This document shows, in pieces, positions 1 to 64,000 of a stretch of DNA of 64,000 nucleotides. This stretch comes from an uncultured Bacteroides sp. (GTDB lineage Bacteria > Bacteroidota > Bacteroidia > Bacteroidales > Bacteroidaceae). Under the pieces are notes generated by a model. That model saw nothing but the letters and a program-made list of their open reading frames with translations, made no database searches and had not been told where the DNA came from. The position numbers were made by a program, and so were the translations under genes. Every line of letters starts with the position of its first letter. Position 1 is the stretch's first letter. The stretch spans positions 1 to 64,000 of the forward strand of contig NZ_OY782578.1 in assembly GCF_963677945.1 (NCBI RefSeq). The letters are read 5' to 3'.

Positions 1-9
1 TTGAAAGTA

Positions 10-1122
10 TTATAATTCCCCCACTAATTCATAGGAAGTACTCCTTCCTCCTTCATCACTTTTTTGCAGAATACCCTTATTAATCAAGTCCTGAATATCC
101 CGAAGTGCAGTATCAGAAGAACATTTAGTAACTTTGGCCCATTTAGAAGAATTGAGCTTGCCATCAAAACCATCCCATAACAAGTTTATCATTTTAACCT
201 GACGATTGTTCATGCTTACCAGACGATGCTCTTCCCAGAAATTAGCTTTACCCAATACTCTACTCAATGAATTTTCTGTTTCAAGAAGTGCTGCTTCCAG
301 ACAATCGAGAAACCATTGAAGCCACAGAGTTATATCAAGTCCACCTTTCTGTGTTTTTTCCAATATCTCGTAATATTGTTTTCGCTGCCTTCGTATTTCA
401 GCAGACATACTATAAAAGCGATGAGGAATTTCGTCGGCACGAGCTAGAAACATATCGGCAATTGTACGGGCTGTACGTCCGTTTCCATCATCAAAAGGAT
501 GTATTGTGACAAACCATAAGTGGGCAACTCCTGCTTTCAAAACAGGATCTATCTGATGATCCGTATTTATCCATTCCAGAAATTTGCTCATTTCATAGGA
601 AATCAATTTTGAATCGAGAGCTTCATAGTGCACTTTTTCTTTTCCCATTGCACCGGAGATTACCTGCATCGGACCACCTTCATCCTGTCGCCAACCTCCA
701 ACTGTTATTTTAAACATGCCACTTCTGCCTGTGGGAAATAATGCAGCATGCCATCCAAATAGCCGTTGTTCTGCAAGTGGCTGCATAAAATTCTCAGTAG
801 CATCGAGCATAACTTCTACTACACCATCTACGTAACGGTCTGATTCCGGCAATCCTGAAACATCCATTCCTAAATGATGGGCAATGGATGAACGCACCTG
901 ATCATTGTCTAATAATTCGCCTTCAATCTCTGAAGATTTAATAACATCGCTTGTGAGAGCATTTAATATTGCTTCATTTTTTAAATCGAAACCAAGCAAA
1001 CTCATTTTCCCTACAAGCTTTCCTTGTAAAGCTCGTACTCTGCCCAATTTATAGGATAAAACTGCATCATCCCATGTAAAATGAGGCCATTCGTCTTGTT
1101 GCCAGATATAGATTTTTCTCAT
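10..1122 (-). CDS. Fic family protein (AMP-transferase type) with C-terminal winged helix
   Basis: The 370-residue protein carries the Fic active-site loop HPFDDGNGR at residues 208-216, the hallmark of enzymes that transfer AMP (or a related nucleotide moiety) onto protein hydroxyls. Residues 63-68 (SSEIEG) fit the (S/T)xxxE(G/N) inhibitory helix found N-terminal to many Fic domains, so the enzyme is probably self-inhibited. The last 80 or so residues look like a winged helix-turn-helix, which would let it bind DNA. The ATG at 1120-1122 lies directly beside a tandem palindromic repeat (1124-1221), so autoregulation is plausible. The target is unknown. No separate antitoxin gene lies next to it. 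The family call is secure; the function is inferred. Confidence 0.9.
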   Translation of the reverse strand: MRKIYIWQQDEWPHFTWDDAVLSYKLGRVRALQGKLVGKMSLLGFDLKNEAILNALTSDVIKSSEIEGELLDNDQVRSSIAHHLGMDVSGLPESDRYVDGVVEVMLDATENFMQPLAEQRLFGWHAALFPTGRSGMFKITVGGWRQDEGGPMQVISGAMGKEKVHYEALDSKLISYEMSKFLEWINTDHQIDPVLKAGVAHLWFVTIHPFDDGNGRTARTIADMFLARADEIPHRFYSMSAEIRRQRKQYYEILEKTQKGGLDITLWLQWFLDCLEAALLETENSLSRVLGKANFWEEHRLVSMNNRQVKMINLLWDGFDGKLNSSKWAKVTKCSSDTALRDIQDLINKGILQKSDEGGRSTSYELVGEL

Positions 1123-1123
1123 A

Positions 1124-1221
1124 ATCGCCGCATATTTTGCGGTAAATATAGCGATTATTCACCGCAAACAAAATTATTCGCCGCATATTTTGCGGCGAAT
1201 ACAACTATTATTCACCGCAAA
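1124..1221. repeat. Tandem 53-bp repeat of palindromic half-sites, candidate fic operator
   Basis: Two copies of a 53-bp unit lie immediately upstream of the Fic start codon. The block CGCCGCATATTTTGCGG occurs at 1126-1142 and 1179-1195, and ATTATTCACCGCAAA at 1154-1168 and 1207-1221. The second unit contains a perfect palindrome at 1176-1200 (ATTCGCCGCA, TATTT, TGCGGCGAAT), and the first keeps the inner part (1128-1142). All sites reduce to a half-site resembling TTTGCGGYGAATA in alternating orientation. A dimeric or oligomeric repressor site is the simplest reading; the winged helix of the adjacent Fic protein is the obvious candidate binder, by inference only. Confidence 0.75.
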
Positions 1222-1320
1222 GGTCTCTTCAGCAACTTAAAACAATATACACCAGTTGGTATATATTAACCTTACTCCTGAGAAGTTTATACCCATTTTT
1301 TCAAAAAAATGGCTCGAAAT

Positions 1321-1418
1321 AGTGAGGGATGAGCTCAAAAGTGGGGGTTGTAAATCCATCCCTCACTTATAAATCACTAATGTGCAACAAGTTGTGCGAA
1401 TGGTGAGGGAGTGAGGGT
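1321..1418. repeat. Inverted and tandem GTGAGGG-type repeat
   Basis: AGTGAGGGATG at 1321-1331 is matched by its exact reverse complement at 1357-1367, giving an 11-bp stem with a 25-nt loop. A tandem GTGAGGGAGTGAGGGT follows at 1403-1418. The same words recur around 32649-32933. It looks like a small dispersed non-coding repeat; no gene is visible here. Confidence 0.6.
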
Positions 1419-1488
1419 AAATATTTTAATATTGGTGAATGGCTTGTGAATTATTGGTTTTTTATTTTATCCTGTAGATAAGGTTTTG

Positions 1489-1496
1489 TATTTTTG
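1489..1496 (+). promoter_or_regulatory. Bacteroides-type -7 box TATTTTTG
   Basis: TATTTTTG matches the TAnnTTTG -7 element. It lies 29 bp before the ATG at 1525, which supports that start over an in-frame ATG at 1486 that would precede the transcription start. No clear -33 TTTG is seen at the expected distance. Confidence 0.5.
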
Positions 1497-1524
1497 CAAT
1501 ATAACTAAATACAGAACAGATTTT

Positions 1525-2703
1525 ATGAAATATAATTTTGATGAAGTTATTGACCGCACAGGTACTGATGCCTTGAAGCTTGAAGCACTGAAACCAAGAT
1601 GGGGAAGAGATGACTTACTGCCTCTATGGGTTGCCGATATGGATTTCCGTACTCCACCGTTTATAATGAATGCAATAAAGGAACGTTGCGAAAAAGAGGT
1701 TCTTGGCTACACTAGCAAACCAGCTTCTTACTATCAGGCTATTGAGAATTGGCTGTTTACAAGATATGACTGGAAAGTTTCCAAGGAACTGATTAGCTTC
1801 ACTCCGGGAATTGTAGTTGGACTTGCTCATGTTTTGAAATGCTTTACTCAGCCAGGCGATAAGGTTTTGATTCAAAGTCCGGTTTATCATCCGTTCTTTC
1901 TTGTAACAGAGCATAATTATCGCGAGGTTGTGCGTAACCCGCTGATTTTGGAAAATGGTCAGTACAAAATGGATCTGGATCATTTTAAGGAAGCTGTAAA
2001 AGGATGCAAGCTGTTCATTTTATGTAATCCTCACAATCCGGGCGGAAGAGTGTGGACAAAAGAGGAACTGGAGGCCGTTGCTGATATTTGTTACGAGAAC
2101 GGCACAATGGTTATCTCTGATGAAATTCATGCCGACCTTACTCTGAAAGGATATACACATACTCCTTTTGCCAAAATTTCAGAGAAAGCCAGAGTGAACT
2201 CTATTACATTCATGTCACCAAGCAAAGCATTTAATATGCCGGGACTGGCTAGTTCATATTGCATTATTGAAAACGATGAAGTAAGAAAAAAATTCAGAAA
2301 TTACCTCAACGCAAGTGAGTTTTCGGAAGGACATATCTTTGCATTCATAACCGTTGCTGCGGCATACGAGCATGGTACAGAATGGTTAAATCAATTGCTT
2401 GATTATATTCAAGGAAATATCGACTATGTGGATAGCTATCTGCAAAAAAATATGCCGCTTATTAAAGCTATTCGTCCGCAGGCTTCTTACCTAATATTCC
2501 TTGATTGCAGGGAATTGGGATTTAATCAGGAGGAACTGGTAGACTTCTTTGTTGATAAAGCACATCTGGCTTTGAATGATGGTTCTATGTTTGGTAAAGA
2601 AGGTACCGGATTTATGCGTATAAATGCTGGATGCCCAAGATCTATTCTGGAACAGGCTCTAACTCAGTTGCAGGAAGCATACAACAATAAATTTGCAGGC
2701 TAA
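1525..2703 (+). CDS. MalY/PatB family pyridoxal-phosphate aminotransferase (cystathionine beta-lyase type)
   Basis: This is a fold-type I PLP enzyme of the MalY/PatB branch, which usually acts as a C-S beta-lyase on cystathionine or other cysteine conjugates in the cytoplasm. Residues visible from the start at 1525 are LPLWVADMDF near position 32, NPHNPGGR (168-175), SDEIHADL (198-205) and the PLP lysine in SPSKAFN (K234). The length of 392 residues is normal. An upstream in-frame ATG at 1486 is rejected because it precedes the -7 box. A hairpin terminator follows. The exact substrate cannot be read from sequence; an aminotransferase role is the alternative. Confidence 0.88.
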   Translation: MKYNFDEVIDRTGTDALKLEALKPRWGRDDLLPLWVADMDFRTPPFIMNAIKERCEKEVLGYTSKPASYYQAIENWLFTRYDWKVSKELISFTPGIVVGLAHVLKCFTQPGDKVLIQSPVYHPFFLVTEHNYREVVRNPLILENGQYKMDLDHFKEAVKGCKLFILCNPHNPGGRVWTKEELEAVADICYENGTMVISDEIHADLTLKGYTHTPFAKISEKARVNSITFMSPSKAFNMPGLASSYCIIENDEVRKKFRNYLNASEFSEGHIFAFITVAAAYEHGTEWLNQLLDYIQGNIDYVDSYLQKNMPLIKAIRPQASYLIFLDCRELGFNQEELVDFFVDKAHLALNDGSMFGKEGTGFMRINAGCPRSILEQALTQLQEAYNNKFAG

Positions 2704-2711
2704 AAAATATT

Positions 2712-2763
2712 GCCCTGGCAGTTGATTTATCCATTGTGTGGAAAACTACTGTCAGGGCTTTTT
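2712..2763 (+). terminator. Rho-independent terminator
   Basis: GCCCTGGCAG (2712-2721) pairs with CTGTCAGGGC (2749-2758) with a single G-T wobble and is followed by TTTTTAT. It ends the aminotransferase transcript and sits between convergent genes. Confidence 0.75.
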
Positions 2764-2774
2764 ATATCTAACAA

Positions 2775-3677
2775 CTAAATACCTAATCCGTCTGTAAAAA
2801 GTCCTTCTACTGCTTTTTGTTGCAGAATGTTTGAGTAAGGAGGCAGAGGAGTTGTTAACCACACATTACCACCAATCACTGTATTGTGCCCAATCACAAT
2901 CCTACCTAAAACAGTGGAATTGGAATAGATTGTGACATTATCTTCCAAAATAGGATGACGAGGAATATCCTTGGCATGAGCTTTATCTGCCAGAATACTT
3001 TTTGCACCCAGCGTTACACCTTGATACAACCTTACGTGGTTACCTATGATACAAGTCTCGCCAATAACTACTCCCGTTCCATGGTCGATACTGAAATACT
3101 CGCCTATCTTTGCTGCCGGATGAATATCAATGCCGGTTTCGGAATGTGCCAGTTCTGAAATAATCCGGGGAATAGTTGGGACTCCAAGTAGCAACAATTC
3201 ATGAGCCACACGATGATTTATCAATGCTTTTATTGTTGGATAAGAAAAGATGACCTCAGCATAACTTTTGGCAGAGGGATCTCTGTCGAAGGTTGCTTTT
3301 ACATCTGTGCACAGCAACCGTTTTATTTCCGGAATCTTATCTATAAAAATAAGAGCCAACTCTGAAGCCTTCGATTTTATATCTTTTCCAACTGCGTATT
3401 GGGAACTAAAGCATATACCGTTATATATCTGTTCTGTCAACAATGAATATAGTCTTTCTGTATTCATTCCTATATGATACTTCAGCGTTTTTTGATTAGC
3501 TATTGAATCACCAAAAAATCCGGGGAAAATAATCGATTTTATAAGCTCTACTATTTCTGCGGTTTTTTCGATTGACGGCAGTGGCTTATCATGCCTGGGT
3601 ATATATTTATACTCTTCTGTTGAATGTTGAGAAAGTATATCTACATTCTTCAATATGGTTTCTGTTGGGCTTAACAT
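2775..3677 (-). CDS. cysE: Serine O-acetyltransferase
   Basis: The enzyme makes O-acetyl-L-serine from serine and acetyl-CoA, the first step of cysteine synthesis. The helical N-terminal half (about 1-180) precedes a left-handed beta-helix built of hexapeptide repeats. Catalytic residues D184 and H199 lie in TGIDIHPAAKIG and IDHGTGVVIGE, with the 15-residue spacing expected of the family. Length is 300 residues. It lies 30 bp downstream of the LuxR-type gene on the same strand and is probably co-transcribed with it. The divergent relative epsC is annotated in some Bacteroides, so the symbol is less certain than the function. Confidence 0.92.
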   Translation of the reverse strand: MLSPTETILKNVDILSQHSTEEYKYIPRHDKPLPSIEKTAEIVELIKSIIFPGFFGDSIANQKTLKYHIGMNTERLYSLLTEQIYNGICFSSQYAVGKDIKSKASELALIFIDKIPEIKRLLCTDVKATFDRDPSAKSYAEVIFSYPTIKALINHRVAHELLLLGVPTIPRIISELAHSETGIDIHPAAKIGEYFSIDHGTGVVIGETCIIGNHVRLYQGVTLGAKSILADKAHAKDIPRHPILEDNVTIYSNSTVLGRIVIGHNTVIGGNVWLTTPLPPYSNILQQKAVEGLFTDGLGI

Positions 3678-3707
3678 AATGATTCTGCTGTTTAGTGATT
3701 GTTTACT

Positions 3708-4373
3708 TTAAATGTAATATTCTGTAGGATCTATCAATCTTGCTTTTACTGCATAGATTGTTAGTGCATGAATACTGGAAACTCCCAGTTTCCGGAAAAT
3801 ATTTTTCCGGTGTGTAACTACCGTGTGATAACTGAGGCTTCGTATTGAAGCTACTTCCTTCGTTGTTTTTCCACCTGCTATTAAGGTTACAATATCCTTT
3901 TCGGTAGGTGTAAGATGAACATCTTCAAAAGTAGATTGTACAGGCGTACTGTTTTTGCGCATTAAAATGTTCAGCAATTCTGACTGAATATAGTATCGTC
4001 CTTTTAAAGTATAAATGATTGCTATTTTAAGTTCTTCCAGCTCAACACTTTTTAGAATGATATTCGATTGCATATCTTCTGCAAAGAAAGCCAGTTCGTC
4101 TTCTTTAAACTGATCTCCAATAAAGAGTTTACGAATACTTTTATGTCTTTGAAAGAAATCAATCAGTTCGTCTTTATCTAAAAAATCAAACAACTCCACA
4201 TCCATAATAAGCATAACCTCTTCCTCAGATTGTTTATCCAGCAAATCTTCCAGGTCTTGTTTATCTTGTGATTCAATAACGGAATCTACAAGCTCATTTT
4301 TCTCAGCCCATGTTTTTAAAGCATAGGATGTAAGCGGCTGATTATCCGCAATGATAAGAGTTGTTTTAGTCAT
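3708..4373 (-). CDS. LuxR/NarL-type response regulator
   Basis: The 221-residue protein has an N-terminal receiver-like region (residues 1-120, with acidic IIADNQ and IMDVELFDF) and a C-terminal LuxR helix-turn-helix (about 150-215; LTPTEKDIVTLIAGGKTTKE and the recognition segment SYHTVVTHRKNIFRKLGV). The likely phospho-acceptor is the Asp in IMDVELF. No histidine kinase gene is nearby, so it is an orphan here. It heads an operon with serine acetyltransferase and is divergent from susC. Control of either neighbour is possible but cannot be shown. Confidence 0.85.
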   Translation of the reverse strand: MTKTTLIIADNQPLTSYALKTWAEKNELVDSVIESQDKQDLEDLLDKQSEEEVMLIMDVELFDFLDKDELIDFFQRHKSIRKLFIGDQFKEDELAFFAEDMQSNIILKSVELEELKIAIIYTLKGRYYIQSELLNILMRKNSTPVQSTFEDVHLTPTEKDIVTLIAGGKTTKEVASIRSLSYHTVVTHRKNIFRKLGVSSIHALTIYAVKARLIDPTEYYI

Positions 4374-4423
4374 CTTCTTTAGATTAGGAATTAAATACGT
4401 TTTTCAATCTTTTTGTGATGGTA

Positions 4424-4454
4424 CAAAGATATACCATGGTGAGCGAAAGATAAA
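4424..4454 (-). promoter_or_regulatory. Promoter of the LuxR-type regulator gene
   Basis: On the minus strand, TATCTTTG (4424-4431) fits the -7 consensus TAnnTTTG and TTTA (4451-4454) sits 19 bp upstream, one base off the -33 TTTG. The start codon is about 50 bp downstream. Confidence 0.5.
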
Positions 4455-4761
4455 TCCCCTTTAGATGGCATTTAACTACCACATTTATGGTAATAGCAAA
4501 AGCAACACATTTTTGGTATATGCGTTAAGCTGAATACACAAAAATAATCTATATAAGTAGAAAAATAGTCCAGCAATACAATACAAACATCTATTAATCA
4601 AACACTTAAATACAGATAACATAAAATAACAGTTAGACTAATTTTCTATCAGAATAGACTATTTTACATGAGCATAAAACATATATTCTTTTAATTCGCA
4701 ACCGGTAGCCAATCAAAAGTTTATAATCATAACCGTTATTATAAATCTAAAAAGTAAAAAC
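4455..4761. other. Intergenic region between the LuxR-type regulator and susC
   Basis: About 300 bp of A+T-rich DNA upstream of susC. It must hold the locus promoter, but I find no good TTTG-N19-TAnnTTTG pair on the plus strand, and no ORF, hairpin terminator or RNA gene. A non-consensus or activated promoter would explain this. Confidence 0.4.
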
Positions 4762-7700
4762 ATGAAAAACAGTAAGAATCTAATTCTTAGAAAAACCAAG
4801 ATGGAAAGAAGATTCTGCATTGCCAGAATGGCAATAGCTTTAGGTCTTCTAAGTGCCTCTCCTCTTATGGCCGGAAACAGTTCCGGAACCAATTTATTAA
4901 GTCCCTATTCAGTTAACAAACAGCAGACAAAGAAAATAACAGGAGTTATTGTCGATGCAAAGGGGACACCTATTATTGGAGCCTCTGTTAAAGTAAAAGG
5001 AACACAAACAGGAACAATAACCGATTTGGATGGAAAATTTGAGTTATCAATAGATCCTTCAAGCAAAACACTCGAAGTTACTTTCATCGGTATGAAAAAA
5101 GAAGAGGTTGCTATTGGAAATAATACGAAATTTACAATAACATTGTCTGAAGAAAGTATCGGACTGGATGAAGTTGTGGTAGTAGGTTATGGTACCCAGA
5201 AAAAAGCAACAGTAACAGGTTCTGTATCTCAAGTGGGAGGTGACGAACTGAAAAAGGTTGCTTCAATAAACTTAAGTGGTGCTTTAGCAGGAAAAACAGC
5301 CGGTATTATTTCAAACGTTCGTTCTGGTGAACCGGGTGAAGATGGTGCCAGCATTTTAATTCGTGGTAAAGGAACTACAGGAAGCAATGCTCCGCTGATT
5401 GTGGTCGATGGTGTGGCCGATCGTAGTTTCAGTCGTTTAAATCCGGAAGATATTGAAACTATTTCTGTATTGAAGGATGCTTCTGCTGCTATTTACGGTG
5501 CCCGTGCAGCAAACGGTGTAATTCTTGTTACTACCAAACGTGGTAAAGAAGGAAAAGTGAAGATTAATTATAATGGTAATGTAGGTTTCACCCAACCAAC
5601 CCGCGTTCCTGACATGTTAAATGCTTTCCAATATGCTACATATATAAACGAATATGACAGAGGACATGATATGTACGAAACATATTCAAAGGATGTACTT
5701 GAGAAACTGCAGGATGGATCGGATCCTGTTAATTATCCTAGTACAAACTGGTGGAAAGCTGTTTCAAAAGATTGGGCTACCAAAACTCAGCACAGTTTAT
5801 CAGTAACTGGTGGTAATGAGAATGTTTCTTTCTATACATCTGTTCAGTATTTATGGCAGGATGCTATCTATAAAGAAAGTACACAGAATTATAGCCAATA
5901 TCAGTTTACTACAAATGTAGATGCCAAGGTTGGAAAAAGAGCAAAGTTTAGCTTTGATATCTTAGGACGTCAGGAAGTGAGAAACAGAGGTGTATTTGAT
6001 ACTGAATACTTGTTTGGTAAATTCCTGTCAACTTCTCCGATGGCTGCTGCTTATTATCCTAATGGGTTACCTAGAAGCGGTTACGATGGAATAACCAATA
6101 ATGCAGCAATAATGGTAACAGATAAACCGGGTACAAACAAACAAAAATACAACATTCTTACTTTAAAGCCTACTTTCCGTCTTGATCTTGATCCGATTAC
6201 TAAAGGATTATATGTGGAAGGATATGCAGCTTTGGACTTCTCTTTCAGAACTGGAAAGAGCTTAAATACTCCTTATGATGTATATTTATATAATAATTCG
6301 ACAGGAGAATATGAGAACCAGCGAGCCGGTACTGGAGCTATCAGTGTAAACTCATGGGCTGATAATTCTAATAAAATTACCTTAAACGGACGTTTAGGAT
6401 ATAGTCGCACATTTAATGAAGCTCATAAAATTGACGCATTTGTAGCTTACGAACAAAGCAAATATAACTTTAGTTCTGTTTCTGCATACCGCACAAATTA
6501 TATTTCGGCTGCTATTCCTGAAATTTTTGCTGGAAGTGGCGTGCCTAAAGACAAAGATAACGGAGGATATTCTGATGCATCGGCTCGCAGAAATGTTTTC
6601 GGACGTATCAACTACAGCTATAACAACAAATATCTGGCAGAATTCACTTTACGTGTTGATGGTTCTCAAAATTTTGCCAAAGGTCATCGTTGGGGTACAT
6701 TCCCTGGTGTTTCTGCCGGTTGGGTTATTTCTGAAGAAAACTTCTTCGAGGGAATTAAGCCTGTTGTAAGTTTCTTAAAGCTAAAAGGATCATGGGGATT
6801 AATGGGTAATGATGCTGTACCAGCATACCAGTTCCTTACAGAATATGGCTTAGGAAATGGAACTACTTTCGGCACAGAAAATGCTGTTAACAAAAGCACT
6901 TATATGGTTAGAACAGCCAACCCTCTTATCACATGGGAAAAAGCTCAGACCTACAATATAGGTATCTCTACCCAGTACCTTGACGGAAAATTCGGATTAG
7001 ATATTGATTACTTCAAATCTATGAGACATGACATTCTGATTTCCAGAAATGCTTCAGTGCCTTCTTACACCGGACTTACTCTACCTCAGGAAAATTTAGG
7101 TAAGGTTAATAATCAGGGTATAGAGTTTGTTGCAAATTACCAGGACAAAGCTGGCGACTTTAAATGGGGTGTAAGTGGTAACTTTACCTATGCGAAAAAT
7201 AAGGTAGTATACGTGGACGAAGCAAAAACGACTCCTGCATGGCAAAAAACAGAAGGTCATCCAATTGATGGATTTGAATTATACGAAGCAACAGGTATCT
7301 ATCAAACACAGGAACAAATAGACAATACTCCACATATTGCTGACACAAAACCTGGAAATCTTATCTATAAGGACAAAAATGGCGATAATAATATTACATG
7401 GGATGATGCATATCGTGTAAACCAATCAAGTACTCCTCAAATTATGTACGGTTTCACATTAAACGGTTCATGGAAGGGATTTGATCTGAATGTTTTCTTC
7501 CAGGGACAAGCATTGGCTAAGCAAATTATTCAGCCAAGTATGAACATGGTTACTGATTTTTATAATGGCAGATGGATTGACACAAATACTGCTGAACAAA
7601 ATGCAAAAGCAAGATGGCCAAGAGCTTTCATAAAACAGACTTACGGTGATGCTTTCAATGGACAGGCTTCAACATGGTGGATGAGAGATGCAAGCTTCCT

Positions 7701-7914
7701 GAGACTTAAATCTCTGGAATTGGGTTATACTCTTCCTAAGAAAGTAACAAAATTATTAAGTATAGAAAATATGAGAATTTATGCAAACGGTAATAATCTA
7801 TTCTCTATAGATAACATAAAGATCTGTGATCCTGAAGTTCCCGATAATGTGGCTGGTACCAATTTCTATCCACAACAGAGAATCGTTACTGTTGGTGTAA
7901 ATGTCACTTTCTAA
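4762..7914 (+). CDS. SusC/RagA family TonB-linked outer-membrane transporter
   Basis: The 1050-residue protein imports oligosaccharide or glycopeptide ligands across the outer membrane with its SusD partner. After a signal region ending near residue 40 comes a carboxypeptidase-regulatory-like domain (about 58-130), the TonB-box-like DEVVVVGYGTQKK (about 134-146), a plug domain with VVDGVADRSFSRLNPEDIET, and a beta-barrel ending in VGVNVTF with the usual C-terminal phenylalanine. It is the first gene of a locus with susD, GH27, a peptidase-like lipoprotein and GH127. An internal ATG at codon 14 is an alternative start with a more typical signal peptide. Confidence 0.96.
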   Translation: MKNSKNLILRKTKMERRFCIARMAIALGLLSASPLMAGNSSGTNLLSPYSVNKQQTKKITGVIVDAKGTPIIGASVKVKGTQTGTITDLDGKFELSIDPSSKTLEVTFIGMKKEEVAIGNNTKFTITLSEESIGLDEVVVVGYGTQKKATVTGSVSQVGGDELKKVASINLSGALAGKTAGIISNVRSGEPGEDGASILIRGKGTTGSNAPLIVVDGVADRSFSRLNPEDIETISVLKDASAAIYGARAANGVILVTTKRGKEGKVKINYNGNVGFTQPTRVPDMLNAFQYATYINEYDRGHDMYETYSKDVLEKLQDGSDPVNYPSTNWWKAVSKDWATKTQHSLSVTGGNENVSFYTSVQYLWQDAIYKESTQNYSQYQFTTNVDAKVGKRAKFSFDILGRQEVRNRGVFDTEYLFGKFLSTSPMAAAYYPNGLPRSGYDGITNNAAIMVTDKPGTNKQKYNILTLKPTFRLDLDPITKGLYVEGYAALDFSFRTGKSLNTPYDVYLYNNSTGEYENQRAGTGAISVNSWADNSNKITLNGRLGYSRTFNEAHKIDAFVAYEQSKYNFSSVSAYRTNYISAAIPEIFAGSGVPKDKDNGGYSDASARRNVFGRINYSYNNKYLAEFTLRVDGSQNFAKGHRWGTFPGVSAGWVISEENFFEGIKPVVSFLKLKGSWGLMGNDAVPAYQFLTEYGLGNGTTFGTENAVNKSTYMVRTANPLITWEKAQTYNIGISTQYLDGKFGLDIDYFKSMRHDILISRNASVPSYTGLTLPQENLGKVNNQGIEFVANYQDKAGDFKWGVSGNFTYAKNKVVYVDEAKTTPAWQKTEGHPIDGFELYEATGIYQTQEQIDNTPHIADTKPGNLIYKDKNGDNNITWDDAYRVNQSSTPQIMYGFTLNGSWKGFDLNVFFQGQALAKQIIQPSMNMVTDFYNGRWIDTNTAEQNAKARWPRAFIKQTYGDAFNGQASTWWMRDASFLRLKSLELGYTLPKKVTKLLSIENMRIYANGNNLFSIDNIKICDPEVPDNVAGTNFYPQQRIVTVGVNVTF

Positions 7915-7944
7915 TTTAACTAGTAACTCTAAACTTATAAAGAA

Positions 7945-9642
7945 ATGAAAAAAATATATATATGCGCAGCCATGATGATGGCTGGAATCTTCAGCTCATG
8001 CACCGATATACTGGATCAGAATCCGCTCAATTCATATACTGATAGTGCTATTTGGGGCGATTTGGCTCTATCGGAAACATTCCTGAACGACCAGTACAAT
8101 AGTGTAGAAGCTGAAACTCAGAAAGGATCACGATTTGCAAGTTATACAGAAGAAGTGTATCAAATGCATAAATATGGTACAGAATCTATTCAGCAAGGAC
8201 TACTCTCTCCCGATCAGTCGAATATCGGATGGGATGGTTCAACATGGAATCCATGGTCTTTCTATTACAAGGCTATTCGTAATACAAATATATTCCTGGA
8301 GAATATTGGAAGAGTACCTGCAGCAGGTGAAGAGAATATTAAATGGAAAAATGAACAAATTGGTCAGGCGTATTTCCTGAGAGGGTTCTTCTATTGTCAG
8401 CTTTACAGCTTATTCGGCGAAGTGCCACTTATAAAAAATTCATTTGGACTTAATGATGATTTTACCAAACAGGTTCGGGCTCCTAAAGATGATGTTGCAG
8501 AATATATCGTTTCACAATGTGACAGTGCTGCAATATTTTTACCTGTAAAGTATAGCGACGATAGCGACCTGGGAAGAGCTACAAAAGGAGCTGCATTGGC
8601 TTTAAAAGCAAGAACACTTTTGTATGCAGCCAGCCCACTTTTCGGCACTCCATCTCAAGCTAAGTGGAAAAGAGCATCTGATGCAAACAAAGCTGTTATT
8701 GATCTGAAAGATGAAAGCGGAGCACCTGCTTATTATCTGCAAGATGTATCAACCAGTGAAGAATACGCAAATCTGTTTATTAACAGCCAAAATCCAGAAG
8801 TTATTTTTGAAAAACTATACAATATTCAGAATGAAGGAACATCAAACAACTCTTACTTGTTCCAGGCTCCTTGTGGAACCGGCAGCGGTTTCAATGGATG
8901 GGGAAACTTTCAGGCTACTCAAGAAATTGTTGACCAGTTTGAAATGGCCAATGGAACTCCTTATGTAAGAGGATCTGAAAAAGAAAATCCTTATGTGAAT
9001 AGAGATTTGCGTTTCACTGCAACCATATTTACTGATGGATCTACATGGGGATACCGTAATGACGAAAGAGAAGTAGAATGTTTCTTTGGAGCAGAAGACG
9101 GAGTTCCAAACGGAAAAGACAGCCGTCGTGGAGATTCTTGGTGGAATGGTACTCAAACGGGGTATTATATCAAAAAATTCCTTGACAGAAATTATGATAC
9201 TTATGCTACTGATGCTCCAAGCACTCCTTATTTCATGTTCCGTTTAGCTGAATTCTATTTGAATTATGCAGAATGTCAGATTGAATTAGGTAACACACCC
9301 GAAGCTGTTGAATATATCAATAAAATAAGAAGACGTGTTCACATGCCGGATATTACAGCTGATAATATTGTAGCAAAGTATAGACATGAAAGACAGATTG
9401 AACTAGTATTCGAAGGACAACGTTGGTTCGATATCAGACGCTGGATGATTATTGAAGATGTTTATAGCAAACCTGTTACCGGTATGATTATCTGGAAACA
9501 TAGTGACGGAAGCAAAACTTATGAACTGAATCCCGAACCAATCGAATACAGAACATTCCATGCTCCAAAAAATTATTGGTTGCCAATTCCTAGATATGAG
9601 TTAAGAAGAGCTCCACAACTGGATCCAGCTCCTTATCAATAG
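7945..9642 (+). CDS. SusD/RagB family nutrient-binding outer-membrane lipoprotein
   Basis: The 565-residue lipoprotein forms the extracellular lid of the SusC transporter. A type II signal peptide ends at the SSC lipobox near residue 19. The TPR-rich SusD fold shows in QAYFLRGFFYCQLYSLFGEVPL and in the C-terminal RHERQIELVFEGQRWFDIRRW segment, both typical of RagB/SusD. It lies 30 bp after susC. The bound ligand cannot be deduced from its own sequence; the following enzymes suggest an arabinose- and galactose-containing plant glycan or glycoprotein. Confidence 0.96.
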   Translation: MKKIYICAAMMMAGIFSSCTDILDQNPLNSYTDSAIWGDLALSETFLNDQYNSVEAETQKGSRFASYTEEVYQMHKYGTESIQQGLLSPDQSNIGWDGSTWNPWSFYYKAIRNTNIFLENIGRVPAAGEENIKWKNEQIGQAYFLRGFFYCQLYSLFGEVPLIKNSFGLNDDFTKQVRAPKDDVAEYIVSQCDSAAIFLPVKYSDDSDLGRATKGAALALKARTLLYAASPLFGTPSQAKWKRASDANKAVIDLKDESGAPAYYLQDVSTSEEYANLFINSQNPEVIFEKLYNIQNEGTSNNSYLFQAPCGTGSGFNGWGNFQATQEIVDQFEMANGTPYVRGSEKENPYVNRDLRFTATIFTDGSTWGYRNDEREVECFFGAEDGVPNGKDSRRGDSWWNGTQTGYYIKKFLDRNYDTYATDAPSTPYFMFRLAEFYLNYAECQIELGNTPEAVEYINKIRRRVHMPDITADNIVAKYRHERQIELVFEGQRWFDIRRWMIIEDVYSKPVTGMIIWKHSDGSKTYELNPEPIEYRTFHAPKNYWLPIPRYELRRAPQLDPAPYQ

Positions 9643-9652
9643 GGTTAATAAC

Positions 9653-9687
9653 ATCAGAATGCCTTGAATTATTTAAGGCATTCTGAT
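9653..9687 (+). promoter_or_regulatory. Intercistronic 13-bp perfect hairpin after susD
   Basis: ATCAGAATGCCTT (9653-9665) is matched perfectly by AAGGCATTCTGAT (9675-9687) around a 9-nt loop. It is followed by an A-rich stretch rather than a strong U-tract, so partial termination or mRNA stabilisation that raises susCD over enzyme expression is more likely than full termination. The role is inferred. Confidence 0.65.
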
Positions 9688-9732
9688 AAAAACAAATTTT
9701 ATTTTGAACAAGATTTCTTGTACTGTTGAAAC

Positions 9733-10956
9733 ATGAAAAAACTTCTGATAATAACATATCTATTCTTACTGGCAATATCAGCAAAAGCACAAATGTTTTT
9801 CGGAGAGAATCAGAGCAAACAGGATTCTATCTTTGAAAGTCTGGCAGCCACACCACCAATGGGCTGGAACAGTTGGAATAAGTTTGGCTGTGATGTGAAT
9901 GAAAGTCTATTAAAACAAATGGCAGATGCTATGACTAACTCAGGCATGAAAGATGCCGGATATCAATATATCGTAATTGACGATTGCTGGCAGGTTGGTC
10001 GTGATAAAGATGGAAACATTATTGCTGATCCTAAAGCTTTTCCAAATGGAATTAAAGCATTGGCGGATTATATTCACAACAAAGGTTTAAAGCTTGGAAT
10101 ATATTCATGTGCTGGTTCTCTGACATGTCAGGGAAGGCCGGGCAGCAGAGGATATCAGTTTCAGGATGCTCGCCAATATGCAAAATGGGGAGTTGATTAC
10201 CTGAAATATGACTGGTGCTCAAATGAAGGGCAAAATGCAGAAGCTGCATACAGAACAATGAGCGATGCTCTCAAAGCTTGCGGACGACCTATCGTTTTCA
10301 GTATTTGTGAATGGGGCGAAAGTCAGCCATGGAAATGGGCAAAAGGTATAGGACACTTGTGGCGTACTACTGCCGACATTCGTGATTGTTATCATTGCAA
10401 ATTCGATTGGGGTGGTGTTGGTGTTCTTGATATCATTGATACTTTAGCCGAATTATACCCTTATGCAGGACCTGGTCATTGGAATGATGCAGAGATGCTT
10501 GAAATTGGTAATGGCGGAATGACAAAAGACGAATACATCACTCACTTTTCAATGTGGGCAATGTTGGCAGCTCCATTAATGGCTGGTAATGACCTTCGTT
10601 CTATGGATAAAGATACCAAAGAGATACTTACAAACAAGGAAGTTATTGCTGTAGATCAGGATAGCCTTGGACAACAGGCCAGACGCTTTATGGATATGGG
10701 AGATCATGAAATATGGGCAAAGCCTCTGGCTAAAGGCGAAGTTGCCGTATGTTTCCTTAACCGTACTGATCACGAATGGCAACTTGATTATAACTGGAAA
10801 AAAGATGTGATGTACTTTGCGACTGATGTGAATATTCACAAAAATGAATATACAATCAGGGATTTATGGAAACATAAAGATATTGGCACAACAGCTGCAA
10901 ATACAAAATGTAACATACCTGCGCATGGAGTACTAATGGTGCGGTTAAAACTTTAA
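9733..10956 (+). CDS. Glycoside hydrolase family 27 alpha-galactosidase
   Basis: The enzyme removes terminal alpha-galactose with retention of configuration. A signal peptide (about 1-20, ending SAKAQ) sends it to the periplasm or surface. The TIM barrel begins PPMGWNSWNKFGC (41-53), the nucleophile is D160 in YLKYDWCSN, and the acid/base is D215 in RTTADIRD. Length is 407 residues, with the usual C-terminal beta domain. It is the third gene of the locus. Beside GH127, a possible substrate is the single alpha-galactose on serine of extensins, though galactomannan or raffinose-type sugars cannot be excluded. Confidence 0.93.
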   Translation: MKKLLIITYLFLLAISAKAQMFFGENQSKQDSIFESLAATPPMGWNSWNKFGCDVNESLLKQMADAMTNSGMKDAGYQYIVIDDCWQVGRDKDGNIIADPKAFPNGIKALADYIHNKGLKLGIYSCAGSLTCQGRPGSRGYQFQDARQYAKWGVDYLKYDWCSNEGQNAEAAYRTMSDALKACGRPIVFSICEWGESQPWKWAKGIGHLWRTTADIRDCYHCKFDWGGVGVLDIIDTLAELYPYAGPGHWNDAEMLEIGNGGMTKDEYITHFSMWAMLAAPLMAGNDLRSMDKDTKEILTNKEVIAVDQDSLGQQARRFMDMGDHEIWAKPLAKGEVAVCFLNRTDHEWQLDYNWKKDVMYFATDVNIHKNEYTIRDLWKHKDIGTTAANTKCNIPAHGVLMVRLKL

Positions 10957-10978
10957 AAATAAATCTAATCTAAAAGGG

Positions 10979-12124
10979 ATGAAAATATTTAAGAATATAA
11001 GATTGATAGTAGTTGCAACAATGGTTACCCTGGTTGGCTGCGGTTCAACGTCTGGCAATGATCCGGAGATTAATAAACCTGATACTGAAAAGCCTGAATA
11101 TACCGCCGACTATGATGATGGAACTACAATCTATATCAATGTAAAAATTGCTGTTGACAGAAAAGGTTGGCAAACACAATCTCCAGCTTTCTTTAAAGAA
11201 AAGCTAACTACTCAGTGGAACGAAATCAATGCTCGTTTCAATAATTGCGATAAAAAACATCAGCTTAAAAGAAAATATATTTTCAAACCTGACCTCGACG
11301 ATATTATTGTTTATGACGGCTGTTCATATTGGGGCGAAAACGGTGCAGACACCAAAGCTATCCAACAAATGGACAAAAACATATTCAAGTTGGTTGTCAT
11401 CTATGACTTCTTCTACGAAGGAGCAGAAAAGGGTGAATACGGCGGAGGATGTGGCAACAATAACGGAATTGGAACAATATTGGTTATAAATGGATCTGAA
11501 GGCATGAAAAACAAATACAACGATCATTTCAACCAATACACTTATCGTGCCATTACTCATGAATTGGGACATTTCCGGGGTGTTATTGATTTGTATGCCG
11601 ACGTTGTTGAAGGAAAAAACAATCCTGTCAACGGTGAAGGATTCACTCCTCCTCACTGCCTGATGAACGATTATTGTTACACTCCAGATGAGGAAAGTTG
11701 TTGGAGTGATTATGCAATAAAAATCATTAATATGGTTGGTAATACTAAACAAAGTGGTCTTATTGACGAGTTAATGTATCGGGATTTTGCTGATAATATG
11801 ATTATAAAAATGGCAATTAGCGGAACACCAGCCAACGGGAAAATTGCTCTTTATCAGGCAACTTACTCATACGAAACCTGGTGCAACACTGTTAGTAAAA
11901 CTCCATATTGTACTTACAATATACAGAATGGCAGTTATACTATAAACAATCTCAGAGGTTTGTTCTTTAAAAATCCTGAGAATAAATGGGACAGAAGACA
12001 GGTATTTCTGGTTGAAGCAACTACTGCTGACGGACAAAAGAAATATGCCTGGATATCTGATTTCATGATGCATAGCAGTGGAATGGATGGAAATAAAACT
12101 TATGAGGTAAAATTTGACTTTTAA
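10979..12124 (+). CDS. Putative metzincin-type zinc metalloprotease, lipoprotein
   Basis: I do not recognise the family as a whole. The 381-residue protein has a lipoprotein signal (lipobox LVGC, C21). It also carries the extended zinc signature HELGHFRGVID at 194-204, which is HExxHxxGxxD with H194, H198 and D204 as metal ligands and E195 as general base. A methionine at 229 in HCLMNDY is well placed for a Met-turn. Residues 280-381 look like a separate beta domain. It lies 22 bp after the GH27 gene, inside the sugar locus, which suggests it trims the peptide part of a glycoprotein substrate. Catalytic activity is inferred from the motif alone. Confidence 0.65.
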   Translation: MKIFKNIRLIVVATMVTLVGCGSTSGNDPEINKPDTEKPEYTADYDDGTTIYINVKIAVDRKGWQTQSPAFFKEKLTTQWNEINARFNNCDKKHQLKRKYIFKPDLDDIIVYDGCSYWGENGADTKAIQQMDKNIFKLVVIYDFFYEGAEKGEYGGGCGNNNGIGTILVINGSEGMKNKYNDHFNQYTYRAITHELGHFRGVIDLYADVVEGKNNPVNGEGFTPPHCLMNDYCYTPDEESCWSDYAIKIINMVGNTKQSGLIDELMYRDFADNMIIKMAISGTPANGKIALYQATYSYETWCNTVSKTPYCTYNIQNGSYTINNLRGLFFKNPENKWDRRQVFLVEATTADGQKKYAWISDFMMHSSGMDGNKTYEVKFDF

Positions 12125-12216
12125 AAGAGAACTACAACACATTCAAAAAAATAGGTATTATATTTACATAATGTTTTACAACCAAATACAAAGACTTTAA
12201 ACTTAAAAAATAAATT

Positions 12217-14652
12217 ATGAATATCAGACTACGTTCCTTGTTTTTTCTAACAGCTATAGGGATTACAACTATAGTTTCTGCAAAAAACAAAACAATAGAG
12301 CCTATACTTCAGGTACCTTTTACTCAGGTACACTTTAATGATAATTTCTGGGCACCAAGAATTGAAATAAACCGAACAGTATCCATTCCTTCCGCATTTA
12401 AGGAATGTGAGAAAAATGGAAGATTTGATAACTTTGCTCTTACCGGAAAACTAATTAAAGGGGAACATAAAGGAGACTTTTCCTTTGACGATACAGATCC
12501 TTATAAAATAATTGAGGGAGCATCTTATTCTCTTGCAGTGAAATATGATAAGAAACTGGATGCTTATCTGGATAGCGTTATCAATCTTATCCGTGCAGCA
12601 CAAGAACCCGATGGGTATCTTTGTACCTGCGTTACCAACAACTGTACTCGCCTTTCGGGCTGGTGGGGAACTCATCGCTGGGAAAAGATTAATAGTCACG
12701 AACTATACAATTGTGGACATTTATATGAAGCTGCTGTAGCACACTATCAGGCAACAGGAAAAAAGACATTATTGAATATCGCAATTAAGAATGCCGATCT
12801 GGTATGTGCAACATTTGGTCCAAACAACGGTCAAATTCACCGTCCTTCTGGTCACCCTATCGTAGAAATGGCTCTCTGTAAGTTATACAAGGTTACCGGT
12901 AACAAGAAATATCTTGATATGGCTAAATATTTTGTAGAAGAAACAGGTAGAGGAACCGATGGACACAGACTTAGTGAATACAGTCAGGATCATACGCCTA
13001 TTCTAAAGCAGGATGAAATTAAGGGGCATGCAGTAAGAGCCGGATACTTATATTCAGGAGTAGCTGATGTTGCCTATCTTACCAAAGACACAGCCTACTT
13101 CAATGCTCTTACTCGTATCTGGGATAATATGGCAAGTAAGAAATTGTATATAACTGGTGGTATCGGATCACGAGCACAAGGTGAAGGGTTCGGTCCTAAT
13201 TATGAGCTAAACAATCATACTGCATATTGCGAAACATGTGCTGCAATTGCAAATGTATACTGGAATCAACGAATGTTCCTGGCTACAGGCGATGCAAAAT
13301 ATATAGATGTTCTTGAACGAGCTCTTTATAATGGAGTAATTTCAGGAGTATCATTAAGCGGAAACAAGTTTTTCTACGATAATCCTCTTGAGTCAATGGG
13401 GCAGCATGAACGTCAGGCATGGTTTGGCTGTGCATGTTGTCCCGGAAACATCACTCGTTTCATGGCATCTGTACCCACTTACATGTATGCCACTCAAGGT
13501 AATGATATTTTCGTAAACCTATATGCGCAGAGCAACGGTAAAGTTAAAGTGGGGAAAAATGAAGTATCAATGAAGCAGACCACTCAATATCCTTGGGACG
13601 GCAAAATTACAATTTCTGTAAACCCTGTGAAAGGTGGAAAGTTTGCTATCAGTCTTCGTATACCGGGATGGGCTGGTAACCAACCTGTACCTACCAATCT
13701 TTACAAATTTACAGAAAAAGCATTGGTCAACTATAACGTTAGGATAAATGGAAAGATTGTTAAATTATCTGTTAAAGATGGATATGTATCAATTGATCGT
13801 CAGTGGAAAAAAGGAGATGTAATTGAACTAAATCTACCAATGTCTGTCCGCCGTATACAAGCTCATGAGAATGTAGCTGACGATAAAGGAAAACTAGCAA
13901 TAGAAAGAGGGCCCATAGTATATTGTTTAGAAGGCAAAGATCAGACAGATAAACATGTATTCAATAAATATATTCCGGAAAATACAAAGATGGATTATAC
14001 CTTCAAAAAAGATTTGCTCAACGGTGTAATGATATTGAAAGGCAATGCAAAAGAAGTAACTTTAAGCGGTGAAGAAAAAGATGTTCCATTCACAGCTATT
14101 CCATACTCTACATGGAACAATCGTGGAACAGATGAAATGGCTGTATGGATTCCTTCTTCAGCTAAATACACCCATCCTACTCCACTGCCTACTATCGCTT
14201 CAAAAGCGCGTACTATAATTGTCAAGGCTCCTATTCAGAACGATGCTCCTGATTCAGCCTCTACTGAAGAATGGGCTTGGGGGGTAAATGATCAATGGGA
14301 ACCTAAAAGTTCTTCAGATACATCAAAACCATATCATTATTGGTGGCTAAAAAGAGGAACGCCTGAAACACTGGCTTATGAATTTGAAAATGAAGAAACA
14401 GTATCTAATGTTGAGGTTTACTGGCTGGACATTGATCAATATGATGGTAACTTCAGAGTGCCAGAAAGCTGGAAACTATATTATAAGGATGGCGATAGCT
14501 GGAAGGAAGTAGAAGCTAAAAGTCCTTATACAACTAAAAAGGATTGCTACAACAGTCTCGATTTCACTCCGGTAAAGACAAAAGGTTTGAAAATTGTAGC
14601 AAAACTGCAAGACGGAGAATCTGGAGGAGTTCTGGAATGGAAAGTTAAATAG
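12217..14652 (+). CDS. GH127 family beta-L-arabinofuranosidase
   Basis: The family removes beta-L-arabinofuranose, best known from hydroxyproline-linked arabino-oligosaccharides. The 811-residue protein has a signal peptide (about 1-22) and an (alpha/alpha)6 barrel. Residues matching the characterised Bifidobacterium enzyme are E323 in QGEGFG (acid/base), E339 and C341 in YCETC, and C407 and C408 in FGCACCPGN. C407 is the expected cysteine nucleophile; E339, C341, C407 and C408 bind zinc. Spacing E323-E339 is 16, as in that enzyme. A C-terminal beta-sandwich follows after about residue 680. It is the last gene of the locus, before a strong terminator. Confidence 0.93.
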   Translation: MNIRLRSLFFLTAIGITTIVSAKNKTIEPILQVPFTQVHFNDNFWAPRIEINRTVSIPSAFKECEKNGRFDNFALTGKLIKGEHKGDFSFDDTDPYKIIEGASYSLAVKYDKKLDAYLDSVINLIRAAQEPDGYLCTCVTNNCTRLSGWWGTHRWEKINSHELYNCGHLYEAAVAHYQATGKKTLLNIAIKNADLVCATFGPNNGQIHRPSGHPIVEMALCKLYKVTGNKKYLDMAKYFVEETGRGTDGHRLSEYSQDHTPILKQDEIKGHAVRAGYLYSGVADVAYLTKDTAYFNALTRIWDNMASKKLYITGGIGSRAQGEGFGPNYELNNHTAYCETCAAIANVYWNQRMFLATGDAKYIDVLERALYNGVISGVSLSGNKFFYDNPLESMGQHERQAWFGCACCPGNITRFMASVPTYMYATQGNDIFVNLYAQSNGKVKVGKNEVSMKQTTQYPWDGKITISVNPVKGGKFAISLRIPGWAGNQPVPTNLYKFTEKALVNYNVRINGKIVKLSVKDGYVSIDRQWKKGDVIELNLPMSVRRIQAHENVADDKGKLAIERGPIVYCLEGKDQTDKHVFNKYIPENTKMDYTFKKDLLNGVMILKGNAKEVTLSGEEKDVPFTAIPYSTWNNRGTDEMAVWIPSSAKYTHPTPLPTIASKARTIIVKAPIQNDAPDSASTEEWAWGVNDQWEPKSSSDTSKPYHYWWLKRGTPETLAYEFENEETVSNVEVYWLDIDQYDGNFRVPESWKLYYKDGDSWKEVEAKSPYTTKKDCYNSLDFTPVKTKGLKIVAKLQDGESGGVLEWKVK

Positions 14653-14661
14653 GTGTTATCA

Positions 14662-14695
14662 AAAAAAGGATGTTCATGTTTGAACATCCTTTTTT
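14662..14695. terminator. Bidirectional terminator
   Basis: AAAAAAGGATGTTCA (14662-14676) and its exact complement at 14681-14695 flank a 4-nt loop, giving a T-tract on both strands. It closes the sugar locus and the convergent thioesterase gene. Confidence 0.85.
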
Positions 14696-14714
14696 AATAG
14701 CGTTTATCTATAAA

Positions 14715-15155
14715 TTAAATATTCTTACTAAGATCTCCTCTGCCCTCAAAATCATTCATGGCTTTTCTCCATTCTTCAGAAATAGGATAAGTAGATCTTG
14801 TTTTTGCATCAAAACATACCATGACTGTATGGCAAATGCATTTCACTTCGTTTGTTTCTGTATCAATCAGCTGCTGAAAAAGTTTAAAACTCTTAGTTCC
14901 AATCTCTACCACGGCTGTTTGTACAGCTACTTGTTCATTAGGATAAACAGGCAATATAAAATTCACCTGAATATTTGCAATTACTACTCCAACATCTTTA
15001 TTGATGCTCATATTTGGGATAACATCTTTAAAATAGGATGTCTTACCTAAATCATAAAACGAAAAATAGACTGAGTTATTCACATGTCCCAATGCATCAA
15101 AATCATTAAAACGCAACTGAATAGGGACTGTATGATTAAATTTTAGTTTTTCCAT
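14715..15155 (-). CDS. Acyl-CoA thioesterase, hotdog fold (YbgC/FadM type)
   Basis: The 146-residue protein has the single hotdog-domain layout of the 4-hydroxybenzoyl-CoA thioesterase family. The N-terminal signature is RFNDFDALGHVNNSVYFSF, with the catalytic aspartate and HVNN segment. It should hydrolyse short- or medium-chain acyl-CoA in the cytoplasm; the chain preference is unknown. It is monocistronic, between the bidirectional terminator and the divergent malic enzyme gene. Confidence 0.88.
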   Translation of the reverse strand: MEKLKFNHTVPIQLRFNDFDALGHVNNSVYFSFYDLGKTSYFKDVIPNMSINKDVGVVIANIQVNFILPVYPNEQVAVQTAVVEIGTKSFKLFQQLIDTETNEVKCICHTVMVCFDAKTRSTYPISEEWRKAMNDFEGRGDLSKNI

Positions 15156-15258
15156 CGTTAATATATTATTTAGTGCAAAAATACTCTTTTTTACAATCTA
15201 TTAGCAACAATCTGTATTAATTGACATTTAAAAAACTACAATTTACAACTTTATTTAG

Positions 15259-15266
15259 TAGATTTG
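15259..15266 (+). promoter_or_regulatory. -7 box TAGATTTG of the malic enzyme gene
   Basis: TAGATTTG fits TAnnTTTG and lies 30 bp before the ATG at 15297. No consensus -33 element is present at 19-20 bp. Confidence 0.45.
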
Positions 15267-15296
15267 TAGGCAAATTATGATAAATCACACACAAAA

Positions 15297-17585
15297 ATGG
15301 CTAAAATAACAAAAGAAGCGGCTTTGCTCTACCACTCACAGGGTAAGCCTGGAAAAATCGAGGTAGTTCCTACCAAACCTTACAGTACCCAAACTGACTT
15401 ATCTTTGGCATACTCTCCCGGAGTTGCAGAACCTTGTCTGGAAATTGAAAAAAATCCGCTAACAGCGTATGATTATACAGCTAAAGGAAACTTAGTAGCT
15501 GTAATTTCCAACGGTACTGCAGTACTTGGACTTGGAGATATTGGTGCACTAGCTGGAAAACCGGTTATGGAAGGTAAAGGATTACTCTTTAAAATATATG
15601 GAGGTATCGATGTTTTTGATATTGAAGTTAACGAAAAAGATCCCGAAAAATTTATCGAAGCTGTAAAAGCTATCGCTCCAACTTTCGGAGGTATTAACCT
15701 GGAAGATATTAAAGCTCCTGAATGTTTTGAAATTGAGAAACGTTTGAAGGCTGAACTTGATATTCCTGTAATGCATGATGACCAACACGGTACTGCAATT
15801 ATTTCCAGTGCAGGTTTGCTTAACGCACTTGAAGTAGCCGGAAAGAAGATTGAAGATGTAAAGATCGTTGTTAATGGCGCTGGTGCAGCTGCTGTTTCTT
15901 GTACGAAATTATATATTGCTCTTGGAGCACGTATGGAAAACATTGTAATGCTCGACAGTAAAGGTGTTATCTCAACTGAACGTACAAATCTTGATGAATC
16001 TAAGAAGTTCTTTGCAACTTCACGCACTGACATTCACACTTTGGCAGAAGCAATTAAAGATGCAGATGTATTCTTAGGACTTTCTAAAGGAAATATATTA
16101 TCACAGGATATGGTTCGCTCAATGGCTAACAACCCAATTGTGTTTGCTTGTGCAAATCCTATTCCTGAAATTACATACGAAGATGCTCTTGCAGCTCGTC
16201 CTGACGTGTTAATGTCAACCGGTCGTTCTGACTATCCAAACCAGATTAACAACGTAATTGGATTCCCTTATATATTCCGTGGTGCTCTTGACACTCGTGC
16301 AAGTGCTATCAATGAAGAAATGAAACTGGCTGCTGTTAAGGCTATTGCTGATTTGGCTAAGCTGCCTATCCCTGAAATTGTAAACAAAGTATATAATGTA
16401 ACCAATCTGTCTTTTGGTCCTGAATACTTTATTCCAAAACCTGTTGATCCACGTTTGATCACTGAAGTTTCTATGGCTGTTGCTAAAGCTGCTATGGAAT
16501 CGGGTGTTGCACGTAAACCTATTGAAGACTGGGATGCTTATAAGAAACATCTTCGTGAATTGATGGGTTATGAATCTAAGCTGACTAGTCAACTATATGA
16601 CACAGCTCGTACTGATCCTAAAAAAGTTGTTTTTGCAGAAGGTGGACACCCCAACATGTTGAAAGCTGCTGTTGAAGCTAAGAACGAAGGTATCTGTCAC
16701 CCTATTTTATTAGGAAATGAAGAACGAATTGAAAAGTTAGCAAAAGAATATGATTTGCATCTTGACGGAATTGAGATTGTAAATTTACGTCATGACAGTC
16801 AAGCTGAACGTCGTGATCGTTATGCTCATATCCTTGCTGAAAAACGTGCACGTGAAGGAGCTAATTACGATGAAGCTACCGATAAGATGTTCGAACGTAA
16901 CTATTTTGGTATGATGATGGTTGAAACCGGTGAAGCAGATGCTTTCATTACTGGTCTGTACACTAAATACTCAAATACAATTAAAGTTGCAAAAGAAGTA
17001 ATCGGTATTCAGCAAGGATACAAGCATTTCGGAACAATGCACATTCTTAATTCAAAGAAAGGCACTTACTTCCTTGCTGATACATTGATTAACCGCCACC
17101 CAGATACAGAAACACTGACTGACATAGCAAGACTTTCTGCTAAAACTGTTCGTTTCTTTAATCAAACTCCGGTTATGGCTATGTTATCATACTCAAACTT
17201 TGGTTCTGATCCAGTAGGTAGCCCTGCAAAAGTACATGATGCTGTTAAACAAATGCAGGAAGCTTATCCTGATTTAGCTATTGATGGAGAAATGCAGGTT
17301 AACTTTGCTATGGATAAAAAACTTCGTGATGCGAAATATCCATTCACAAAATTGTTTGGCAAAGATGTAAACACATTAATATTCCCGAACTTAAGTTCTG
17401 CGAACTCTAGCTATAAGTTAATTCAGGCTATGAACGACAGTGAACTGATCGGTCCTATTCAAATGGGTCTTAACAAACCTATTCATTTTACTGATAGTGA
17501 AAGTTCTGTTCGTGACATTGTAAACATCACTGCAGTAGCTGTTATTGATGCTATTGTTGCTGAAAAGACAAAGAACGCTAAGTAA
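15297..17585 (+). CDS. maeB: NADP-dependent malic enzyme with C-terminal phosphotransacetylase-like domain
   Basis: The enzyme decarboxylates malate to pyruvate, yielding NAD(P)H. The 762-residue protein joins a malic enzyme part (about 1-430; SLAYSPGVAEPC, MHDDQHGTA, the Rossmann loop VVNGAGAAAVSC) to a phosphotransacetylase-like part (about 430-755; KVVFAEGGHPNMLKAA, SSANSSYKLIQ). In MaeB-type enzymes the latter is regulatory, binding acetyl-CoA, rather than catalytic. It stands as a single gene upstream of glutamate dehydrogenase, so both feed pyruvate/2-oxoglutarate metabolism and NADPH supply. Confidence 0.95.
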   Translation: MAKITKEAALLYHSQGKPGKIEVVPTKPYSTQTDLSLAYSPGVAEPCLEIEKNPLTAYDYTAKGNLVAVISNGTAVLGLGDIGALAGKPVMEGKGLLFKIYGGIDVFDIEVNEKDPEKFIEAVKAIAPTFGGINLEDIKAPECFEIEKRLKAELDIPVMHDDQHGTAIISSAGLLNALEVAGKKIEDVKIVVNGAGAAAVSCTKLYIALGARMENIVMLDSKGVISTERTNLDESKKFFATSRTDIHTLAEAIKDADVFLGLSKGNILSQDMVRSMANNPIVFACANPIPEITYEDALAARPDVLMSTGRSDYPNQINNVIGFPYIFRGALDTRASAINEEMKLAAVKAIADLAKLPIPEIVNKVYNVTNLSFGPEYFIPKPVDPRLITEVSMAVAKAAMESGVARKPIEDWDAYKKHLRELMGYESKLTSQLYDTARTDPKKVVFAEGGHPNMLKAAVEAKNEGICHPILLGNEERIEKLAKEYDLHLDGIEIVNLRHDSQAERRDRYAHILAEKRAREGANYDEATDKMFERNYFGMMMVETGEADAFITGLYTKYSNTIKVAKEVIGIQQGYKHFGTMHILNSKKGTYFLADTLINRHPDTETLTDIARLSAKTVRFFNQTPVMAMLSYSNFGSDPVGSPAKVHDAVKQMQEAYPDLAIDGEMQVNFAMDKKLRDAKYPFTKLFGKDVNTLIFPNLSSANSSYKLIQAMNDSELIGPIQMGLNKPIHFTDSESSVRDIVNITAVAVIDAIVAEKTKNAK

Positions 17586-17600
17586 CATAAACTTTTTGTT

Positions 17601-17646
17601 GGGGTGGTAAAATTAGAATACTTTAAAGTATTCCATTTATCACCCC
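17601..17646 (+). terminator. Long hairpin after the malic enzyme gene
   Basis: GGGGTGGTAAA pairs with TTTATCACCCC, enclosing the inner palindrome GAATACTTTAAAGTATTC. A U-tract is weak, so termination is probable but not certain. The 275 bp that follow, up to the glutamate dehydrogenase promoter, are A+T-rich and show no gene. Confidence 0.5.
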
Positions 17647-17922
17647 ATATTCTTTCCGCTCCTCAAAATACAACTAATCAAAAGAAAGTATTCTAAATCG
17701 CAATCTGCTTTTATTAGCTCATTTTAAATATCGTTTTAACATCATCAAAGCTTATTCAATAGACAATTTGATGATATATCTTCCACCATATATTGATTTA
17801 CAAAGCCTCACCCTTACATTTTCACACAAGTCTTAAAAAAAAGAAAAAAGGTATCTTTTCGTCACTTAAAAAAACAAAAACAACCAATTTGATATTTATT
17901 CCCACTTTAAATTGTGAATTTG

Positions 17923-17953
17923 TTTGATATTTAAAATTAAAACAATAAATTTG
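17923..17953 (+). promoter_or_regulatory. Consensus promoter of the first glutamate dehydrogenase gene
   Basis: TTTG (17923-17926), a 19-bp spacer and TAAATTTG (17946-17953) match the Bacteroides primary sigma consensus exactly. The ATG is about 58 bp downstream, so there is a leader of about 50 nt. Confidence 0.8.
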
Positions 17954-18011
17954 CAATCACAACTTAGAACAACAACATTTTTAACATACAACAACCAATA
18001 AAAGAAATCTT

Positions 18012-19346
18012 ATGAATGCAAGTAAAGTTTTAGACGACCTGAAAAGAAGGTTCCCTAACGAACCAGAGTATCATCAAGCTGTAGAAGAAGTACTTTCTAC
18101 AATTGAAGACGAATACAACAAACACCCTGAGTTTGACAAAGCAAACTTAATTGAACGTCTTTGTATTCCAGATAGAGTTTTCCAATTCAGAGTTACATGG
18201 ATGGATGATAAAGGTAATATCCAGACTAACATGGGTTACCGTATCCAGCATAATAACGTTATTGGCCCTTACAAAGGCGGTTTACGTTTTCACAGCTCTG
18301 TAAACCTTTCAATCCTAAAATTCTTAGCATTCGAACAAACATTCAAGAATTCATTGACAACATTACCAATGGGTGGTGCTAAAGGTGGATCTGACTTCTC
18401 TCCTCGTGGAAAGTCAAATGCTGAGGTTATGCGTTTCGTACAATCATTCATGCTTGAATTGTGGAAACACATTGGTCCAGACCAGGATGTTCCTGCTGGT
18501 GATATTGGTGTAGGTGGCCGCGAAATTGGTTTCATGTTCGGTATGTACAAGAAACTTTGCAAAGAATTTACTGGTACATTCACTGGTAAAGGTCGTGAAT
18601 ACGGTGGTTCTTTAATCCGTCCTGAAGCTACAGGTTACGGTAACATTTACTTCCTGATGGAAATGTTAAAGACTAAAGGAACAGATCTTAAAGGTAAAGT
18701 ATGTACAGTATCTGGTTCAGGTAACGTTGCTCAATACACTATCGAAAAAGTTCTTGAACTAGGTGGTAAAGTTGTTACTTGCTCTGACTCTGACGGATAT
18801 GTTTATGATCCAGACGGAATTGACAGCGAAAAACTTGCTTACATCATGGAACTTAAGAATGTATACAGAGGACGTATCCGTGAATATGCAGAGAAATACG
18901 GTTGCAAATATGTTGAAGGAGCTAAACCTTGGGGTGAAAAATGTGATATCGCTCTTCCATCTGCAACTCAGAATGAATTGAACGGAGACCATGCTAAAAC
19001 ATTGGTTGCTAACGGATGTTTCGCTGTTAGTGAAGGTGCAAATATGCCTTCTACTCCAGAAGCTATCAAAGTATTTCAGGATGCTAAAGTTCTTTATGCT
19101 CCAGGTAAAGCTGCTAATGCTGGTGGTGTATCTGTTTCTGGTCTTGAAATGTCTCAAAACTCTATCAGATTAAGCTGGTCTACTGAAGAAGTTGACGAAA
19201 AATTGAAGAGCATTATGCAGAATATTCACGAAGCTTGCGTTAAATACGGAACTGAAGCCGACGGATATGTAAACTACGTGAAAGGTGCAAACGTTGCAGG
19301 TTTCATGAAAGTTGCAAATGCTATGATGGCTCAAGGTATCGTTTAA
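18012..19346 (+). CDS. gdhA: Glutamate dehydrogenase, NADP-type
   Basis: The 444-residue hexameric-type enzyme interconverts 2-oxoglutarate plus ammonia and glutamate. The catalytic segment PMGGAKGGSDF and the 2-oxoglutarate region GPYKGGLRFH are present. The dinucleotide loop VSGSGNVAQYTIEK followed by VVTCSDSDGYV closely resembles the NADP-dependent E. coli enzyme, so biosynthetic use with NADPH is expected. A second 444-residue paralogue at 27478 has an NAD-type loop. It has its own consensus promoter and a double terminator. Confidence 0.93.
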   Translation: MNASKVLDDLKRRFPNEPEYHQAVEEVLSTIEDEYNKHPEFDKANLIERLCIPDRVFQFRVTWMDDKGNIQTNMGYRIQHNNVIGPYKGGLRFHSSVNLSILKFLAFEQTFKNSLTTLPMGGAKGGSDFSPRGKSNAEVMRFVQSFMLELWKHIGPDQDVPAGDIGVGGREIGFMFGMYKKLCKEFTGTFTGKGREYGGSLIRPEATGYGNIYFLMEMLKTKGTDLKGKVCTVSGSGNVAQYTIEKVLELGGKVVTCSDSDGYVYDPDGIDSEKLAYIMELKNVYRGRIREYAEKYGCKYVEGAKPWGEKCDIALPSATQNELNGDHAKTLVANGCFAVSEGANMPSTPEAIKVFQDAKVLYAPGKAANAGGVSVSGLEMSQNSIRLSWSTEEVDEKLKSIMQNIHEACVKYGTEADGYVNYVKGANVAGFMKVANAMMAQGIV

Positions 19347-19370
19347 TCAGCAGATTTAAAAGTCATAGTG

Positions 19371-19443
19371 AAGGGACTGTCCAAAAGGATAGTCCCTTTT
19401 GTTATTGTAAAGGCGATCCTTTGTGATCGCCTTCTTTTTTTTA
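19371..19443 (+). terminator. Two consecutive hairpin terminators
   Basis: AGGGACTGTCC/GGATAGTCCCT with TTTT, then AAGGCGATC/GATCGCCTT with a run of eight T, end the glutamate dehydrogenase transcript. Confidence 0.8.
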
Positions 19444-19471
19444 GTATTATAAGTAATATTCTTTTTTCATC

Positions 19472-19502
19472 TTTGACAGTTTATATATTTCGAATATATT
19501 TG
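19472..19502 (+). promoter_or_regulatory. Consensus promoter of the prolyl oligopeptidase gene
   Basis: TTTG (19472-19475), a 19-bp spacer and TATATTTG (19495-19502) match the Bacteroides consensus fully. The ATG is 41 bp downstream. Confidence 0.8.
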
Positions 19503-19543
19503 CATTTCTTATAGAGAAACGATACTACTAAAAGATATAAAAG

Positions 19544-21658
19544 ATGAAAAAAATGACGCTATTATTAGCATGCGGAATGATTACTGCAAATACTTTCGGG
19601 CAGAAAAGTAAATTGACTTATCCTATTACAAAGAAAGACAATACAGTAGACACCTACTTCGGTGTAAAAGTTGCAGATCCATACAGGTGGCTGGAGAATG
19701 ACACGACAAAAGAAACTGCAGGATGGGTAAAGGCACAAAATAAAGTTACCTCCTCTTATCTGGAAAAAATTCCTTTCCGAAACAAGCTGAAGGAAAGACT
19801 AACTAATCTTACCAATTATGAAAAGATTGGTGCTCCTTTCAAGAAAAACGGGAAATACTATTTCTATAAAAACGATGGCTTACAAAACCAAAGCGTTCTT
19901 TATGTGCAAAATACTTTAGATTCCGAACCTGAAATATTTCTTGATCCAAACAAATTATCAGAAGATGGAACTGTAGCTCTTACTGGCATTTCTTTCTCAA
20001 AAGATGGCAAATATTTTGCTTATACTATTTCAAGAAGCGGGTCGGACTGGAGAGAAGTTTATGTAATGGATATTGCCACAAGAAAACTATTGAATGATCA
20101 TATTCAATGGGCAAAATTCTCAGGTGCTGCATGGCAGGGAGATGGCTTTTACTATAGCGCATACGATGCTCCTGTTGCGGGAAAAGAATTTTCCAATGTA
20201 AACGAGAATCATAAAATTTACTTTCACAAGATTGGAGAGCCACAATCTAAAGATGTTTTGGTTTATCAAAATCCTAAATATCCAAAGCGTTTCTATACAG
20301 CCAGTGTAAGCGAAGATCAGCAAGCTCTTTTCATTTTCGAATCAGGTGAAGGACGAGGTAATGCTCTTTTCATGAAGAACCTTACCAAAGCCGATGCTCC
20401 AATTGAACAACTGGCTTCTGATTTTAATTATGAATATTCTCCTATTGAAGTTATTGGAAATAAGATATTCTTTAGCACCAATTTTGGTGCACCAAAAAGC
20501 AAAATAATGGTTGCTGATATCAACTCTCCAAAACTAGAGAACTGGAAAGATCTGGTGCCGGAATCAGCATCTGTTTTATCAGGAGCAGAAGTAATTGGAG
20601 GAAAACTAATGCTTACTTACGATAAAGATGCATCAAATCATGCTTTCGTATATAATACAGACGGAAAACTTATTCATGAGGTAAAACTCCCATCATTGGG
20701 TTCCGTAGGATTTAGTGGTGATAAAGATGAGAAGGATGCATTTTTCATCTTCACTTCTTTCACTTTCCCGGGAGCAGTGTATAAATACAATGTTGACACA
20801 AATGAATCGTCGTTATATCGTGCTCCAAAGGTAAATTTCAATCCGGAAGATTTTGTAACGGAACAGGTTTTCTATCCAAGTAAAGACGGAACAAAGATTC
20901 CTATGTTTCTCACTTACAAGAAAGGATTGAAAAAAAATGGCAGCAACCCTGTTTTCCTTTATGCTTACGGTGGTTTTAACATCAGCCTCAACCCTAGCTT
21001 CTCTACTTTCCGCATCCCATTCCTTGAAAACGGAGGTATTTATGCACAGGCAAATCTTCGTGGCGGTGGCGAGTACGGTGAAGAATGGCATATTGCCGGA
21101 ACCAAGATGCATAAACAAAATGTTTTCGACGACTTTATTTCAGCAGCCGAATATCTGATTGCAAAGAAATACACCAGCAAATCAAAAGTTGCTATTGTAG
21201 GAGGTTCTAACGGCGGATTACTTATTGGTGCCTGCGTTAATCAACGCCCTGATCTATTCAAGGTTGCTATTCCAGAAGTCGGCGTTATGGATATGCTTCG
21301 CTACCATAAGTTCACAATTGGCTGGAACTGGGCAAGCGATTACGGTACCAGCGAAGACAGTAAAGAAATGTTTGATTATCTGCATGCTTACTCTCCTTTA
21401 CATACATTCAAGAAAGGAATTACCTACCCTGCAATTATGGTAACTACAGCCGATCATGACGACCGTGTAGTTCCTGCGCATTCTTTCAAATACGCTGCTA
21501 CTTTACAGGAAGCAAGCAACAAAAAGAATCCTGCGTTGATACGAATTGACAGTAAAGCCGGACATGGTTCAGGAAAACCTATCAGTAAAGTTATTGACGA
21601 GCAAGCAGACATTTACTCATTCATCATGTATAATATTGGAATAAGTCCGAAACTATAA
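19544..21658 (+). CDS. Prolyl oligopeptidase family serine peptidase (S9A)
   Basis: The enzyme cleaves short peptides after proline. The 704-residue protein has a signal peptide (about 1-19), so it acts in the periplasm. A seven-bladed propeller (about 80-430) is followed by an alpha/beta-hydrolase domain. The nucleophile serine lies in VGGSNGGLLIGA, the aspartate in DHDDRVVPAHS and the histidine in KAGHGSGKP. In an organism with an extensin-type locus, a proline-specific peptidase could be relevant, but the gene has its own promoter and lies among housekeeping genes. Confidence 0.93.
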   Translation: MKKMTLLLACGMITANTFGQKSKLTYPITKKDNTVDTYFGVKVADPYRWLENDTTKETAGWVKAQNKVTSSYLEKIPFRNKLKERLTNLTNYEKIGAPFKKNGKYYFYKNDGLQNQSVLYVQNTLDSEPEIFLDPNKLSEDGTVALTGISFSKDGKYFAYTISRSGSDWREVYVMDIATRKLLNDHIQWAKFSGAAWQGDGFYYSAYDAPVAGKEFSNVNENHKIYFHKIGEPQSKDVLVYQNPKYPKRFYTASVSEDQQALFIFESGEGRGNALFMKNLTKADAPIEQLASDFNYEYSPIEVIGNKIFFSTNFGAPKSKIMVADINSPKLENWKDLVPESASVLSGAEVIGGKLMLTYDKDASNHAFVYNTDGKLIHEVKLPSLGSVGFSGDKDEKDAFFIFTSFTFPGAVYKYNVDTNESSLYRAPKVNFNPEDFVTEQVFYPSKDGTKIPMFLTYKKGLKKNGSNPVFLYAYGGFNISLNPSFSTFRIPFLENGGIYAQANLRGGGEYGEEWHIAGTKMHKQNVFDDFISAAEYLIAKKYTSKSKVAIVGGSNGGLLIGACVNQRPDLFKVAIPEVGVMDMLRYHKFTIGWNWASDYGTSEDSKEMFDYLHAYSPLHTFKKGITYPAIMVTTADHDDRVVPAHSFKYAATLQEASNKKNPALIRIDSKAGHGSGKPISKVIDEQADIYSFIMYNIGISPKL

Positions 21659-21730
21659 TCTCTTTCTGCCACTTGGTTTATAAAACCAAAGGAGAATAAA
21701 GAGATTATCAAGATTTAAATCACAAACAAT

Positions 21731-21768
21731 AAAATGGGCTGTCCAAACAAATTAGGACAGCCCATTTT
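21731..21768. terminator. Bidirectional terminator after prolyl oligopeptidase
   Basis: AAAATGGGCTGTCC (21731-21744) pairs perfectly with GGACAGCCCATTTT (21755-21768), giving T-tracts on both strands between convergent genes. Confidence 0.8.
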
Positions 21769-21911
21769 TTATACCTTTTTTTCTTCGAATCCCTTATCTG
21801 AGACTAATCCAGAATATTCAATCTTCAAAGACTTAATTTCACTTCTAGGGAAGTCTTTTTAGAATACTTCTCAGACTTTTTTAAATTTATCTCGAACAAT
21901 TAATTCTCCCT

Positions 21912-21983
21912 TGTACAAAACAATTAATTCTTTTGTACAGAAGATCGAATTATTTTGTACAGAAGAATGCAATCTTTTGTACA
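21912..21983. repeat. Array of four TGTACA sites at exact 22-bp period
   Basis: TGTACA begins at 21912, 21934, 21956 and 21978, so the three intervals are each exactly 22 bp. Most units extend to TTTTGTACAGAAGA. The sequences between are only loosely similar. The array lies between convergent genes (prolyl oligopeptidase and fucosidase). Each site is palindromic and all fall on about the same helix face, as for cooperative protein binding. A second array with the same period is at 56569-56618. Confidence 0.7.
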
Positions 21984-22063
21984 AGAGATTCAAAAAGAGA
22001 TTCCGGCTTTTTTGTTTATTACTTCAAACTATTAAATTTACTGGGAATGAATACAAAAAAAAA

Positions 22064-23377
22064 TCAGAAAGATAATTCCACAACATAATCAACGTCTGTG
22101 GGAGCTTCTGTTAAGTACAGTAAAATACCTTCTTTATCTTGTTTGAATTTAATTGCAGTTTTATTCTTGAACAACACTGCGTTCTTCACCTTATTGGTAA
22201 CAGGCAGGAATAGAGCTTTATCTTTCAGATTCAGGATATGGACAAATAATTTATTTCCTTTCTGAGTAGTCACTCCCCAATCGCGAACAGGAACTACTCC
22301 ACCACGGGTTCCATAAATTGTTTCACCATACACTTTCATCCACTCTCCTACTTCTTTTAGTCTTTGAACAGCAGTTGCCGGAATTTCTCCGTTGGGCTGA
22401 GGACCAACATTGATAAGCAAGTTAGCATTATTACCTGCAGCTTTTACTAAGAAGTGGATAAACTCTTTGGTTGTTTTATAGTTATTATCAGTAATGTCAT
22501 ATCCCCAGTTTCTATTCATGGTTTCGCAAGTTTCCAAAGGAAGTCTGCTTATTGTCTGTCCTGAAAGTCCGGCTGTATTCTCGCCTGGAAGATCACGTTC
22601 AAACATCTGAAAATCTTCGCCAGGAAGCGGAGTACTGTGATGATTGTTTCCAATCATGCATCCCGGTTGTAGTTTGTGAATCAGTTCATACTGTCCGCCT
22701 AAGTTCCAGTCCCAGGTAGGATCCTGGTCCTTATCCCAATAACCATCGAACCAGATAGCACCAATCGGACCATAGTTCGTTAGTAATTCGGTAAGCTGAT
22801 TATTCATAAAGTTCATATAATCACTCCATTTTCCATGCGTAGTTCGGCCAGTTCCCTGCCCTGTTCTACCGATAAGTCCTGTTTTACCAATTGGATAATA
22901 ATCATCGCGACGCCAATCCAGATGAGAATAGTAAAGATGAAGTTTTAACCCCTGCTTTTTACATTCTTCGGCTAAAGCTTTCACTATATCTTTGCTGAAA
23001 GGAGTTGCATCTACAACATTATAATCCGAGTACTTAGTTTTAAACATTGAAAAACCATCGTGGTGACGAGTTGTGAAACAAATATACTTCATACCGGCAG
23101 CCTTTGCAGCAGAAACCCATGCGGTAGCGTCAAATTTGGAAGGATAAAATGCAGAAGCCAGTTTCTCATACTCTTTCCAGTTAATATTCCTGTTATTCAT
23201 TACCCACTCACCATCACCCAGCATACTGTATAGCCCCCAATGGATAAACATTCCAAACTTTTCATCCTGAAACTCTGTTCTACTTTTCAGGTTTTCCTCA
23301 GAAGGCTGATACCCTTGCTGAGCAAACAGTTGCACATTACATACAAGAATTAAAAATAGCCAAAAGATCTTTTTCAT
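22064..23377 (-). CDS. Glycoside hydrolase family 29 alpha-L-fucosidase
   Basis: The enzyme releases alpha-L-fucose. The 437-residue protein has a signal peptide (about 1-20, ending LFAQ) and the GH29 barrel: FGMFIHWGLYS (41-51), TTRHHDGFSMF (102-112) and the nucleophile D211 in IWFDGYWD. A C-terminal beta domain ends the protein. It is a lone gene with no SusC/SusD partner next to it. Linkage preference cannot be read from the sequence. Confidence 0.93.
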   Translation of the reverse strand: MKKIFWLFLILVCNVQLFAQQGYQPSEENLKSRTEFQDEKFGMFIHWGLYSMLGDGEWVMNNRNINWKEYEKLASAFYPSKFDATAWVSAAKAAGMKYICFTTRHHDGFSMFKTKYSDYNVVDATPFSKDIVKALAEECKKQGLKLHLYYSHLDWRRDDYYPIGKTGLIGRTGQGTGRTTHGKWSDYMNFMNNQLTELLTNYGPIGAIWFDGYWDKDQDPTWDWNLGGQYELIHKLQPGCMIGNNHHSTPLPGEDFQMFERDLPGENTAGLSGQTISRLPLETCETMNRNWGYDITDNNYKTTKEFIHFLVKAAGNNANLLINVGPQPNGEIPATAVQRLKEVGEWMKVYGETIYGTRGGVVPVRDWGVTTQKGNKLFVHILNLKDKALFLPVTNKVKNAVLFKNKTAIKFKQDKEGILLYLTEAPTDVDYVVELSF

Positions 23378-23548
23378 ATTATTGTTTATTTAAGAATTAT
23401 GCATCCAATAAGCATTATTAAAAATAATTATTCAAATTATCCCGCTGATAATTGCGCGTAAAATTAAATAATAGAATCACAATAACAAATCTTTTTAATA
23501 ACAAACAATATCCAGTTATTCCATTTTGATAAGTTCTGATACAGAAAT

Positions 23549-23589
23549 AAAAAAAATCCTTGTACAAAGAAATAAGTTATGTACAAGGA
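23549..23589 (-). terminator. Terminator of the nitroreductase-like gene
   Basis: TCCTTGTACA (23557-23566) pairs perfectly with TGTACAAGGA (23580-23589). Read on the minus strand, the stem is followed by eight T. Confidence 0.75.
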
Positions 23590-23598
23590 CTGATTATT

Positions 23599-24177
23599 TT
23601 ATTTAAAGTATCCTACGGGATGATTCAGATAGAGAGTCTGCTTATCTGTAAGATTCAAAGCTTTCTTCAGTTCTTCTTTGTTCATACTAGCCCGGCATAC
23701 TGTTGCCAGCTCTGCACCCGAACAAAACAAGGATATATTCTGAGAAACAATTCCGGCATCTAGTGCACCCCAGGATTCATTGTTATCAGAAACCAGGATC
23801 AGACAAACCGGAGCTTTCATTGGGCGGACATCATCTTTACTTATCGGGTCAAGGGTACTGGTAGAAGCGTTATATAGATAATTGCCTTCGGCCATACATA
23901 CATAAACTTTGATGTCTTGTTTATTCCGGGCAGATGGAGCAGTTCTTTTTCCTTCTTTCGGGCGGTTAATTCCGTTTGCAGCCCAAAGAAGATCGGAAAG
24001 GTCCTGAAGAGTAAGCATTTTATCAGAAAACGTTCTGGTAGATTTTCTGTTAGAGAAAGCATTCATCAACGTTGATGTCCGTTTCAAATCAGGTGCATTT
24101 AATTTGATAGGCTTTAGTTCCTGAGCTGCACATGAAATAGCAACAAAGAATAACATTAAAAATACAGATCTTTTCAT
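23599..24177 (-). CDS. Nitroreductase/SagB-like protein with signal peptide
   Basis: The 192-residue protein has the FMN-dependent nitroreductase fold as found in small SagB/ThcOx-type dehydrogenases: NRKSTRTFSDKMLTLQDLSDLLWAANG (23 onward from residue 43, split over the FMN-phosphate and dimer regions), then TAPSARNKQ, and GALDAGIVSQNISLFCSGAELA. An N-terminal signal peptide (about 1-19) places it outside the cytoplasm, unusual for an NAD(P)H-dependent flavoprotein. The substrate is unknown. It is a single gene with its own terminator. Confidence 0.8.
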   Translation of the reverse strand: MKRSVFLMLFFVAISCAAQELKPIKLNAPDLKRTSTLMNAFSNRKSTRTFSDKMLTLQDLSDLLWAANGINRPKEGKRTAPSARNKQDIKVYVCMAEGNYLYNASTSTLDPISKDDVRPMKAPVCLILVSDNNESWGALDAGIVSQNISLFCSGAELATVCRASMNKEELKKALNLTDKQTLYLNHPVGYFK

Positions 24178-24301
24178 AACTTGATAATTTTAATTATATA
24201 ATCGATAAACTTTCTTAAGCCTAACAATAAATGGCAAAACAACATTAAACAGCCTTCAATCCACAATTAATGTCTTAACTATAACTATTTCACTTGTAAA
24301 A

Positions 24302-27262
24302 TTATTCAGGCTTCATCACAACTCCAATATTCTTCATTCCATCTATTTTAACGATCAATGGTTTATCAAAGTGTATATGACGAAGGTATTTAGTTTCAAA
24401 TGCAGGTTCTTTATCATTCAGAAAATCCTGATCATAAATTCCGTCATTCATATAAGAATTAATAGTAAAGTAGCCCACACCAAACGATGTCAGATTCTGA
24501 AAGAAGTGCGTCCCCTGACTTGGATCGACTCTATAATTTGTTAATCCCGCTTCAACAATAACCTTTGCAGCCGATATATGTGGCCACTTAACAGGAATAC
24601 CCAACCAAGTATCGCTGGAACCCCATCTACCCGGGCCAACCAGAATATAATTCTGGTTTTTATCAAGAAACTCCTTATTCAGTTTTTCTATTTCGTAAGC
24701 AATATCCTGATTATGAGATGCACTGTAATTGTCAGTCTTCACATAAACAATGTCATACACATCATTCATAATTCCATGACCTAAAGCATGATTAGATGCA
24801 AGCAATGTTTTTTCTGCTTCCATTAAAGATAAATCTTCATCAAGCACTTGCTTACTATCTACAATAGGACGAATCTGCAACAGATAGAATGTGCCCGACT
24901 TGTCCATCTCCGTACTCATCGTTGCGGCAAATTCAATTTCAACTGGACGTCTCATTTCATCCTCCCCATACTTCATTGCCAACTTCAATATCTCAGCCAA
25001 TGGGAAAACATCATGCTGCAGAATATTGGCAAAAGTAATCAGCTTACGTCCACCAGGATAAAGACCATCACGAATAACCTGATCATAAGGATCGAATGTA
25101 GAAGCAAGATAACGCAAAGAGCCATCATTCTCGGCCTCTTTAACAGGAAGTTTCAGCAAATTAAAACCATCATCTATAGAAAAATCCTGGCCTATGTTCT
25201 TTAAGTCCAAAGCATAGAAGCGAGTCTGAGTCTCTTTTAATGCAATATCCAATTCGCTGGTCTGCAATATTTGATGAGGGTGATAAGGACAGAATCTAAG
25301 AGTCATACCTCCATCAACAATATATTTGCCAAGGCCTAATGCAATATTCACTGTTCCCTCTTCCGGTTTCTCATCTCCAATTGGATAATAGTTGAGCGAC
25401 CTTGCCACCCCCGACATAGAAGGATAGTAGCGGTCTCCATACTGGTTACCAACAACCTCCTGAAGAATTACTGCCATCTTTTCCTGATCTATAAAATTGG
25501 AAGTTGCCTGCATGTATGATTTACTATCACTGTAAAACACAGAAGCATAAACACCCTTAATAGAATCACTCAGCATTCTTAGCATTTCATACTTATCATC
25601 AAGATAAGGAATCATGTACGTAGAGTATATTCCGGCGAATGGCTGATAATGGGAATCTTCCAGCAAACTCGACGAGCGGATTGCAATTGGAGATTTCACA
25701 ACATCAAAGAATGTAAAGAAGTCTTCCACCAATCTCTCCGGAAGTTTAGCCCGCAAGAAATATTTCAGAATAGTATCATCATCAACATCCGATAGAGCCA
25801 CCTGATACAGATTGTTCGATTCCATAAACTCATCGAAGATGTCAGTACAAAGAACAACAGTTTTAGGAATCGCAACTTTTGCATTATCAAACTCGTCAAA
25901 CTGAGGATGACGCTTTACCATATTGTCAATAAATGCCAGTCCTCTACCCTTTCCTCCCAACGAGCCATCTCCAATACGAGCAAAATTAGAGTAGCGGTCA
26001 AAGCGGTCGCGTTTAAAAACAGCTACCACCCCTTGATTCTTCATTTTACGGTATTTCACAATAGCCTCGAAAATAATCTTTCTGTATATATCAATATCTA
26101 CAACTTCATCAAAGGTAATCTGACGCAGGAACTCAGCAACCGGAAACATTGCCCGGGAGTAAAGCCAGCGGGAGATATGGTTTCGGGAAATATGATACAG
26201 CAAAGATTCGCTAGGCACAGAATAAATAATATTTTGAAGGTCTTTCAGATTCCGTACTTTTGCAACCTCTGCATTAGTTGTTGGATTGCGGAAAATAAAA
26301 TCGCCAAATCCAAAGTTATCAGATACGATTCGTTGTAGATCAACATCCATCTTCTTGGAATTCTTATCTACGAAACTAGCCGCATAACGATTAGCGTAAA
26401 CCTGGTTCTCTGTTTCAGATGATTGAATAATCAATGGAACAAACGGATCTTTTTTACGTATTTCAGAACATAGTTTTATTCCGGCTAATGAATCTTTTTT
26501 CCCATTTCTTGGATATCTTACATCGGTAATAACTCCCAGCATATTATCCTGAAATTTATTGTAAAGCTCCATTGCTTCTTCATAATTTCTGGCCAGAACA
26601 ATCTTTGGTCGCCCTCTCATTCGCAACGTTTTCTGGTGGTCGTTTAATGCTTCTGTGGCAAAATCCTGCGATTGCTGAAGAACAAACTTATAAAGGTTAG
26701 GAAGAACCGAAGAATAAAAACGAATGGAGTCTTCCACCAATAAAATCATCTGCACCCCTACTTCGGCTACGTCGTGCTCCAGATTCATCTTATCTTCTAT
26801 CAATTTTATTATAGAAACAAGTAAATCTGTATTTCCCAGCCAGCAAAACACATATTCAAAAGCACTTAAGTTCTCATTAGCTAATCGCCTTGTTACTCCA
26901 TGAGAAAAAGGCGTAAGAATAACAATTGGGATATGAGGATATTTTTCTTTGATATTGCGTCCTGTAGCAAAGAAATCACTTTTGTCGGTACTTGGCATAC
27001 ATATAACCAGATCATAAGAAATATCTTCCAATTCAGCCCATGCCTCTTCTTCTGAAGAGATCTGAGTAAACCGTGGAGGATAGCGCAAACTGAGTGCAGC
27101 ATACTCATTAAAGATCTTTTCGTCAATGCGTCCGTCATCCTCCAACATAAAAGCATCATAAGGATTAGCGATGAGCAAAACATTAAAGATTCTTTTAGTC
27201 ATCAAATTGGCAAAAGTAGTATCTTTGAAATATAGTTGGTTTAATTTAAGTTTACTGAGCAT
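24302..27262 (-). CDS. Receiver-like domains fused to a PEP/pyruvate-binding (PEP synthase-type) domain
   Basis: The 986-residue cytoplasmic protein starts with two receiver-like segments. The first (about 24-145) lacks the phospho-acceptor (ICMPSTDK at that strand). The second (about 168-310) keeps ILLVEDS, ITDVRYPRNG and a lysine in FVDKNSKK, so it may be phosphorylatable. Residues from about 440 resemble the ATP/pyruvate-binding half of PEP synthase (GSLGGKGRGLAF, AIRSSSLLEDS, GLGKYIVDGG, LLQIRPI). The phospho-histidine swivelling domain and the C-terminal PEP barrel are absent, so it is unlikely to make PEP. Divergent from the NAD-type glutamate dehydrogenase. An ATG 20 codons downstream is an alternative start. 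Function unknown. Confidence 0.75.
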   Translation of the reverse strand: MLSKLKLNQLYFKDTTFANLMTKRIFNVLLIANPYDAFMLEDDGRIDEKIFNEYAALSLRYPPRFTQISSEEEAWAELEDISYDLVICMPSTDKSDFFATGRNIKEKYPHIPIVILTPFSHGVTRRLANENLSAFEYVFCWLGNTDLLVSIIKLIEDKMNLEHDVAEVGVQMILLVEDSIRFYSSVLPNLYKFVLQQSQDFATEALNDHQKTLRMRGRPKIVLARNYEEAMELYNKFQDNMLGVITDVRYPRNGKKDSLAGIKLCSEIRKKDPFVPLIIQSSETENQVYANRYAASFVDKNSKKMDVDLQRIVSDNFGFGDFIFRNPTTNAEVAKVRNLKDLQNIIYSVPSESLLYHISRNHISRWLYSRAMFPVAEFLRQITFDEVVDIDIYRKIIFEAIVKYRKMKNQGVVAVFKRDRFDRYSNFARIGDGSLGGKGRGLAFIDNMVKRHPQFDEFDNAKVAIPKTVVLCTDIFDEFMESNNLYQVALSDVDDDTILKYFLRAKLPERLVEDFFTFFDVVKSPIAIRSSSLLEDSHYQPFAGIYSTYMIPYLDDKYEMLRMLSDSIKGVYASVFYSDSKSYMQATSNFIDQEKMAVILQEVVGNQYGDRYYPSMSGVARSLNYYPIGDEKPEEGTVNIALGLGKYIVDGGMTLRFCPYHPHQILQTSELDIALKETQTRFYALDLKNIGQDFSIDDGFNLLKLPVKEAENDGSLRYLASTFDPYDQVIRDGLYPGGRKLITFANILQHDVFPLAEILKLAMKYGEDEMRRPVEIEFAATMSTEMDKSGTFYLLQIRPIVDSKQVLDEDLSLMEAEKTLLASNHALGHGIMNDVYDIVYVKTDNYSASHNQDIAYEIEKLNKEFLDKNQNYILVGPGRWGSSDTWLGIPVKWPHISAAKVIVEAGLTNYRVDPSQGTHFFQNLTSFGVGYFTINSYMNDGIYDQDFLNDKEPAFETKYLRHIHFDKPLIVKIDGMKNIGVVMKPE

Positions 27263-27397
27263 ATACTATTTCATTACATTATAAGGTAACAAATTTGAGG
27301 ATTATTTTTGGCTTATGCAACAAATGAGCTGAAAAGTAACCTAGCATATACCATAATATCATTTTATCATATTTTAATCAATATTTTCACTAAAAAA

Positions 27398-27428
27398 TTA
27401 GTTTAACCCATTTAATTAACTACCTTTG
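27398..27428 (+). promoter_or_regulatory. Promoter of the second glutamate dehydrogenase gene
   Basis: TTAG (27398-27401), a 19-bp spacer and TACCTTTG (27421-27428) fit the Bacteroides consensus with one -33 mismatch. The ATG follows 50 bp downstream. Confidence 0.6.
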
Positions 27429-27477
27429 CTTATGTAATAGTTTACATTTTATCAGAAACCTTTTTAAAAAACATATT

Positions 27478-28812
27478 ATGAACATCGAATTAATAATGGC
27501 TTCATTAGAAGCTAAACACCCTGGTGAGTTAGAATACCTCCAAGCTGTAAAAGAAGTCTTGATATCTATTGAAGATGTTTACAACCAACATCCTGAATTT
27601 GAAAAAGCTCGTATTATAGAACGCTTAGTTGAACCCGACCGTATTTTTACATTTAAAGTGCCTTGGGTAGACGATAAAGGAGAGGTACAAATCAACCTTG
27701 GTTACCGTGTTCAGTTCAACAATGCCATTGGCCCATACAAAGGCGGAATTCGTTTTCACCCTTCAGTAAATCTCTCTATCCTTAAATTCCTGGGATTTGA
27801 GCAAACTTTCAAAAATGCTTTAACTACTCTTCCAATGGGAGGAGGTAAAGGCGGATCTGATTTTTCTATTCGTGGTAAATCTGATGCAGAAGTTATGCGT
27901 TTCTGCCAGGCATTCATGTTAGAGCTATGGCGTCATATTGGTCCTGATACAGATGTACCAGCCGGAGATATCGGTGTCGGCGGGCGTGAAATTGGCTACA
28001 TGTTTGGTATGTATAAAAAACTAGCTCGTGAATTTACAGGTACATTTACCGGAAAAGGTATTGAATATGGTGGTTCATTAGTTCGTCCGGAAGCTACTGG
28101 TTTCGGAGGTCTATACTTTGTGCATCAGATGCTGGAAACAAAAGGCATTGATATTAAAGGTAAAACTGTTGCTATTTCTGGCTTTGGTAATGTAGCATGG
28201 GGTGCAGCCTTAAAAGCTACTGAACTTGGAGCTAAAGTTGTAACCATCTCCGGACCGGACGGATACATTTATGATGAAGCTGGTATTAGCGGAGAAAAGA
28301 TTGATTACATGCTTGAGTTGCGTGCTTCGGGCAATGATATAGTTGAACCATACGCTGAGGAATTCAAGGCTAAATTTGTTCCAGGTCGTCGTCCTTGGGA
28401 AGTTAAAGTAGACATAGCATTACCTTGTGCAACCCAAAACGAATTGGATGGCAATGATGCTAAACTATTAATAGATAATAATGTTCTTTGCGTGGGAGAA
28501 ATTTCTAACATGGGATGCACTCCTGAAGCTATTGATTTGTTTATTGAACGTAAAGTTATGTACGCTCCTGGTAAAGCAGTTAATGCTGGTGGAGTTGCAA
28601 CTTCCGGACTAGAGATGTCACAGAATGCAATGCACCTAAGCTGGGGAGCTAAGGAGGTAGATAGTAAGCTTCATGAAATTATGCATGGCATTCATGCTCA
28701 ATGTGTTAAGTATGGAACAGAAGCTGACGGATATATCAATTACGTTAAGGGAGCCAATATTGCAGGATTCATGAAAGTTGCTCACGCAATGATGGCCCAA
28801 GGTATAGTATAA
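27478..28812 (+). CDS. gdhB: Glutamate dehydrogenase, NAD-type
   Basis: A 444-residue paralogue of the enzyme at 18012, same length and strongly similar, with PMGGGKGGSDF and GPYKGGIRFH. The cofactor loop ISGFGNVAWGAALKATELGAK with VVTISGPDGYIYD closely matches the NAD-dependent Clostridium symbiosum enzyme, so a catabolic or dual-cofactor role is expected. The gene is divergent from the receiver/PEP-synthase-like fusion, sharing a 215-bp intergenic region. Cofactor assignment is by similarity of the loop, not experiment. Confidence 0.92.
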   Translation: MNIELIMASLEAKHPGELEYLQAVKEVLISIEDVYNQHPEFEKARIIERLVEPDRIFTFKVPWVDDKGEVQINLGYRVQFNNAIGPYKGGIRFHPSVNLSILKFLGFEQTFKNALTTLPMGGGKGGSDFSIRGKSDAEVMRFCQAFMLELWRHIGPDTDVPAGDIGVGGREIGYMFGMYKKLAREFTGTFTGKGIEYGGSLVRPEATGFGGLYFVHQMLETKGIDIKGKTVAISGFGNVAWGAALKATELGAKVVTISGPDGYIYDEAGISGEKIDYMLELRASGNDIVEPYAEEFKAKFVPGRRPWEVKVDIALPCATQNELDGNDAKLLIDNNVLCVGEISNMGCTPEAIDLFIERKVMYAPGKAVNAGGVATSGLEMSQNAMHLSWGAKEVDSKLHEIMHGIHAQCVKYGTEADGYINYVKGANIAGFMKVAHAMMAQGIV

Positions 28813-28855
28813 TAATCAAAGAAATATTCGTTTAGTCGTATTTTAAGTTTTGCGG

Positions 28856-28893
28856 TGCCCGTTACTCGAGAGAGTGGCGGGCATTCGTTTTTT
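28856..28893 (+). terminator. Terminator after the second glutamate dehydrogenase gene
   Basis: TGCCCGTTACTC (28856-28867) pairs with GAGTGGCGGGCA (28872-28883) through two G-T wobbles and is followed by TTCGTTTTTTT. Confidence 0.75.
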
Positions 28894-28924
28894 TATACAA
28901 TTTTTTAGTTAGAAATATTTTTCT

Positions 28925-28932
28925 TACCTTTG
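28925..28932 (+). promoter_or_regulatory. -7 box TACCTTTG of the rlpA-type gene
   Basis: TACCTTTG matches TAnnTTTG and lies 32 bp before the ATG at 28964. Confidence 0.5.
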
Positions 28933-28963
28933 TACCAGACTGTTAACCAAAAACAAGAACAAT

Positions 28964-29449
28964 ATGGTCAACAAGATTTTATTATTTATCCTGTTTCTTC
29001 TGACCACAGTCAGTTTTTGCACATCCGCTCAAGAGACAGGAAAAGCTACTTATTACGGGAAAAGAATGCATGGCAGAAATACTGCCAGCGGAATTCGTTA
29101 TCACAATGACAGCCTCACTTGTGCTCACCGTACATATCCCTTCGGTACATTACTTAAAGTAAAGAATAAGAAGAATGACAGAGAAGTAATTGTTACTGTA
29201 ACAGACAGAGGTCCTTTTGGGAGAAGGTTTATTATTGATCTTTCCTACAGTGCAGCAAAAGAGATTGATATGCTTAGAGAAGGAATTGCTAATGTAGAAG
29301 TCAGTTTGTACACACCTATAGAAGTTCCTTTTAGAGTGGAAGAAGATCTCAACCCTCATTGGGAAGAAAAGATGGCAATACCTAATGCCGTATGCCCTGA
29401 TGCAATGGACCCAAAAGGTTCCGGCACCAAAACAAATTTATCAAAATAG
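28964..29449 (+). CDS. RlpA-like septal ring lytic transglycosylase family protein
   Basis: The 161-residue secreted protein has a signal peptide (about 1-23, ending TSAQE) and one double-psi beta-barrel domain (about 25-115). That domain contains GKATYYGKRMHGRNTASG, TCAHRTYPFGTLLKV and VTDRGPFGRRFIIDLS, the RlpA signature with its conserved His and Asp. RlpA proteins act on denuded glycan strands of peptidoglycan. It lacks a C-terminal SPOR domain, unlike the E. coli protein. The M24 peptidase gene starts 16 bp after its stop. Confidence 0.88.
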   Translation: MVNKILLFILFLLTTVSFCTSAQETGKATYYGKRMHGRNTASGIRYHNDSLTCAHRTYPFGTLLKVKNKKNDREVIVTVTDRGPFGRRFIIDLSYSAAKEIDMLREGIANVEVSLYTPIEVPFRVEEDLNPHWEEKMAIPNAVCPDAMDPKGSGTKTNLSK

Positions 29450-29465
29450 TATTTATACTCAAACA

Positions 29466-30635
29466 ATGAAATTATCAAATGAATTAGCTCTGCGTCAGGA
29501 GAAGATCCGGGCGCTTATGCTTCAATCAAACATTGACGCTGCACTTATTACTTGCAACGTAAACATACTCTATACTTGTGGACAAGTTCTTAGTGGTTAT
29601 TGCTATCTGCCTGCTGTAGGAGAACCCTGGTACTTTATAAAACGCCCAAGTGGATTGAAAGGCAAGAATATTCATTATATCCGGAAACCTGAACAGATTG
29701 CTGAAACGCTAAAAGAAAAAGGAATTCCTTTTCCTGAAACGCTCATGTTGGAAGGAGATGAATTGCCATTTACAGAATATACCCGACTGGCAAATATCTT
29801 TCCTTCATCTAAATGTGTAAACGGAACACCGGTAATCCGCGCTGCCCGTAGCGTAAAAACAGATGTAGAGATTGAGCTCTTCCGCCAGGCCGGAGCTGCA
29901 CATACCCGTGCATACATGCAAATACCATCAGTTTATCGTGAAGGAATGGACGATCGCCATTTCTCATTCGAAATAGAAAGAATAATGCGTCTGGAAGGAT
30001 GCCTTGGTATTTTCCGTGTTTTTGGTCAAAGCATGGAGATATTCTTTGGAAGTGTACTTGCCGGAAATAATGCGGAAGCACCTTCTCCTTATGATTTTGC
30101 ACTAGGAGGAAAAGGATTAAGCCCTGCTCTGCCAGGGGGGCTTAATGGCACAAAGCTAGAAAAAGGAAATACTGTAATGGTAGATTTAGGAGGAAACTTC
30201 AACGGCTATATGTGTGATATGTCACGTGTCTTCTCTATCGGTAAAATCAGCGAAGAAGCTTATAAAGCACATCAGGTATGTCTGGATATCCAGTCGGAAG
30301 TAATAGCTATGGCAAAACCGGGAGCTGTTTGTGAAACGCTGTACAATAAAGCAATCGATATAGTAGCCAAAGCTGGTTTCAAAGATCAGTTTATGGGCAC
30401 CAAACAACAAGCCAAGTTTGTAGGCCATGGCATCGGACTTGAAATTAACGAAGCTCCTGTATTTGCTCCAAGAGTAAAACAAGAACTGCAACCAGGAATG
30501 GTTTTTGCTCTCGAACCTAAAATTGTTCTTCCAGGTGTTGGTCCTGTAGGAATTGAAAATTCATGGGTTGTAAATGAACATGGTGTAGAGAAACTTACAA
30601 TTTGTCTGGAAGAGATTATTGATTTAGAAGGATAA
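29466..30635 (+). CDS. M24 family metallopeptidase (Xaa-Pro aminopeptidase type)
   Basis: The enzyme removes the N-terminal residue before proline. From the ATG at 29466 the protein has 390 residues: a creatinase-like N-domain (about 1-140) and a pita-bread catalytic domain. Metal ligands fall in VMVDLGGNFNGYMCDMSR (two Asp), VGHGIGLEINEAP (His), ALEPKIV (Glu) and GIENSWVV (Glu). An in-frame ATG 27 codons upstream lies inside rlpA and is not used here. The 3' 220 bp of this gene are repeated as a fragment at 32117-32343. It is followed by a strong terminator. Confidence 0.9.
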   Translation: MKLSNELALRQEKIRALMLQSNIDAALITCNVNILYTCGQVLSGYCYLPAVGEPWYFIKRPSGLKGKNIHYIRKPEQIAETLKEKGIPFPETLMLEGDELPFTEYTRLANIFPSSKCVNGTPVIRAARSVKTDVEIELFRQAGAAHTRAYMQIPSVYREGMDDRHFSFEIERIMRLEGCLGIFRVFGQSMEIFFGSVLAGNNAEAPSPYDFALGGKGLSPALPGGLNGTKLEKGNTVMVDLGGNFNGYMCDMSRVFSIGKISEEAYKAHQVCLDIQSEVIAMAKPGAVCETLYNKAIDIVAKAGFKDQFMGTKQQAKFVGHGIGLEINEAPVFAPRVKQELQPGMVFALEPKIVLPGVGPVGIENSWVVNEHGVEKLTICLEEIIDLEG

Positions 30636-30659
30636 TAATTCTTATTAATAAGCTAATAG

Positions 30660-30702
30660 GCACCCCCACCAGTTTGAACTGCGTGGGGGTGCTTTATTTT
30701 TT
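30660..30702 (+). terminator. Strong terminator after the M24 peptidase gene
   Basis: GCACCCCCAC (30660-30669) pairs perfectly with GTGGGGGTGC (30683-30692) and is followed by TTTATTTTTT. Confidence 0.85.
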
Positions 30703-30849
30703 AAATACACTCCACAAACCTAATAAATAATATCAGATTTCTACTATTTATAGTTTGATTTTAGTAATAGAAGAATTGCATTGGTTGAAAATAGCCCTAA
30801 GTGCCAGTAATTGCTTTCCACAACTCAATATATTTTAAATTGAAAAGAG

Positions 30850-30857
30850 TATTTTTG
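30850..30857 (+). promoter_or_regulatory. -7 box TATTTTTG of the exporter gene
   Basis: TATTTTTG fits TAnnTTTG, 23 bp before the ATG at 30880. The -33 region is not consensus. Confidence 0.45.
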
Positions 30858-30879
30858 TCGTTCATAAATTTATTTTAAA

Positions 30880-32085
30880 ATGGTCACAAAAGAAAAATAT
30901 AAATTCATCATACATCTGGGAAAAGCATTGCATAATTATGGGATTCCATCCTACAGAATTCAGGCTTATTTATTTAAGGTGGCAAAGAACATGGGAATAA
31001 AAGGTACTTTTATGGATTCGGCCACATGGATTAATTATGTGTTTTATGAAAACGGAAATGAACAGACATATAATTATATTGAAAGTGTAGCCCCCGGAAC
31101 GTTAAACCTGGGTGCCTTTTCTAGAATTGTTGAAACTACGGATAAATTAATAGCGAATGAGATTGATATTTCCGAAATGGAAAACAGGTTAAAAATCATA
31201 CACAACAAAACAATAAAAGTCAATCACGGGATTTTAACCATTGCCTATAGCCTAGCTGCTGGCTCCTTTAATCTGCTGGTTGGTACAAACTGGATATCAG
31301 TTCTATTTGCAACATTATTAGGTGCATTTGTTTATTTCATAACCTATTTATCAACTAAGCACGAATATTTAAAATCCGTTCTTGAATCAATCGTGTCATT
31401 TTTGGCTACAATCATTACCGGATTATTATCGTTAGTATTCCCTGAAATTAACGTTGGACTAACAATAATCTCGGCAATAATTATCTTCGTACCCGGACTA
31501 GCCATAACAACTGCATTAGAAGAAATAACATCTAAAAATCTTATTTCAGGAACAGCAAAGTTATTTGATTCAATAATCTCATTGTTCAAACAGTTTTTTG
31601 GAGTTATACTGGGATTAACTTGCCTGAAGTTCTTTATTGATTTTGAGATTTTCAGTCATTACTCAAATACACCCAGCTGGATTATATTCCTGGCAATGCC
31701 ATTGCTTTCAATAAGTGTGCTCCCCATATTTCAGGTTCGTAAAAAAGATATGCTATTTGGCATTTTTACAGGAGCAATCGGCTTCTTTCTTGCCTATTCA
31801 TTTTCTGTAGCCGGTATTCTTCTCAGCACATTTATCGGATCGATAGGTATCGTTATTTCAAGCCATTTTTTCAGTAAAGTAACAAGAACACCAGAAGTTG
31901 TCTATGTTACTCAGGGAATTATTATGCTTGTACCCGGTAGTAAATCATTGTTCGGCCTCAGTAATGTTTTTTTAAACACTACAATTATAAATGTCGGAAA
32001 TATTGGCGAACAGGTAGCTTACATTTTTATGGGAATTCTAGGCGGTTTGTTGTTTGGAGGCGTTTTTAAACAAGAGGATAAATAA
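30880..32085 (+). CDS. Threonine/serine exporter family membrane protein (ThrE type)
   Basis: The 401-residue protein combines the two ThrE modules that are split genes in many bacteria. The N-terminal ThrE-family module includes GKALHNYGIPSYRIQ and five or so membrane segments from about residue 110. The C-terminal module adds four or five more helices from about 260. The family exports threonine and serine, driven by the proton gradient. The gene lies between the M24 peptidase gene and a duplicated fragment of that gene's 3' end, which suggests it arrived or was duplicated by recombination at this site. Confidence 0.82.
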   Translation: MVTKEKYKFIIHLGKALHNYGIPSYRIQAYLFKVAKNMGIKGTFMDSATWINYVFYENGNEQTYNYIESVAPGTLNLGAFSRIVETTDKLIANEIDISEMENRLKIIHNKTIKVNHGILTIAYSLAAGSFNLLVGTNWISVLFATLLGAFVYFITYLSTKHEYLKSVLESIVSFLATIITGLLSLVFPEINVGLTIISAIIIFVPGLAITTALEEITSKNLISGTAKLFDSIISLFKQFFGVILGLTCLKFFIDFEIFSHYSNTPSWIIFLAMPLLSISVLPIFQVRKKDMLFGIFTGAIGFFLAYSFSVAGILLSTFIGSIGIVISSHFFSKVTRTPEVVYVTQGIIMLVPGSKSLFGLSNVFLNTTIINVGNIGEQVAYIFMGILGGLLFGGVFKQEDK

Positions 32086-32116
32086 AAAGTATCTGATAAA
32101 TGGATACACACCACCA

Positions 32117-32343
32117 TAGGCCACGGCATCGGACTGGAAATTAACGAAGCTCCTGTATTTGCTCCAAGAGTGAAACAAGAACTGCAACCAGGAATGTTTT
32201 TTGCTCTCGAACCTAAAATTGTTCTTTCCGGTGTTGGTCCTGTAGGGATTGAAAATTCATGGGTTGTTAATGAGCAAGGTGTAGAGAAACTTACACTTTG
32301 TCCGGAAGAGATTATTGACCTGGAAAATTCAATTATAGCGTAA
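32117..32343 (+). pseudogene. Duplicated 3' fragment of the M24 aminopeptidase gene
   Basis: From 32119 the DNA reads GHGIGLEINEAPVFAPRVKQ in one frame and continues through the metal-binding GIENSWVV segment to EEIIDLE, then runs to a stop at 32341-32343. It corresponds to about 30421-30633 of the intact gene, with a few substitutions (for example V to F, P to S, L to P). There is no start, and all upstream sequence is missing. Together with the intact gene it forms a direct repeat flanking the exporter gene. Confidence 0.85.
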
Positions 32344-32470
32344 ACTATATTTAGGACTAAGAAAAACAGTGTAAACCAATCTTTGTAATAACAGAGAAAA
32401 CTGTAAACCTATTCCAGGAAAGGCGAATGCAAACTCCAATAAATAAAAACCATTGGTGAATAATAGAAAA

Positions 32471-32552
32471 ACTCCCGCCAGCTTTTTAAAAAAGATAACC
32501 GTACATTACTCAACATCCGGTTGGGTTTTTAAAAAAGCTGGCGGGAGATTTT
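32471..32552. terminator. Large GC-rich hairpin, probable bidirectional terminator
   Basis: CTCCCGCCAGCTTTTT (from 32472) pairs with its complement ending GCTGGCGGGAG at 32547. A second stem, AACCG/CGGTT, lies inside. A run of T follows on both strands, so it can end the exporter-side transcript and the convergent receptor transcript. Confidence 0.65.
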
Positions 32553-32648
32553 TCATCTATCAATATTGCACATTCTTACAGTAAAACAAAAAGCTACCAT
32601 CGCTCCATCACCAATTCTTGTAACACATTATATTACAACAAATTAAGG

Positions 32649-32877
32649 GGTGATAGTAGAATTTTCATCCATCACCAAACCATCACTTTTAGGGTCTACC
32701 CTCACCAAATTCAGACGCAAATCTTGCATTTTTGTACATTCAAAATACCTTGCCCCAAAATAGTCTCAACGATTTTGTGATTGAAATGTGCTCCATTTTT
32801 ATTTTTTTAGGCTGAAATGGTGAGGGATGAAGCATATTGTGATGGTAAAAGTGAGGGTTCAGAATGCTACCATCACC
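32649..32877. repeat. Imperfect inverted repeat of 229 bp with 66-bp arms
   Basis: The left arm (32649-32714) and right arm (32812-32877) share GGTGATRGTAG at the outer end, ACCATCAC in the middle and CCCTCACCA with TTCAG at the inner end. The 97-bp centre has no gene. The words are the same CCCTCAC/CCATCAC type as at 1321-1418. A tandem AGTGAGGGAGTGAGGG follows at 32915-32930. It looks like a non-autonomous dispersed repeat; no transposase is near. Confidence 0.6.
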
Positions 32878-32965
32878 ACATATATCCTTTATAATCAAGA
32901 TCTTGACAAGGAATAGTGAGGGAGTGAGGGATGTAAATACGCTTTCTCATGTTCAAAATAAATTA

Positions 32966-35278
32966 TTATTTAACTTTCATTATGGCGCTTTCGGTATTTG
33001 TATCAACCTTACCATTCTCTACTTTCTGTTTCTTTCCGCGACTGAACTTATATACCAGCTTTACGTAGCCAACCGACTGAAAACTCTTATTTAAAGTAGT
33101 ATTTAGGTATGAATAAGCGGATCCGTCATAACTTTCACAAATATTGTTATGTCTTGAGAACGGATTGGTAGTACCTAGTTCTACATGCCAATTAGGAACA
33201 CTCCAACGAATATTTCCCCCATACTGAATAAAGTCTTCTTCATAAACAGCCGAATTTGTGAGTCTTTTCTCTTTGGCCTTAACTGAAAGATTTACCATTA
33301 TGTTTTTCCAAGAATAATTCAAGTCAGCCATAGCCCTGAATGTTGTCTGTTCTTCACGGAACGAACCTTTAAACTGGTAATGGAGTACAGCCAATTCTGA
33401 TTTAAGATCAAAATTAGAAGAGATATTCCATGTGCCAGATAGCACTCCGATGTGCTGATGAAGATCTATGTTACTTTTAAAAGTACTTATAATCTTATCT
33501 TTCTCTGCGAAATAGTAAGGAACAGCCAAATTGGTAAACACATTACCAATCAGCATGGCTTGAATGCTTAATTTCTTTGAAAATAGATTGTACATCAGAG
33601 AGCCGTTGTAGAGCTTTGACATGTCCAAATCCGGATTTCCTCGTTTTACAAGAATGGAATTAATAGCTTGATCTACTGTATTGAGTGAATTGACAGTCGG
33701 AAAACTGTTTCCTGCATTAAAACTAAAAGTAAATGCTTGTTTCTGAAAAGGCATATATCTCAACATCACATTGGCACGTGGCGTAAATTGATTTCTACCT
33801 TCCTCTCCTTTCAATTCGTAATTGAGCCAAGATGCTCCTAATTGGCTGTTCAATATCCATTTATTGCCAAAATGATGCATATAACCTAAACGAAGAATTG
33901 CCTCATTGGTATATAGTTCCTGCGAATAATTGGATGAACCGGTATACTGAGAATCACTTAACCTATAGTTTTCTATGATTGAGGCGCTAAAAGTATTATT
34001 ATTTTTCACTTTTTTGCTATAGTTCAAATTCAGCTTAGTATTATAAAAGTCTTCATCAGCTTCTGTATGAGTACTAAAATCGGTCTCTTTATAATCACGA
34101 ACATACTTATTCTTATTGTATGAACCTCCTAAAGTAACCGATAGATTCTGTTTACGGGGCAGTTCAAAGTTTCCATACAGCTCCATAGTTGGCTTATAAT
34201 TCTTCTCATCAACAAATGAATTGCTTTTTATATTTTTGGCATCCAAATTCAAATAATCTATTTCTTTATCTGTGTAATTATCGGGCGTAATACTGCGTAC
34301 AAAAGAGAACTTTGCGACTAAAGTCTTTTTGGGTGTAGAAGATTTCAGATTCAACTGAACATATTGATTATTATTTTTTGTTACATCGCGTAGTATCTTG
34401 TTGTATCTGGAAACTGTTCGTTCTGGTAAATTATAATTCTCCGTTATCGTGCTACCCGGATTATCATAATCTTCCATGTTATAACCTCCGAAAGCCTGAA
34501 AAGACAGATTTTCTTTTGAAAACTGAGCGGTAGCATTATAATCACCTTTCAAATAACCTATATTTTGTTTTGCATCAAGAGAAAAGTAGCTACCGCTTGT
34601 TTTTTTCTTCGTGATGATATTAATAGCCGTATTATCTTGAATATACTTCCCTGATGGAACATCAATGCATTCAATTCGGTCAATCGAAGCAGATTCTATA
34701 TTCTGAATTTCTCGATATCCTACTTTTTGACCATCGACATACAAAGCAACCTCCTGTCCCAATCTGGTGACAAGTCCTTTACTTCTGTCAACATTGACCC
34801 CCGGAATCATTATGTTATAAAGAACATCATAACCTGAACCGGCAAATTTCAGTTCATTTTTTCGTGGATAAATCAACATGCCGTCCTTCTTCCTTATAAT
34901 ACGGTCGGCAACAATCTGTATATCATCGAGCATTTTAGCTTCTTGAAACAAAATTATATTACCCAACGATATGTTTTGAGTGCTTACAGCTATTTTTTGG
35001 TACTGCTTTTGATATTCTATGTGGCTGACAACAAGGATATATTCCCCTGATTTTAGATTCTTCATCTCAAAAAGTCCCCCAGAATCACTAGCCGTCCCTG
35101 TTATAAAAACAGAGTCAGATTGTAATAACTGAATATTAGCTGCCTCAATACTATTGTTGTCTTTATTAATTATTTTACCGGTTATGCTATGTTGAGCAAA
35201 TGTGCTTATTGATAGAAAAAGAGAGAATATTATAAAGAATGATCTTATAATTCTAAAATTTGTAATGCAGTTAGCCAT
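32966..35278 (-). CDS. TonB-dependent receptor-like outer-membrane beta-barrel protein
   Basis: The 770-residue protein has a signal peptide (about 1-28), a carboxypeptidase-regulatory-like domain (about 29-120; SITGKIINKDNNSIEAANIQ), a plug-like region (about 130-220) and a long barrel of the OMP_b-brl_3 type. It lacks an obvious TonB box and any SusD partner, so the ligand is unknown and may be a peptide or small molecule. A membrane-bound TPR/HTH regulator is encoded just upstream on the same strand and is its likely controller. Confidence 0.85.
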   Translation of the reverse strand: MANCITNFRIIRSFFIIFSLFLSISTFAQHSITGKIINKDNNSIEAANIQLLQSDSVFITGTASDSGGLFEMKNLKSGEYILVVSHIEYQKQYQKIAVSTQNISLGNIILFQEAKMLDDIQIVADRIIRKKDGMLIYPRKNELKFAGSGYDVLYNIMIPGVNVDRSKGLVTRLGQEVALYVDGQKVGYREIQNIESASIDRIECIDVPSGKYIQDNTAINIITKKKTSGSYFSLDAKQNIGYLKGDYNATAQFSKENLSFQAFGGYNMEDYDNPGSTITENYNLPERTVSRYNKILRDVTKNNNQYVQLNLKSSTPKKTLVAKFSFVRSITPDNYTDKEIDYLNLDAKNIKSNSFVDEKNYKPTMELYGNFELPRKQNLSVTLGGSYNKNKYVRDYKETDFSTHTEADEDFYNTKLNLNYSKKVKNNNTFSASIIENYRLSDSQYTGSSNYSQELYTNEAILRLGYMHHFGNKWILNSQLGASWLNYELKGEEGRNQFTPRANVMLRYMPFQKQAFTFSFNAGNSFPTVNSLNTVDQAINSILVKRGNPDLDMSKLYNGSLMYNLFSKKLSIQAMLIGNVFTNLAVPYYFAEKDKIISTFKSNIDLHQHIGVLSGTWNISSNFDLKSELAVLHYQFKGSFREEQTTFRAMADLNYSWKNIMVNLSVKAKEKRLTNSAVYEEDFIQYGGNIRWSVPNWHVELGTTNPFSRHNNICESYDGSAYSYLNTTLNKSFQSVGYVKLVYKFSRGKKQKVENGKVDTNTESAIMKVK

Positions 35279-35582
35279 AATCGAAATATCAAATTATTAT
35301 ATTCTTATTTAAGTGCCTGAAGTATTAATAAAAATTATATTACCAGGAAAGGTTGGTTCCCCATACCAGAATTGAAAATTACTATAATATGCTTCATCAA
35401 TACATTATATTAATTCATTTATAATTTAGAAACTTTGACAAAGTTAAAAGTAAATTATAAAGAATACAAGGGAAAAAAGACCCAATATAGCTTTTTATGT
35501 TATACAACAAAAACTAAAACACTAATTATCAACATTCTAATTATCTTTTAATATAGGTTTTATATAGCTATTAAAAGATAAG
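35279..35582 (-). promoter_or_regulatory. Intergenic region with candidate receptor promoter
   Basis: This 304-bp A+T-rich gap separates the regulator stop from the receptor start. On the minus strand TAACTTTG (35439-35446) fits the -7 box, with CTTG about 20 bp upstream. That would give a leader of about 150 nt. No ORF or RNA gene is visible. Confidence 0.35.
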
Positions 35583-37271
35583 CTAGGCAGTTTCACCTTC
35601 AATATAACGGAGTGCACCATCTAAAAAGTGAGGAATATTTCCTTTAGGAGGAATCTGAAGCTTCTTGCGAATAGACGAGCGTTTCATCTGTATTGTGTTA
35701 ACACTTAAACCCATAATTATGGCAATCTCAGAACTAGAAAATTGAGTATAAGTAAGGCAACAAATACGAAATTCATCCTCATCTAAATGAGGAAATCTTT
35801 CTCGTAAACGATCAAAGAAACCATCGTGAAGATCATTCATAACCTTGTATAATCGATTCCAATTAAGCGTGTCCTGCCCATAAACTATTTCATTAAACTT
35901 GCGAAGCAGTAACTTACTTCGATTACCATCATCTTGGCGAATATGATTTTCCAAAGAAGCCGTTTTCTTTAGTATCTCAAACTGTTCCAATAGCGAATTT
36001 CTGAAAGTAGTTTCTTTTTCACTATAGTTTTTCGCCATATTAAGGAGATGATATATTTTTTGTTCTGCCTCTAATTCATGTCTTTTACTCAACGTGTATT
36101 TTCGATAATAAAACAGAAAACCAGTCAAAAGAATAATGATCCCCAAAGATGAATACAGCAATATTTTCTGTTTCTGTAGAGTCAATGTTATATTATCATT
36201 TTTCAATTGTTCAAATCTATATTTTTTCTGAATATCAAATAAAGCAACACTTTTTGTTTTATCAATAATATCTATTAAGTAATCTATATGTTTCTTATAA
36301 TAGCTTAGCGCAGAGCGGTAATTTCCCCTCTTTTCTTCCAACTGAGAATATATTTCATAAATACCAGTTAAAACTGTACTGTCATTATGCTGCAAACATT
36401 GAATTGCTCTATGGATATATACTTTAGCTGAATCATATTTATTTTGAATAACAAATAGTTCTGCTTGCTTGCTATAAATTTTAGAGCGATCAGCACCTGT
36501 TGCATAAGAAAGTGATTCCAATAAAAACTTTTGTGCTAAAAAATATTCATTTCGCTCACGATACAACATACTTATATTTTGTTTTATACTAGAAATTAAA
36601 ATGCTATCCTTCAATTGAATTGCGATTTTCAAGGCCTTAAAATTATTCAAAAAAGCACTATCTATTTGTTCTTCTACTAAAAAACAATTTCCTAAAGACA
36701 AATAAACAATCGCTTCATTTTTTAAATTATTCGCTTTCTTAAAATAATTGCTCGCATTGTGGAATCGTCTTAAGGCTTCTTTATCCAATAATTGATTTGA
36801 CAGAACATACCCCATCCCACTTTGTATCAACCCCTTCAAATTGATATTCTCTGAAGACGAAACATATTTTTCTGCTTCCAGATAATGATACAATGCACGA
36901 TCATAACGGGCCTGTTCAGTACTAACACGGCCACAATAATAAGCAGCCATGGCAGCATTAGAATAATCTTTCTTCTGTAAATAGTAGTTTTTAACGCTCC
37001 AAATGGTAGTGTCGGAAGTTATGTCTTTGTAACTCTTATCCTTGGCTTGCAGCTCAAGAAGCATATAACGATTATATTGACGTTTATTCAGGTTGGCCGG
37101 ATAAACCAGCGAGTCGAGCAAATTCAATGCACTATCAGGATGGTATTCAACAAGTTGTTCAACAGCATCCATTGTTTCATCTATTTTTCTCTCAGATGAA
37201 GAAGAACACGAAAAGAACAAAAATATAATACAATAAGAAAGAAAAAGTGTAAGTGCTTTGAATCGTGGCAT
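35583..37271 (-). CDS. Membrane-anchored TPR protein with C-terminal helix-turn-helix (putative regulator)
   Basis: From the ATG at 37271 the protein has about 562 residues. The N-terminus is a lipoprotein-like signal (FLFFSCSSS). Tetratricopeptide repeats fill about 30-330 and one membrane helix lies near 375 (ILLYSSLGIIILLTGFLFYY). A coiled coil follows, and a LuxR-like helix-turn-helix ends it (SSSEIAIIMGLSVNTIQMKR). This is the layout of Bacteroidota one-component regulators that sense outside and bind DNA inside. An upstream in-frame ATG at 37355 precedes the -7 box and is rejected. It probably controls the adjacent receptor. Confidence 0.78.
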   Translation of the reverse strand: MPRFKALTLFLSYCIIFLFFSCSSSSERKIDETMDAVEQLVEYHPDSALNLLDSLVYPANLNKRQYNRYMLLELQAKDKSYKDITSDTTIWSVKNYYLQKKDYSNAAMAAYYCGRVSTEQARYDRALYHYLEAEKYVSSSENINLKGLIQSGMGYVLSNQLLDKEALRRFHNASNYFKKANNLKNEAIVYLSLGNCFLVEEQIDSAFLNNFKALKIAIQLKDSILISSIKQNISMLYRERNEYFLAQKFLLESLSYATGADRSKIYSKQAELFVIQNKYDSAKVYIHRAIQCLQHNDSTVLTGIYEIYSQLEEKRGNYRSALSYYKKHIDYLIDIIDKTKSVALFDIQKKYRFEQLKNDNITLTLQKQKILLYSSLGIIILLTGFLFYYRKYTLSKRHELEAEQKIYHLLNMAKNYSEKETTFRNSLLEQFEILKKTASLENHIRQDDGNRSKLLLRKFNEIVYGQDTLNWNRLYKVMNDLHDGFFDRLRERFPHLDEDEFRICCLTYTQFSSSEIAIIMGLSVNTIQMKRSSIRKKLQIPPKGNIPHFLDGALRYIEGETA

Positions 37272-37297
37272 AATATTTTTTTTTGATAACAAATGCA

Positions 37298-37329
37298 CAA
37301 ATATAGTATTTTTATTGTAATCAGTCCAA
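37298..37329 (-). promoter_or_regulatory. Promoter of the TPR/HTH regulator gene
   Basis: On the minus strand TATATTTG (37298-37305) matches the -7 box with TTGG 20 bp upstream. It lies between the two possible start codons and decides for 37271. Confidence 0.5.
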
Positions 37330-37555
37330 TTAAAAATACATATTAAATTACACATAAATCATTTATAAAAAATGTTTAAGATGCAATATATTATTTATCA
37401 GTGCGTTTATTAAGACACAAGAACTTTTATCAGCAATATAAATATACATAAAAATCCTCACCAAATTATTCGAGCAAACTATCCTTAGTCAATTTTATGA
37501 ACAAAAAAATAAAATTTCCAATTTTAAATTTTTAGTAGTTTTTTTCACAGCAACA

Positions 37556-37594
37556 AACTCTGCAATCAAAACATTGACAATTGATTGCGGAGTT
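37556..37594. repeat. Hairpin in the intergenic region
   Basis: AACTCTGCAATCA (37556-37568) pairs with TGATTGCGGAGTT (37582-37594) with one G-T pair. It may be a terminator or an RNA structure; neither flank has a clear T-tract. The rest of 37330-37680 shows no gene. Confidence 0.4.
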
Positions 37595-37680
37595 TCTATA
37601 GTAAATCTTCAAATTCCTATATTAGGGACTTTTTAGAATATCAGGATAGGCAAAGTATCACTGCAGATTTCGAATGCCAC

Positions 37681-37721
37681 AAAAAAACAGCTTACCAGTT
37701 CTTTCGAATCAGTAAGCTGTC
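37681..37721 (-). terminator. Terminator of the ddh-lgt operon
   Basis: ACAGCTTAC (37687-37695) and GTAAGCTGT (37712-37720) form the stem; on the minus strand it is followed by seven T. Confidence 0.75.
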
Positions 37722-37746
37722 TTTCATATTTTATCTCAGTATTCCG

Positions 37747-38568
37747 CTAGAATAATCGCTTAAAATCTGGTTTTATCAAAGCTGTAACAGCTAAATAAAC
37801 ACCTAGAAGTATCAATGGTATACTAAGTTGCTGACCAATGTTTAATTGCATATTCACTTCGGCTGCAACCTGAGGATTCTTCATAAATTCCAGGGCAAAA
37901 CGAGAGCCGAAAAAGATTATCAGACAAACACCTGTAATCAGACCGACTTTGCTTTGAAGTTTAAACTTCCAGTACATTACCAATGACACAATCAGCGCTG
38001 CGATGCAATAAAGCATTTCATAGATTTGTGTTGGATGACAAGGAAGTCCGTTGAACTCTTTCACCCACTCTGCTGAGCGTACAAATTTAAAACCCCATGG
38101 CATTGTAGTAGGGTAACCAAATATTTCCGAATTCATCAGGTTACCCAAACGAATACAGGCACACGCTACTGCAATAGCAGGAATCATGCGGTCGAATAAC
38201 CACCACACACTCTGATGAGTGACTTTCTTAGAGTAATACATTAATGTAACAATCAATGCAAATACTCCACCGTGGCTAGCAAGTCCGCCATTCCATATAG
38301 CAAATATCTGCATGGGATTTGCACTATAATAGTCCCACTCATAAAAAAGACAATGTCCCAAACGTGCTCCTACTACAGAACTTATAATGGTATAGAAGAA
38401 GAGCTTATCCACCCAGACGTCCGGATGTTTTTCGTATTTAAACAAACGACTCATCATCTCATAACCAATAAGGAAACCAATTCCCCATAACAATCCGTAC
38501 CATCTTACTTCACGACCAAAAATCGAAAAGATAGTAGGACTTACATCCCATGTTATAAATGCCAACAT
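37747..38568 (-). CDS. lgt: Prolipoprotein diacylglyceryl transferase
   Basis: The enzyme attaches diacylglycerol from phosphatidylglycerol to the lipobox cysteine of prolipoproteins at the inner membrane. The 273-residue protein has about seven membrane helices and the family segments REVRWYGLLWGIGFLIGYE, HGGVFALI, CIRLGNLMNSEIFG and HPTQIYEML. It starts 11 bp after the ddh stop and shares its transcript. The many lipoproteins in this window depend on it. Confidence 0.95.
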   Translation of the reverse strand: MLAFITWDVSPTIFSIFGREVRWYGLLWGIGFLIGYEMMSRLFKYEKHPDVWVDKLFFYTIISSVVGARLGHCLFYEWDYYSANPMQIFAIWNGGLASHGGVFALIVTLMYYSKKVTHQSVWWLFDRMIPAIAVACACIRLGNLMNSEIFGYPTTMPWGFKFVRSAEWVKEFNGLPCHPTQIYEMLYCIAALIVSLVMYWKFKLQSKVGLITGVCLIIFFGSRFALEFMKNPQVAAEVNMQLNIGQQLSIPLILLGVYLAVTALIKPDFKRLF

Positions 38569-38579
38569 ATTTTTATATA

Positions 38580-39479
38580 TTATACTAAGTGTGCTATTAA
38601 ATCTTCGCGATCTCCGTAAATCAAATCAATTACAGGAAGTTCAATCATTGTGTAACATCCTGGTTGTTGTTTCATTGAAGCACGGGCAACGCAAACAAGA
38701 ACCTGACCTGTTAATGCAGGGTTGTTTATCTTCATATTGAATTCGAACAACTGGTTCTGAGTTTTTCCTGAAACACCTTTACGTGTAAGGTTAACTCCGT
38801 GTCCCATATCTAATAAATCGTCAACACAAGGAACCTGTGTTACGTGAGTTTCATCATTTACAAAGTATGCATCAGCTTTGATTGCTTTTGCTACTTCTTC
38901 GAATTTATATCCGTCTTTTACTTCAATGTAAACCATACGACGGTGAATACCTGTACCAGTTGGTATTGTCATTGATAAAGCAGCTTTAACTCCATCGATT
39001 GCTTTTACTGCAACTGTATGTCCCATACTCATACCAGGACCAAAGTTTGTGTAAGAAACACCCTTTGGAGCAATAGCCTGAAGAAGTGCACGAACTACAG
39101 AATCACTTCCCGGATCCCATCCTGCAGAAATAATAGATACCGCATTGTGTTCTTTTCCGCAAGCCATAAGTTCACGACGAAGATCTACAATTCCGGTATG
39201 GATATCAAAGCTATCTACAGTATTGATACCAAGAGCTAATATCTCTTTTGCATATTTTTCAACGCTTCTTGTTGGAGTACAAAGAATAGCTACATCTACA
39301 TCTTTCAATTCCTTGATGTCTTTCACTACATCATATTCCGCTAATTCTGCTGGTTTATCTGCAGCCCCATTACGGCGTACAACACCTGCTACTTCGAAAT
39401 CGGGTGCAGCAAGAAGTGCTTCTAATACATACTTTCCAATATTGCCATATCCAACAATGGCTGCTCTAACTTTTTTCAT
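38580..39479 (-). CDS. ddh: meso-Diaminopimelate D-dehydrogenase
   Basis: The NADPH-dependent enzyme reductively aminates tetrahydrodipicolinate to meso-diaminopimelate in one step for lysine and peptidoglycan synthesis. The 299-residue protein starts with a Rossmann fold (AIVGYGNIGKYVLEAL). It continues with VDSFDIHTG, SAGWDPGSDSVVRAL and GPGMSMGHTVAVKAIDGV, all characteristic of the family. It is first gene of a two-gene operon with lgt and is divergent from ruvA. Confidence 0.95.
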   Translation of the reverse strand: MKKVRAAIVGYGNIGKYVLEALLAAPDFEVAGVVRRNGAADKPAELAEYDVVKDIKELKDVDVAILCTPTRSVEKYAKEILALGINTVDSFDIHTGIVDLRRELMACGKEHNAVSIISAGWDPGSDSVVRALLQAIAPKGVSYTNFGPGMSMGHTVAVKAIDGVKAALSMTIPTGTGIHRRMVYIEVKDGYKFEEVAKAIKADAYFVNDETHVTQVPCVDDLLDMGHGVNLTRKGVSGKTQNQLFEFNMKINNPALTGQVLVCVARASMKQQPGCYTMIELPVIDLIYGDREDLIAHLV

Positions 39480-39522
39480 TCTGTTGTGGTCTTAAGTTTG
39501 ACATATTTCTATATTCAGTCGA

Positions 39523-39552
39523 CAAAAATAATCAAATTGTGTCACAATCAAA
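39523..39552 (-). promoter_or_regulatory. ddh promoter with embedded palindrome
   Basis: On the minus strand TTTG (39549-39552), an 18-bp spacer and TATTTTTG (39523-39530) form a promoter. Most of the spacer is occupied by a 13-bp palindrome, ATTGTG-T-CACAAT, at 39536-39548, a possible operator. Confidence 0.55.
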
Positions 39553-39661
39553 GAATTCACAACTTAATATATTAAAAAATATGCATACAATGGAGGTTAC
39601 AGACAATAAACAAGCATGGTTTGACGTTTCTTTCTAAGGAGACAAATATGCTTTAACGCAA

Positions 39662-39677
39662 TAAATTTGTACTTTTG
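39662..39677 (+). promoter_or_regulatory. Two overlapping -7-like boxes before ruvA
   Basis: TAAATTTG (39662-39669) and TACTTTTG (39670-39677) both fit TAnnTTTG, 32-40 bp before the ATG at 39709. No good -33 is visible. They rule out an in-frame start at 39667. Confidence 0.45.
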
Positions 39678-39708
39678 CCTTCCATTACAAATATATAAAA
39701 TAAATGAA

Positions 39709-40299
39709 ATGATTGAGTATATAAAAGGAAACATTGCAGAACTAAATCCGGCATCGGCAGTAATTGATTGTAACGGCATGGGTTATTTCATTAACATATC
39801 ACTAAATACCTATTCGGCTATTCAAAAATTAAATAGTGCAAAACTCTATATTTACGAAGCCATAAGAGAAGATGCTTATGTACTTTATGGGTTTGCCGAC
39901 AAGCAGGAACGAGAGTTATTTCTATTGCTTATTTCTGTTTCCGGAATTGGTGGAAACACTGCCCGCATGATTCTTTCTGCCCTATCTCCCAGCGAGCTGG
40001 CTAATGTTATAAGCTCCGAGAATGCAAATATGCTAAAGACCGTAAAAGGTATTGGTTTGAAAACTGCTCAGAGAGTAATTGTAGATTTAAAAGACAAAAT
40101 TAAAATTACCGGTAGCGATAGTGGTAAAGCTGGCGGCACTATGTTACAAAATACAGAAGTGCACGATGAAGCTGTTGCAGCATTGACCATGCTTGGATTC
40201 AATACAGCTGCATCACAAAAAGTGGTTTTTGCAATTTTAAAAGAGGAGCCTTTAGCTAAAGTTGAAGAGGTTATAAAATTAGCTCTAAAGAGATTATAA
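39709..40299 (+). CDS. ruvA: Holliday junction branch migration protein RuvA
   Basis: RuvA binds four-way junctions and loads the RuvB motor. The 197-residue protein has the N-terminal OB fold ([26 protein letters not shown]), two helix-hairpin-helix motifs ([20 protein letters not shown] and [19 protein letters not shown]) and a C-terminal three-helix domain (about 150-197) that contacts RuvB. The sprA gene begins 3 bp after its stop, so the two are co-transcribed. Confidence 0.96.
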
Positions 40300-40302
40300 A
40301 AA

Positions 40303-43300
40303 ATGAGAAGCGGAAAGTGGTTTATCTGCTTGTTGCTGACTGTTCTTAGTATTCACGCCTGGGCAGTTCTTAACAACAGCTCACTTTTTGAGGTGAGCAA
40401 CTACTATTCCGCTCCTACTCCACAGCAACCCGTACCTGCAGATTCCGTTAAGCCACGATATTCTGTTAAGAAAACAGCTCCGGAAAATCTGAAGGACATG
40501 GATAAATCTCCTGTTGATCTTCGCAACCCGGATAATCTTAAAACAGAAGTTGAGTACAATGAAAAGACTAATCAATACTTAATTCGCACTAAGGCCGGGA
40601 GCACACAGGTAGATGTTCCGCTTTTCCTTACTCCGGAAGAATATGCAGACTGGAGTCTGAAAAAGTCTATCCAGGATTTTTACAGAGAAAAAAATAAAGA
40701 GACTTTCGCAAAAGGAAAAGATGAGTTCAACTTCATGAACATGAAGTTCGATCTTGGTCCGGCTGAAAAGATTTTCGGTCCGGGCGGTGTACAGATTAAA
40801 ACGCAGGGAAATGCCGAACTCAGTTTTGGATTTAAGAGCAAAAATGTAGAAAATCCTACTCTACCCGCACGTTCAAGAAAGACATTGGGATTTGACTTCG
40901 ACGAAAAGATAAATGTCAATATCAATGGTAAAGTTGGTGACAAGGTTAATATGAACATGAACTACAACACCGATGCGACCTTTGATTTTGATACAAAAAA
41001 GATAAAACTCAAATACGAAGGTAAGGAAGATGAAATAGTTAAATTGATGGAAGCCGGTAATGTGTCCATGCCTACCAATTCTTCGCTTATTCACGGCGCA
41101 ACATCTTTATTTGGTATCCGCACAGATTTACAATTTGGAAAATTAAAGTTGCAGACTGTTATCTCTCAACAGGAATCAGAATCTAAAACAGTAAATAGTA
41201 AAGGCGGGGCACAAACCACATCTTTTGAAATTTCGGCCGACAGTTACGATGAGAACCGTCATTTCTTCCTGGCTCAGTATTTCCGGGATACTTATGACAA
41301 GAACATGAGTCAGCTACCCACCATTACTTCCGGAATAACGATAAACAGAATTGAAGTCTGGATTACCAATAAAAGAGGGAATTATGAAAATCCCAGAAAT
41401 GTGGTGGCAATGACAGACTTAGGAGAGAATGAACACATCAGTAATTCTTTCTGGTCTAAATCAGGAGTAAACAAAGTTCCGGCCAATAGTGCCAATGATG
41501 TTTACACAAAAATGGTCAACGATTATTCCAATGCCCGGAATATTGATATGGTTGGAACTACTCTGGGGGCAATCCCTCAGTTAGAAGGTGGAATGGATTA
41601 TGAAAAGATTGAAAGTGCCCGACTGCTGAGCAGTTCAGAATATACCATCAACAGTTCTTTAGGATATATTTCCTTAAAATCGACTCTTCAACCCGATGAA
41701 GTTCTGGCTGTTGCCTTTGAATATACATACAAAGGCAAAGGATATCAAGTGGGTGAATTTGCTGCCGATGTAAAAGATACGAATTCGGCCCTCTATCTGA
41801 AATTATTAAAAAGCACATCCAATTCTCCAGCTTCCGGCTGCTGGGACTTAATGATGAAGAACGTTTATTCACTGAACGCTTATGACTTGCAAAGTAAAAA
41901 CTTCCGGTTAGACATTAAATATCAGAGTGATACAACCGGTGTTTACCTGAATTATATTCCCGAAGGTTCAATAAATAAGGTTCCTCTGCTTAGAGTTATG
42001 AACCTCGACCGGCTGGATGCCAATAATCAAAATAATCCAAACGGATTCTTCGATTTTGTTGAAGGATATACAGTAACTGCTCAGAATGGACGAATCTTTT
42101 TTCCTGTAGTAGAACCCTTTGGTAGTCATTTACGGAAAGCAATCGGCAATGATGTAATTGCCAAGAAGTACGTATTCCAGGAACTTTACGATTCTACTAA
42201 AACGGTAGCAAAGCAAATAGCCGAGAAGGATAAATTCAAGTTTACCGGTGAATACAAAGCCTCATCAGGTTCGGAAATTAGACTGGGTTCTACAAATATT
42301 CCAGTTGGTTCGGTTAAAGTCACAGCCGGTGGTGTTACTCTTGTTGAAAACTCGGATTATACGGTGGACTATTCAATGGGTATTGTTACCATTATCAACC
42401 AAAGTATTATTGATGCAGGAACTTCCGTAAGCGTTAATCTGGAAAGCAACAGCAGTTATAATCTGCAGCGAAAAACAATGCTGGGGATGAATTTTACGTA
42501 TGATTTCTCGAAAGATTTCCAGATAGGCGGTACCATAATGCACTTGTCGGAAAAGCCTATGACAACAAAAGTAGCCATGAACGAAGAACCGATAAGTAAT
42601 ACCATCTGGGGACTCAACACTTCATGGAAAAAGGAGAGCCAATGGCTTACAAACATGGTAGACAAGTTACCTTTTGTCAAAGCAACGCAACCTTCGCACA
42701 TAAACTTAACAGCGGAATTTGCCCAGCTGGTTCCTGGTCATGCATCGGGAACTCAAGGTAATGCATCTTACATAGACGATTTCGAATCGACAAGTACTAA
42801 AATTGACTTACGCCAGCCTTCTTATTGGATGCTGGCCAGTACTCCTTACGAAAGCGGTGCGAATGCTCTTTTCCCTGAGGCTTCCAAATCAAATGATATA
42901 GCTTATGGAAAAAACAGGGCACTCTTGTCCTGGTATTACATTGACGGACTATTTACCCGCAGAAGTTCATCTTTAACGCCCTCTCACATAAAAAGCGACC
43001 TCGATCAGCTGTCTAATCACTATGTAAGGGAAGTGTACGAACAAGAAATTTTTCCTAATAAAGAGACTGCTTACCTGGAAACCTCTACCCTTTCAATACT
43101 CAACCTTGCTTATTACCCTAACGAACGCGGTCCATATAACCTTGATACAAATCTCACACCAAAAGGTTACCTTAACAATCCCGAGAAACGTTGGGGAGGG
43201 ATTATGAGAAAACTGGATACCAGTGATTTTGAAACCGCCAATATTGAATATATAGAGTTCTGGCTTCTCGATCCGTTTATCTACCAAAGCACAACCGGTA

Positions 43301-46300
43301 ATCGTCGTGGTGGTGATCTTTATATAAATCTGGGAGAGGCTTCCGAAGATATTCTAAAGGATGGAAAGAAATACTTCGAAAACGGAATGCCTGTTGATGG
43401 TGACCCTACAAAGGTAAAAGAAACAGTGTGGGGAAAAGTTCCTACAGAACAAAGCATTGTGTATGCCTTTGATAATGCCGCCGGAGCCAGAAAGAAACAG
43501 GATGTAGGATTAAACGGACTATCGGCTGAGGAAGAGAAAACATTCGGCACATACAGCACTTACCTGGATAAATTAAAGTCTATTCTTGAACCGGCTGTAT
43601 ATGCACAATTTGAAAAGAGCCCATCCGGAGATCTTTATCACTACTATCGTGGCACAGACTACGATCAGGCAGAAAAGAGTATTCTTGAACGTTACAAATA
43701 TTACAATAATCCGGAAGGGAACTCTACAGCTTCGGAAGATTCTCCGGAGAAATACGATGTTTCTGCAAAAACAGTTCCTGATGTAGAAGATATCAATCAG
43801 GATTACACGCTCAATGAGTATGAAAAATATTTCCAGTACAAGATTAGCCTCTCTCCTGAAGATCTGAAAGTTGGCAGTAACTACATTGCCGACAAACGAA
43901 CAGCAAGTGTAAAGCTTAGAAACGGAAAAACTGAAGAAGTGAACTGGTATCAGTTCAAAATTCCGGTAAAGGATTATCAAAAAGCAGTAGGCTCAATTTC
44001 CGATTTTAAGTCTATCCGCTTTATGCGTATGTTTCTTACCAACTTTGTTGATCCGGTAGTGCTTAGATTTGCGACATTCGATCTTGTTCGTGGAGATTGG
44101 AGAACATACGACCAGTCCTTAACCAACTCAACAGTAAGTGGAAGCCTTGATGTTTCTTCGGTTAATATTGAAGAAAACAATGATAAAACTCCGGTTAACT
44201 ATGTTCTTCCTCCCGGAATTACACGTGTTGTAGATCCGTCACAGCCTCAGCTAACACAAGAAAATGAACAGTCACTGAGTTTAAAAGTCAAGAACTTGGC
44301 TCCCGGTGATGCAAGAGCTGTCTATAAAAGTCCGGCTTTGGATTTGCGCCAATACAAACGCTTACAGATGTTTATTCACGGTGAAAAACTATTGGATGAT
44401 GTAACATCTTTGGAAGACAATGAGATATCTGTATTCATCAGACTTGGTTCCGATTACAAGAACAACTACTACGAATATGAAATTCCGTTGAAGCTTACTC
44501 CTCACGGACAGTATAATGGAAGTACGCTAAGTGGTTGCGAAGCTGTATGGCCGGAAGCCAATATGCTGAACATACCTTTCAGCCTGCTTACCAATTTAAA
44601 GAAAGAGCGCAATACAGCAAAGAATGCTTCCGGTTCAAACGTTAGCTATACGAAATTATATTATACATACGATGCCGATAAACCATCCAATAAGATTAGT
44701 ATTATGGGAAACCCAAGTCTGGCTGAAGTGAAAACGATTATGATTGGAGTGCGAAATAACTCCCGTAATTTAAAATCGGCAGAGGTTTGGGTAAACGAAC
44801 TTCGACTGACAGACTATAATGAATCGGGAGGATGGGCAGCACAAGGCAATATGAATGTTCAGCTGTCTGATATAGGAAATGTAAATCTGGCGGGGCACAT
44901 GGAAACAGCCGGATTCGGAGGTTTGGAACAAAGTGTCAGTGAAAGAAGAATGGATGATTATTATCAGTACAATTTCACCACAAGTTTTGAATTAGGAAGA
45001 TTTCTGCCATCGAAAGCAAAAATATCGGCTCCCCTTTACTTCTCATATTCCAAAGAGTTAACATCGCCTTTGTATGATCCAACCAATAAAGATCTGCTTT
45101 TAGATGATGTACTAGATACATACTCTTTAAAATCTCAAAGAGACTCTATCCTTAACATTGCCCGGGAACTGGTTACTTACAGGAATTTCAGTCTGAGCAA
45201 CGCAAAGATTAATATAGTAAGTAAAAGACCATTGCCTTTTGATCCGGGAAACTTTACCTTTGGATATTCGTATACAAAGAAATACAATCAGGGCAATACC
45301 ACTGCATGGGAAGTTGAAAAGGACTGGAGAAGTACCCTTGGATATAATTATTCTCCGGTTATAAAAGCGTGGGAACCGTTTAAAAATCTGAAAAGCAAAT
45401 CTCCATGGATGAAGTTTGTAAAGGCTTTCAACCTAAACTGGTTACCGCAAAATATAGCCTTTAATTCCGACATTTCACGTCATTACTATGAATTGCAGTT
45501 AAGAGATCTGGATAATCCTTATGGAGATTCGGATATACCTCTTTCCGTAGCTAAAGAATTTCTATGGAACAGGGATTTCTCTCTCCGGTGGGATCTCACC
45601 CGAAATCTAAAACTCAGCTTTACATCTGCCACCCGTGCAGAGATTGAAGAGCCGGCCGGCCCAGTCAACAAGAATCTCTATCCGGATGAATACACAGCAT
45701 GGAAAGATTCCATAAAAACCAGTTTGTTGAATCTGGGGCGTCCACTGGATTTCCAGCAATCATTCAATTCGAGTTACAAATTACCATTCGACATGATACC
45801 TATACTCGATTGGGTGAACAGTGACGTTAAGTTTGCATCTTCGTATACCTGGGATCGCGGTGCCGATCTTACTGACGGTACTTCCGTTGGTAATACTATT
45901 GCCAATCAACGCTCCATTGACGTGAACAGCCGGTTCAATTTCGAGAAGCTATACAATAAGATTCCTTTCTTAAGAGAAACCAACAGACTATTTTCTTCAA
46001 TGAGTATAAGTGCCCCGGGAAAGAAAGAGGATTTAATGAAGAAACCGAATAAGTTCGAGAGAGAGATTCAGCTGAAAAAGGATACAACCGTGACCGTTTC
46101 TCACGGATTAAGAACCAAAATAGTAAAAGTTAGGGCTATAACGCAGGACGGGAAACGATACTTTATTAAATACAAAGTGCTGGATTCCAATAAGATTCTT
46201 GTCAGCAACAGAGATTCTATAAAAATTAAGCTGAGCATTGTTCCCGGTCCAAAGCCAGAAGAGCAAGGCTGGTATAAAATTGCTCAGCATGCAGCACGTT

Positions 46301-47682
46301 TTGCCATGATGGCAAGAAATATCAGTATTACCTATCGGAATACTTATGCAATGACACTTCCAGGATATTTACCGGAAGTAGGTGATTTATTGGGACAGAA
46401 AAGAGCAGGCGGCATGTTTGCTCCGGGTCTGGATTTTGCTTTCGGTGTAACGGGTGATAGTTATATACAGAAAGCTGCAAAGAATAACTGGTTATTAATG
46501 AACGATTCTGTAGCAGACCCTGCAACAACCAATGCTATGGAAGATTTACAAATACGATTGACTTTAGAACCTATAAGAGATTTTAAGATAGACTTAACCG
46601 CCAACCGCACAATAAACAAATCACAGAGCATACAGTTTATGTTCGATGGTATGCCTACCACTCAGAATGGTAGTTTCAATATGAGTATTATTTCCATTGG
46701 AAGTGCATTCGAAAAGTGTAAAGCTGAAGATCTGTATCAGTCAAAAACATTTAATAAGTTCCTCAAGAATCTGGATATCATCCAGAAAAGAGTAGAAACT
46801 CAATATCTGGGCGCCATCTATCCGGAAGGAACCACACTAGCAGGTAAAACATTCAATCCGGAAAACGGAACAATCGACAAAAATTCTCCGGACGTAATGA
46901 TCCCCGCATTTCTTTCAGCTTATACAGGAAAGGATGTGAATAAGATTTCCCTTGATCTTTTCCCAAACTTACTATCAATGATGCCTAATTGGAGAATAAC
47001 TTATGGTGGGTTAAGCAAGCTGGAATGGTTTAAAAAACATTTCAAAAGTTTTAATCTGAATCATGCATACAGAAGTACTTATTCTGTTGGTTCATACAAT
47101 ACCTACCAAAGTTTCAGCAGATTTATGGGCAACCTCGGTTTTGTTGAAGATACACAAACAGGAGATCCGGTTCCCTCGGCAGCATTTGATATTGGTACAG
47201 TAGCTATTAATGAGCAATTCGCTCCGCTTTTCGGAGTAGATATGACCTTTAAGAATGGAATAACCACAAAAGTAGAATATAAAAAGACGAGAATACTTAC
47301 TTTAAGTATGACAGCAAATCAGATTGTTGAAACTAGCTCTAAAGATTTTGTTGTTGGCATGGGGTATAAAATTGTAGACCTGAAACTGTTTGGTGCAGGG
47401 AAAAGCAAGAATAAAGTCAGCAATGACCTGAACATTCAGGCAGATTTCTCTATTCGTAACCAATCTGCATTAAGCCGCGATATTCAGGAGGCCTTAGCTC
47501 AACCAACCAGTGGTAACAAGGCAACCAAGTTTTCATTATCTGCAGATTATACCTTCTCGAAATTGCTAACCATCCGTATGTATTATGACCGTCAGAAGAA
47601 TACCCCGCTGGTATCTTCCGCTTCCTATCCAGTAACCAATTCCGATTTTGGATTTACGCTGAAGTTTTCTTTGACAAGGTAA
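40303..47682 (+). CDS. sprA: Cell-surface protein SprA (type IX secretion outer-membrane channel homologue)
   Basis: In gliding Bacteroidota, SprA is the giant outer-membrane beta-barrel through which type IX cargo exits. The 2459-residue protein has a signal peptide (about 1-21) and the typical start with LFLTPEEYADW and FNFMNMKFDLGPAEKIFGPGG, the latter spanning more than one conserved block. It has long beta-rich repeats, and a C-terminus ending in FTLKFSLTR. The full-length frame is intact. No other type IX gene is seen in the window, so it may serve another role here. It follows ruvA directly. Confidence 0.93.
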   Translation: MRSGKWFICLLLTVLSIHAWAVLNNSSLFEVSNYYSAPTPQQPVPADSVKPRYSVKKTAPENLKDMDKSPVDLRNPDNLKTEVEYNEKTNQYLIRTKAGSTQVDVPLFLTPEEYADWSLKKSIQDFYREKNKETFAKGKDEFNFMNMKFDLGPAEKIFGPGGVQIKTQGNAELSFGFKSKNVENPTLPARSRKTLGFDFDEKINVNINGKVGDKVNMNMNYNTDATFDFDTKKIKLKYEGKEDEIVKLMEAGNVSMPTNSSLIHGATSLFGIRTDLQFGKLKLQTVISQQESESKTVNSKGGAQTTSFEISADSYDENRHFFLAQYFRDTYDKNMSQLPTITSGITINRIEVWITNKRGNYENPRNVVAMTDLGENEHISNSFWSKSGVNKVPANSANDVYTKMVNDYSNARNIDMVGTTLGAIPQLEGGMDYEKIESARLLSSSEYTINSSLGYISLKSTLQPDEVLAVAFEYTYKGKGYQVGEFAADVKDTNSALYLKLLKSTSNSPASGCWDLMMKNVYSLNAYDLQSKNFRLDIKYQSDTTGVYLNYIPEGSINKVPLLRVMNLDRLDANNQNNPNGFFDFVEGYTVTAQNGRIFFPVVEPFGSHLRKAIGNDVIAKKYVFQELYDSTKTVAKQIAEKDKFKFTGEYKASSGSEIRLGSTNIPVGSVKVTAGGVTLVENSDYTVDYSMGIVTIINQSIIDAGTSVSVNLESNSSYNLQRKTMLGMNFTYDFSKDFQIGGTIMHLSEKPMTTKVAMNEEPISNTIWGLNTSWKKESQWLTNMVDKLPFVKATQPSHINLTAEFAQLVPGHASGTQGNASYIDDFESTSTKIDLRQPSYWMLASTPYESGANALFPEASKSNDIAYGKNRALLSWYYIDGLFTRRSSSLTPSHIKSDLDQLSNHYVREVYEQEIFPNKETAYLETSTLSILNLAYYPNERGPYNLDTNLTPKGYLNNPEKRWGGIMRKLDTSDFETANIEYIEFWLLDPFIYQSTTGNRRGGDLYINLGEASEDILKDGKKYFENGMPVDGDPTKVKETVWGKVPTEQSIVYAFDNAAGARKKQDVGLNGLSAEEEKTFGTYSTYLDKLKSILEPAVYAQFEKSPSGDLYHYYRGTDYDQAEKSILERYKYYNNPEGNSTASEDSPEKYDVSAKTVPDVEDINQDYTLNEYEKYFQYKISLSPEDLKVGSNYIADKRTASVKLRNGKTEEVNWYQFKIPVKDYQKAVGSISDFKSIRFMRMFLTNFVDPVVLRFATFDLVRGDWRTYDQSLTNSTVSGSLDVSSVNIEENNDKTPVNYVLPPGITRVVDPSQPQLTQENEQSLSLKVKNLAPGDARAVYKSPALDLRQYKRLQMFIHGEKLLDDVTSLEDNEISVFIRLGSDYKNNYYEYEIPLKLTPHGQYNGSTLSGCEAVWPEANMLNIPFSLLTNLKKERNTAKNASGSNVSYTKLYYTYDADKPSNKISIMGNPSLAEVKTIMIGVRNNSRNLKSAEVWVNELRLTDYNESGGWAAQGNMNVQLSDIGNVNLAGHMETAGFGGLEQSVSERRMDDYYQYNFTTSFELGRFLPSKAKISAPLYFSYSKELTSPLYDPTNKDLLLDDVLDTYSLKSQRDSILNIARELVTYRNFSLSNAKINIVSKRPLPFDPGNFTFGYSYTKKYNQGNTTAWEVEKDWRSTLGYNYSPVIKAWEPFKNLKSKSPWMKFVKAFNLNWLPQNIAFNSDISRHYYELQLRDLDNPYGDSDIPLSVAKEFLWNRDFSLRWDLTRNLKLSFTSATRAEIEEPAGPVNKNLYPDEYTAWKDSIKTSLLNLGRPLDFQQSFNSSYKLPFDMIPILDWVNSDVKFASSYTWDRGADLTDGTSVGNTIANQRSIDVNSRFNFEKLYNKIPFLRETNRLFSSMSISAPGKKEDLMKKPNKFEREIQLKKDTTVTVSHGLRTKIVKVRAITQDGKRYFIKYKVLDSNKILVSNRDSIKIKLSIVPGPKPEEQGWYKIAQHAARFAMMARNISITYRNTYAMTLPGYLPEVGDLLGQKRAGGMFAPGLDFAFGVTGDSYIQKAAKNNWLLMNDSVADPATTNAMEDLQIRLTLEPIRDFKIDLTANRTINKSQSIQFMFDGMPTTQNGSFNMSIISIGSAFEKCKAEDLYQSKTFNKFLKNLDIIQKRVETQYLGAIYPEGTTLAGKTFNPENGTIDKNSPDVMIPAFLSAYTGKDVNKISLDLFPNLLSMMPNWRITYGGLSKLEWFKKHFKSFNLNHAYRSTYSVGSYNTYQSFSRFMGNLGFVEDTQTGDPVPSAAFDIGTVAINEQFAPLFGVDMTFKNGITTKVEYKKTRILTLSMTANQIVETSSKDFVVGMGYKIVDLKLFGAGKSKNKVSNDLNIQADFSIRNQSALSRDIQEALAQPTSGNKATKFSLSADYTFSKLLTIRMYYDRQKNTPLVSSASYPVTNSDFGFTLKFSLTR

Positions 47683-47701
47683 AGACTATTAAAAATAAAT
47701 T

Positions 47702-48220
47702 ATGATGAAAAAAATTGTATTACTCTCCGTTTTATTTTGCTTTCCTATTAACATTCTACTAGCACAAAAGATTAAAAATGCGGTAATAGTTGAAGAAAAT
47801 TATCTGGTCCGTGACAACGGTACAATTGATTACAACTCTATTATAAAAACAAAAAAGATAAGATACGACAAAGATGGAAGAGTTCTTTATTGTCATGAAA
47901 AGGATAAAAAATGCAAAACAGATCAGATCTTTGAATCAAATGAATTCACCTCTATTGATAGAAGTGACAACGACTCGCTGATTCAGCATATTTGTAAATA
48001 CAACGAAAAAGGCGATATAACAGAACACAAAGTTATTTCTCCAAACAATACATCTTTATTTACCTATGAGTATTTCTATTTAGGAGCTTTCACCTATAAA
48101 AAGAAAAATAGAAAACAGTTTATCGATGGCTATGTTCCTCAAAATGTTTGGGTAAGAAGAACAACTCTGAAAGATGGAAAAGTTGTGGAAGTTATTAATC
48201 GTAAGATTGCTAATAAATGA
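47702..48220 (+). CDS. Secreted protein of unknown function
   Basis: The 172-residue protein has a signal peptide (about 1-22, ending LLAQ). I do not recognise its family. The mature part is charged, with short repeating turns of the type YDKDGRVLYC and YNEKGDITEHK, which recall antiparallel beta repeats of the YD/MORN-like class. It lies 19 bp after sprA and may share its transcript. Confidence 0.55.
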   Translation: MMKKIVLLSVLFCFPINILLAQKIKNAVIVEENYLVRDNGTIDYNSIIKTKKIRYDKDGRVLYCHEKDKKCKTDQIFESNEFTSIDRSDNDSLIQHICKYNEKGDITEHKVISPNNTSLFTYEYFYLGAFTYKKKNRKQFIDGYVPQNVWVRRTTLKDGKVVEVINRKIANK

Positions 48221-48289
48221 AACGATTAAAGTATTAAGAACCAACTTCTTTAAGAAACAAATAAAAAGTGAAATAACAAATTAAGTTTT

Positions 48290-48297
48290 TATATTTG
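48290..48297 (+). promoter_or_regulatory. -7 box TATATTTG of the ABC transporter operon
   Basis: TATATTTG fits TAnnTTTG. With transcription starting near 48304, an ATG at 48308 would be almost leaderless, which favours 48323. Confidence 0.45.
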
Positions 48298-48322
48298 TGG
48301 TTAAGAAATGGGTAGTATTATA

Positions 48323-49264
48323 ATGGAAACTAATTTAAAAGTTATTATTGTGAAGGAATACTTCTTAATACAATTGAAAAGAGGCACAAGATTCTTTTCG
48401 GATAATGGATTAAATCCTATTTGGGGATATATATTCACAATCTTGCTTTTTATCCTTATTTCTTTATTAGTAACCTCTTTGAATTATGGAGTATATTTTT
48501 ATTTAGGCATTGCCCTCTTTATTGCGACCAAATTGAGTGAGCTTAACAGAAACGAATTTTTAAAGAATTGCTTTCTTAGGTATAGTTATATTAAAATAAG
48601 AATACTAGAAAATATTCTTATTATTTTACCATTTTGTTTTGTTCTGATATACAAGGGTTATTATCTAATAACCTCAATTCTTCTTATTATAAGCATTATA
48701 ATGAGCCAAGTCAACATTAATAAAATAAATGGATTCGTTTTACCGACTCCATTTTATAAAGAACCTTTTGAATTTGCTGTTGGATTTAGAAAAACATTTA
48801 TCTTCTTTTTATTCCCTTATTTCCTTGCATTTAAAGCATACGAGGTCGATAATTTTAATTTAATATATGCCTCATATATTTCCATCCTCATAATTGTGAT
48901 AACGTATTATAACGATATTGAAGATGTCTTTTTTGTTTGGATATTTAATATGAGTGCTAAAGAGTTCCTAATGATGAAATTATTGACTGCATCGAAATAT
49001 ACAATCATGCTATGCATACCTATATTACTTTTTTCCGTATTTAGTTTTCCTAATAAAATACTCATTCAGCTTTGCATGGTTGTAGTTCTTATCTTTGCCA
49101 TAATATTTACAATTTTACTAAAATATTCTACTTATCCTAATAAAATTGAACCATCAATAGCAAAGATACTAATATTTGGAATCTTTTTCCCACCTTTTCT
49201 TTTAATATCTTTACCTATTTTATATTGCAATTCCATTAATAAATTAAAAAATCATTTGGAATGA
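48323..49264 (+). CDS. Integral membrane protein, probable ABC transporter permease
   Basis: The protein of about 313 residues has eight to ten hydrophobic helices (for example at about 40-75 and 100-125, and four more toward the C-terminus) and no recognisable motif. It overlaps the following ATPase gene by four bases (ATGA), which makes it that protein's membrane partner. Substrate is unknown. A start at 48308 is possible but lies very close to the -7 box. Confidence 0.65.
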   Translation: METNLKVIIVKEYFLIQLKRGTRFFSDNGLNPIWGYIFTILLFILISLLVTSLNYGVYFYLGIALFIATKLSELNRNEFLKNCFLRYSYIKIRILENILIILPFCFVLIYKGYYLITSILLIISIIMSQVNINKINGFVLPTPFYKEPFEFAVGFRKTFIFFLFPYFLAFKAYEVDNFNLIYASYISILIIVITYYNDIEDVFFVWIFNMSAKEFLMMKLLTASKYTIMLCIPILLFSVFSFPNKILIQLCMVVVLIFAIIFTILLKYSTYPNKIEPSIAKILIFGIFFPPFLLISLPILYCNSINKLKNHLE

Positions 49265-49944
49265 TAAAAATAGAAAATCTTTCGAAATCATTTGGAGCAA
49301 AACAAGTCCTATCCAATATAAATATAAGTGTTGAAAAAGGTAAGGTTTATGGTTTTGTTGGAGAAAACGGAGCTGGTAAAAGTACTTTATTTAAATGTAT
49401 AGCTGGCTTAGAAAAATACCAAGGCAGAATTTTATCTGATTATAGTTTATTGAAAAAACATATTGGCTTTTTACCTACTCAACCTTACTTTTTTACAAGA
49501 ATTACAGGAAAAGAATATTTACAACTATTCTGTAATGCCCGCAAAATCAAAAATATAGATTTTGATGCATACAATATATTTAATTTGCCTTTACAGGAAT
49601 ATGCTATATCATATTCTATTGGAATGAAGAAAAAACTCGCTCTTACTGCACTTCTATTACAAAAAAATGACATATACATATTCGATGAACCTTTTAATGG
49701 TATTGATTTCGAGGGAAGTATAATAATATTAAAGATAATCAACAAATTAAGAGAAAGAGATAAGACCGTAATTATATCGTCTCATATTTTTTCTACTTTA
49801 AGTGATACTTGTGATGAGATATTTATAATAAACCGTGGCGTTATTAATGAAAAAATATTTAAGGAGGATTTCTTTATTTTTGAAAGTAAAATAAAGAAAA
49901 TGGTATATAGCAATGACCTTAAAATAGATAATATTGATTTCTGA
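49261..49944 (+). CDS. ABC transporter ATP-binding protein
   Basis: The 227-residue ATPase has Walker A GENGAGKST (about 35-43) and Walker B IYIFDEP followed by a switch histidine in IISSHIFSTL. The signature helix reads YSIGMKKKLAL rather than the usual LSGGQ, a pattern frequent in small ABC-2-type exporters. It overlaps the membrane gene. Transport direction is presumably export; the cargo is unknown. Confidence 0.88.
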   Translation: MIKIENLSKSFGAKQVLSNINISVEKGKVYGFVGENGAGKSTLFKCIAGLEKYQGRILSDYSLLKKHIGFLPTQPYFFTRITGKEYLQLFCNARKIKNIDFDAYNIFNLPLQEYAISYSIGMKKKLALTALLLQKNDIYIFDEPFNGIDFEGSIIILKIINKLRERDKTVIISSHIFSTLSDTCDEIFIINRGVINEKIFKEDFFIFESKIKKMVYSNDLKIDNIDF

Positions 49945-50114
49945 ATTATTATTTAGAAAGAAAATCTGATTTTATTATTAGGATTTATATATAATTCTCT
50001 AAATTTTAACGTTCTCGGTAAATTCAATATTTTATATTTACCTTTTTCTACTTTATTATGAGAATCTCTTGTTAAATGAGCATTGGAACTAACTTAACAG
50101 CTACAATATATTTT

Positions 50115-50351
50115 CTATTCAAATATAGAAAAATATAGTGAAAATAATCCTAGCAAAGCTAGTGCAAGAACGAGTAAACCTATAATAGAATTAAAAAAAA
50201 TCTGAGAAGCATTATTTATTTTATCTTTTCCTTTTCCTGATAAATAATTAATGTTTTTTTTCTTACCTAGTAGCCAAAAGAAGTAATAACGAGAATAAAG
50301 ACCTACTGTATTTGCAACATATCCTTCAATAAATAACTCAAACAAATTCAT
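50115..50351 (-). CDS. Small membrane protein of unknown function
   Basis: From the ATG at 50351 the protein has 78 residues: an N-terminal amphipathic part with GLYSRYYFFWLLGKKKNINYLSG, too long to be a single motif, and a C-terminal membrane helix (IIGLLVLALALLGLFSLYF). A GTG at 50399 gives a longer but less likely frame. It lies in an accessory island of small minus-strand genes. Function unknown. Confidence 0.5.
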   Translation of the reverse strand: MNLFELFIEGYVANTVGLYSRYYFFWLLGKKKNINYLSGKGKDKINNASQIFFNSIIGLLVLALALLGLFSLYFSIFE

Positions 50352-50446
50352 ATTACTAATTTTTAATCTTCCAAATACCAATAAATTTATCTCCCCCACT
50401 TCCTTTATACTATTTTTTTAGACTTCTACTGCCATATATATAAGGC

Positions 50447-50641
50447 TCAAAGTTTAAATATTTCTCTCAAGAATAGTCCTAATCCACCCATAATCATGAG
50501 TATTGCACCTGTATATAACCCAATCGTGTTGCCATAAGGGTCTTTATAATCTTCCTCTGTTTTTATTATAGTAAAAACTATAATAACTATTCCAACAATA
50601 AATAAAATGAACCCCAATACTGCATTCCAAAAATTAATCAT
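50447..50641 (-). CDS. Small membrane protein, two helices
   Basis: The 64-residue protein has two membrane segments (about 5-27 and 40-58) joined by a short polar loop with KTEEDYKDPYGN. No family is recognised. Its position, 48-95 bp from the next small membrane gene, suggests a shared transcript. Confidence 0.5.
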   Translation of the reverse strand: MINFWNAVLGFILFIVGIVIIVFTIIKTEEDYKDPYGNTIGLYTGAILMIMGGLGLFLREIFKL

Positions 50642-50822
50642 ATTCTCTATTATATTACTTATTAGCCTCTCCCCCCATCAAAGGTAATAAAACCAGCTCA
50701 ATTAGTGATAACTTTACCATTTTTATCAAGTTAATTTATTTACTATTCCATCTAAATAAATTATCTTAATTATCAACATTTTCACCAAAAGTTTAATCCG
50801 GTTTCTATTATTATATTTTAAA

Positions 50823-51257
50823 CTATTGAGGAACAATCTTAAATGGTAAAAACATCCACATTCTAATTTGTCTATTTTCATAATCCTTAATACTTAGAGT
50901 ATCATATGAAAATTTAATATTTTCTTTATTAACTCTAACGATTGAATCTAACAAGAAAGCTATTCTTTTGGCTGAACTAACTTTTTTTAGATTTTCGCTT
51001 ACATTTGATAAAATCACATCTGAGGTATCTCGTGTTTCTGCACTAAAAAAGGTCGTCTTTGTAATACTAGGAGTTCCATTCTTCACATCAAAAGTACAAA
51101 TCATCTTTGCTATACAAGAAATTGTATCATTGGTATTCATTTTGAAAACCATTCTTTCATCAAATGTAAGAATTCTTATTGGTACATAATCTTGCGGCCA
51201 AGCTAAATTATTAATAATAATCAATGAAATTGAAATAATTATCAGCTTTATTTTCAT
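50823..51257 (-). CDS. Secreted protein of unknown function
   Basis: The 144-residue protein starts with a signal peptide (about 1-22, ending LAWPQ). The mature part is mixed alpha/beta without cysteine-rich or catalytic motifs that I can identify. It belongs to the A+T-rich run of small genes at 50-54.6 kb. Confidence 0.5.
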   Translation of the reverse strand: MKIKLIIISISLIIINNLAWPQDYVPIRILTFDERMVFKMNTNDTISCIAKMICTFDVKNGTPSITKTTFFSAETRDTSDVILSNVSENLKKVSSAKRIAFLLDSIVRVNKENIKFSYDTLSIKDYENRQIRMWMFLPFKIVPQ

Positions 51258-51441
51258 AACTTTTCTATCCAGTAATAGTGATAATCAATAATATAGAAAA
51301 TACAAAAACACATCCAAGAACTTTCATTATTCTTATGCCTTAAAATTAATAATTCCAATAAATACCTCCATGTTATTTATCTGATTGAAGGCATTCTATT
51401 TTGTAATAAGTGTTATCAGTCAGATGCTGCCGAAGTTTATA

Positions 51442-52080
51442 TTATTCACAATAAAAGACTTTTATACTACTTATACCACTTCTTATTAACCGCATTTCTG
51501 TAATTTGACTATCTTCTAATGGTTTCAAATCTATAGCTTCTTTCAAAACTGCAATATTCTTGATATTAGTTTCAGGCTTGGAGCAAAAACAACTTTCGTG
51601 AGGTGGTTCTGGCTCAAGAACCGTTATACCAAAATAAAATACAACAAATCCAGTAAACCGATAAATACTGTATAAATTATCACACCCTTCTTTCGTAAAG
51701 AAAGATACACTTTTTACTATTTTACTTCCTAATTCCTCTGTGTGGAAATTATAATTAGAAATAGATAAGTCATGTTTATAAATAAGACTACTTAGCTCAA
51801 GCAAATAATCATTCTCATAATCAGTATAATCTCCCAATACACTTTTAAGGCTTGGATATTTCTTTAAAATACCAACATTAGCAACTGAATTTTGAATAAA
51901 CCTAATAGTATCACCATTATATATCAAAAAGGTTTTATCCTCACAGTAAGTTCCATATGCATTTAAGGAATATTTATTTAAGATAATTCCATCAATAAGT
52001 TTAATTTTAGCAGAAGTTAACTGCGTAAAAGCATTTATACTTAAGAACAAGTATAGTAAAACAAACAGAATGCGTTTCAT
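51442..52080 (-). CDS. Secreted protein of unknown function
   Basis: The 212-residue protein has a signal peptide (about 1-19, ending NAFTQ). A cluster ESCFCSKPE near residue 165 could hold a disulfide or metal. No family is recognised. The next gene upstream encodes a lipoprotein on the same strand. Confidence 0.5.
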   Translation of the reverse strand: MKRILFVLLYLFLSINAFTQLTSAKIKLIDGIILNKYSLNAYGTYCEDKTFLIYNGDTIRFIQNSVANVGILKKYPSLKSVLGDYTDYENDYLLELSSLIYKHDLSISNYNFHTEELGSKIVKSVSFFTKEGCDNLYSIYRFTGFVVFYFGITVLEPEPPHESCFCSKPETNIKNIAVLKEAIDLKPLEDSQITEMRLIRSGISSIKVFYCE

Positions 52081-52167
52081 TATTCTATAATTTTATGTTT
52101 TAATTGTAAACTCATAACATATAACCACATTAGCTTTCAATTTATTCTTTTAATTAAGCTAAGAAAC

Positions 52168-52656
52168 TCAATAGATTCTTTGCCTATGTAGATATATGTA
52201 CCATTTCTGGTTTTCAACAGTTTTGTGCCACATTCCGGTCATACCTTTTAATGCATTAATAAAAATAGTATCATAATAAGGTCTTTCTTTACCAGCATAT
52301 TTTCTATGCATAATGCGAATTTCTTTAATATTCAAATCCTTATCAAATAATATAAAGAAATGTTCATAAACATTGTATTCGTTATAATTATAATCTGGGT
52401 GATTGACATATTTTGATAAAAGATATTCGGATAATGAGTCTCGCCCACCATTGAATTCTATCCCTCCAGAGTATGCAGTCTTTTTTTTCCCATTTACAGA
52501 ATAATAAATTACTCTGTCATTTTTCAAAAGAAAACTAATTGGGCGTCCATCTATATCCTTGATTGCCTGTTGCCGGATTTCCTTATCTGATCCACAACCA
52601 TTTAATCCTATTAAAAGAGCAATGAACAATCCAATATATCTCAATCTAATAATCAT
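52168..52656 (-). CDS. Lipoprotein with TonB C-terminal-like domain
   Basis: The 162-residue protein has a type II signal peptide (LIGLNGC, Cys at about 21). From about residue 65 the pattern EFNGGRDSLSEYLLSKY, then FILFDKDLNIKEIRIM, then ALKGMTGMW and a final beta strand, follows the layout of the TonB C-terminal domain. There is no proline-rich linker or inner-membrane anchor, so it is not a working TonB; such domains recur in secreted or immunity-like Bacteroidota proteins. The assignment is by eye. Confidence 0.5.
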   Translation of the reverse strand: MIIRLRYIGLFIALLIGLNGCGSDKEIRQQAIKDIDGRPISFLLKNDRVIYYSVNGKKKTAYSGGIEFNGGRDSLSEYLLSKYVNHPDYNYNEYNVYEHFFILFDKDLNIKEIRIMHRKYAGKERPYYDTIFINALKGMTGMWHKTVENQKWYIYLHRQRIY

Positions 52657-52774
52657 AAACCAATCTTTTTAAAAAACTGTTGCACGTTTATTGTATGTAA
52701 AATCGTCTACACTTTTTTCTCCATTTGTATATGGCGTCAGCTTTCTTCTATCCATTTCTTATTAACGGCTTTTG

Positions 52775-53262
52775 TCAATGTGCATTGACTTTTTCTTCTT
52801 GAGAATTAGGATAAATATAAATCCATAAAAACAATCCGGTTTTCAAATATATAGATCCTTTCATACCTTTCATATACTTTTTTGAAGCATCATAAATTTT
52901 AATCTCTTGTTTTTTAAGGAAACTATAAACATGCTTTGTCATAGAATCAAATATAAACGCCCGTTTATTATTTATATACTTACTAATAAAGTCTATTTTT
53001 TTATTATCTAATACACGTCTGACATCCATTCTATCTATATTCACTTTCACTAGAGATATACTATTATCCGTTTTTTCTGAAAAATTAATTCAGTAGAAAG
53101 TATACATCTTAATGGAATACCTGTATCACCATAAAAGACAAGAGAATCAAGCGATTCATATGCATAATCTATTTAATTTACATTTTGAGAAAAGACAGAT
53201 AAGTTGCTACCATAAAACAAAAATAATAGCAATGCCAAAATGAATTTATATTTTGTTCGCAT
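52775..53262 (-). pseudogene. Broken gene for a small secreted protein
   Basis: A start at 53262 gives a good signal peptide (MRTKYKFILALLLFLFYGS) ending near SQ, then a TAA after QNVN. The same frame continues open with IDYAYESLDSLVFYGDTGIP, and a frame change near 53080 joins it to the 91-residue frame that ends at 52775. One stop and one frameshift thus interrupt a protein of about 160 residues. The family is unknown. Decay fits an immunity or accessory gene no longer selected. Confidence 0.6.
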
Positions 53263-53361
53263 CATATAGTTATTTAAATAATAAACTTTACACTTTAGTA
53301 TTATACATAGACTACAATTTTGATAAAGCCCATAGGATTACAATATTTTTACAACTATGGG

Positions 53362-53835
53362 TTAGTCATATTGTTTTAAGACTTTTCGTTTCATGTTTTC
53401 ATCTGGCCAAACCTCTATTCTGTAATAATCATTATCTGTATCATGCGCTAAGTCAGTTTCAAGAACACTTGCTAAATTTGAAGAATATACTCTTACTCTA
53501 TACTTTCCATTATTTATTTTTATTCTTATCTCACTACAATTACCTGTACAAGCGGATATCTGTATTTCATTTTCTCTAATCTCGAGGCCAGCTTCCACAA
53601 TATGGTCATATTTATCAGAATCAATATTAGATGATGGACCTGGTAAGATTTCTATTTCACCTTTTATATATCCGTAACTTTGCGTTCCAATACCTAACAC
53701 ACCTTTTTCTATTGCTAAGCGCTGTCTACAAGCTTCATCTGACCAAAAATCAGAGTTCGATGTATCACCAATATAATCTTTATCGTGAACATAGAACTGA
53801 TTATATTCTGTGTAAAAATTAAAATTAATCTTCAT
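53362..53835 (-). CDS. ComJ-like protein (nuclease-inhibitor family)
   Basis: The 157-residue cytoplasmic protein resembles Bacillus ComJ, the inhibitor of the DNA-entry nuclease. It shares the order YNQFYVHDKD, FWSDEACRQ, GVLGIGTQ and, after a central strand region, GKYRVRVYSS. ComJ-like proteins often serve as immunity proteins against nuclease toxins. No nuclease gene is adjacent, so it would be an orphan. The relation is by pattern, without an alignment. Confidence 0.5.
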   Translation of the reverse strand: MKINFNFYTEYNQFYVHDKDYIGDTSNSDFWSDEACRQRLAIEKGVLGIGTQSYGYIKGEIEILPGPSSNIDSDKYDHIVEAGLEIRENEIQISACTGNCSEIRIKINNGKYRVRVYSSNLASVLETDLAHDTDNDYYRIEVWPDENMKRKVLKQYD

Positions 53836-53916
53836 ATTAAAGTGTATCCTTTTTGACTCTAAAGCTCATTACTATTTACTTTTACTATCAAAAACAACAT
53901 TTTTTTTGAGAAACGA

Positions 53917-54429
53917 TCAATCCTTAAATTGTTTATAAAACTCGCATATATCTTTTTGTCCATCTAAATCTTTTAAAATTGAGTCTATCATTTGTTTCTT
54001 ATATTCATCATGATTTTCTTTCGTTCTTTCTTCATTAAGAAATTTCACACATCGAACAATTTCCTTTTTATCTAATGGAGGTTGCATGTTTATAATCATA
54101 CTATATGCACCCATATAGATCTCTCCATCATCTGTATTTTCAATGATAAGATCTATTAAAAACTTAAGATACTTAGAATTAGTTGTATATTCTCCCAAGA
54201 GATAAAGCAATGTCCCATTCCTATTCTTCCATTTAGGATCTTTGATCAATTTGACTAAACAATCCTCAATTCTATCATCTTTAAAATTATCCACTAATAC
54301 AAAAGCAACTTTATTACAAAGTGCAAAATTATTTGTGTTCATCAAAAAATTGATTAATTGTGTAGCATATACTTCTTTTCGTGATTCTATTTCCTTTATG
54401 AGATTTTCAATTGTTGAAATATCTTCCAT
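53917..54429 (-). CDS. Helical-repeat (HEAT/ARM-like) protein, possible immunity protein
   Basis: The 170-residue protein is almost entirely helical. Helix pairs of about 35 residues are visible (for example NKVAFVLVDNFKDDRIEDCL and NGTLLYLLGEYTTNSKYLKF), typical of HEAT-like repeats. It has no signal peptide. Such short repeat proteins are common as immunity proteins beside toxins, but no toxin gene is present here. Function unproven. Confidence 0.5.
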   Translation of the reverse strand: MEDISTIENLIKEIESRKEVYATQLINFLMNTNNFALCNKVAFVLVDNFKDDRIEDCLVKLIKDPKWKNRNGTLLYLLGEYTTNSKYLKFLIDLIIENTDDGEIYMGAYSMIINMQPPLDKKEIVRCVKFLNEERTKENHDEYKKQMIDSILKDLDGQKDICEFYKQFKD

Positions 54430-54466
54430 TTTATTTCATTTTTGATTTATCCATTTTAATTCATGT

Positions 54467-54556
54467 TTAATAAAACTCATTCAATTCTTCTATTGTTGCA
54501 TTTCCTCATCCGCACAACAATAATCCACAAACTAAAAATATAATAATATTTTTCAC
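54467..54556 (-). pseudogene. Lipoprotein gene remnant
   Basis: A GTG at 54556 starts VKNIIIFLVCGLLLCG, a lipoprotein signal, followed by TGA where the lipobox cysteine codon TGT or TGC would be. The frame then reads GNATIEELNEFY before a TAA. This looks like a signal peptide inactivated by one base change in a gene whose body is lost. Evidence is short, so the call is tentative. Confidence 0.3.
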
Positions 54557-54895
54557 TTCTACCAAGTTTAATAAACAACAATTTAAGGCATTAAGATCTT
54601 ATTTTATATTTAATCCTACAGCATCCAAACATTTGTCTGTTTAACTATTGTTTCTACAGAAAAAGAATAAATACATTTGGTAAATTTAATATATCTTATT
54701 GAATTACTGACATCTTTAGAATGATTATTATATATTACATAGATGTAAAAAAATGACTTTAAATCAATTTTGGTGGCAGCTGTGGCAGGAAAAAAGACCT
54801 TTTTGGCTTCCCAGAAATAGAAATTTGAAAATTATGCAAATTGGAGTAGCTAACTAAAATCGAACATAAAGTTAAGCTAAATGTTTTAACTTATT

Positions 54896-55192
54896 ATGGG
54901 AGAAAGAAAAGAATACGACTCTGATTTCAAAGTCAACGCAGTCAAATTAAGCTATGAGAGAAAGAACCTCACTGGCTTATCCAGAGATCTTGGTATAACG
55001 CCATATCTGATCTATCGTTGGAGAAAAGAATATAGCCAATATGGTGAAGGAAGTTTTCCTGGCAATGGAGTTCCTAAGTTGACTCCTGAGGAGAAAGAAA
55101 TAGCCGAGCTTAGAGAAAAGCTTCGAAAAATAGAAGTTGAAAATGAAATATTAAAAAAAGCGCTTCACATTATCTCCAAGAGCGATCGATGA
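54896..55192 (+). CDS. IS3-family transposase OrfA
   Basis: The 98-residue protein binds the element ends. It has a helix-turn-helix (YDSDFKVNAVKLSYERKN through LGITPYLIYRWRKEY) and a C-terminal leucine-zipper-like coiled coil (AELREKLRKIEVENEILKKA). The run of seven A followed by G at 55153-55160, in the frame A AAA AAA G, is a likely -1 slippery site. The -1 frame stays open into orfB, so an OrfAB fusion is expected. Confidence 0.92.
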   Translation: MGERKEYDSDFKVNAVKLSYERKNLTGLSRDLGITPYLIYRWRKEYSQYGEGSFPGNGVPKLTPEEKEIAELREKLRKIEVENEILKKALHIISKSDR

Positions 55193-56079
55193 TTTATCAG
55201 TTCATACGTTCCAATGATAAGATCTGGCCGATTGAGGTAATGTGTAATGTTCTTAAAGTGTCCCGAAGTGGTTATTACAGATGGATTAAAGGTCCTCAAA
55301 GCAGACGGGCCGTAAAACGTAAATCCATCTGTAAAGAAATTCAGATTGAATACTTTCTGGCAAAATGCCGTTATGGAAGTATACGAATAACTAAGGAGCT
55401 AAATAAAAGGAATGTAAAGATTTCCAGAACAACTGTTGCACATTATATGAAAGAGATGGGTATTCAAAGCAAATTATCAAAGAAATATAAGATTACTACA
55501 GATTCAAATCATTCCGAACCGGTGGCAAATAATATTCTTAACCGATCTTTTGAGATGGATATACCTTCAAAGGCTTGGGTCTCTGATATTACTTATATAC
55601 CAGTCGTTGGAGGATTTCTATATTTAACAAGTGTGATTGATCTTTTTGACAGAAAAATAATTGGATGGAGTGTTAGCGAAAATATGGCAAGTGAATCGAC
55701 TGTCATACCAGCCTTTAATATGGCTGTAAGCAATCGTAAACCTCAAATGCAAATGATATTTCATTCTGACAGAGGCTCACAATATGCCAGCAAAGCTATG
55801 GTTAGTATGTTGAGATCCTATGGTATTTGTCAAAGCATGAGCCGTAAAGGAAATTGCTGGGATAACGCTGTTGCAGAGAGTTTCTTTAAAACGTTAAAGG
55901 CAGAACTTATCTATGGGAATAAGTTATTGTCTAAAGGAAAAATGAAAACGCAATTATTTGAGTTTATCGAAATATGGTATAATAGAAAAAGAAGACATTC
56001 TGCTCTTAAGAACCTCACTATTGAGGAATATTGGAATGAATATATTCAGAAAATTAATAAATTGTCGAATGTTGCTTAA
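55189..56079 (+). CDS. IS3-family transposase OrfB (DDE integrase)
   Basis: The 296-residue catalytic part has an HTH_21 region (about 45-105) and the rve integrase core. The acidic triad is visible as Asp in AWVSDITYIP, Asp in FHSDRGSQYAS and Glu in NAVAESFFKTLKAE. Its ATG overlaps the orfA stop (ATGA). Expression is probably by frameshifting from orfA. Confidence 0.95.
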   Translation: MIYQFIRSNDKIWPIEVMCNVLKVSRSGYYRWIKGPQSRRAVKRKSICKEIQIEYFLAKCRYGSIRITKELNKRNVKISRTTVAHYMKEMGIQSKLSKKYKITTDSNHSEPVANNILNRSFEMDIPSKAWVSDITYIPVVGGFLYLTSVIDLFDRKIIGWSVSENMASESTVIPAFNMAVSNRKPQMQMIFHSDRGSQYASKAMVSMLRSYGICQSMSRKGNCWDNAVAESFFKTLKAELIYGNKLLSKGKMKTQLFEFIEIWYNRKRRHSALKNLTIEEYWNEYIQKINKLSNVA

Positions 56080-56246
56080 CCTTCTGTCTAATTTTAGTTG
56101 GCAATTCCAAATTGCGGAATTATCAAATTTTTATTTTCAGAATCGAAAAAAGTATTATTTTGCTGCCACTGCTACCACCTACTAAACTTTACACAATTAA
56201 TAATCAACCTATTACAAAATACAACAACAGGAGAATCAGCAAAAAA

Positions 56247-56383
56247 GGGTGGACAGGGTGGAGTAAAAAAAACCTTTTTCGGTTTCCAGAAAATAAATTT
56301 CAATAATTCTGCAAATTGCGGAATTATCAAAAATAGATTTCTCAGAACGAAAAAAGAACAATTTCTCTCCACCCTGTCCACCC
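56247..56383. repeat. Palindromic repeat element, copy 2 (uninterrupted)
   Basis: The arms GGGTGGACAGGGTGGAG (56247-56263) and CTCCACCCTGTCCACCC (56367-56383) are perfectly complementary over 17 bp. The interior has AACCTTTTTCGGTTTCC, then a central near-palindrome around GCAAATTGC with ATAATTC and GAATTAT on either side. The arm sequence differs from copy 1 at many positions, yet pairs within its own copy. No ORF is convincing. Confidence 0.8.
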
Positions 56384-56568
56384 CAATAAAGGTTATTGTA
56401 TTAATAATAAGAGAATTACTATTTCACATAATTTATTTAAAACGAAAAACCAACGATTTAATCGGTCAACTGATTATAGGCTTTGGAACAGTAGTAGTCA
56501 ACTGGAATCAGTTTAGTACAGTTCTCGGCAAATATTAATCATTTATTGGCGGGAGATTGCGGCAAACA

Positions 56569-56618
56569 TGTACATATTTGGAAGTAAACATGTACATGAT
56601 TGAGTTCAAACATGTACA
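56569..56618. repeat. Array of three TGTACA sites at exact 22-bp period
   Basis: TGTACA begins at 56569, 56591 and 56613, exactly 22 bp apart, each within ACATGTACAT. The array lies between the IS/repeat region and the 3' end of the lipoprotein gene. The period equals that of the four-site array at 21912-21983. Apart from the array and the partial GGCGGGAG word at 56549, nothing is seen in 56384-56714. Confidence 0.7.
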
Positions 56619-56714
56619 TGTTTGGGAAAAGATAACCTTATATTTTGGCTAATTAGTCTAGTTAAGTTGTCTAATTAGCCTATATCTTTGAATTATATTA
56701 TGCTGGGAAGTATT

Positions 56715-57542
56715 TTACTTACCTTTTGATTCCACCTCTATTTTCTTTTTCACGAAACGGATCTTCAGATTGGCTTCTTCCAGTTCTTTCTTTATCTGGT
56801 TAATTGAATTAAGAGCTTGCGCCAATTCGTAAACCTGACAAACGGCATTTCTATCGGCAGATGAGAAGCTTACCGCTTTTCTGCCATTACCTACAAATTC
56901 CAGTTTGAGGTTCTGACCTTTATTCATGTAAATAAATGCTGCAACTCCCCCATCGGCACCCATTCGGTAATCTACTTTTTCCGATTTTACGCCCATATCC
57001 GTTGATTCGTAAACATCGCGACTTGCTGGTGTTTCTGCAAAACTTCCGTCGAGTGCAGTTACACGGATGGAACGATGATGGATACTGGAACCTCCGTTAT
57101 AAATGGAAGTAAGTGCAAAAACACCGGTTTCACTAACCTGAGCTCGCAGGTAAGTACGACGGAGATTTTTTTCCACTGTCTGAGAAGGATGAAGGTAATT
57201 ACCTACAGTCTGGTATTCTGCATTCTTTTCCAGAACCAGACTTTTCTTTTTCTGATCAGCAGCAGCTTGTTTTATCTTTAACACGCTATCAAGATAAACA
57301 ACACTTCTTTCCTGCTCCTTTATTTCCACTTGCTCCATCAGACTAATTCCCTTTCTGCGGGCTTCAAATGCTTTGGGATAAAGTATTTTAATACTATCAA
57401 GCTGCAACTTTGCTTCACTATATTTACCTTGTGCATAGGCTTCTTCGGCCGCTTGTAATTTCAAGGCAGCTTCCTTTTCACCATTACCACTACACGCTGT
57501 GAGTGCTAATACTGTAAGTGCTATGAATCCAAACTTTCTCAT
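56715..57542 (-). CDS. Lipoprotein with TPR-like N-terminus, unknown function
   Basis: From the ATG at 57542 the protein has 275 residues, with a lipobox LTAC (Cys at about 17). An earlier in-frame ATG would add eight residues before the signal and is less likely. Residues 25-110 are helical with one TPR-like pair (EEAYAQGKYSEAKLQLDSIK) and coiled coil. The middle is beta-rich (HHRSIRVTALDG) and the end is a coiled coil (about 230-275). No family name is known to me. It is divergent from the cca-type gene. Confidence 0.65.
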   Translation of the reverse strand: MRKFGFIALTVLALTACSGNGEKEAALKLQAAEEAYAQGKYSEAKLQLDSIKILYPKAFEARRKGISLMEQVEIKEQERSVVYLDSVLKIKQAAADQKKKSLVLEKNAEYQTVGNYLHPSQTVEKNLRRTYLRAQVSETGVFALTSIYNGGSSIHHRSIRVTALDGSFAETPASRDVYESTDMGVKSEKVDYRMGADGGVAAFIYMNKGQNLKLEFVGNGRKAVSFSSADRNAVCQVYELAQALNSINQIKKELEEANLKIRFVKKKIEVESKGK

Positions 57543-57614
57543 ATTTATATTTGTTATAGAAGGCAAAAATACAATTAAATTGCCAAACCTATCCTTTACC
57601 TGCTCAAATTATTG

Positions 57615-57622
57615 TATTTTTG
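57615..57622 (+). promoter_or_regulatory. -7 box TATTTTTG of the cca-type gene
   Basis: TATTTTTG fits TAnnTTTG, 25 bp before the ATG at 57647; the -33 region is not consensus. Confidence 0.5.
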
Positions 57623-57646
57623 TACCTCTTTACAACATAGGATAAC

Positions 57647-59077
57647 ATGCAATTAACAACAGAAGAATTAAAAGAATATTTTAGCGACGAGATCTTTACA
57701 GCAATCTCTGAAACAGCTGAAGACCTCGGACTGGAATGTTATGCTGTAGGTGGATATGTGCGCGACATCTTTCTGAAACGCCCGTCGAAAGATATTGATG
57801 TGGTGGTTGTGGGAAGTGGAATAGCTATGGCACAAGCGCTGGGGAAGAAATTAGGAAGGCATGCACATGTTTCTGTTTTTAAGAATTTTGGAACTGCTCA
57901 GGTTAAATATCATCGCATAGAAGTGGAATTTGTTGGTGCCAGAAGAGAATCTTATCAAAGAGATTCACGAAAACCAATCGTGGAAAATGGCACGCTGGAA
58001 GACGATCAGAACAGACGGGATTTTACAATCAACGCATTGGCTGTATGCCTCAATGCCGATCGCTTTGGTGAATTGGTTGATCCCTTTAATGGTATGGAGG
58101 ATCTTAAAAACAGAATTATCCGTACTCCTTTAGATCCGGATATTACATTTAGTGATGATCCTCTCCGTATGATGCGGGGTATCCGTTTTGCCACTCAGCT
58201 TAATTTCCAGATTGAAGATGAAACTTTTGCATCGATAGCACGCAATAAAGAGAGAATTGAAATTATATCGAAAGAGCGCATTGCTGACGAATTAAATAAA
58301 ATACTGGGATCGCCAGTTCCCTCCATTGGCTTTGTATTGCTGGATGAGTGTGGATTATTAAAACTTATTTTCCCGGAGCTGGCAGCATTGCAAGGTGTTG
58401 ACAGCAGGAATGGCAGGGCTCATAAAGATAACTTCTATCACACTTTAGAGGTTGTTGATAATGCTGCTAAACGTTCAGATAATCTTTGGTTTCGTTGGGC
58501 TACTCTACTTCACGATATAGCTAAACCAACCTGTAAACGTTGGGAGCCTAAGGCGGGCTGGACTTTTCATAATCATAATTTTGTTGGTGAAAAGATGGTA
58601 CCAAACATCTTCCGAAGAATGAAATTACCGATGAATGAGAAGATGAAATATGTTCAGAAGCTGGTTGGTCTGCACATGCGACCGATTGTTCTTTCTGAAG
58701 ATATTGTAACAGACTCGGCTGTCCGCCGTCTGCTATTTGATGCCGGTGATGACATTGATGATTTGATGGCTCTGTGCGAAGCTGATATTACCTCAAAGAA
58801 CGAGGTTCGTAAGCAGAAGTTTCTGGAAAATTTCCAACTGGTACGTCAGAAGCTGAGGGATTTGGAAGAGAAAGACCGGATTCGTAACTTCCAGCCACCT
58901 ATTTCGGGTGAAGAGATTATGGAAGCTTTTGATCTGCGCCCATGCAGAGAAATTGGTACTCTTAAAAGTTCAATTAAGGATGCCATTCTGGATGGTGTTA
59001 TTCCAAACGAATATGAGGCTGCTTACAATTATATGCTTGAAAAAGCTGCAAAGATGAAACTTAAACCTGTAAAATAA
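57647..59077 (+). CDS. cca: CCA-adding tRNA nucleotidyltransferase type protein with HD domain
   Basis: The 476-residue class II nucleotidyltransferase has [21 protein letters not shown] (about 31-51; metal-binding DxD in DID), [11 protein letters not shown] (about 124-134) and the RNA-binding helical region. A C-terminal HD domain follows (HDIAKP near 288, HNHNFVGE near 308). The family adds or repairs the 3' CCA of tRNA; poly(A) polymerase activity is the alternative in some bacteria. The hemolysin III gene follows after 7 bp. Confidence 0.9.
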
Positions 59078-59084
59078 TAAACAA

Positions 59085-59735
59085 ATGAGCCAGAAGAGAT
59101 ATACCAAAGGCGAGGAAATTGCCAATGCCAGTTCTCACGGATTGGGCATACTGCTTGGAATCACTGTCGGGATTTTCCTGATGCGTAGTGCTTTTGAGAC
59201 AAACAACAGGTGGATTATGGTTAGTTTTGCTATCTATCTGCTGGGGATGTTGTCTTCTTACATCACCTCTACTTGGTATCATGCCTGCCGGAATGAAAAA
59301 AGAAAAGCTTTACTTCGTAAGTTCGACCACGGAGCAATCTATCTGCACATTGCCGGAACGTATACTCCTTTTACATTGGTTGTTCTTAGGGATTCCGGAG
59401 CATGGGGATGGGCACTGTTTTCTTTTGTATGGCTTGCAGCAATAACGGGATTTATCCTGAGCTTTAAAAAACTAAAAGAGCACAGCAATCTTGAAACTAT
59501 CTGTTATGTAATTATGGGAGGAGTTATTCTTGTAGCCATAAAACCATTAGTTGATTGTCTCTATCCAACAGGATCTATCAGTACTCTCTATTGGCTTATT
59601 GGCGGAGGGGTTTCGTATATTATCGGGGCAGTTTTTTACTCGCTTACCAAACTACGTTACATGCATTCTGTTTTTCACCTCTTTGTTTTGGGAGGAAGCG
59701 TTTGCCACATTATTGCTATTTTCAATATCTTATAA
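59085..59735 (+). CDS. Hemolysin III family (PAQR-like) membrane protein
   Basis: The 216-residue protein has seven membrane helices. Conserved zinc-site residues are a Ser/His pair in NASSHGLGI near the N-terminus, Ser and His in STWYHA and FDHGAIYLHIAGTYTPF, and a C-terminal HSVFHLFVLGGSVCH. The family is the bacterial branch of the PAQR superfamily, with proposed hydrolase activity toward lipids. It shares a transcript with the cca-type gene and ends at a bidirectional terminator. Confidence 0.9.
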   Translation: MSQKRYTKGEEIANASSHGLGILLGITVGIFLMRSAFETNNRWIMVSFAIYLLGMLSSYITSTWYHACRNEKRKALLRKFDHGAIYLHIAGTYTPFTLVVLRDSGAWGWALFSFVWLAAITGFILSFKKLKEHSNLETICYVIMGGVILVAIKPLVDCLYPTGSISTLYWLIGGGVSYIIGAVFYSLTKLRYMHSVFHLFVLGGSVCHIIAIFNIL

Positions 59736-59757
59736 TTAAGATCAAAATATTGATAAC

Positions 59758-59791
59758 AAAAAAAGATGTCATTTTACGGACATCTTTTTTT
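59758..59791. terminator. Bidirectional terminator
   Basis: AAAAAAAGATGTC (59758-59770) pairs with GACATCTTTTTTT (59779-59791), giving T-tracts on both strands. It ends the cca-hemolysin III transcript and the arabinan-locus transcript. Confidence 0.85.
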
Positions 59792-59810
59792 GTTTTAGGC
59801 AGTTGCTATT

Positions 59811-60794
59811 TTAATTAATTCCTTCTGTTGTCATATTAATACGTTTTATTGTTCCATCGTTATTATAGAACAAACGATCTATACATACAGACCGGCGGAA
59901 ACTACTCCCTTGTGTATTAATGCCGCCATTGTGATAAATAAAATACCAGTTATTCTTAAACTCTATGATTGACTGATGATTGGTATTACTATTTCCGGCA
60001 ATTTCATTTAATATGCCTTTATATTCCCATGGACCGTTGATATTACGACTCATAGCGTAACAAATCTTTTCCGGAAATTCGGATGCATACGAAAGGTAAT
60101 ACCATCCTTTATATTTATGGATCCATGGTGCCTCGGTAAAGCGTGGAAGATTTTTAACCGGCATTATCGGTCCGTCAAGCTCAACCATATTCTTCTTTAA
60201 TTTGGCATAGTAACATTGAGTATTTCCCCAAAACAAATAAGCTTGTCCGTCATCATCTATAATAACAGTAGGGTCAATGTCGTCCCAGCTTATTTTTGTG
60301 TATTCGGTAGTCATGTCATTGGTTATTAACGCTGATCCCCTTGCATCACGGAAAGGACCGGTTGGACTATCGGACACAGCAACTCCAATTGCTTTTCCAT
60401 GAATTGTTCCATGCGAAACTGCTACATACCAGTAGAATTTACCATCCCGTTCTATTACCTGACTAGCCCAGGCATCACCTTTTGCCCATGAGAAATCAGA
60501 TGGTTTCAAAGGAATCGGATGCTCTGTCCACGTTTTCATATCCGAAGAAGAGAAAACAAGCCACTCATTCATTTCATAACGTTCTTTTGGTGCAGGACAC
60601 TGGTCATGTCCTGCATAAAGATATACTTTTCCGTTATAAACCAATCCGGCAGGGTCAGCTGTAAATTTATGCTTAATCAAAGGATTTCCATTTGCAACAA
60701 ATGTGGTATCCTGAGTCTCTGCCAATATTCCGCTACTACTTAACAAAGCGGCACACAAAAGTACTAATCCTGAAATTCTATTTCTTAACATCAT
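59811..60794 (-). CDS. Glycoside hydrolase family 43 enzyme (arabinofuranosidase/xylosidase type)
   Basis: The 327-residue secreted enzyme has a signal peptide (about 1-26) and a five-bladed propeller. The GH43 triad is recognisable: Asp in KFTADPAGLVY (base), Asp in WDDIDPTVIIDDDG (pKa modulator) and Glu in FTEAPWIHKYKGWYYLSY (acid). No carbohydrate-binding module is attached. It lies 10 bp after the GH51 gene on the same transcript, so arabinose-containing side chains are the likely substrate. Confidence 0.92.
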   Translation of the reverse strand: MMLRNRISGLVLLCAALLSSSGILAETQDTTFVANGNPLIKHKFTADPAGLVYNGKVYLYAGHDQCPAPKERYEMNEWLVFSSSDMKTWTEHPIPLKPSDFSWAKGDAWASQVIERDGKFYWYVAVSHGTIHGKAIGVAVSDSPTGPFRDARGSALITNDMTTEYTKISWDDIDPTVIIDDDGQAYLFWGNTQCYYAKLKKNMVELDGPIMPVKNLPRFTEAPWIHKYKGWYYLSYASEFPEKICYAMSRNINGPWEYKGILNEIAGNSNTNHQSIIEFKNNWYFIYHNGGINTQGSSFRRSVCIDRLFYNNDGTIKRINMTTEGIN

Positions 60795-60804
60795 TCAAGT
60801 CCTC

Positions 60805-62766
60805 TTATTTTTTCACAAACTTATATACGGCAAATGTTTTAGCTCCTAATTTTACGTTCAGAACATTGCCTTCAATCTGAATATCTTCTTTCTGTGGAAG
60901 AACAGTATTTGGGTTTGCCAATGTGTTTTCAGCATCCAAATCGGATGAATGAAGAAGTGTTACAGTACCTGAAGTGAGTTGACCTTTCTTTATTCCATCT
61001 AATACCACACGGATATTTTGTTCTTTATCTGCTGTATTAGCGATTTTCACGATATAAGCTTTTTCGTTTTTATCCCATACAGCACTTGCATAAAGTTCAT
61101 CCTGACCAGTTACCGGCTTTTTATCCATAGTCAAAGAAAGAACATTGGTTCCTTTATTGTATGCGTAAAGTTGCTGAACATAGTAATTCACAGAACGTAC
61201 ACTGCTCATATTATCAAACCAGATTAAGTCCGGACGCCACTGCCATCCTTTTACATGTGCAAAAAGCGGAGCATAAGTAGCCATGTGAACCACATCGGCG
61301 TTACGTTCCAGTCCGGTCATAAACGCTGCTTCACAAAGAGCTGCATCGAAATTATTCTTTTTATTCTGTGCATGGCAGGCATATTCACCGGCAAACACCT
61401 TCGGACCTTTTCTGTCGTAATTATCATAGCGAGCAGCCTGAGTTAAGAACCATTTTTGAGAACGATAGAAATGCTCGTCAACCAGGTCAACTTTCAGACG
61501 TTTCATTTCCGGCCACAAATAATCGAACTTATCACCTTCAGAATCAGGGCCAGAAGATCCGATGATACGAATTTTTGGATAGGCTTTACGGATAGCTTTG
61601 ATAAATGGTTCCAGATGTTCTGGATATTCTTTTCCCCATTGCTCATTACCTACAGCAAGAAGTTTCAGGTTAAACGGAGCTGGATGACCCATATCTGCAC
61701 GTAATTTACCCCACTTAGTAGTAACATCACCATTAGCAAACTCAATTAAATCGAGCGCGTCCTGAATATAACAATCCAACTTATCAACAGGCACATGAGC
61801 TTTTGAGTCTTTATTCTGGAACTGACAAGCAAGTCCGCAATTAATTACAGGAAGAGGCTCTGCTCCAATTTCTTCTGACAATAAGAAATATTCATAGAAT
61901 CCCAATCCATAAGTTTGGAAATAATCCGGATAAAAACGGTTGGTAAAAGTATATTGCCAACGGTTAGTATTAAGCGGGCGGTTCTCAACAGGACCTACCG
62001 AATTTTTCCAATTATAACGAGTATCAATATCAGTACCTTCAACAATACATCCACCTGGGAAGCGGAACACACCCGGTTTCAAATCGGCAAGAGCCTGCAC
62101 AAGGTCTTTGCGCAAACCACCTTCACGACCTTTCCATGTATCAACCGGGAAAAGAGAAACGTGATCCATATCAATATCTCCTTTTGATGTAAGGAAGATT
62201 CTGACCAAAGCTTTTGCATCGGTTTCCGGTGAAGTAAGAACTACTTCGTATTTCTTCCAGTCGGCAGAAGTTACATTCAATGTTTGTTTTGCAACCGGAT
62301 TATTATTTGAGTTTACAAGTTCTATTCTAAAACTTTGAGATTCACCACCCTGAGGAAGGCGAGCCCATACACTAAAACGATATTGAGCATCTTTCTTAAT
62401 ACCTACACCAAAGAAACCTTCGTTTTCAAGTCCTGTTTGTTTATCAGGGTGTCCCGGATTTGAAAGGCGCACATAGTGTGGATTCTTATCAAAAGCTGGA
62501 TTATCAGTACGAACTTCAACATTACCGAATGATTTCCAACCCAGCAAATTCTGAGTAAACTCAAAGGAACGGTTCTTTATCAGTTCAGCATATAAGCCAC
62601 CATCGGCGCCGAAATTGATATCTTCAAAGAAGAGTCCATACATTGTTGATTGTATTTCCGCCCCGGGCTTACTGGTTTTTACAACCATCTCATGCTCGGT
62701 TTGTGCATTTAATGACATCCCCATGCAAAGGACTAAAGCAGATAATAATGATCTGTGCATTCTCAT
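60805..62766 (-). CDS. Glycoside hydrolase family 51 alpha-L-arabinofuranosidase
   Basis: The 653-residue enzyme releases alpha-L-arabinofuranose. A signal peptide (about 1-21, ending LNAQ) is followed by an N-terminal CBM-like beta-sandwich (about 60-210), a TIM barrel with acid/base Glu in LLAVGNEQWGKEY and nucleophile Glu in PKVFAGEYACHAQ, and a C-terminal beta domain. It lies between two GH43 genes in one operon, an arrangement typical of arabinan or arabinoxylan breakdown. Confidence 0.94.
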   Translation of the reverse strand: MRMHRSLLSALVLCMGMSLNAQTEHEMVVKTSKPGAEIQSTMYGLFFEDINFGADGGLYAELIKNRSFEFTQNLLGWKSFGNVEVRTDNPAFDKNPHYVRLSNPGHPDKQTGLENEGFFGVGIKKDAQYRFSVWARLPQGGESQSFRIELVNSNNNPVAKQTLNVTSADWKKYEVVLTSPETDAKALVRIFLTSKGDIDMDHVSLFPVDTWKGREGGLRKDLVQALADLKPGVFRFPGGCIVEGTDIDTRYNWKNSVGPVENRPLNTNRWQYTFTNRFYPDYFQTYGLGFYEYFLLSEEIGAEPLPVINCGLACQFQNKDSKAHVPVDKLDCYIQDALDLIEFANGDVTTKWGKLRADMGHPAPFNLKLLAVGNEQWGKEYPEHLEPFIKAIRKAYPKIRIIGSSGPDSEGDKFDYLWPEMKRLKVDLVDEHFYRSQKWFLTQAARYDNYDRKGPKVFAGEYACHAQNKKNNFDAALCEAAFMTGLERNADVVHMATYAPLFAHVKGWQWRPDLIWFDNMSSVRSVNYYVQQLYAYNKGTNVLSLTMDKKPVTGQDELYASAVWDKNEKAYIVKIANTADKEQNIRVVLDGIKKGQLTSGTVTLLHSSDLDAENTLANPNTVLPQKEDIQIEGNVLNVKLGAKTFAVYKFVKK

Positions 62767-62794
62767 AATTAATATATTAGTTTTTAGTTTGTAT

Positions 62795-64000
62795 TCATTT
62801 TATATGTTTCCCCCAGACTGACCGACCATGACTATCCAATCCTGTAAAGAGAATTGTCTCCGTCTGGTTTTCCCAATCGTGTCCGGCAAAAGTAACCAAA
62901 TTATTTATTTCCTCACCATTCAAAACCAGTTTAGTTAATGATTTAGATGAATCAAAAGACCAGGAACTATTAGCACGATCTTTTATACTATTGTCTTCTT
63001 GCAACACTATATGCAAAGAATAATTCTGCTCTGTTTTATTAAGTCGTCCTTCTCCCCAAAGAATCTGTCCGGCTTCTAACTTTTTGTCATGTTTTGGCTC
63101 ATTTATGCGAATCACTTCCCATTCGCCAAGCAGATCTTTATCTTTAATCTTTATCGAACTACTTCCAGCATATCTTTCAGGAGAAACAACCGGCCATCCA
63201 TCGGGATTAAAGAACATTTCTCTAGTGTGCAGCACCATTAACATATTATCCGGTGAAAGGCGACCTTGATGAAACATGAAATATTTACCTTTTTCATCGG
63301 TAGTTACTCCGCAATGAGCAGTTCCAGCCCACCCCACATGATTATTAAAACAATACGGAGCAGTAAGTATTGGAAATATATCCGTTGTATCAGACATTGC
63401 CTTACCAAAGAAATCGGTAAAAGGTCCTTCCGGCTTATCAGCTCTTCCTACCCTGACATTATAAGTGGTCATCAATGGATCATAGGATACAAACAGATAA
63501 TACTTTTTAAACTGAGGATTATATACAATTTCGGGAGCTTCCATATTATCAACTTTATAATTGGCTCTGCGCGCAACCAAATGTCCTAAATCTGCGTTTT
63601 TCATTGCTAATCCTGTTTCCGGATTTAGCTGAACACAATAAAGACCTCCAAAGAATGAGCCGTAATGCATCCACATTTTTCCATTGGAGGGATCAACGAT
63701 AACAGTTGGGTCAATGGCGTTCATGGGCGTTTCTTTATTTGTACGGACTACACATCCTTTCTGAATCCAAGGCCCTTCTGGTGAAGACGACTCGGCTAAG
63801 CCTATATATGAATTCTTCTGCCCGAAAGCAGATACACAATAATAAAGTCTGTAACTCTTTCCATGCTTAATGATATAAGGTGCCCAAATATTAGTAGCCC
63901 CTTTTCCTTCAGAATTACTTCTCACCCACTCCACCGCTTCACGAGGAATTTCGGGGAAAGCCCATCCTTCAAATTCCCAATGAACCAAATCTCTGGATTT
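62795..64000 (-). CDS. Glycoside hydrolase family 43 enzyme, endo-arabinanase-like (5' end outside window)
   Basis: The open frame runs through the window edge (KSRDLVHWEFEGWAFPEIP), so the signal peptide and first propeller blade are missing. GH43 features are NIWAPYIIKHGKSYRLYY, AIDPTVIVDPSNGKMWMHYG (Asp) and NMEAPEIVYNPQFKKYYLFV (Glu). The last 120 residues form a beta domain (LGEWEVI, QILWGEGRLN, RSVWGKHI) like the C-terminal domain of some extracellular endo-1,5-alpha-arabinanases. It is the upstream gene of the GH43-GH51-GH43 operon visible here. Confidence 0.88.
   Translation of the reverse strand, partial: KSRDLVHWEFEGWAFPEIPREAVEWVRSNSEGKGATNIWAPYIIKHGKSYRLYYCVSAFGQKNSYIGLAESSSPEGPWIQKGCVVRTNKETPMNAIDPTVIVDPSNGKMWMHYGSFFGGLYCVQLNPETGLAMKNADLGHLVARRANYKVDNMEAPEIVYNPQFKKYYLFVSYDPLMTTYNVRVGRADKPEGPFTDFFGKAMSDTTDIFPILTAPYCFNNHVGWAGTAHCGVTTDEKGKYFMFHQGRLSPDNMLMVLHTREMFFNPDGWPVVSPERYAGSSSIKIKDKDLLGEWEVIRINEPKHDKKLEAGQILWGEGRLNKTEQNYSLHIVLQEDNSIKDRANSSWSFDSSKSLTKLVLNGEEINNLVTFAGHDWENQTETILFTGLDSHGRSVWGKHIK

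Follow-up and report, generated by a model that had tools for sequence, protein, structure and literature searches.

In pRN1, a stem-loop of 100 nt situated just 3′ of the primase-helicase gene is required for replication, and a similar stem-loop is found in phage BIP-1, both being proposed replication origins (PMC4234260). The pRN1 primase starts at GTG, and mutations of the GTG are tolerated while the stem stays symmetrical; the same authors saw no specific binding between protein and stem-loop in vitro, and state that there is no direct evidence for the origin (PMC4234260). In PICI, the origin directly follows the 3′ end of the initiator gene, and two sets of iterons flank an AT-rich region there (PMC6092414). 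The alpha protein of phage P4 is a primase-helicase whose C-terminal winged helix is the part that binds repeats (PMC4234260). REPs are palindromes of 20-40 bp (PMC3733652), which bind IHF and serve as targets of insertion sequences (PMC1525189), and in P. gingivalis a 77-bp inverted repeat is bound by the HU protein PG0121 (PMC3969353).

The window analysed here, a stretch of 64,000 nucleotides from an uncultured Bacteroides sp., contains two palindromes of a family that is scattered through the chromosome and some copies of which adjoin genes for the primase-helicase VapE. The VapE-linked copies resemble the pRN1 and BIP-1 stem-loops in that a large imperfect hairpin comes right after a gene for a protein that combines primase, SF3 helicase and winged-helix domains, the structure being kept while the sequence changes. 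Unlike those stem-loops, the present palindromes have arms of tandem iterons, lie mostly far from such a gene, are dispersed over the chromosome and stand in pairs, with IHF-like sites. With the PICI origins they share a position 3′ of an initiator gene, in the VapE-linked copies, and two iteron sets flanking an A+T-rich region, whereas a PICI origin belongs to its island and here many copies are orphans, with the iteron sets forming the inverted arms of a fixed 137-bp palindrome. As for phage P4, the origin iteron of which is GGTGAACAG, the likeness lies in a primase-helicase with a repeat-binding C-terminal winged helix and, if that iteron is right, in a GGTG-type repeat, whereas the P4 repeats are not scattered through the host chromosome. 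The REP/BIME elements with their RAYT proteins are likewise interspersed palindromes in pairs or clusters, with a link to IHF, a role as insertion targets and a partner gene bearing the same repeat; in contrast, the present elements are 137 bp long with tandem-iteron arms, their partner is a replication initiator, and no Y1 transposase was found in the window's own genome. The P. gingivalis repeat also combines a long imperfect inverted repeat with an HU-family protein in Bacteroidota, but it occurs at a single capsule locus, and the passages of PMC3969353 name neither iterons nor a primase-helicase. No description of scattered primase-helicase origin palindromes was found in the passages available from the open-licence literature. 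By their layout, the VapE-linked copies fit the pRN1/PICI kind of origin, of which the window copies would be orphans.

The palindromes of the window

An earlier note on this DNA had described two palindromes of about 137 bp with arms that pair within each copy, and this description holds (Table 1), the arms agreeing at 15 of 17 positions in copy 1 and at 17 of 17 in copy 2. Without its insertion, copy 1 measures 71 + 66 = 137 bp, copy 2 likewise has 137 bp, and the two start 204 bp apart when the insertion is discounted. The insertion, which we take to be of IS3 type by its two-frame architecture, is flanked on either side by the 5-bp repeat AAATT (54838-54842 and 56109-56113).

Table 1. Features at and around the two palindromes of the window
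Feature	Position	Strand	Details
Copy 1 (class I iteron palindrome), left part	54772-54842	+	left arm 54772-54788 GGTGGCAGCTGTGGCAG
Insertion sequence within copy 1	54843-56108	+	two overlapping transposase frames, imperfect terminal inverted repeats
Transposase frame of insertion	54896-55192		HTH_Tnp_1
Transposase frame of insertion	55189-56079		rve integrase core
Copy 1, right part	56114-56179	+	right arm 56163-56179 CTGCCACTGCTACCACC
IHF-like site AATCAACCTATTA	56202-56214	+	in linker, 22 bp from class I palindrome edge
Copy 2 (class II iteron palindrome), intact	56247-56383	+	arms 56247-56263 GGGTGGACAGGGTGGAG and 56367-56383
Type B array	56567-56620	.	three TGTACA-centred palindromic sites, 22-bp period, 183 bp from copy 2

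A domain search of the neighbouring genes (53917-54429 and 56715-57566) gave no primase or helicase family, and an Rfam search of window 54000-57500 gave four matches, every one under the gathering score expected of a known Rfam RNA. In G003, a relative among the other genomes searched, the locus is collinear with the window except that a 9-kb segment (window 47673-56712), palindromes included, is replaced by 219 bp. At this single orthologous site compared, the difference is the 9-kb segment and not a clean insertion, and hence no insertion point of the palindromes can be read from it.

Size and distribution of the family

The window's own genome (G000, 4.57 Mb) contains 16 full-length copies (136-138 bp), found by BLAST and then by a covariance model built from 11 copies, which matched all 16 on both strands with best-strand E-values of 9e-31 to 2e-13. 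Three further copies are broken: window copy 1, which gives weak pieces with the model and the right part of which has E 1.6e-7 in BLAST; a copy at 665,029, disrupted by an insertion and identified through its left arm (E 0.3 in BLAST, 0.06 with the model); and a remnant of 51 bp at 675,637, which the model matches at E 0.05. The arm pattern GGTGKMRNWGGTGKMR matches the genome 20 times, as against 2 for the reversed control, and 17 of the 20 are family arms. When 41 genomes, the own one included, were searched, under filters that lose some weak matches, three had matches, namely G000, G003 and G010. G003 has 19 positions, at two of which the match is to the right-hand part of a palindrome interrupted by a group II intron, while the one match in G010 has the same arm layout with a different interior. 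Six more copies lie in loci of Bacteroides luti DSM 26991 and two in a soil Bacteroidetes genome; over 2.6 kb, one locus of G000 shares 96.6% identity with B. luti, which makes it probable that the host is closely related to that species.

Along the chromosome, the full copies of G000 all fall within the first 54% of the contig (56 kb to 2.46 Mb), with none from 2.46 to 4.57 Mb, and a similar copy-free gap is seen in G003 at 1.17-2.64 Mb; GC skew, taken in 20 samples along the chromosome, is noisy. The group II intron of G003 splits a class II palindrome at two loci (L074 2560-3963 and L075 2554-3957), and in that of L074 RVT_1 and maturase domains were matched.

Anatomy of the palindrome and agreement of its arms

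Every palindrome has two tandem 9-bp iterons (GGTG...) at each end, inverted with respect to each other, enclosing some 100 bp of A+T-rich DNA; two iteron sets or arms about an A+T-rich centre are also a feature of the 3′ origins of the pRN1/PICI type. Two classes can be distinguished, class I with iterons that are mostly GGTGGCAGA or GGTGTCAGA, and class II with iterons of the GGTGTACAT, GGTGTAGAT or GGGTGGAGA types, placed one base inward. In the alignment of 40 copies, 39 are of 137 bp and one is of 138 bp; it omits broken copies, the distant G010, L100, L142, L145 and L108 matches, and a chimeric copy with disagreeing arms. The latter (G000 2326587-2326722, L095 2588-2723) is of full length, with a class II left arm and a class I right arm that agree at 10 of 19 positions, and is perhaps a pair that collapsed through recombination.

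Over the 40 copies, standard pairs fill 98.1% of the cells of the 17 arm pairs, 13 of which vary on both sides. The agreement between the two arms of one copy averages 16.6 of 17, as against a mean of 11.8 and a maximum of 13.7 in 10,000 reassignments, and the covariation score of the whole structure is 0.249, as against 0.140 for shuffles and at most 0.113 when the partners are slid; in all these arm and covariation statistics, related copies are not independent. Pairs changed on both sides (33 vs 35.6) and further pair types (76 vs 79.7) are not above shuffles. The maintained palindromic family with arms that change together, for which the earlier note had proposed a search and an alignment of copies, thus emerges from both, in the number of copies and in the agreement within them.

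Such agreement is no proof of a hairpin by itself, because four iterons read by one protein would equally give agreeing arms. In L080 class II and in L096, the iterons differ and yet the arms still agree (19/19 in each), such that the agreement goes beyond iteron identity. Of the two causes which the earlier note had offered, selection on a hairpin or correction of one arm by the other, general correction is spoken against by the interior, where pairing is found in 72.8% of cells as compared with 98.1% in the arms.

Pairs and IHF-like sites

At all 16 pair loci, a class I palindrome stands together with a class II palindrome; at three of these loci one member is split or a remnant, in addition to the split window copy 1, and with some loci being orthologues the 16 correspond to approximately 11-12 separate sites. 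The start-to-start distances are 193 bp (8 loci), 203-204 bp (6) and 214 bp (2), values that differ by roughly one turn of the helix each. The sequence WATCAANNNNTTR, which we take as the IHF consensus and used to score IHF-like sites, is present in 23 of the 69 segments of flank and linker, as against a mean of 1.1 and a maximum of 4 in 200 shuffles. Within the 16 linkers, the IHF-like site is 22 bp from the class I edge in 11, 21 bp in one and absent in four; in 10 other segments, its distance to a class I edge is 9-11 bp (7), 21 bp (2) or 31 bp (1), and two of the 10 sites lie inside vapE 3′ ends. This fixed spacing is owed in part to shared descent.

VapE partner genes

The earlier note's suggestion that a primase-type gene be sought beside such arms proved fruitful, the partner being the VapE primase-helicase. 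There are 9 matches to the profile PF05272 in G000 and 11 in G003, some of them partial, and a palindrome stands 5-11 bp after the stop codon of four VapE genes, two in each genome. A position directly 3′ of a primase-helicase gene, as in pRN1 and PICI, is true of these four copies and untrue of the others, both window copies included. The palindrome-linked VapE proteins are of two types, GGTGTCAG and GGTGGCAG. In three of the four loci an HU-family gene starts at most 700 bp further on, and in the fourth an insertion lies between; the HU gene at one of the loci matches PF18291 at 5.5e-19.

The VapE proteins of G000 that were tested, seven in number, all share the order BT4734-like_N, VapE and DUF3874, with one DUF3874 match just under the cut-off; DUF3874 is presumably of winged-helix nature. 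The names of these matched families give no function. NCBIfam gave no name to two of three VapE proteins and matched the third below its cut-off, and the VapE profile has a match at 1.7e-23 to the PDB chain 7pds_A, described as 'Similar to D. nodosus vapE'. VapE-domain genes are present in 45 of 60 genomes sampled from the genus. DUF3987 primases are absent in G000, G003 and G010.

Other VapE genes have other hairpins at this place, for example one with AGTGATAGG tandem arms around 130 bp; of this type there is also one orphan copy (3,626,304-3,626,429). Among the VapE genes that were read in G000 and G003, none was followed by a 3′ hairpin with class II arms, and class II palindromes have no partner gene among them. 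An inverted repeat with tandem-repeat arms, by thresholds that were fixed after a first look at VapE genes, lies 3′ of 14 of 45 VapE genes, 0 of 163 other G000 genes and 0 of 900 shuffles. The 45 genes, from 17 G000/G003 loci and 28 loci L213-L240 that rank among the best matches of the genus sample, are not a random set and include orthologues; the partial matches G000 4296025, G000 4299527 and G003 3271143 and both G010 matches are left out. Simple inverted repeats are found 3′ of 28 VapE genes and of 46 of the 163 ordinary genes; because the latter have them too, the short VapE hairpins may be terminators. Seventeen of the 45 have no strong 3′ inverted repeat, and 11 of 43 have an upstream inverted repeat scoring at least 13. 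The motif TGGCACG-N4-TTG, which we take to be sigma-54-like, stands at most 120 bp upstream of vapE in all four palindrome-linked loci (L195, L196, L204 and L205).

The same four loci permit the protein to be compared with its palindrome. The G003 paralogues L204 and L205 are 97.8% identical in the body of the protein, 81.2% in the C-terminus and alike in 105 of 158 columns over the first 150 bp 3′ of the stop codon. Between L204 and L195 of G000, in contrast, the C-terminus is 94.0% identical and the palindrome DNA agrees at 142 of 150 positions, with a body of 83.8%; between L205 and L196 of G000 the values are 87.5% for the C-terminus and 136 of 151 for the palindrome DNA. Since the similarities of C-terminus and palindrome part from that of the body, these two have moved together between gene copies. 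Linkage alone, through gene conversion of neighbouring sequences, could give the same picture in place of a reading function of the C-terminus. The joint exchange suggests a readable protein-DNA code, with the VapE C-terminus on one side and the 9-bp iteron on the other.

The same layout in other genomes and viruses

A pattern of the layout alone (GGTGNCANNGGTGNCA...inverse), which matches 19 of the 40 family copies, was found in 50 genome stretches and 9 viral stretches. In seven of the viral stretches, the match either comes 26-77 bp after a gene for VapE (4, close relatives), DUF5906 (2) or Prim-Pol (1) or overlaps the end of such a gene, and in the other two it is inside coding frames. In 10 of the 50 genome stretches (L099, L102, L103, L113, L116, L133, L135, L145, L146 and L148, where L146 is included by weak matches alone and L099, L133 and L148 are one element) it is found where a gene matching DUF927, DUF5906, DUF3987/DUF3631 or Prim-Pol ends. 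In 13 of the 50 (one by way of the identical contig L086), the tested neighbour is not of primase-helicase type; the neighbours were examined in 23 of the 50, and many of the remaining 27 matches are inside coding frames. Similar palindromes in four Myxococcus records and in two contigs of one Abditibacterium MAG, with one neighbour tested in each, look like orphans.

Proposed function of the scattered palindromes

On balance, the scattered palindromes would seem to be chromosomal orphan copies of an origin-type recognition or loading site of the VapE primase-helicase. The C-terminal domain of VapE would read the iterons, and an IHF/HU-type protein would bend the linker such that the two palindromes meet; at the joined palindromes the helicase would then assemble and open the A+T-rich centre, with the N-terminal domain acting to prime. 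The orphans would be gene-less derivatives of the VapE-HU intergenic region, which may now be either passengers of the VapE system or domesticated loading sites. Binding of VapE to the palindromes, and replication at them, are what we infer from their sequence and position. Several observations weigh against this reading: class II has no partner among the VapE genes read, 17 of 45 VapE genes are without a strong 3′ inverted repeat, 11 of 43 score for one upstream, and 10 of the 50 genome stretches with the layout pattern adjoin the end of a primase-helicase-type gene. The family would be an interspersed bacterial repeat tied to replication initiators rather than to a transposase, and with a predicted site for many VapE genes, binding, replication and domestication become directly testable.

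A more far-reaching suggestion, put forward tentatively, is that the VapE/HU-type modules and the scattered two-palindrome sites together form a resident chromosomal initiation system, in which a former satellite or plasmid replication initiator now acts at some twelve fixed stations, aided by bending of the IHF-like kind, and has its iteron specificity set by an exchangeable C-terminal domain. Such a system, if real, would correspond to REP/RAYT with a replication initiator in place of the transposase, and would have parallels in other phyla.

The earlier note had thought of REP/RAYT-like elements, a comparison that falters on the partner gene, which is a VapE primase-helicase, and on the profile PF01797 (Y1_Tnp), which has 0 matches in G000 while 5 of 14 control genomes match. 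That the palindromes are mobilised by a transposase as a REP/BIME-like or MITE-like element, with the link to VapE being incidental, seems unlikely for this reason and for several others: the palindrome stands at one place behind four VapE genes, the C-terminus of the protein tracks the iteron type, and 39 of 40 aligned copies are of exactly 137 bp, the family's range of 136-138 bp being outside the 20-40 bp of REP palindromes. What such an element would account for are the many, mostly intergenic copies, their BIME-like pairs and IHF-like sites, and the fact that palindromes have been hit by an insertion sequence, a DDE-transposase element and a group II intron, REPs being both bound by IHF and insertion targets (PMC1525189).

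Operators for a dimeric regulator, or bidirectional terminators, kept for gene regulation and used in one instance by VapE for its own autoregulation, would be in keeping with the position of most copies between genes, often facing gene 3′ ends, with the commonness of simple inverted repeats behind ordinary genes (46 of 163) and with the TGTACA operator-like arrays beside most palindromes. The fixed length of 137 bp, the four iterons, the pairing of unlike classes and the fixed IHF-like spacing exceed the needs of a terminator, however, and a use in replication is suggested by the same iteron layout following genes of unrelated primase-helicase families, making a regulatory site an improbable reading. 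That the orphans are a host counter-measure, serving to decoy or to sense replication initiators which phages or satellites bring in on infection, is highly improbable, since despite the related iteron palindromes behind primase-helicase genes in phage-like contigs, no viral contig matched the interior pattern of the family, which fits 21 of the 40 copies.

TGTACA arrays

Of 31 palindrome sources, 27 contain clustered TGTACA sites, in most cases three of them within 54 bp (type B), as against 1 such cluster in 300 kb of control sequence; the cluster lies 106-255 bp from the nearest palindrome where nothing is inserted; among the matches listed, and judged by eye, 3 of 13 type B arrays have no nearby palindrome. 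A second kind, type A, has in many cases four sites with a 22-bp period (CTTTTGTACAAAAG with AATTAATT or ATTGCAAT spacers), as at window 21912-21983, and its pattern has 120 forward matches in G000 and 139 in G003, two per four-site array, as against 3 and 4 when reversed. No type A array among the matches listed adjoins a 137-bp palindrome, and one is contained in the 219 bp that replace the 9-kb segment in G003 (L259 16987-17205). A 383-aa DDE transposase frame, or the end of its element, repeatedly adjoins a type B array (L074, L075, L076, L083, L084, L085, L079 and L263), as if this array were a favoured target of the element.
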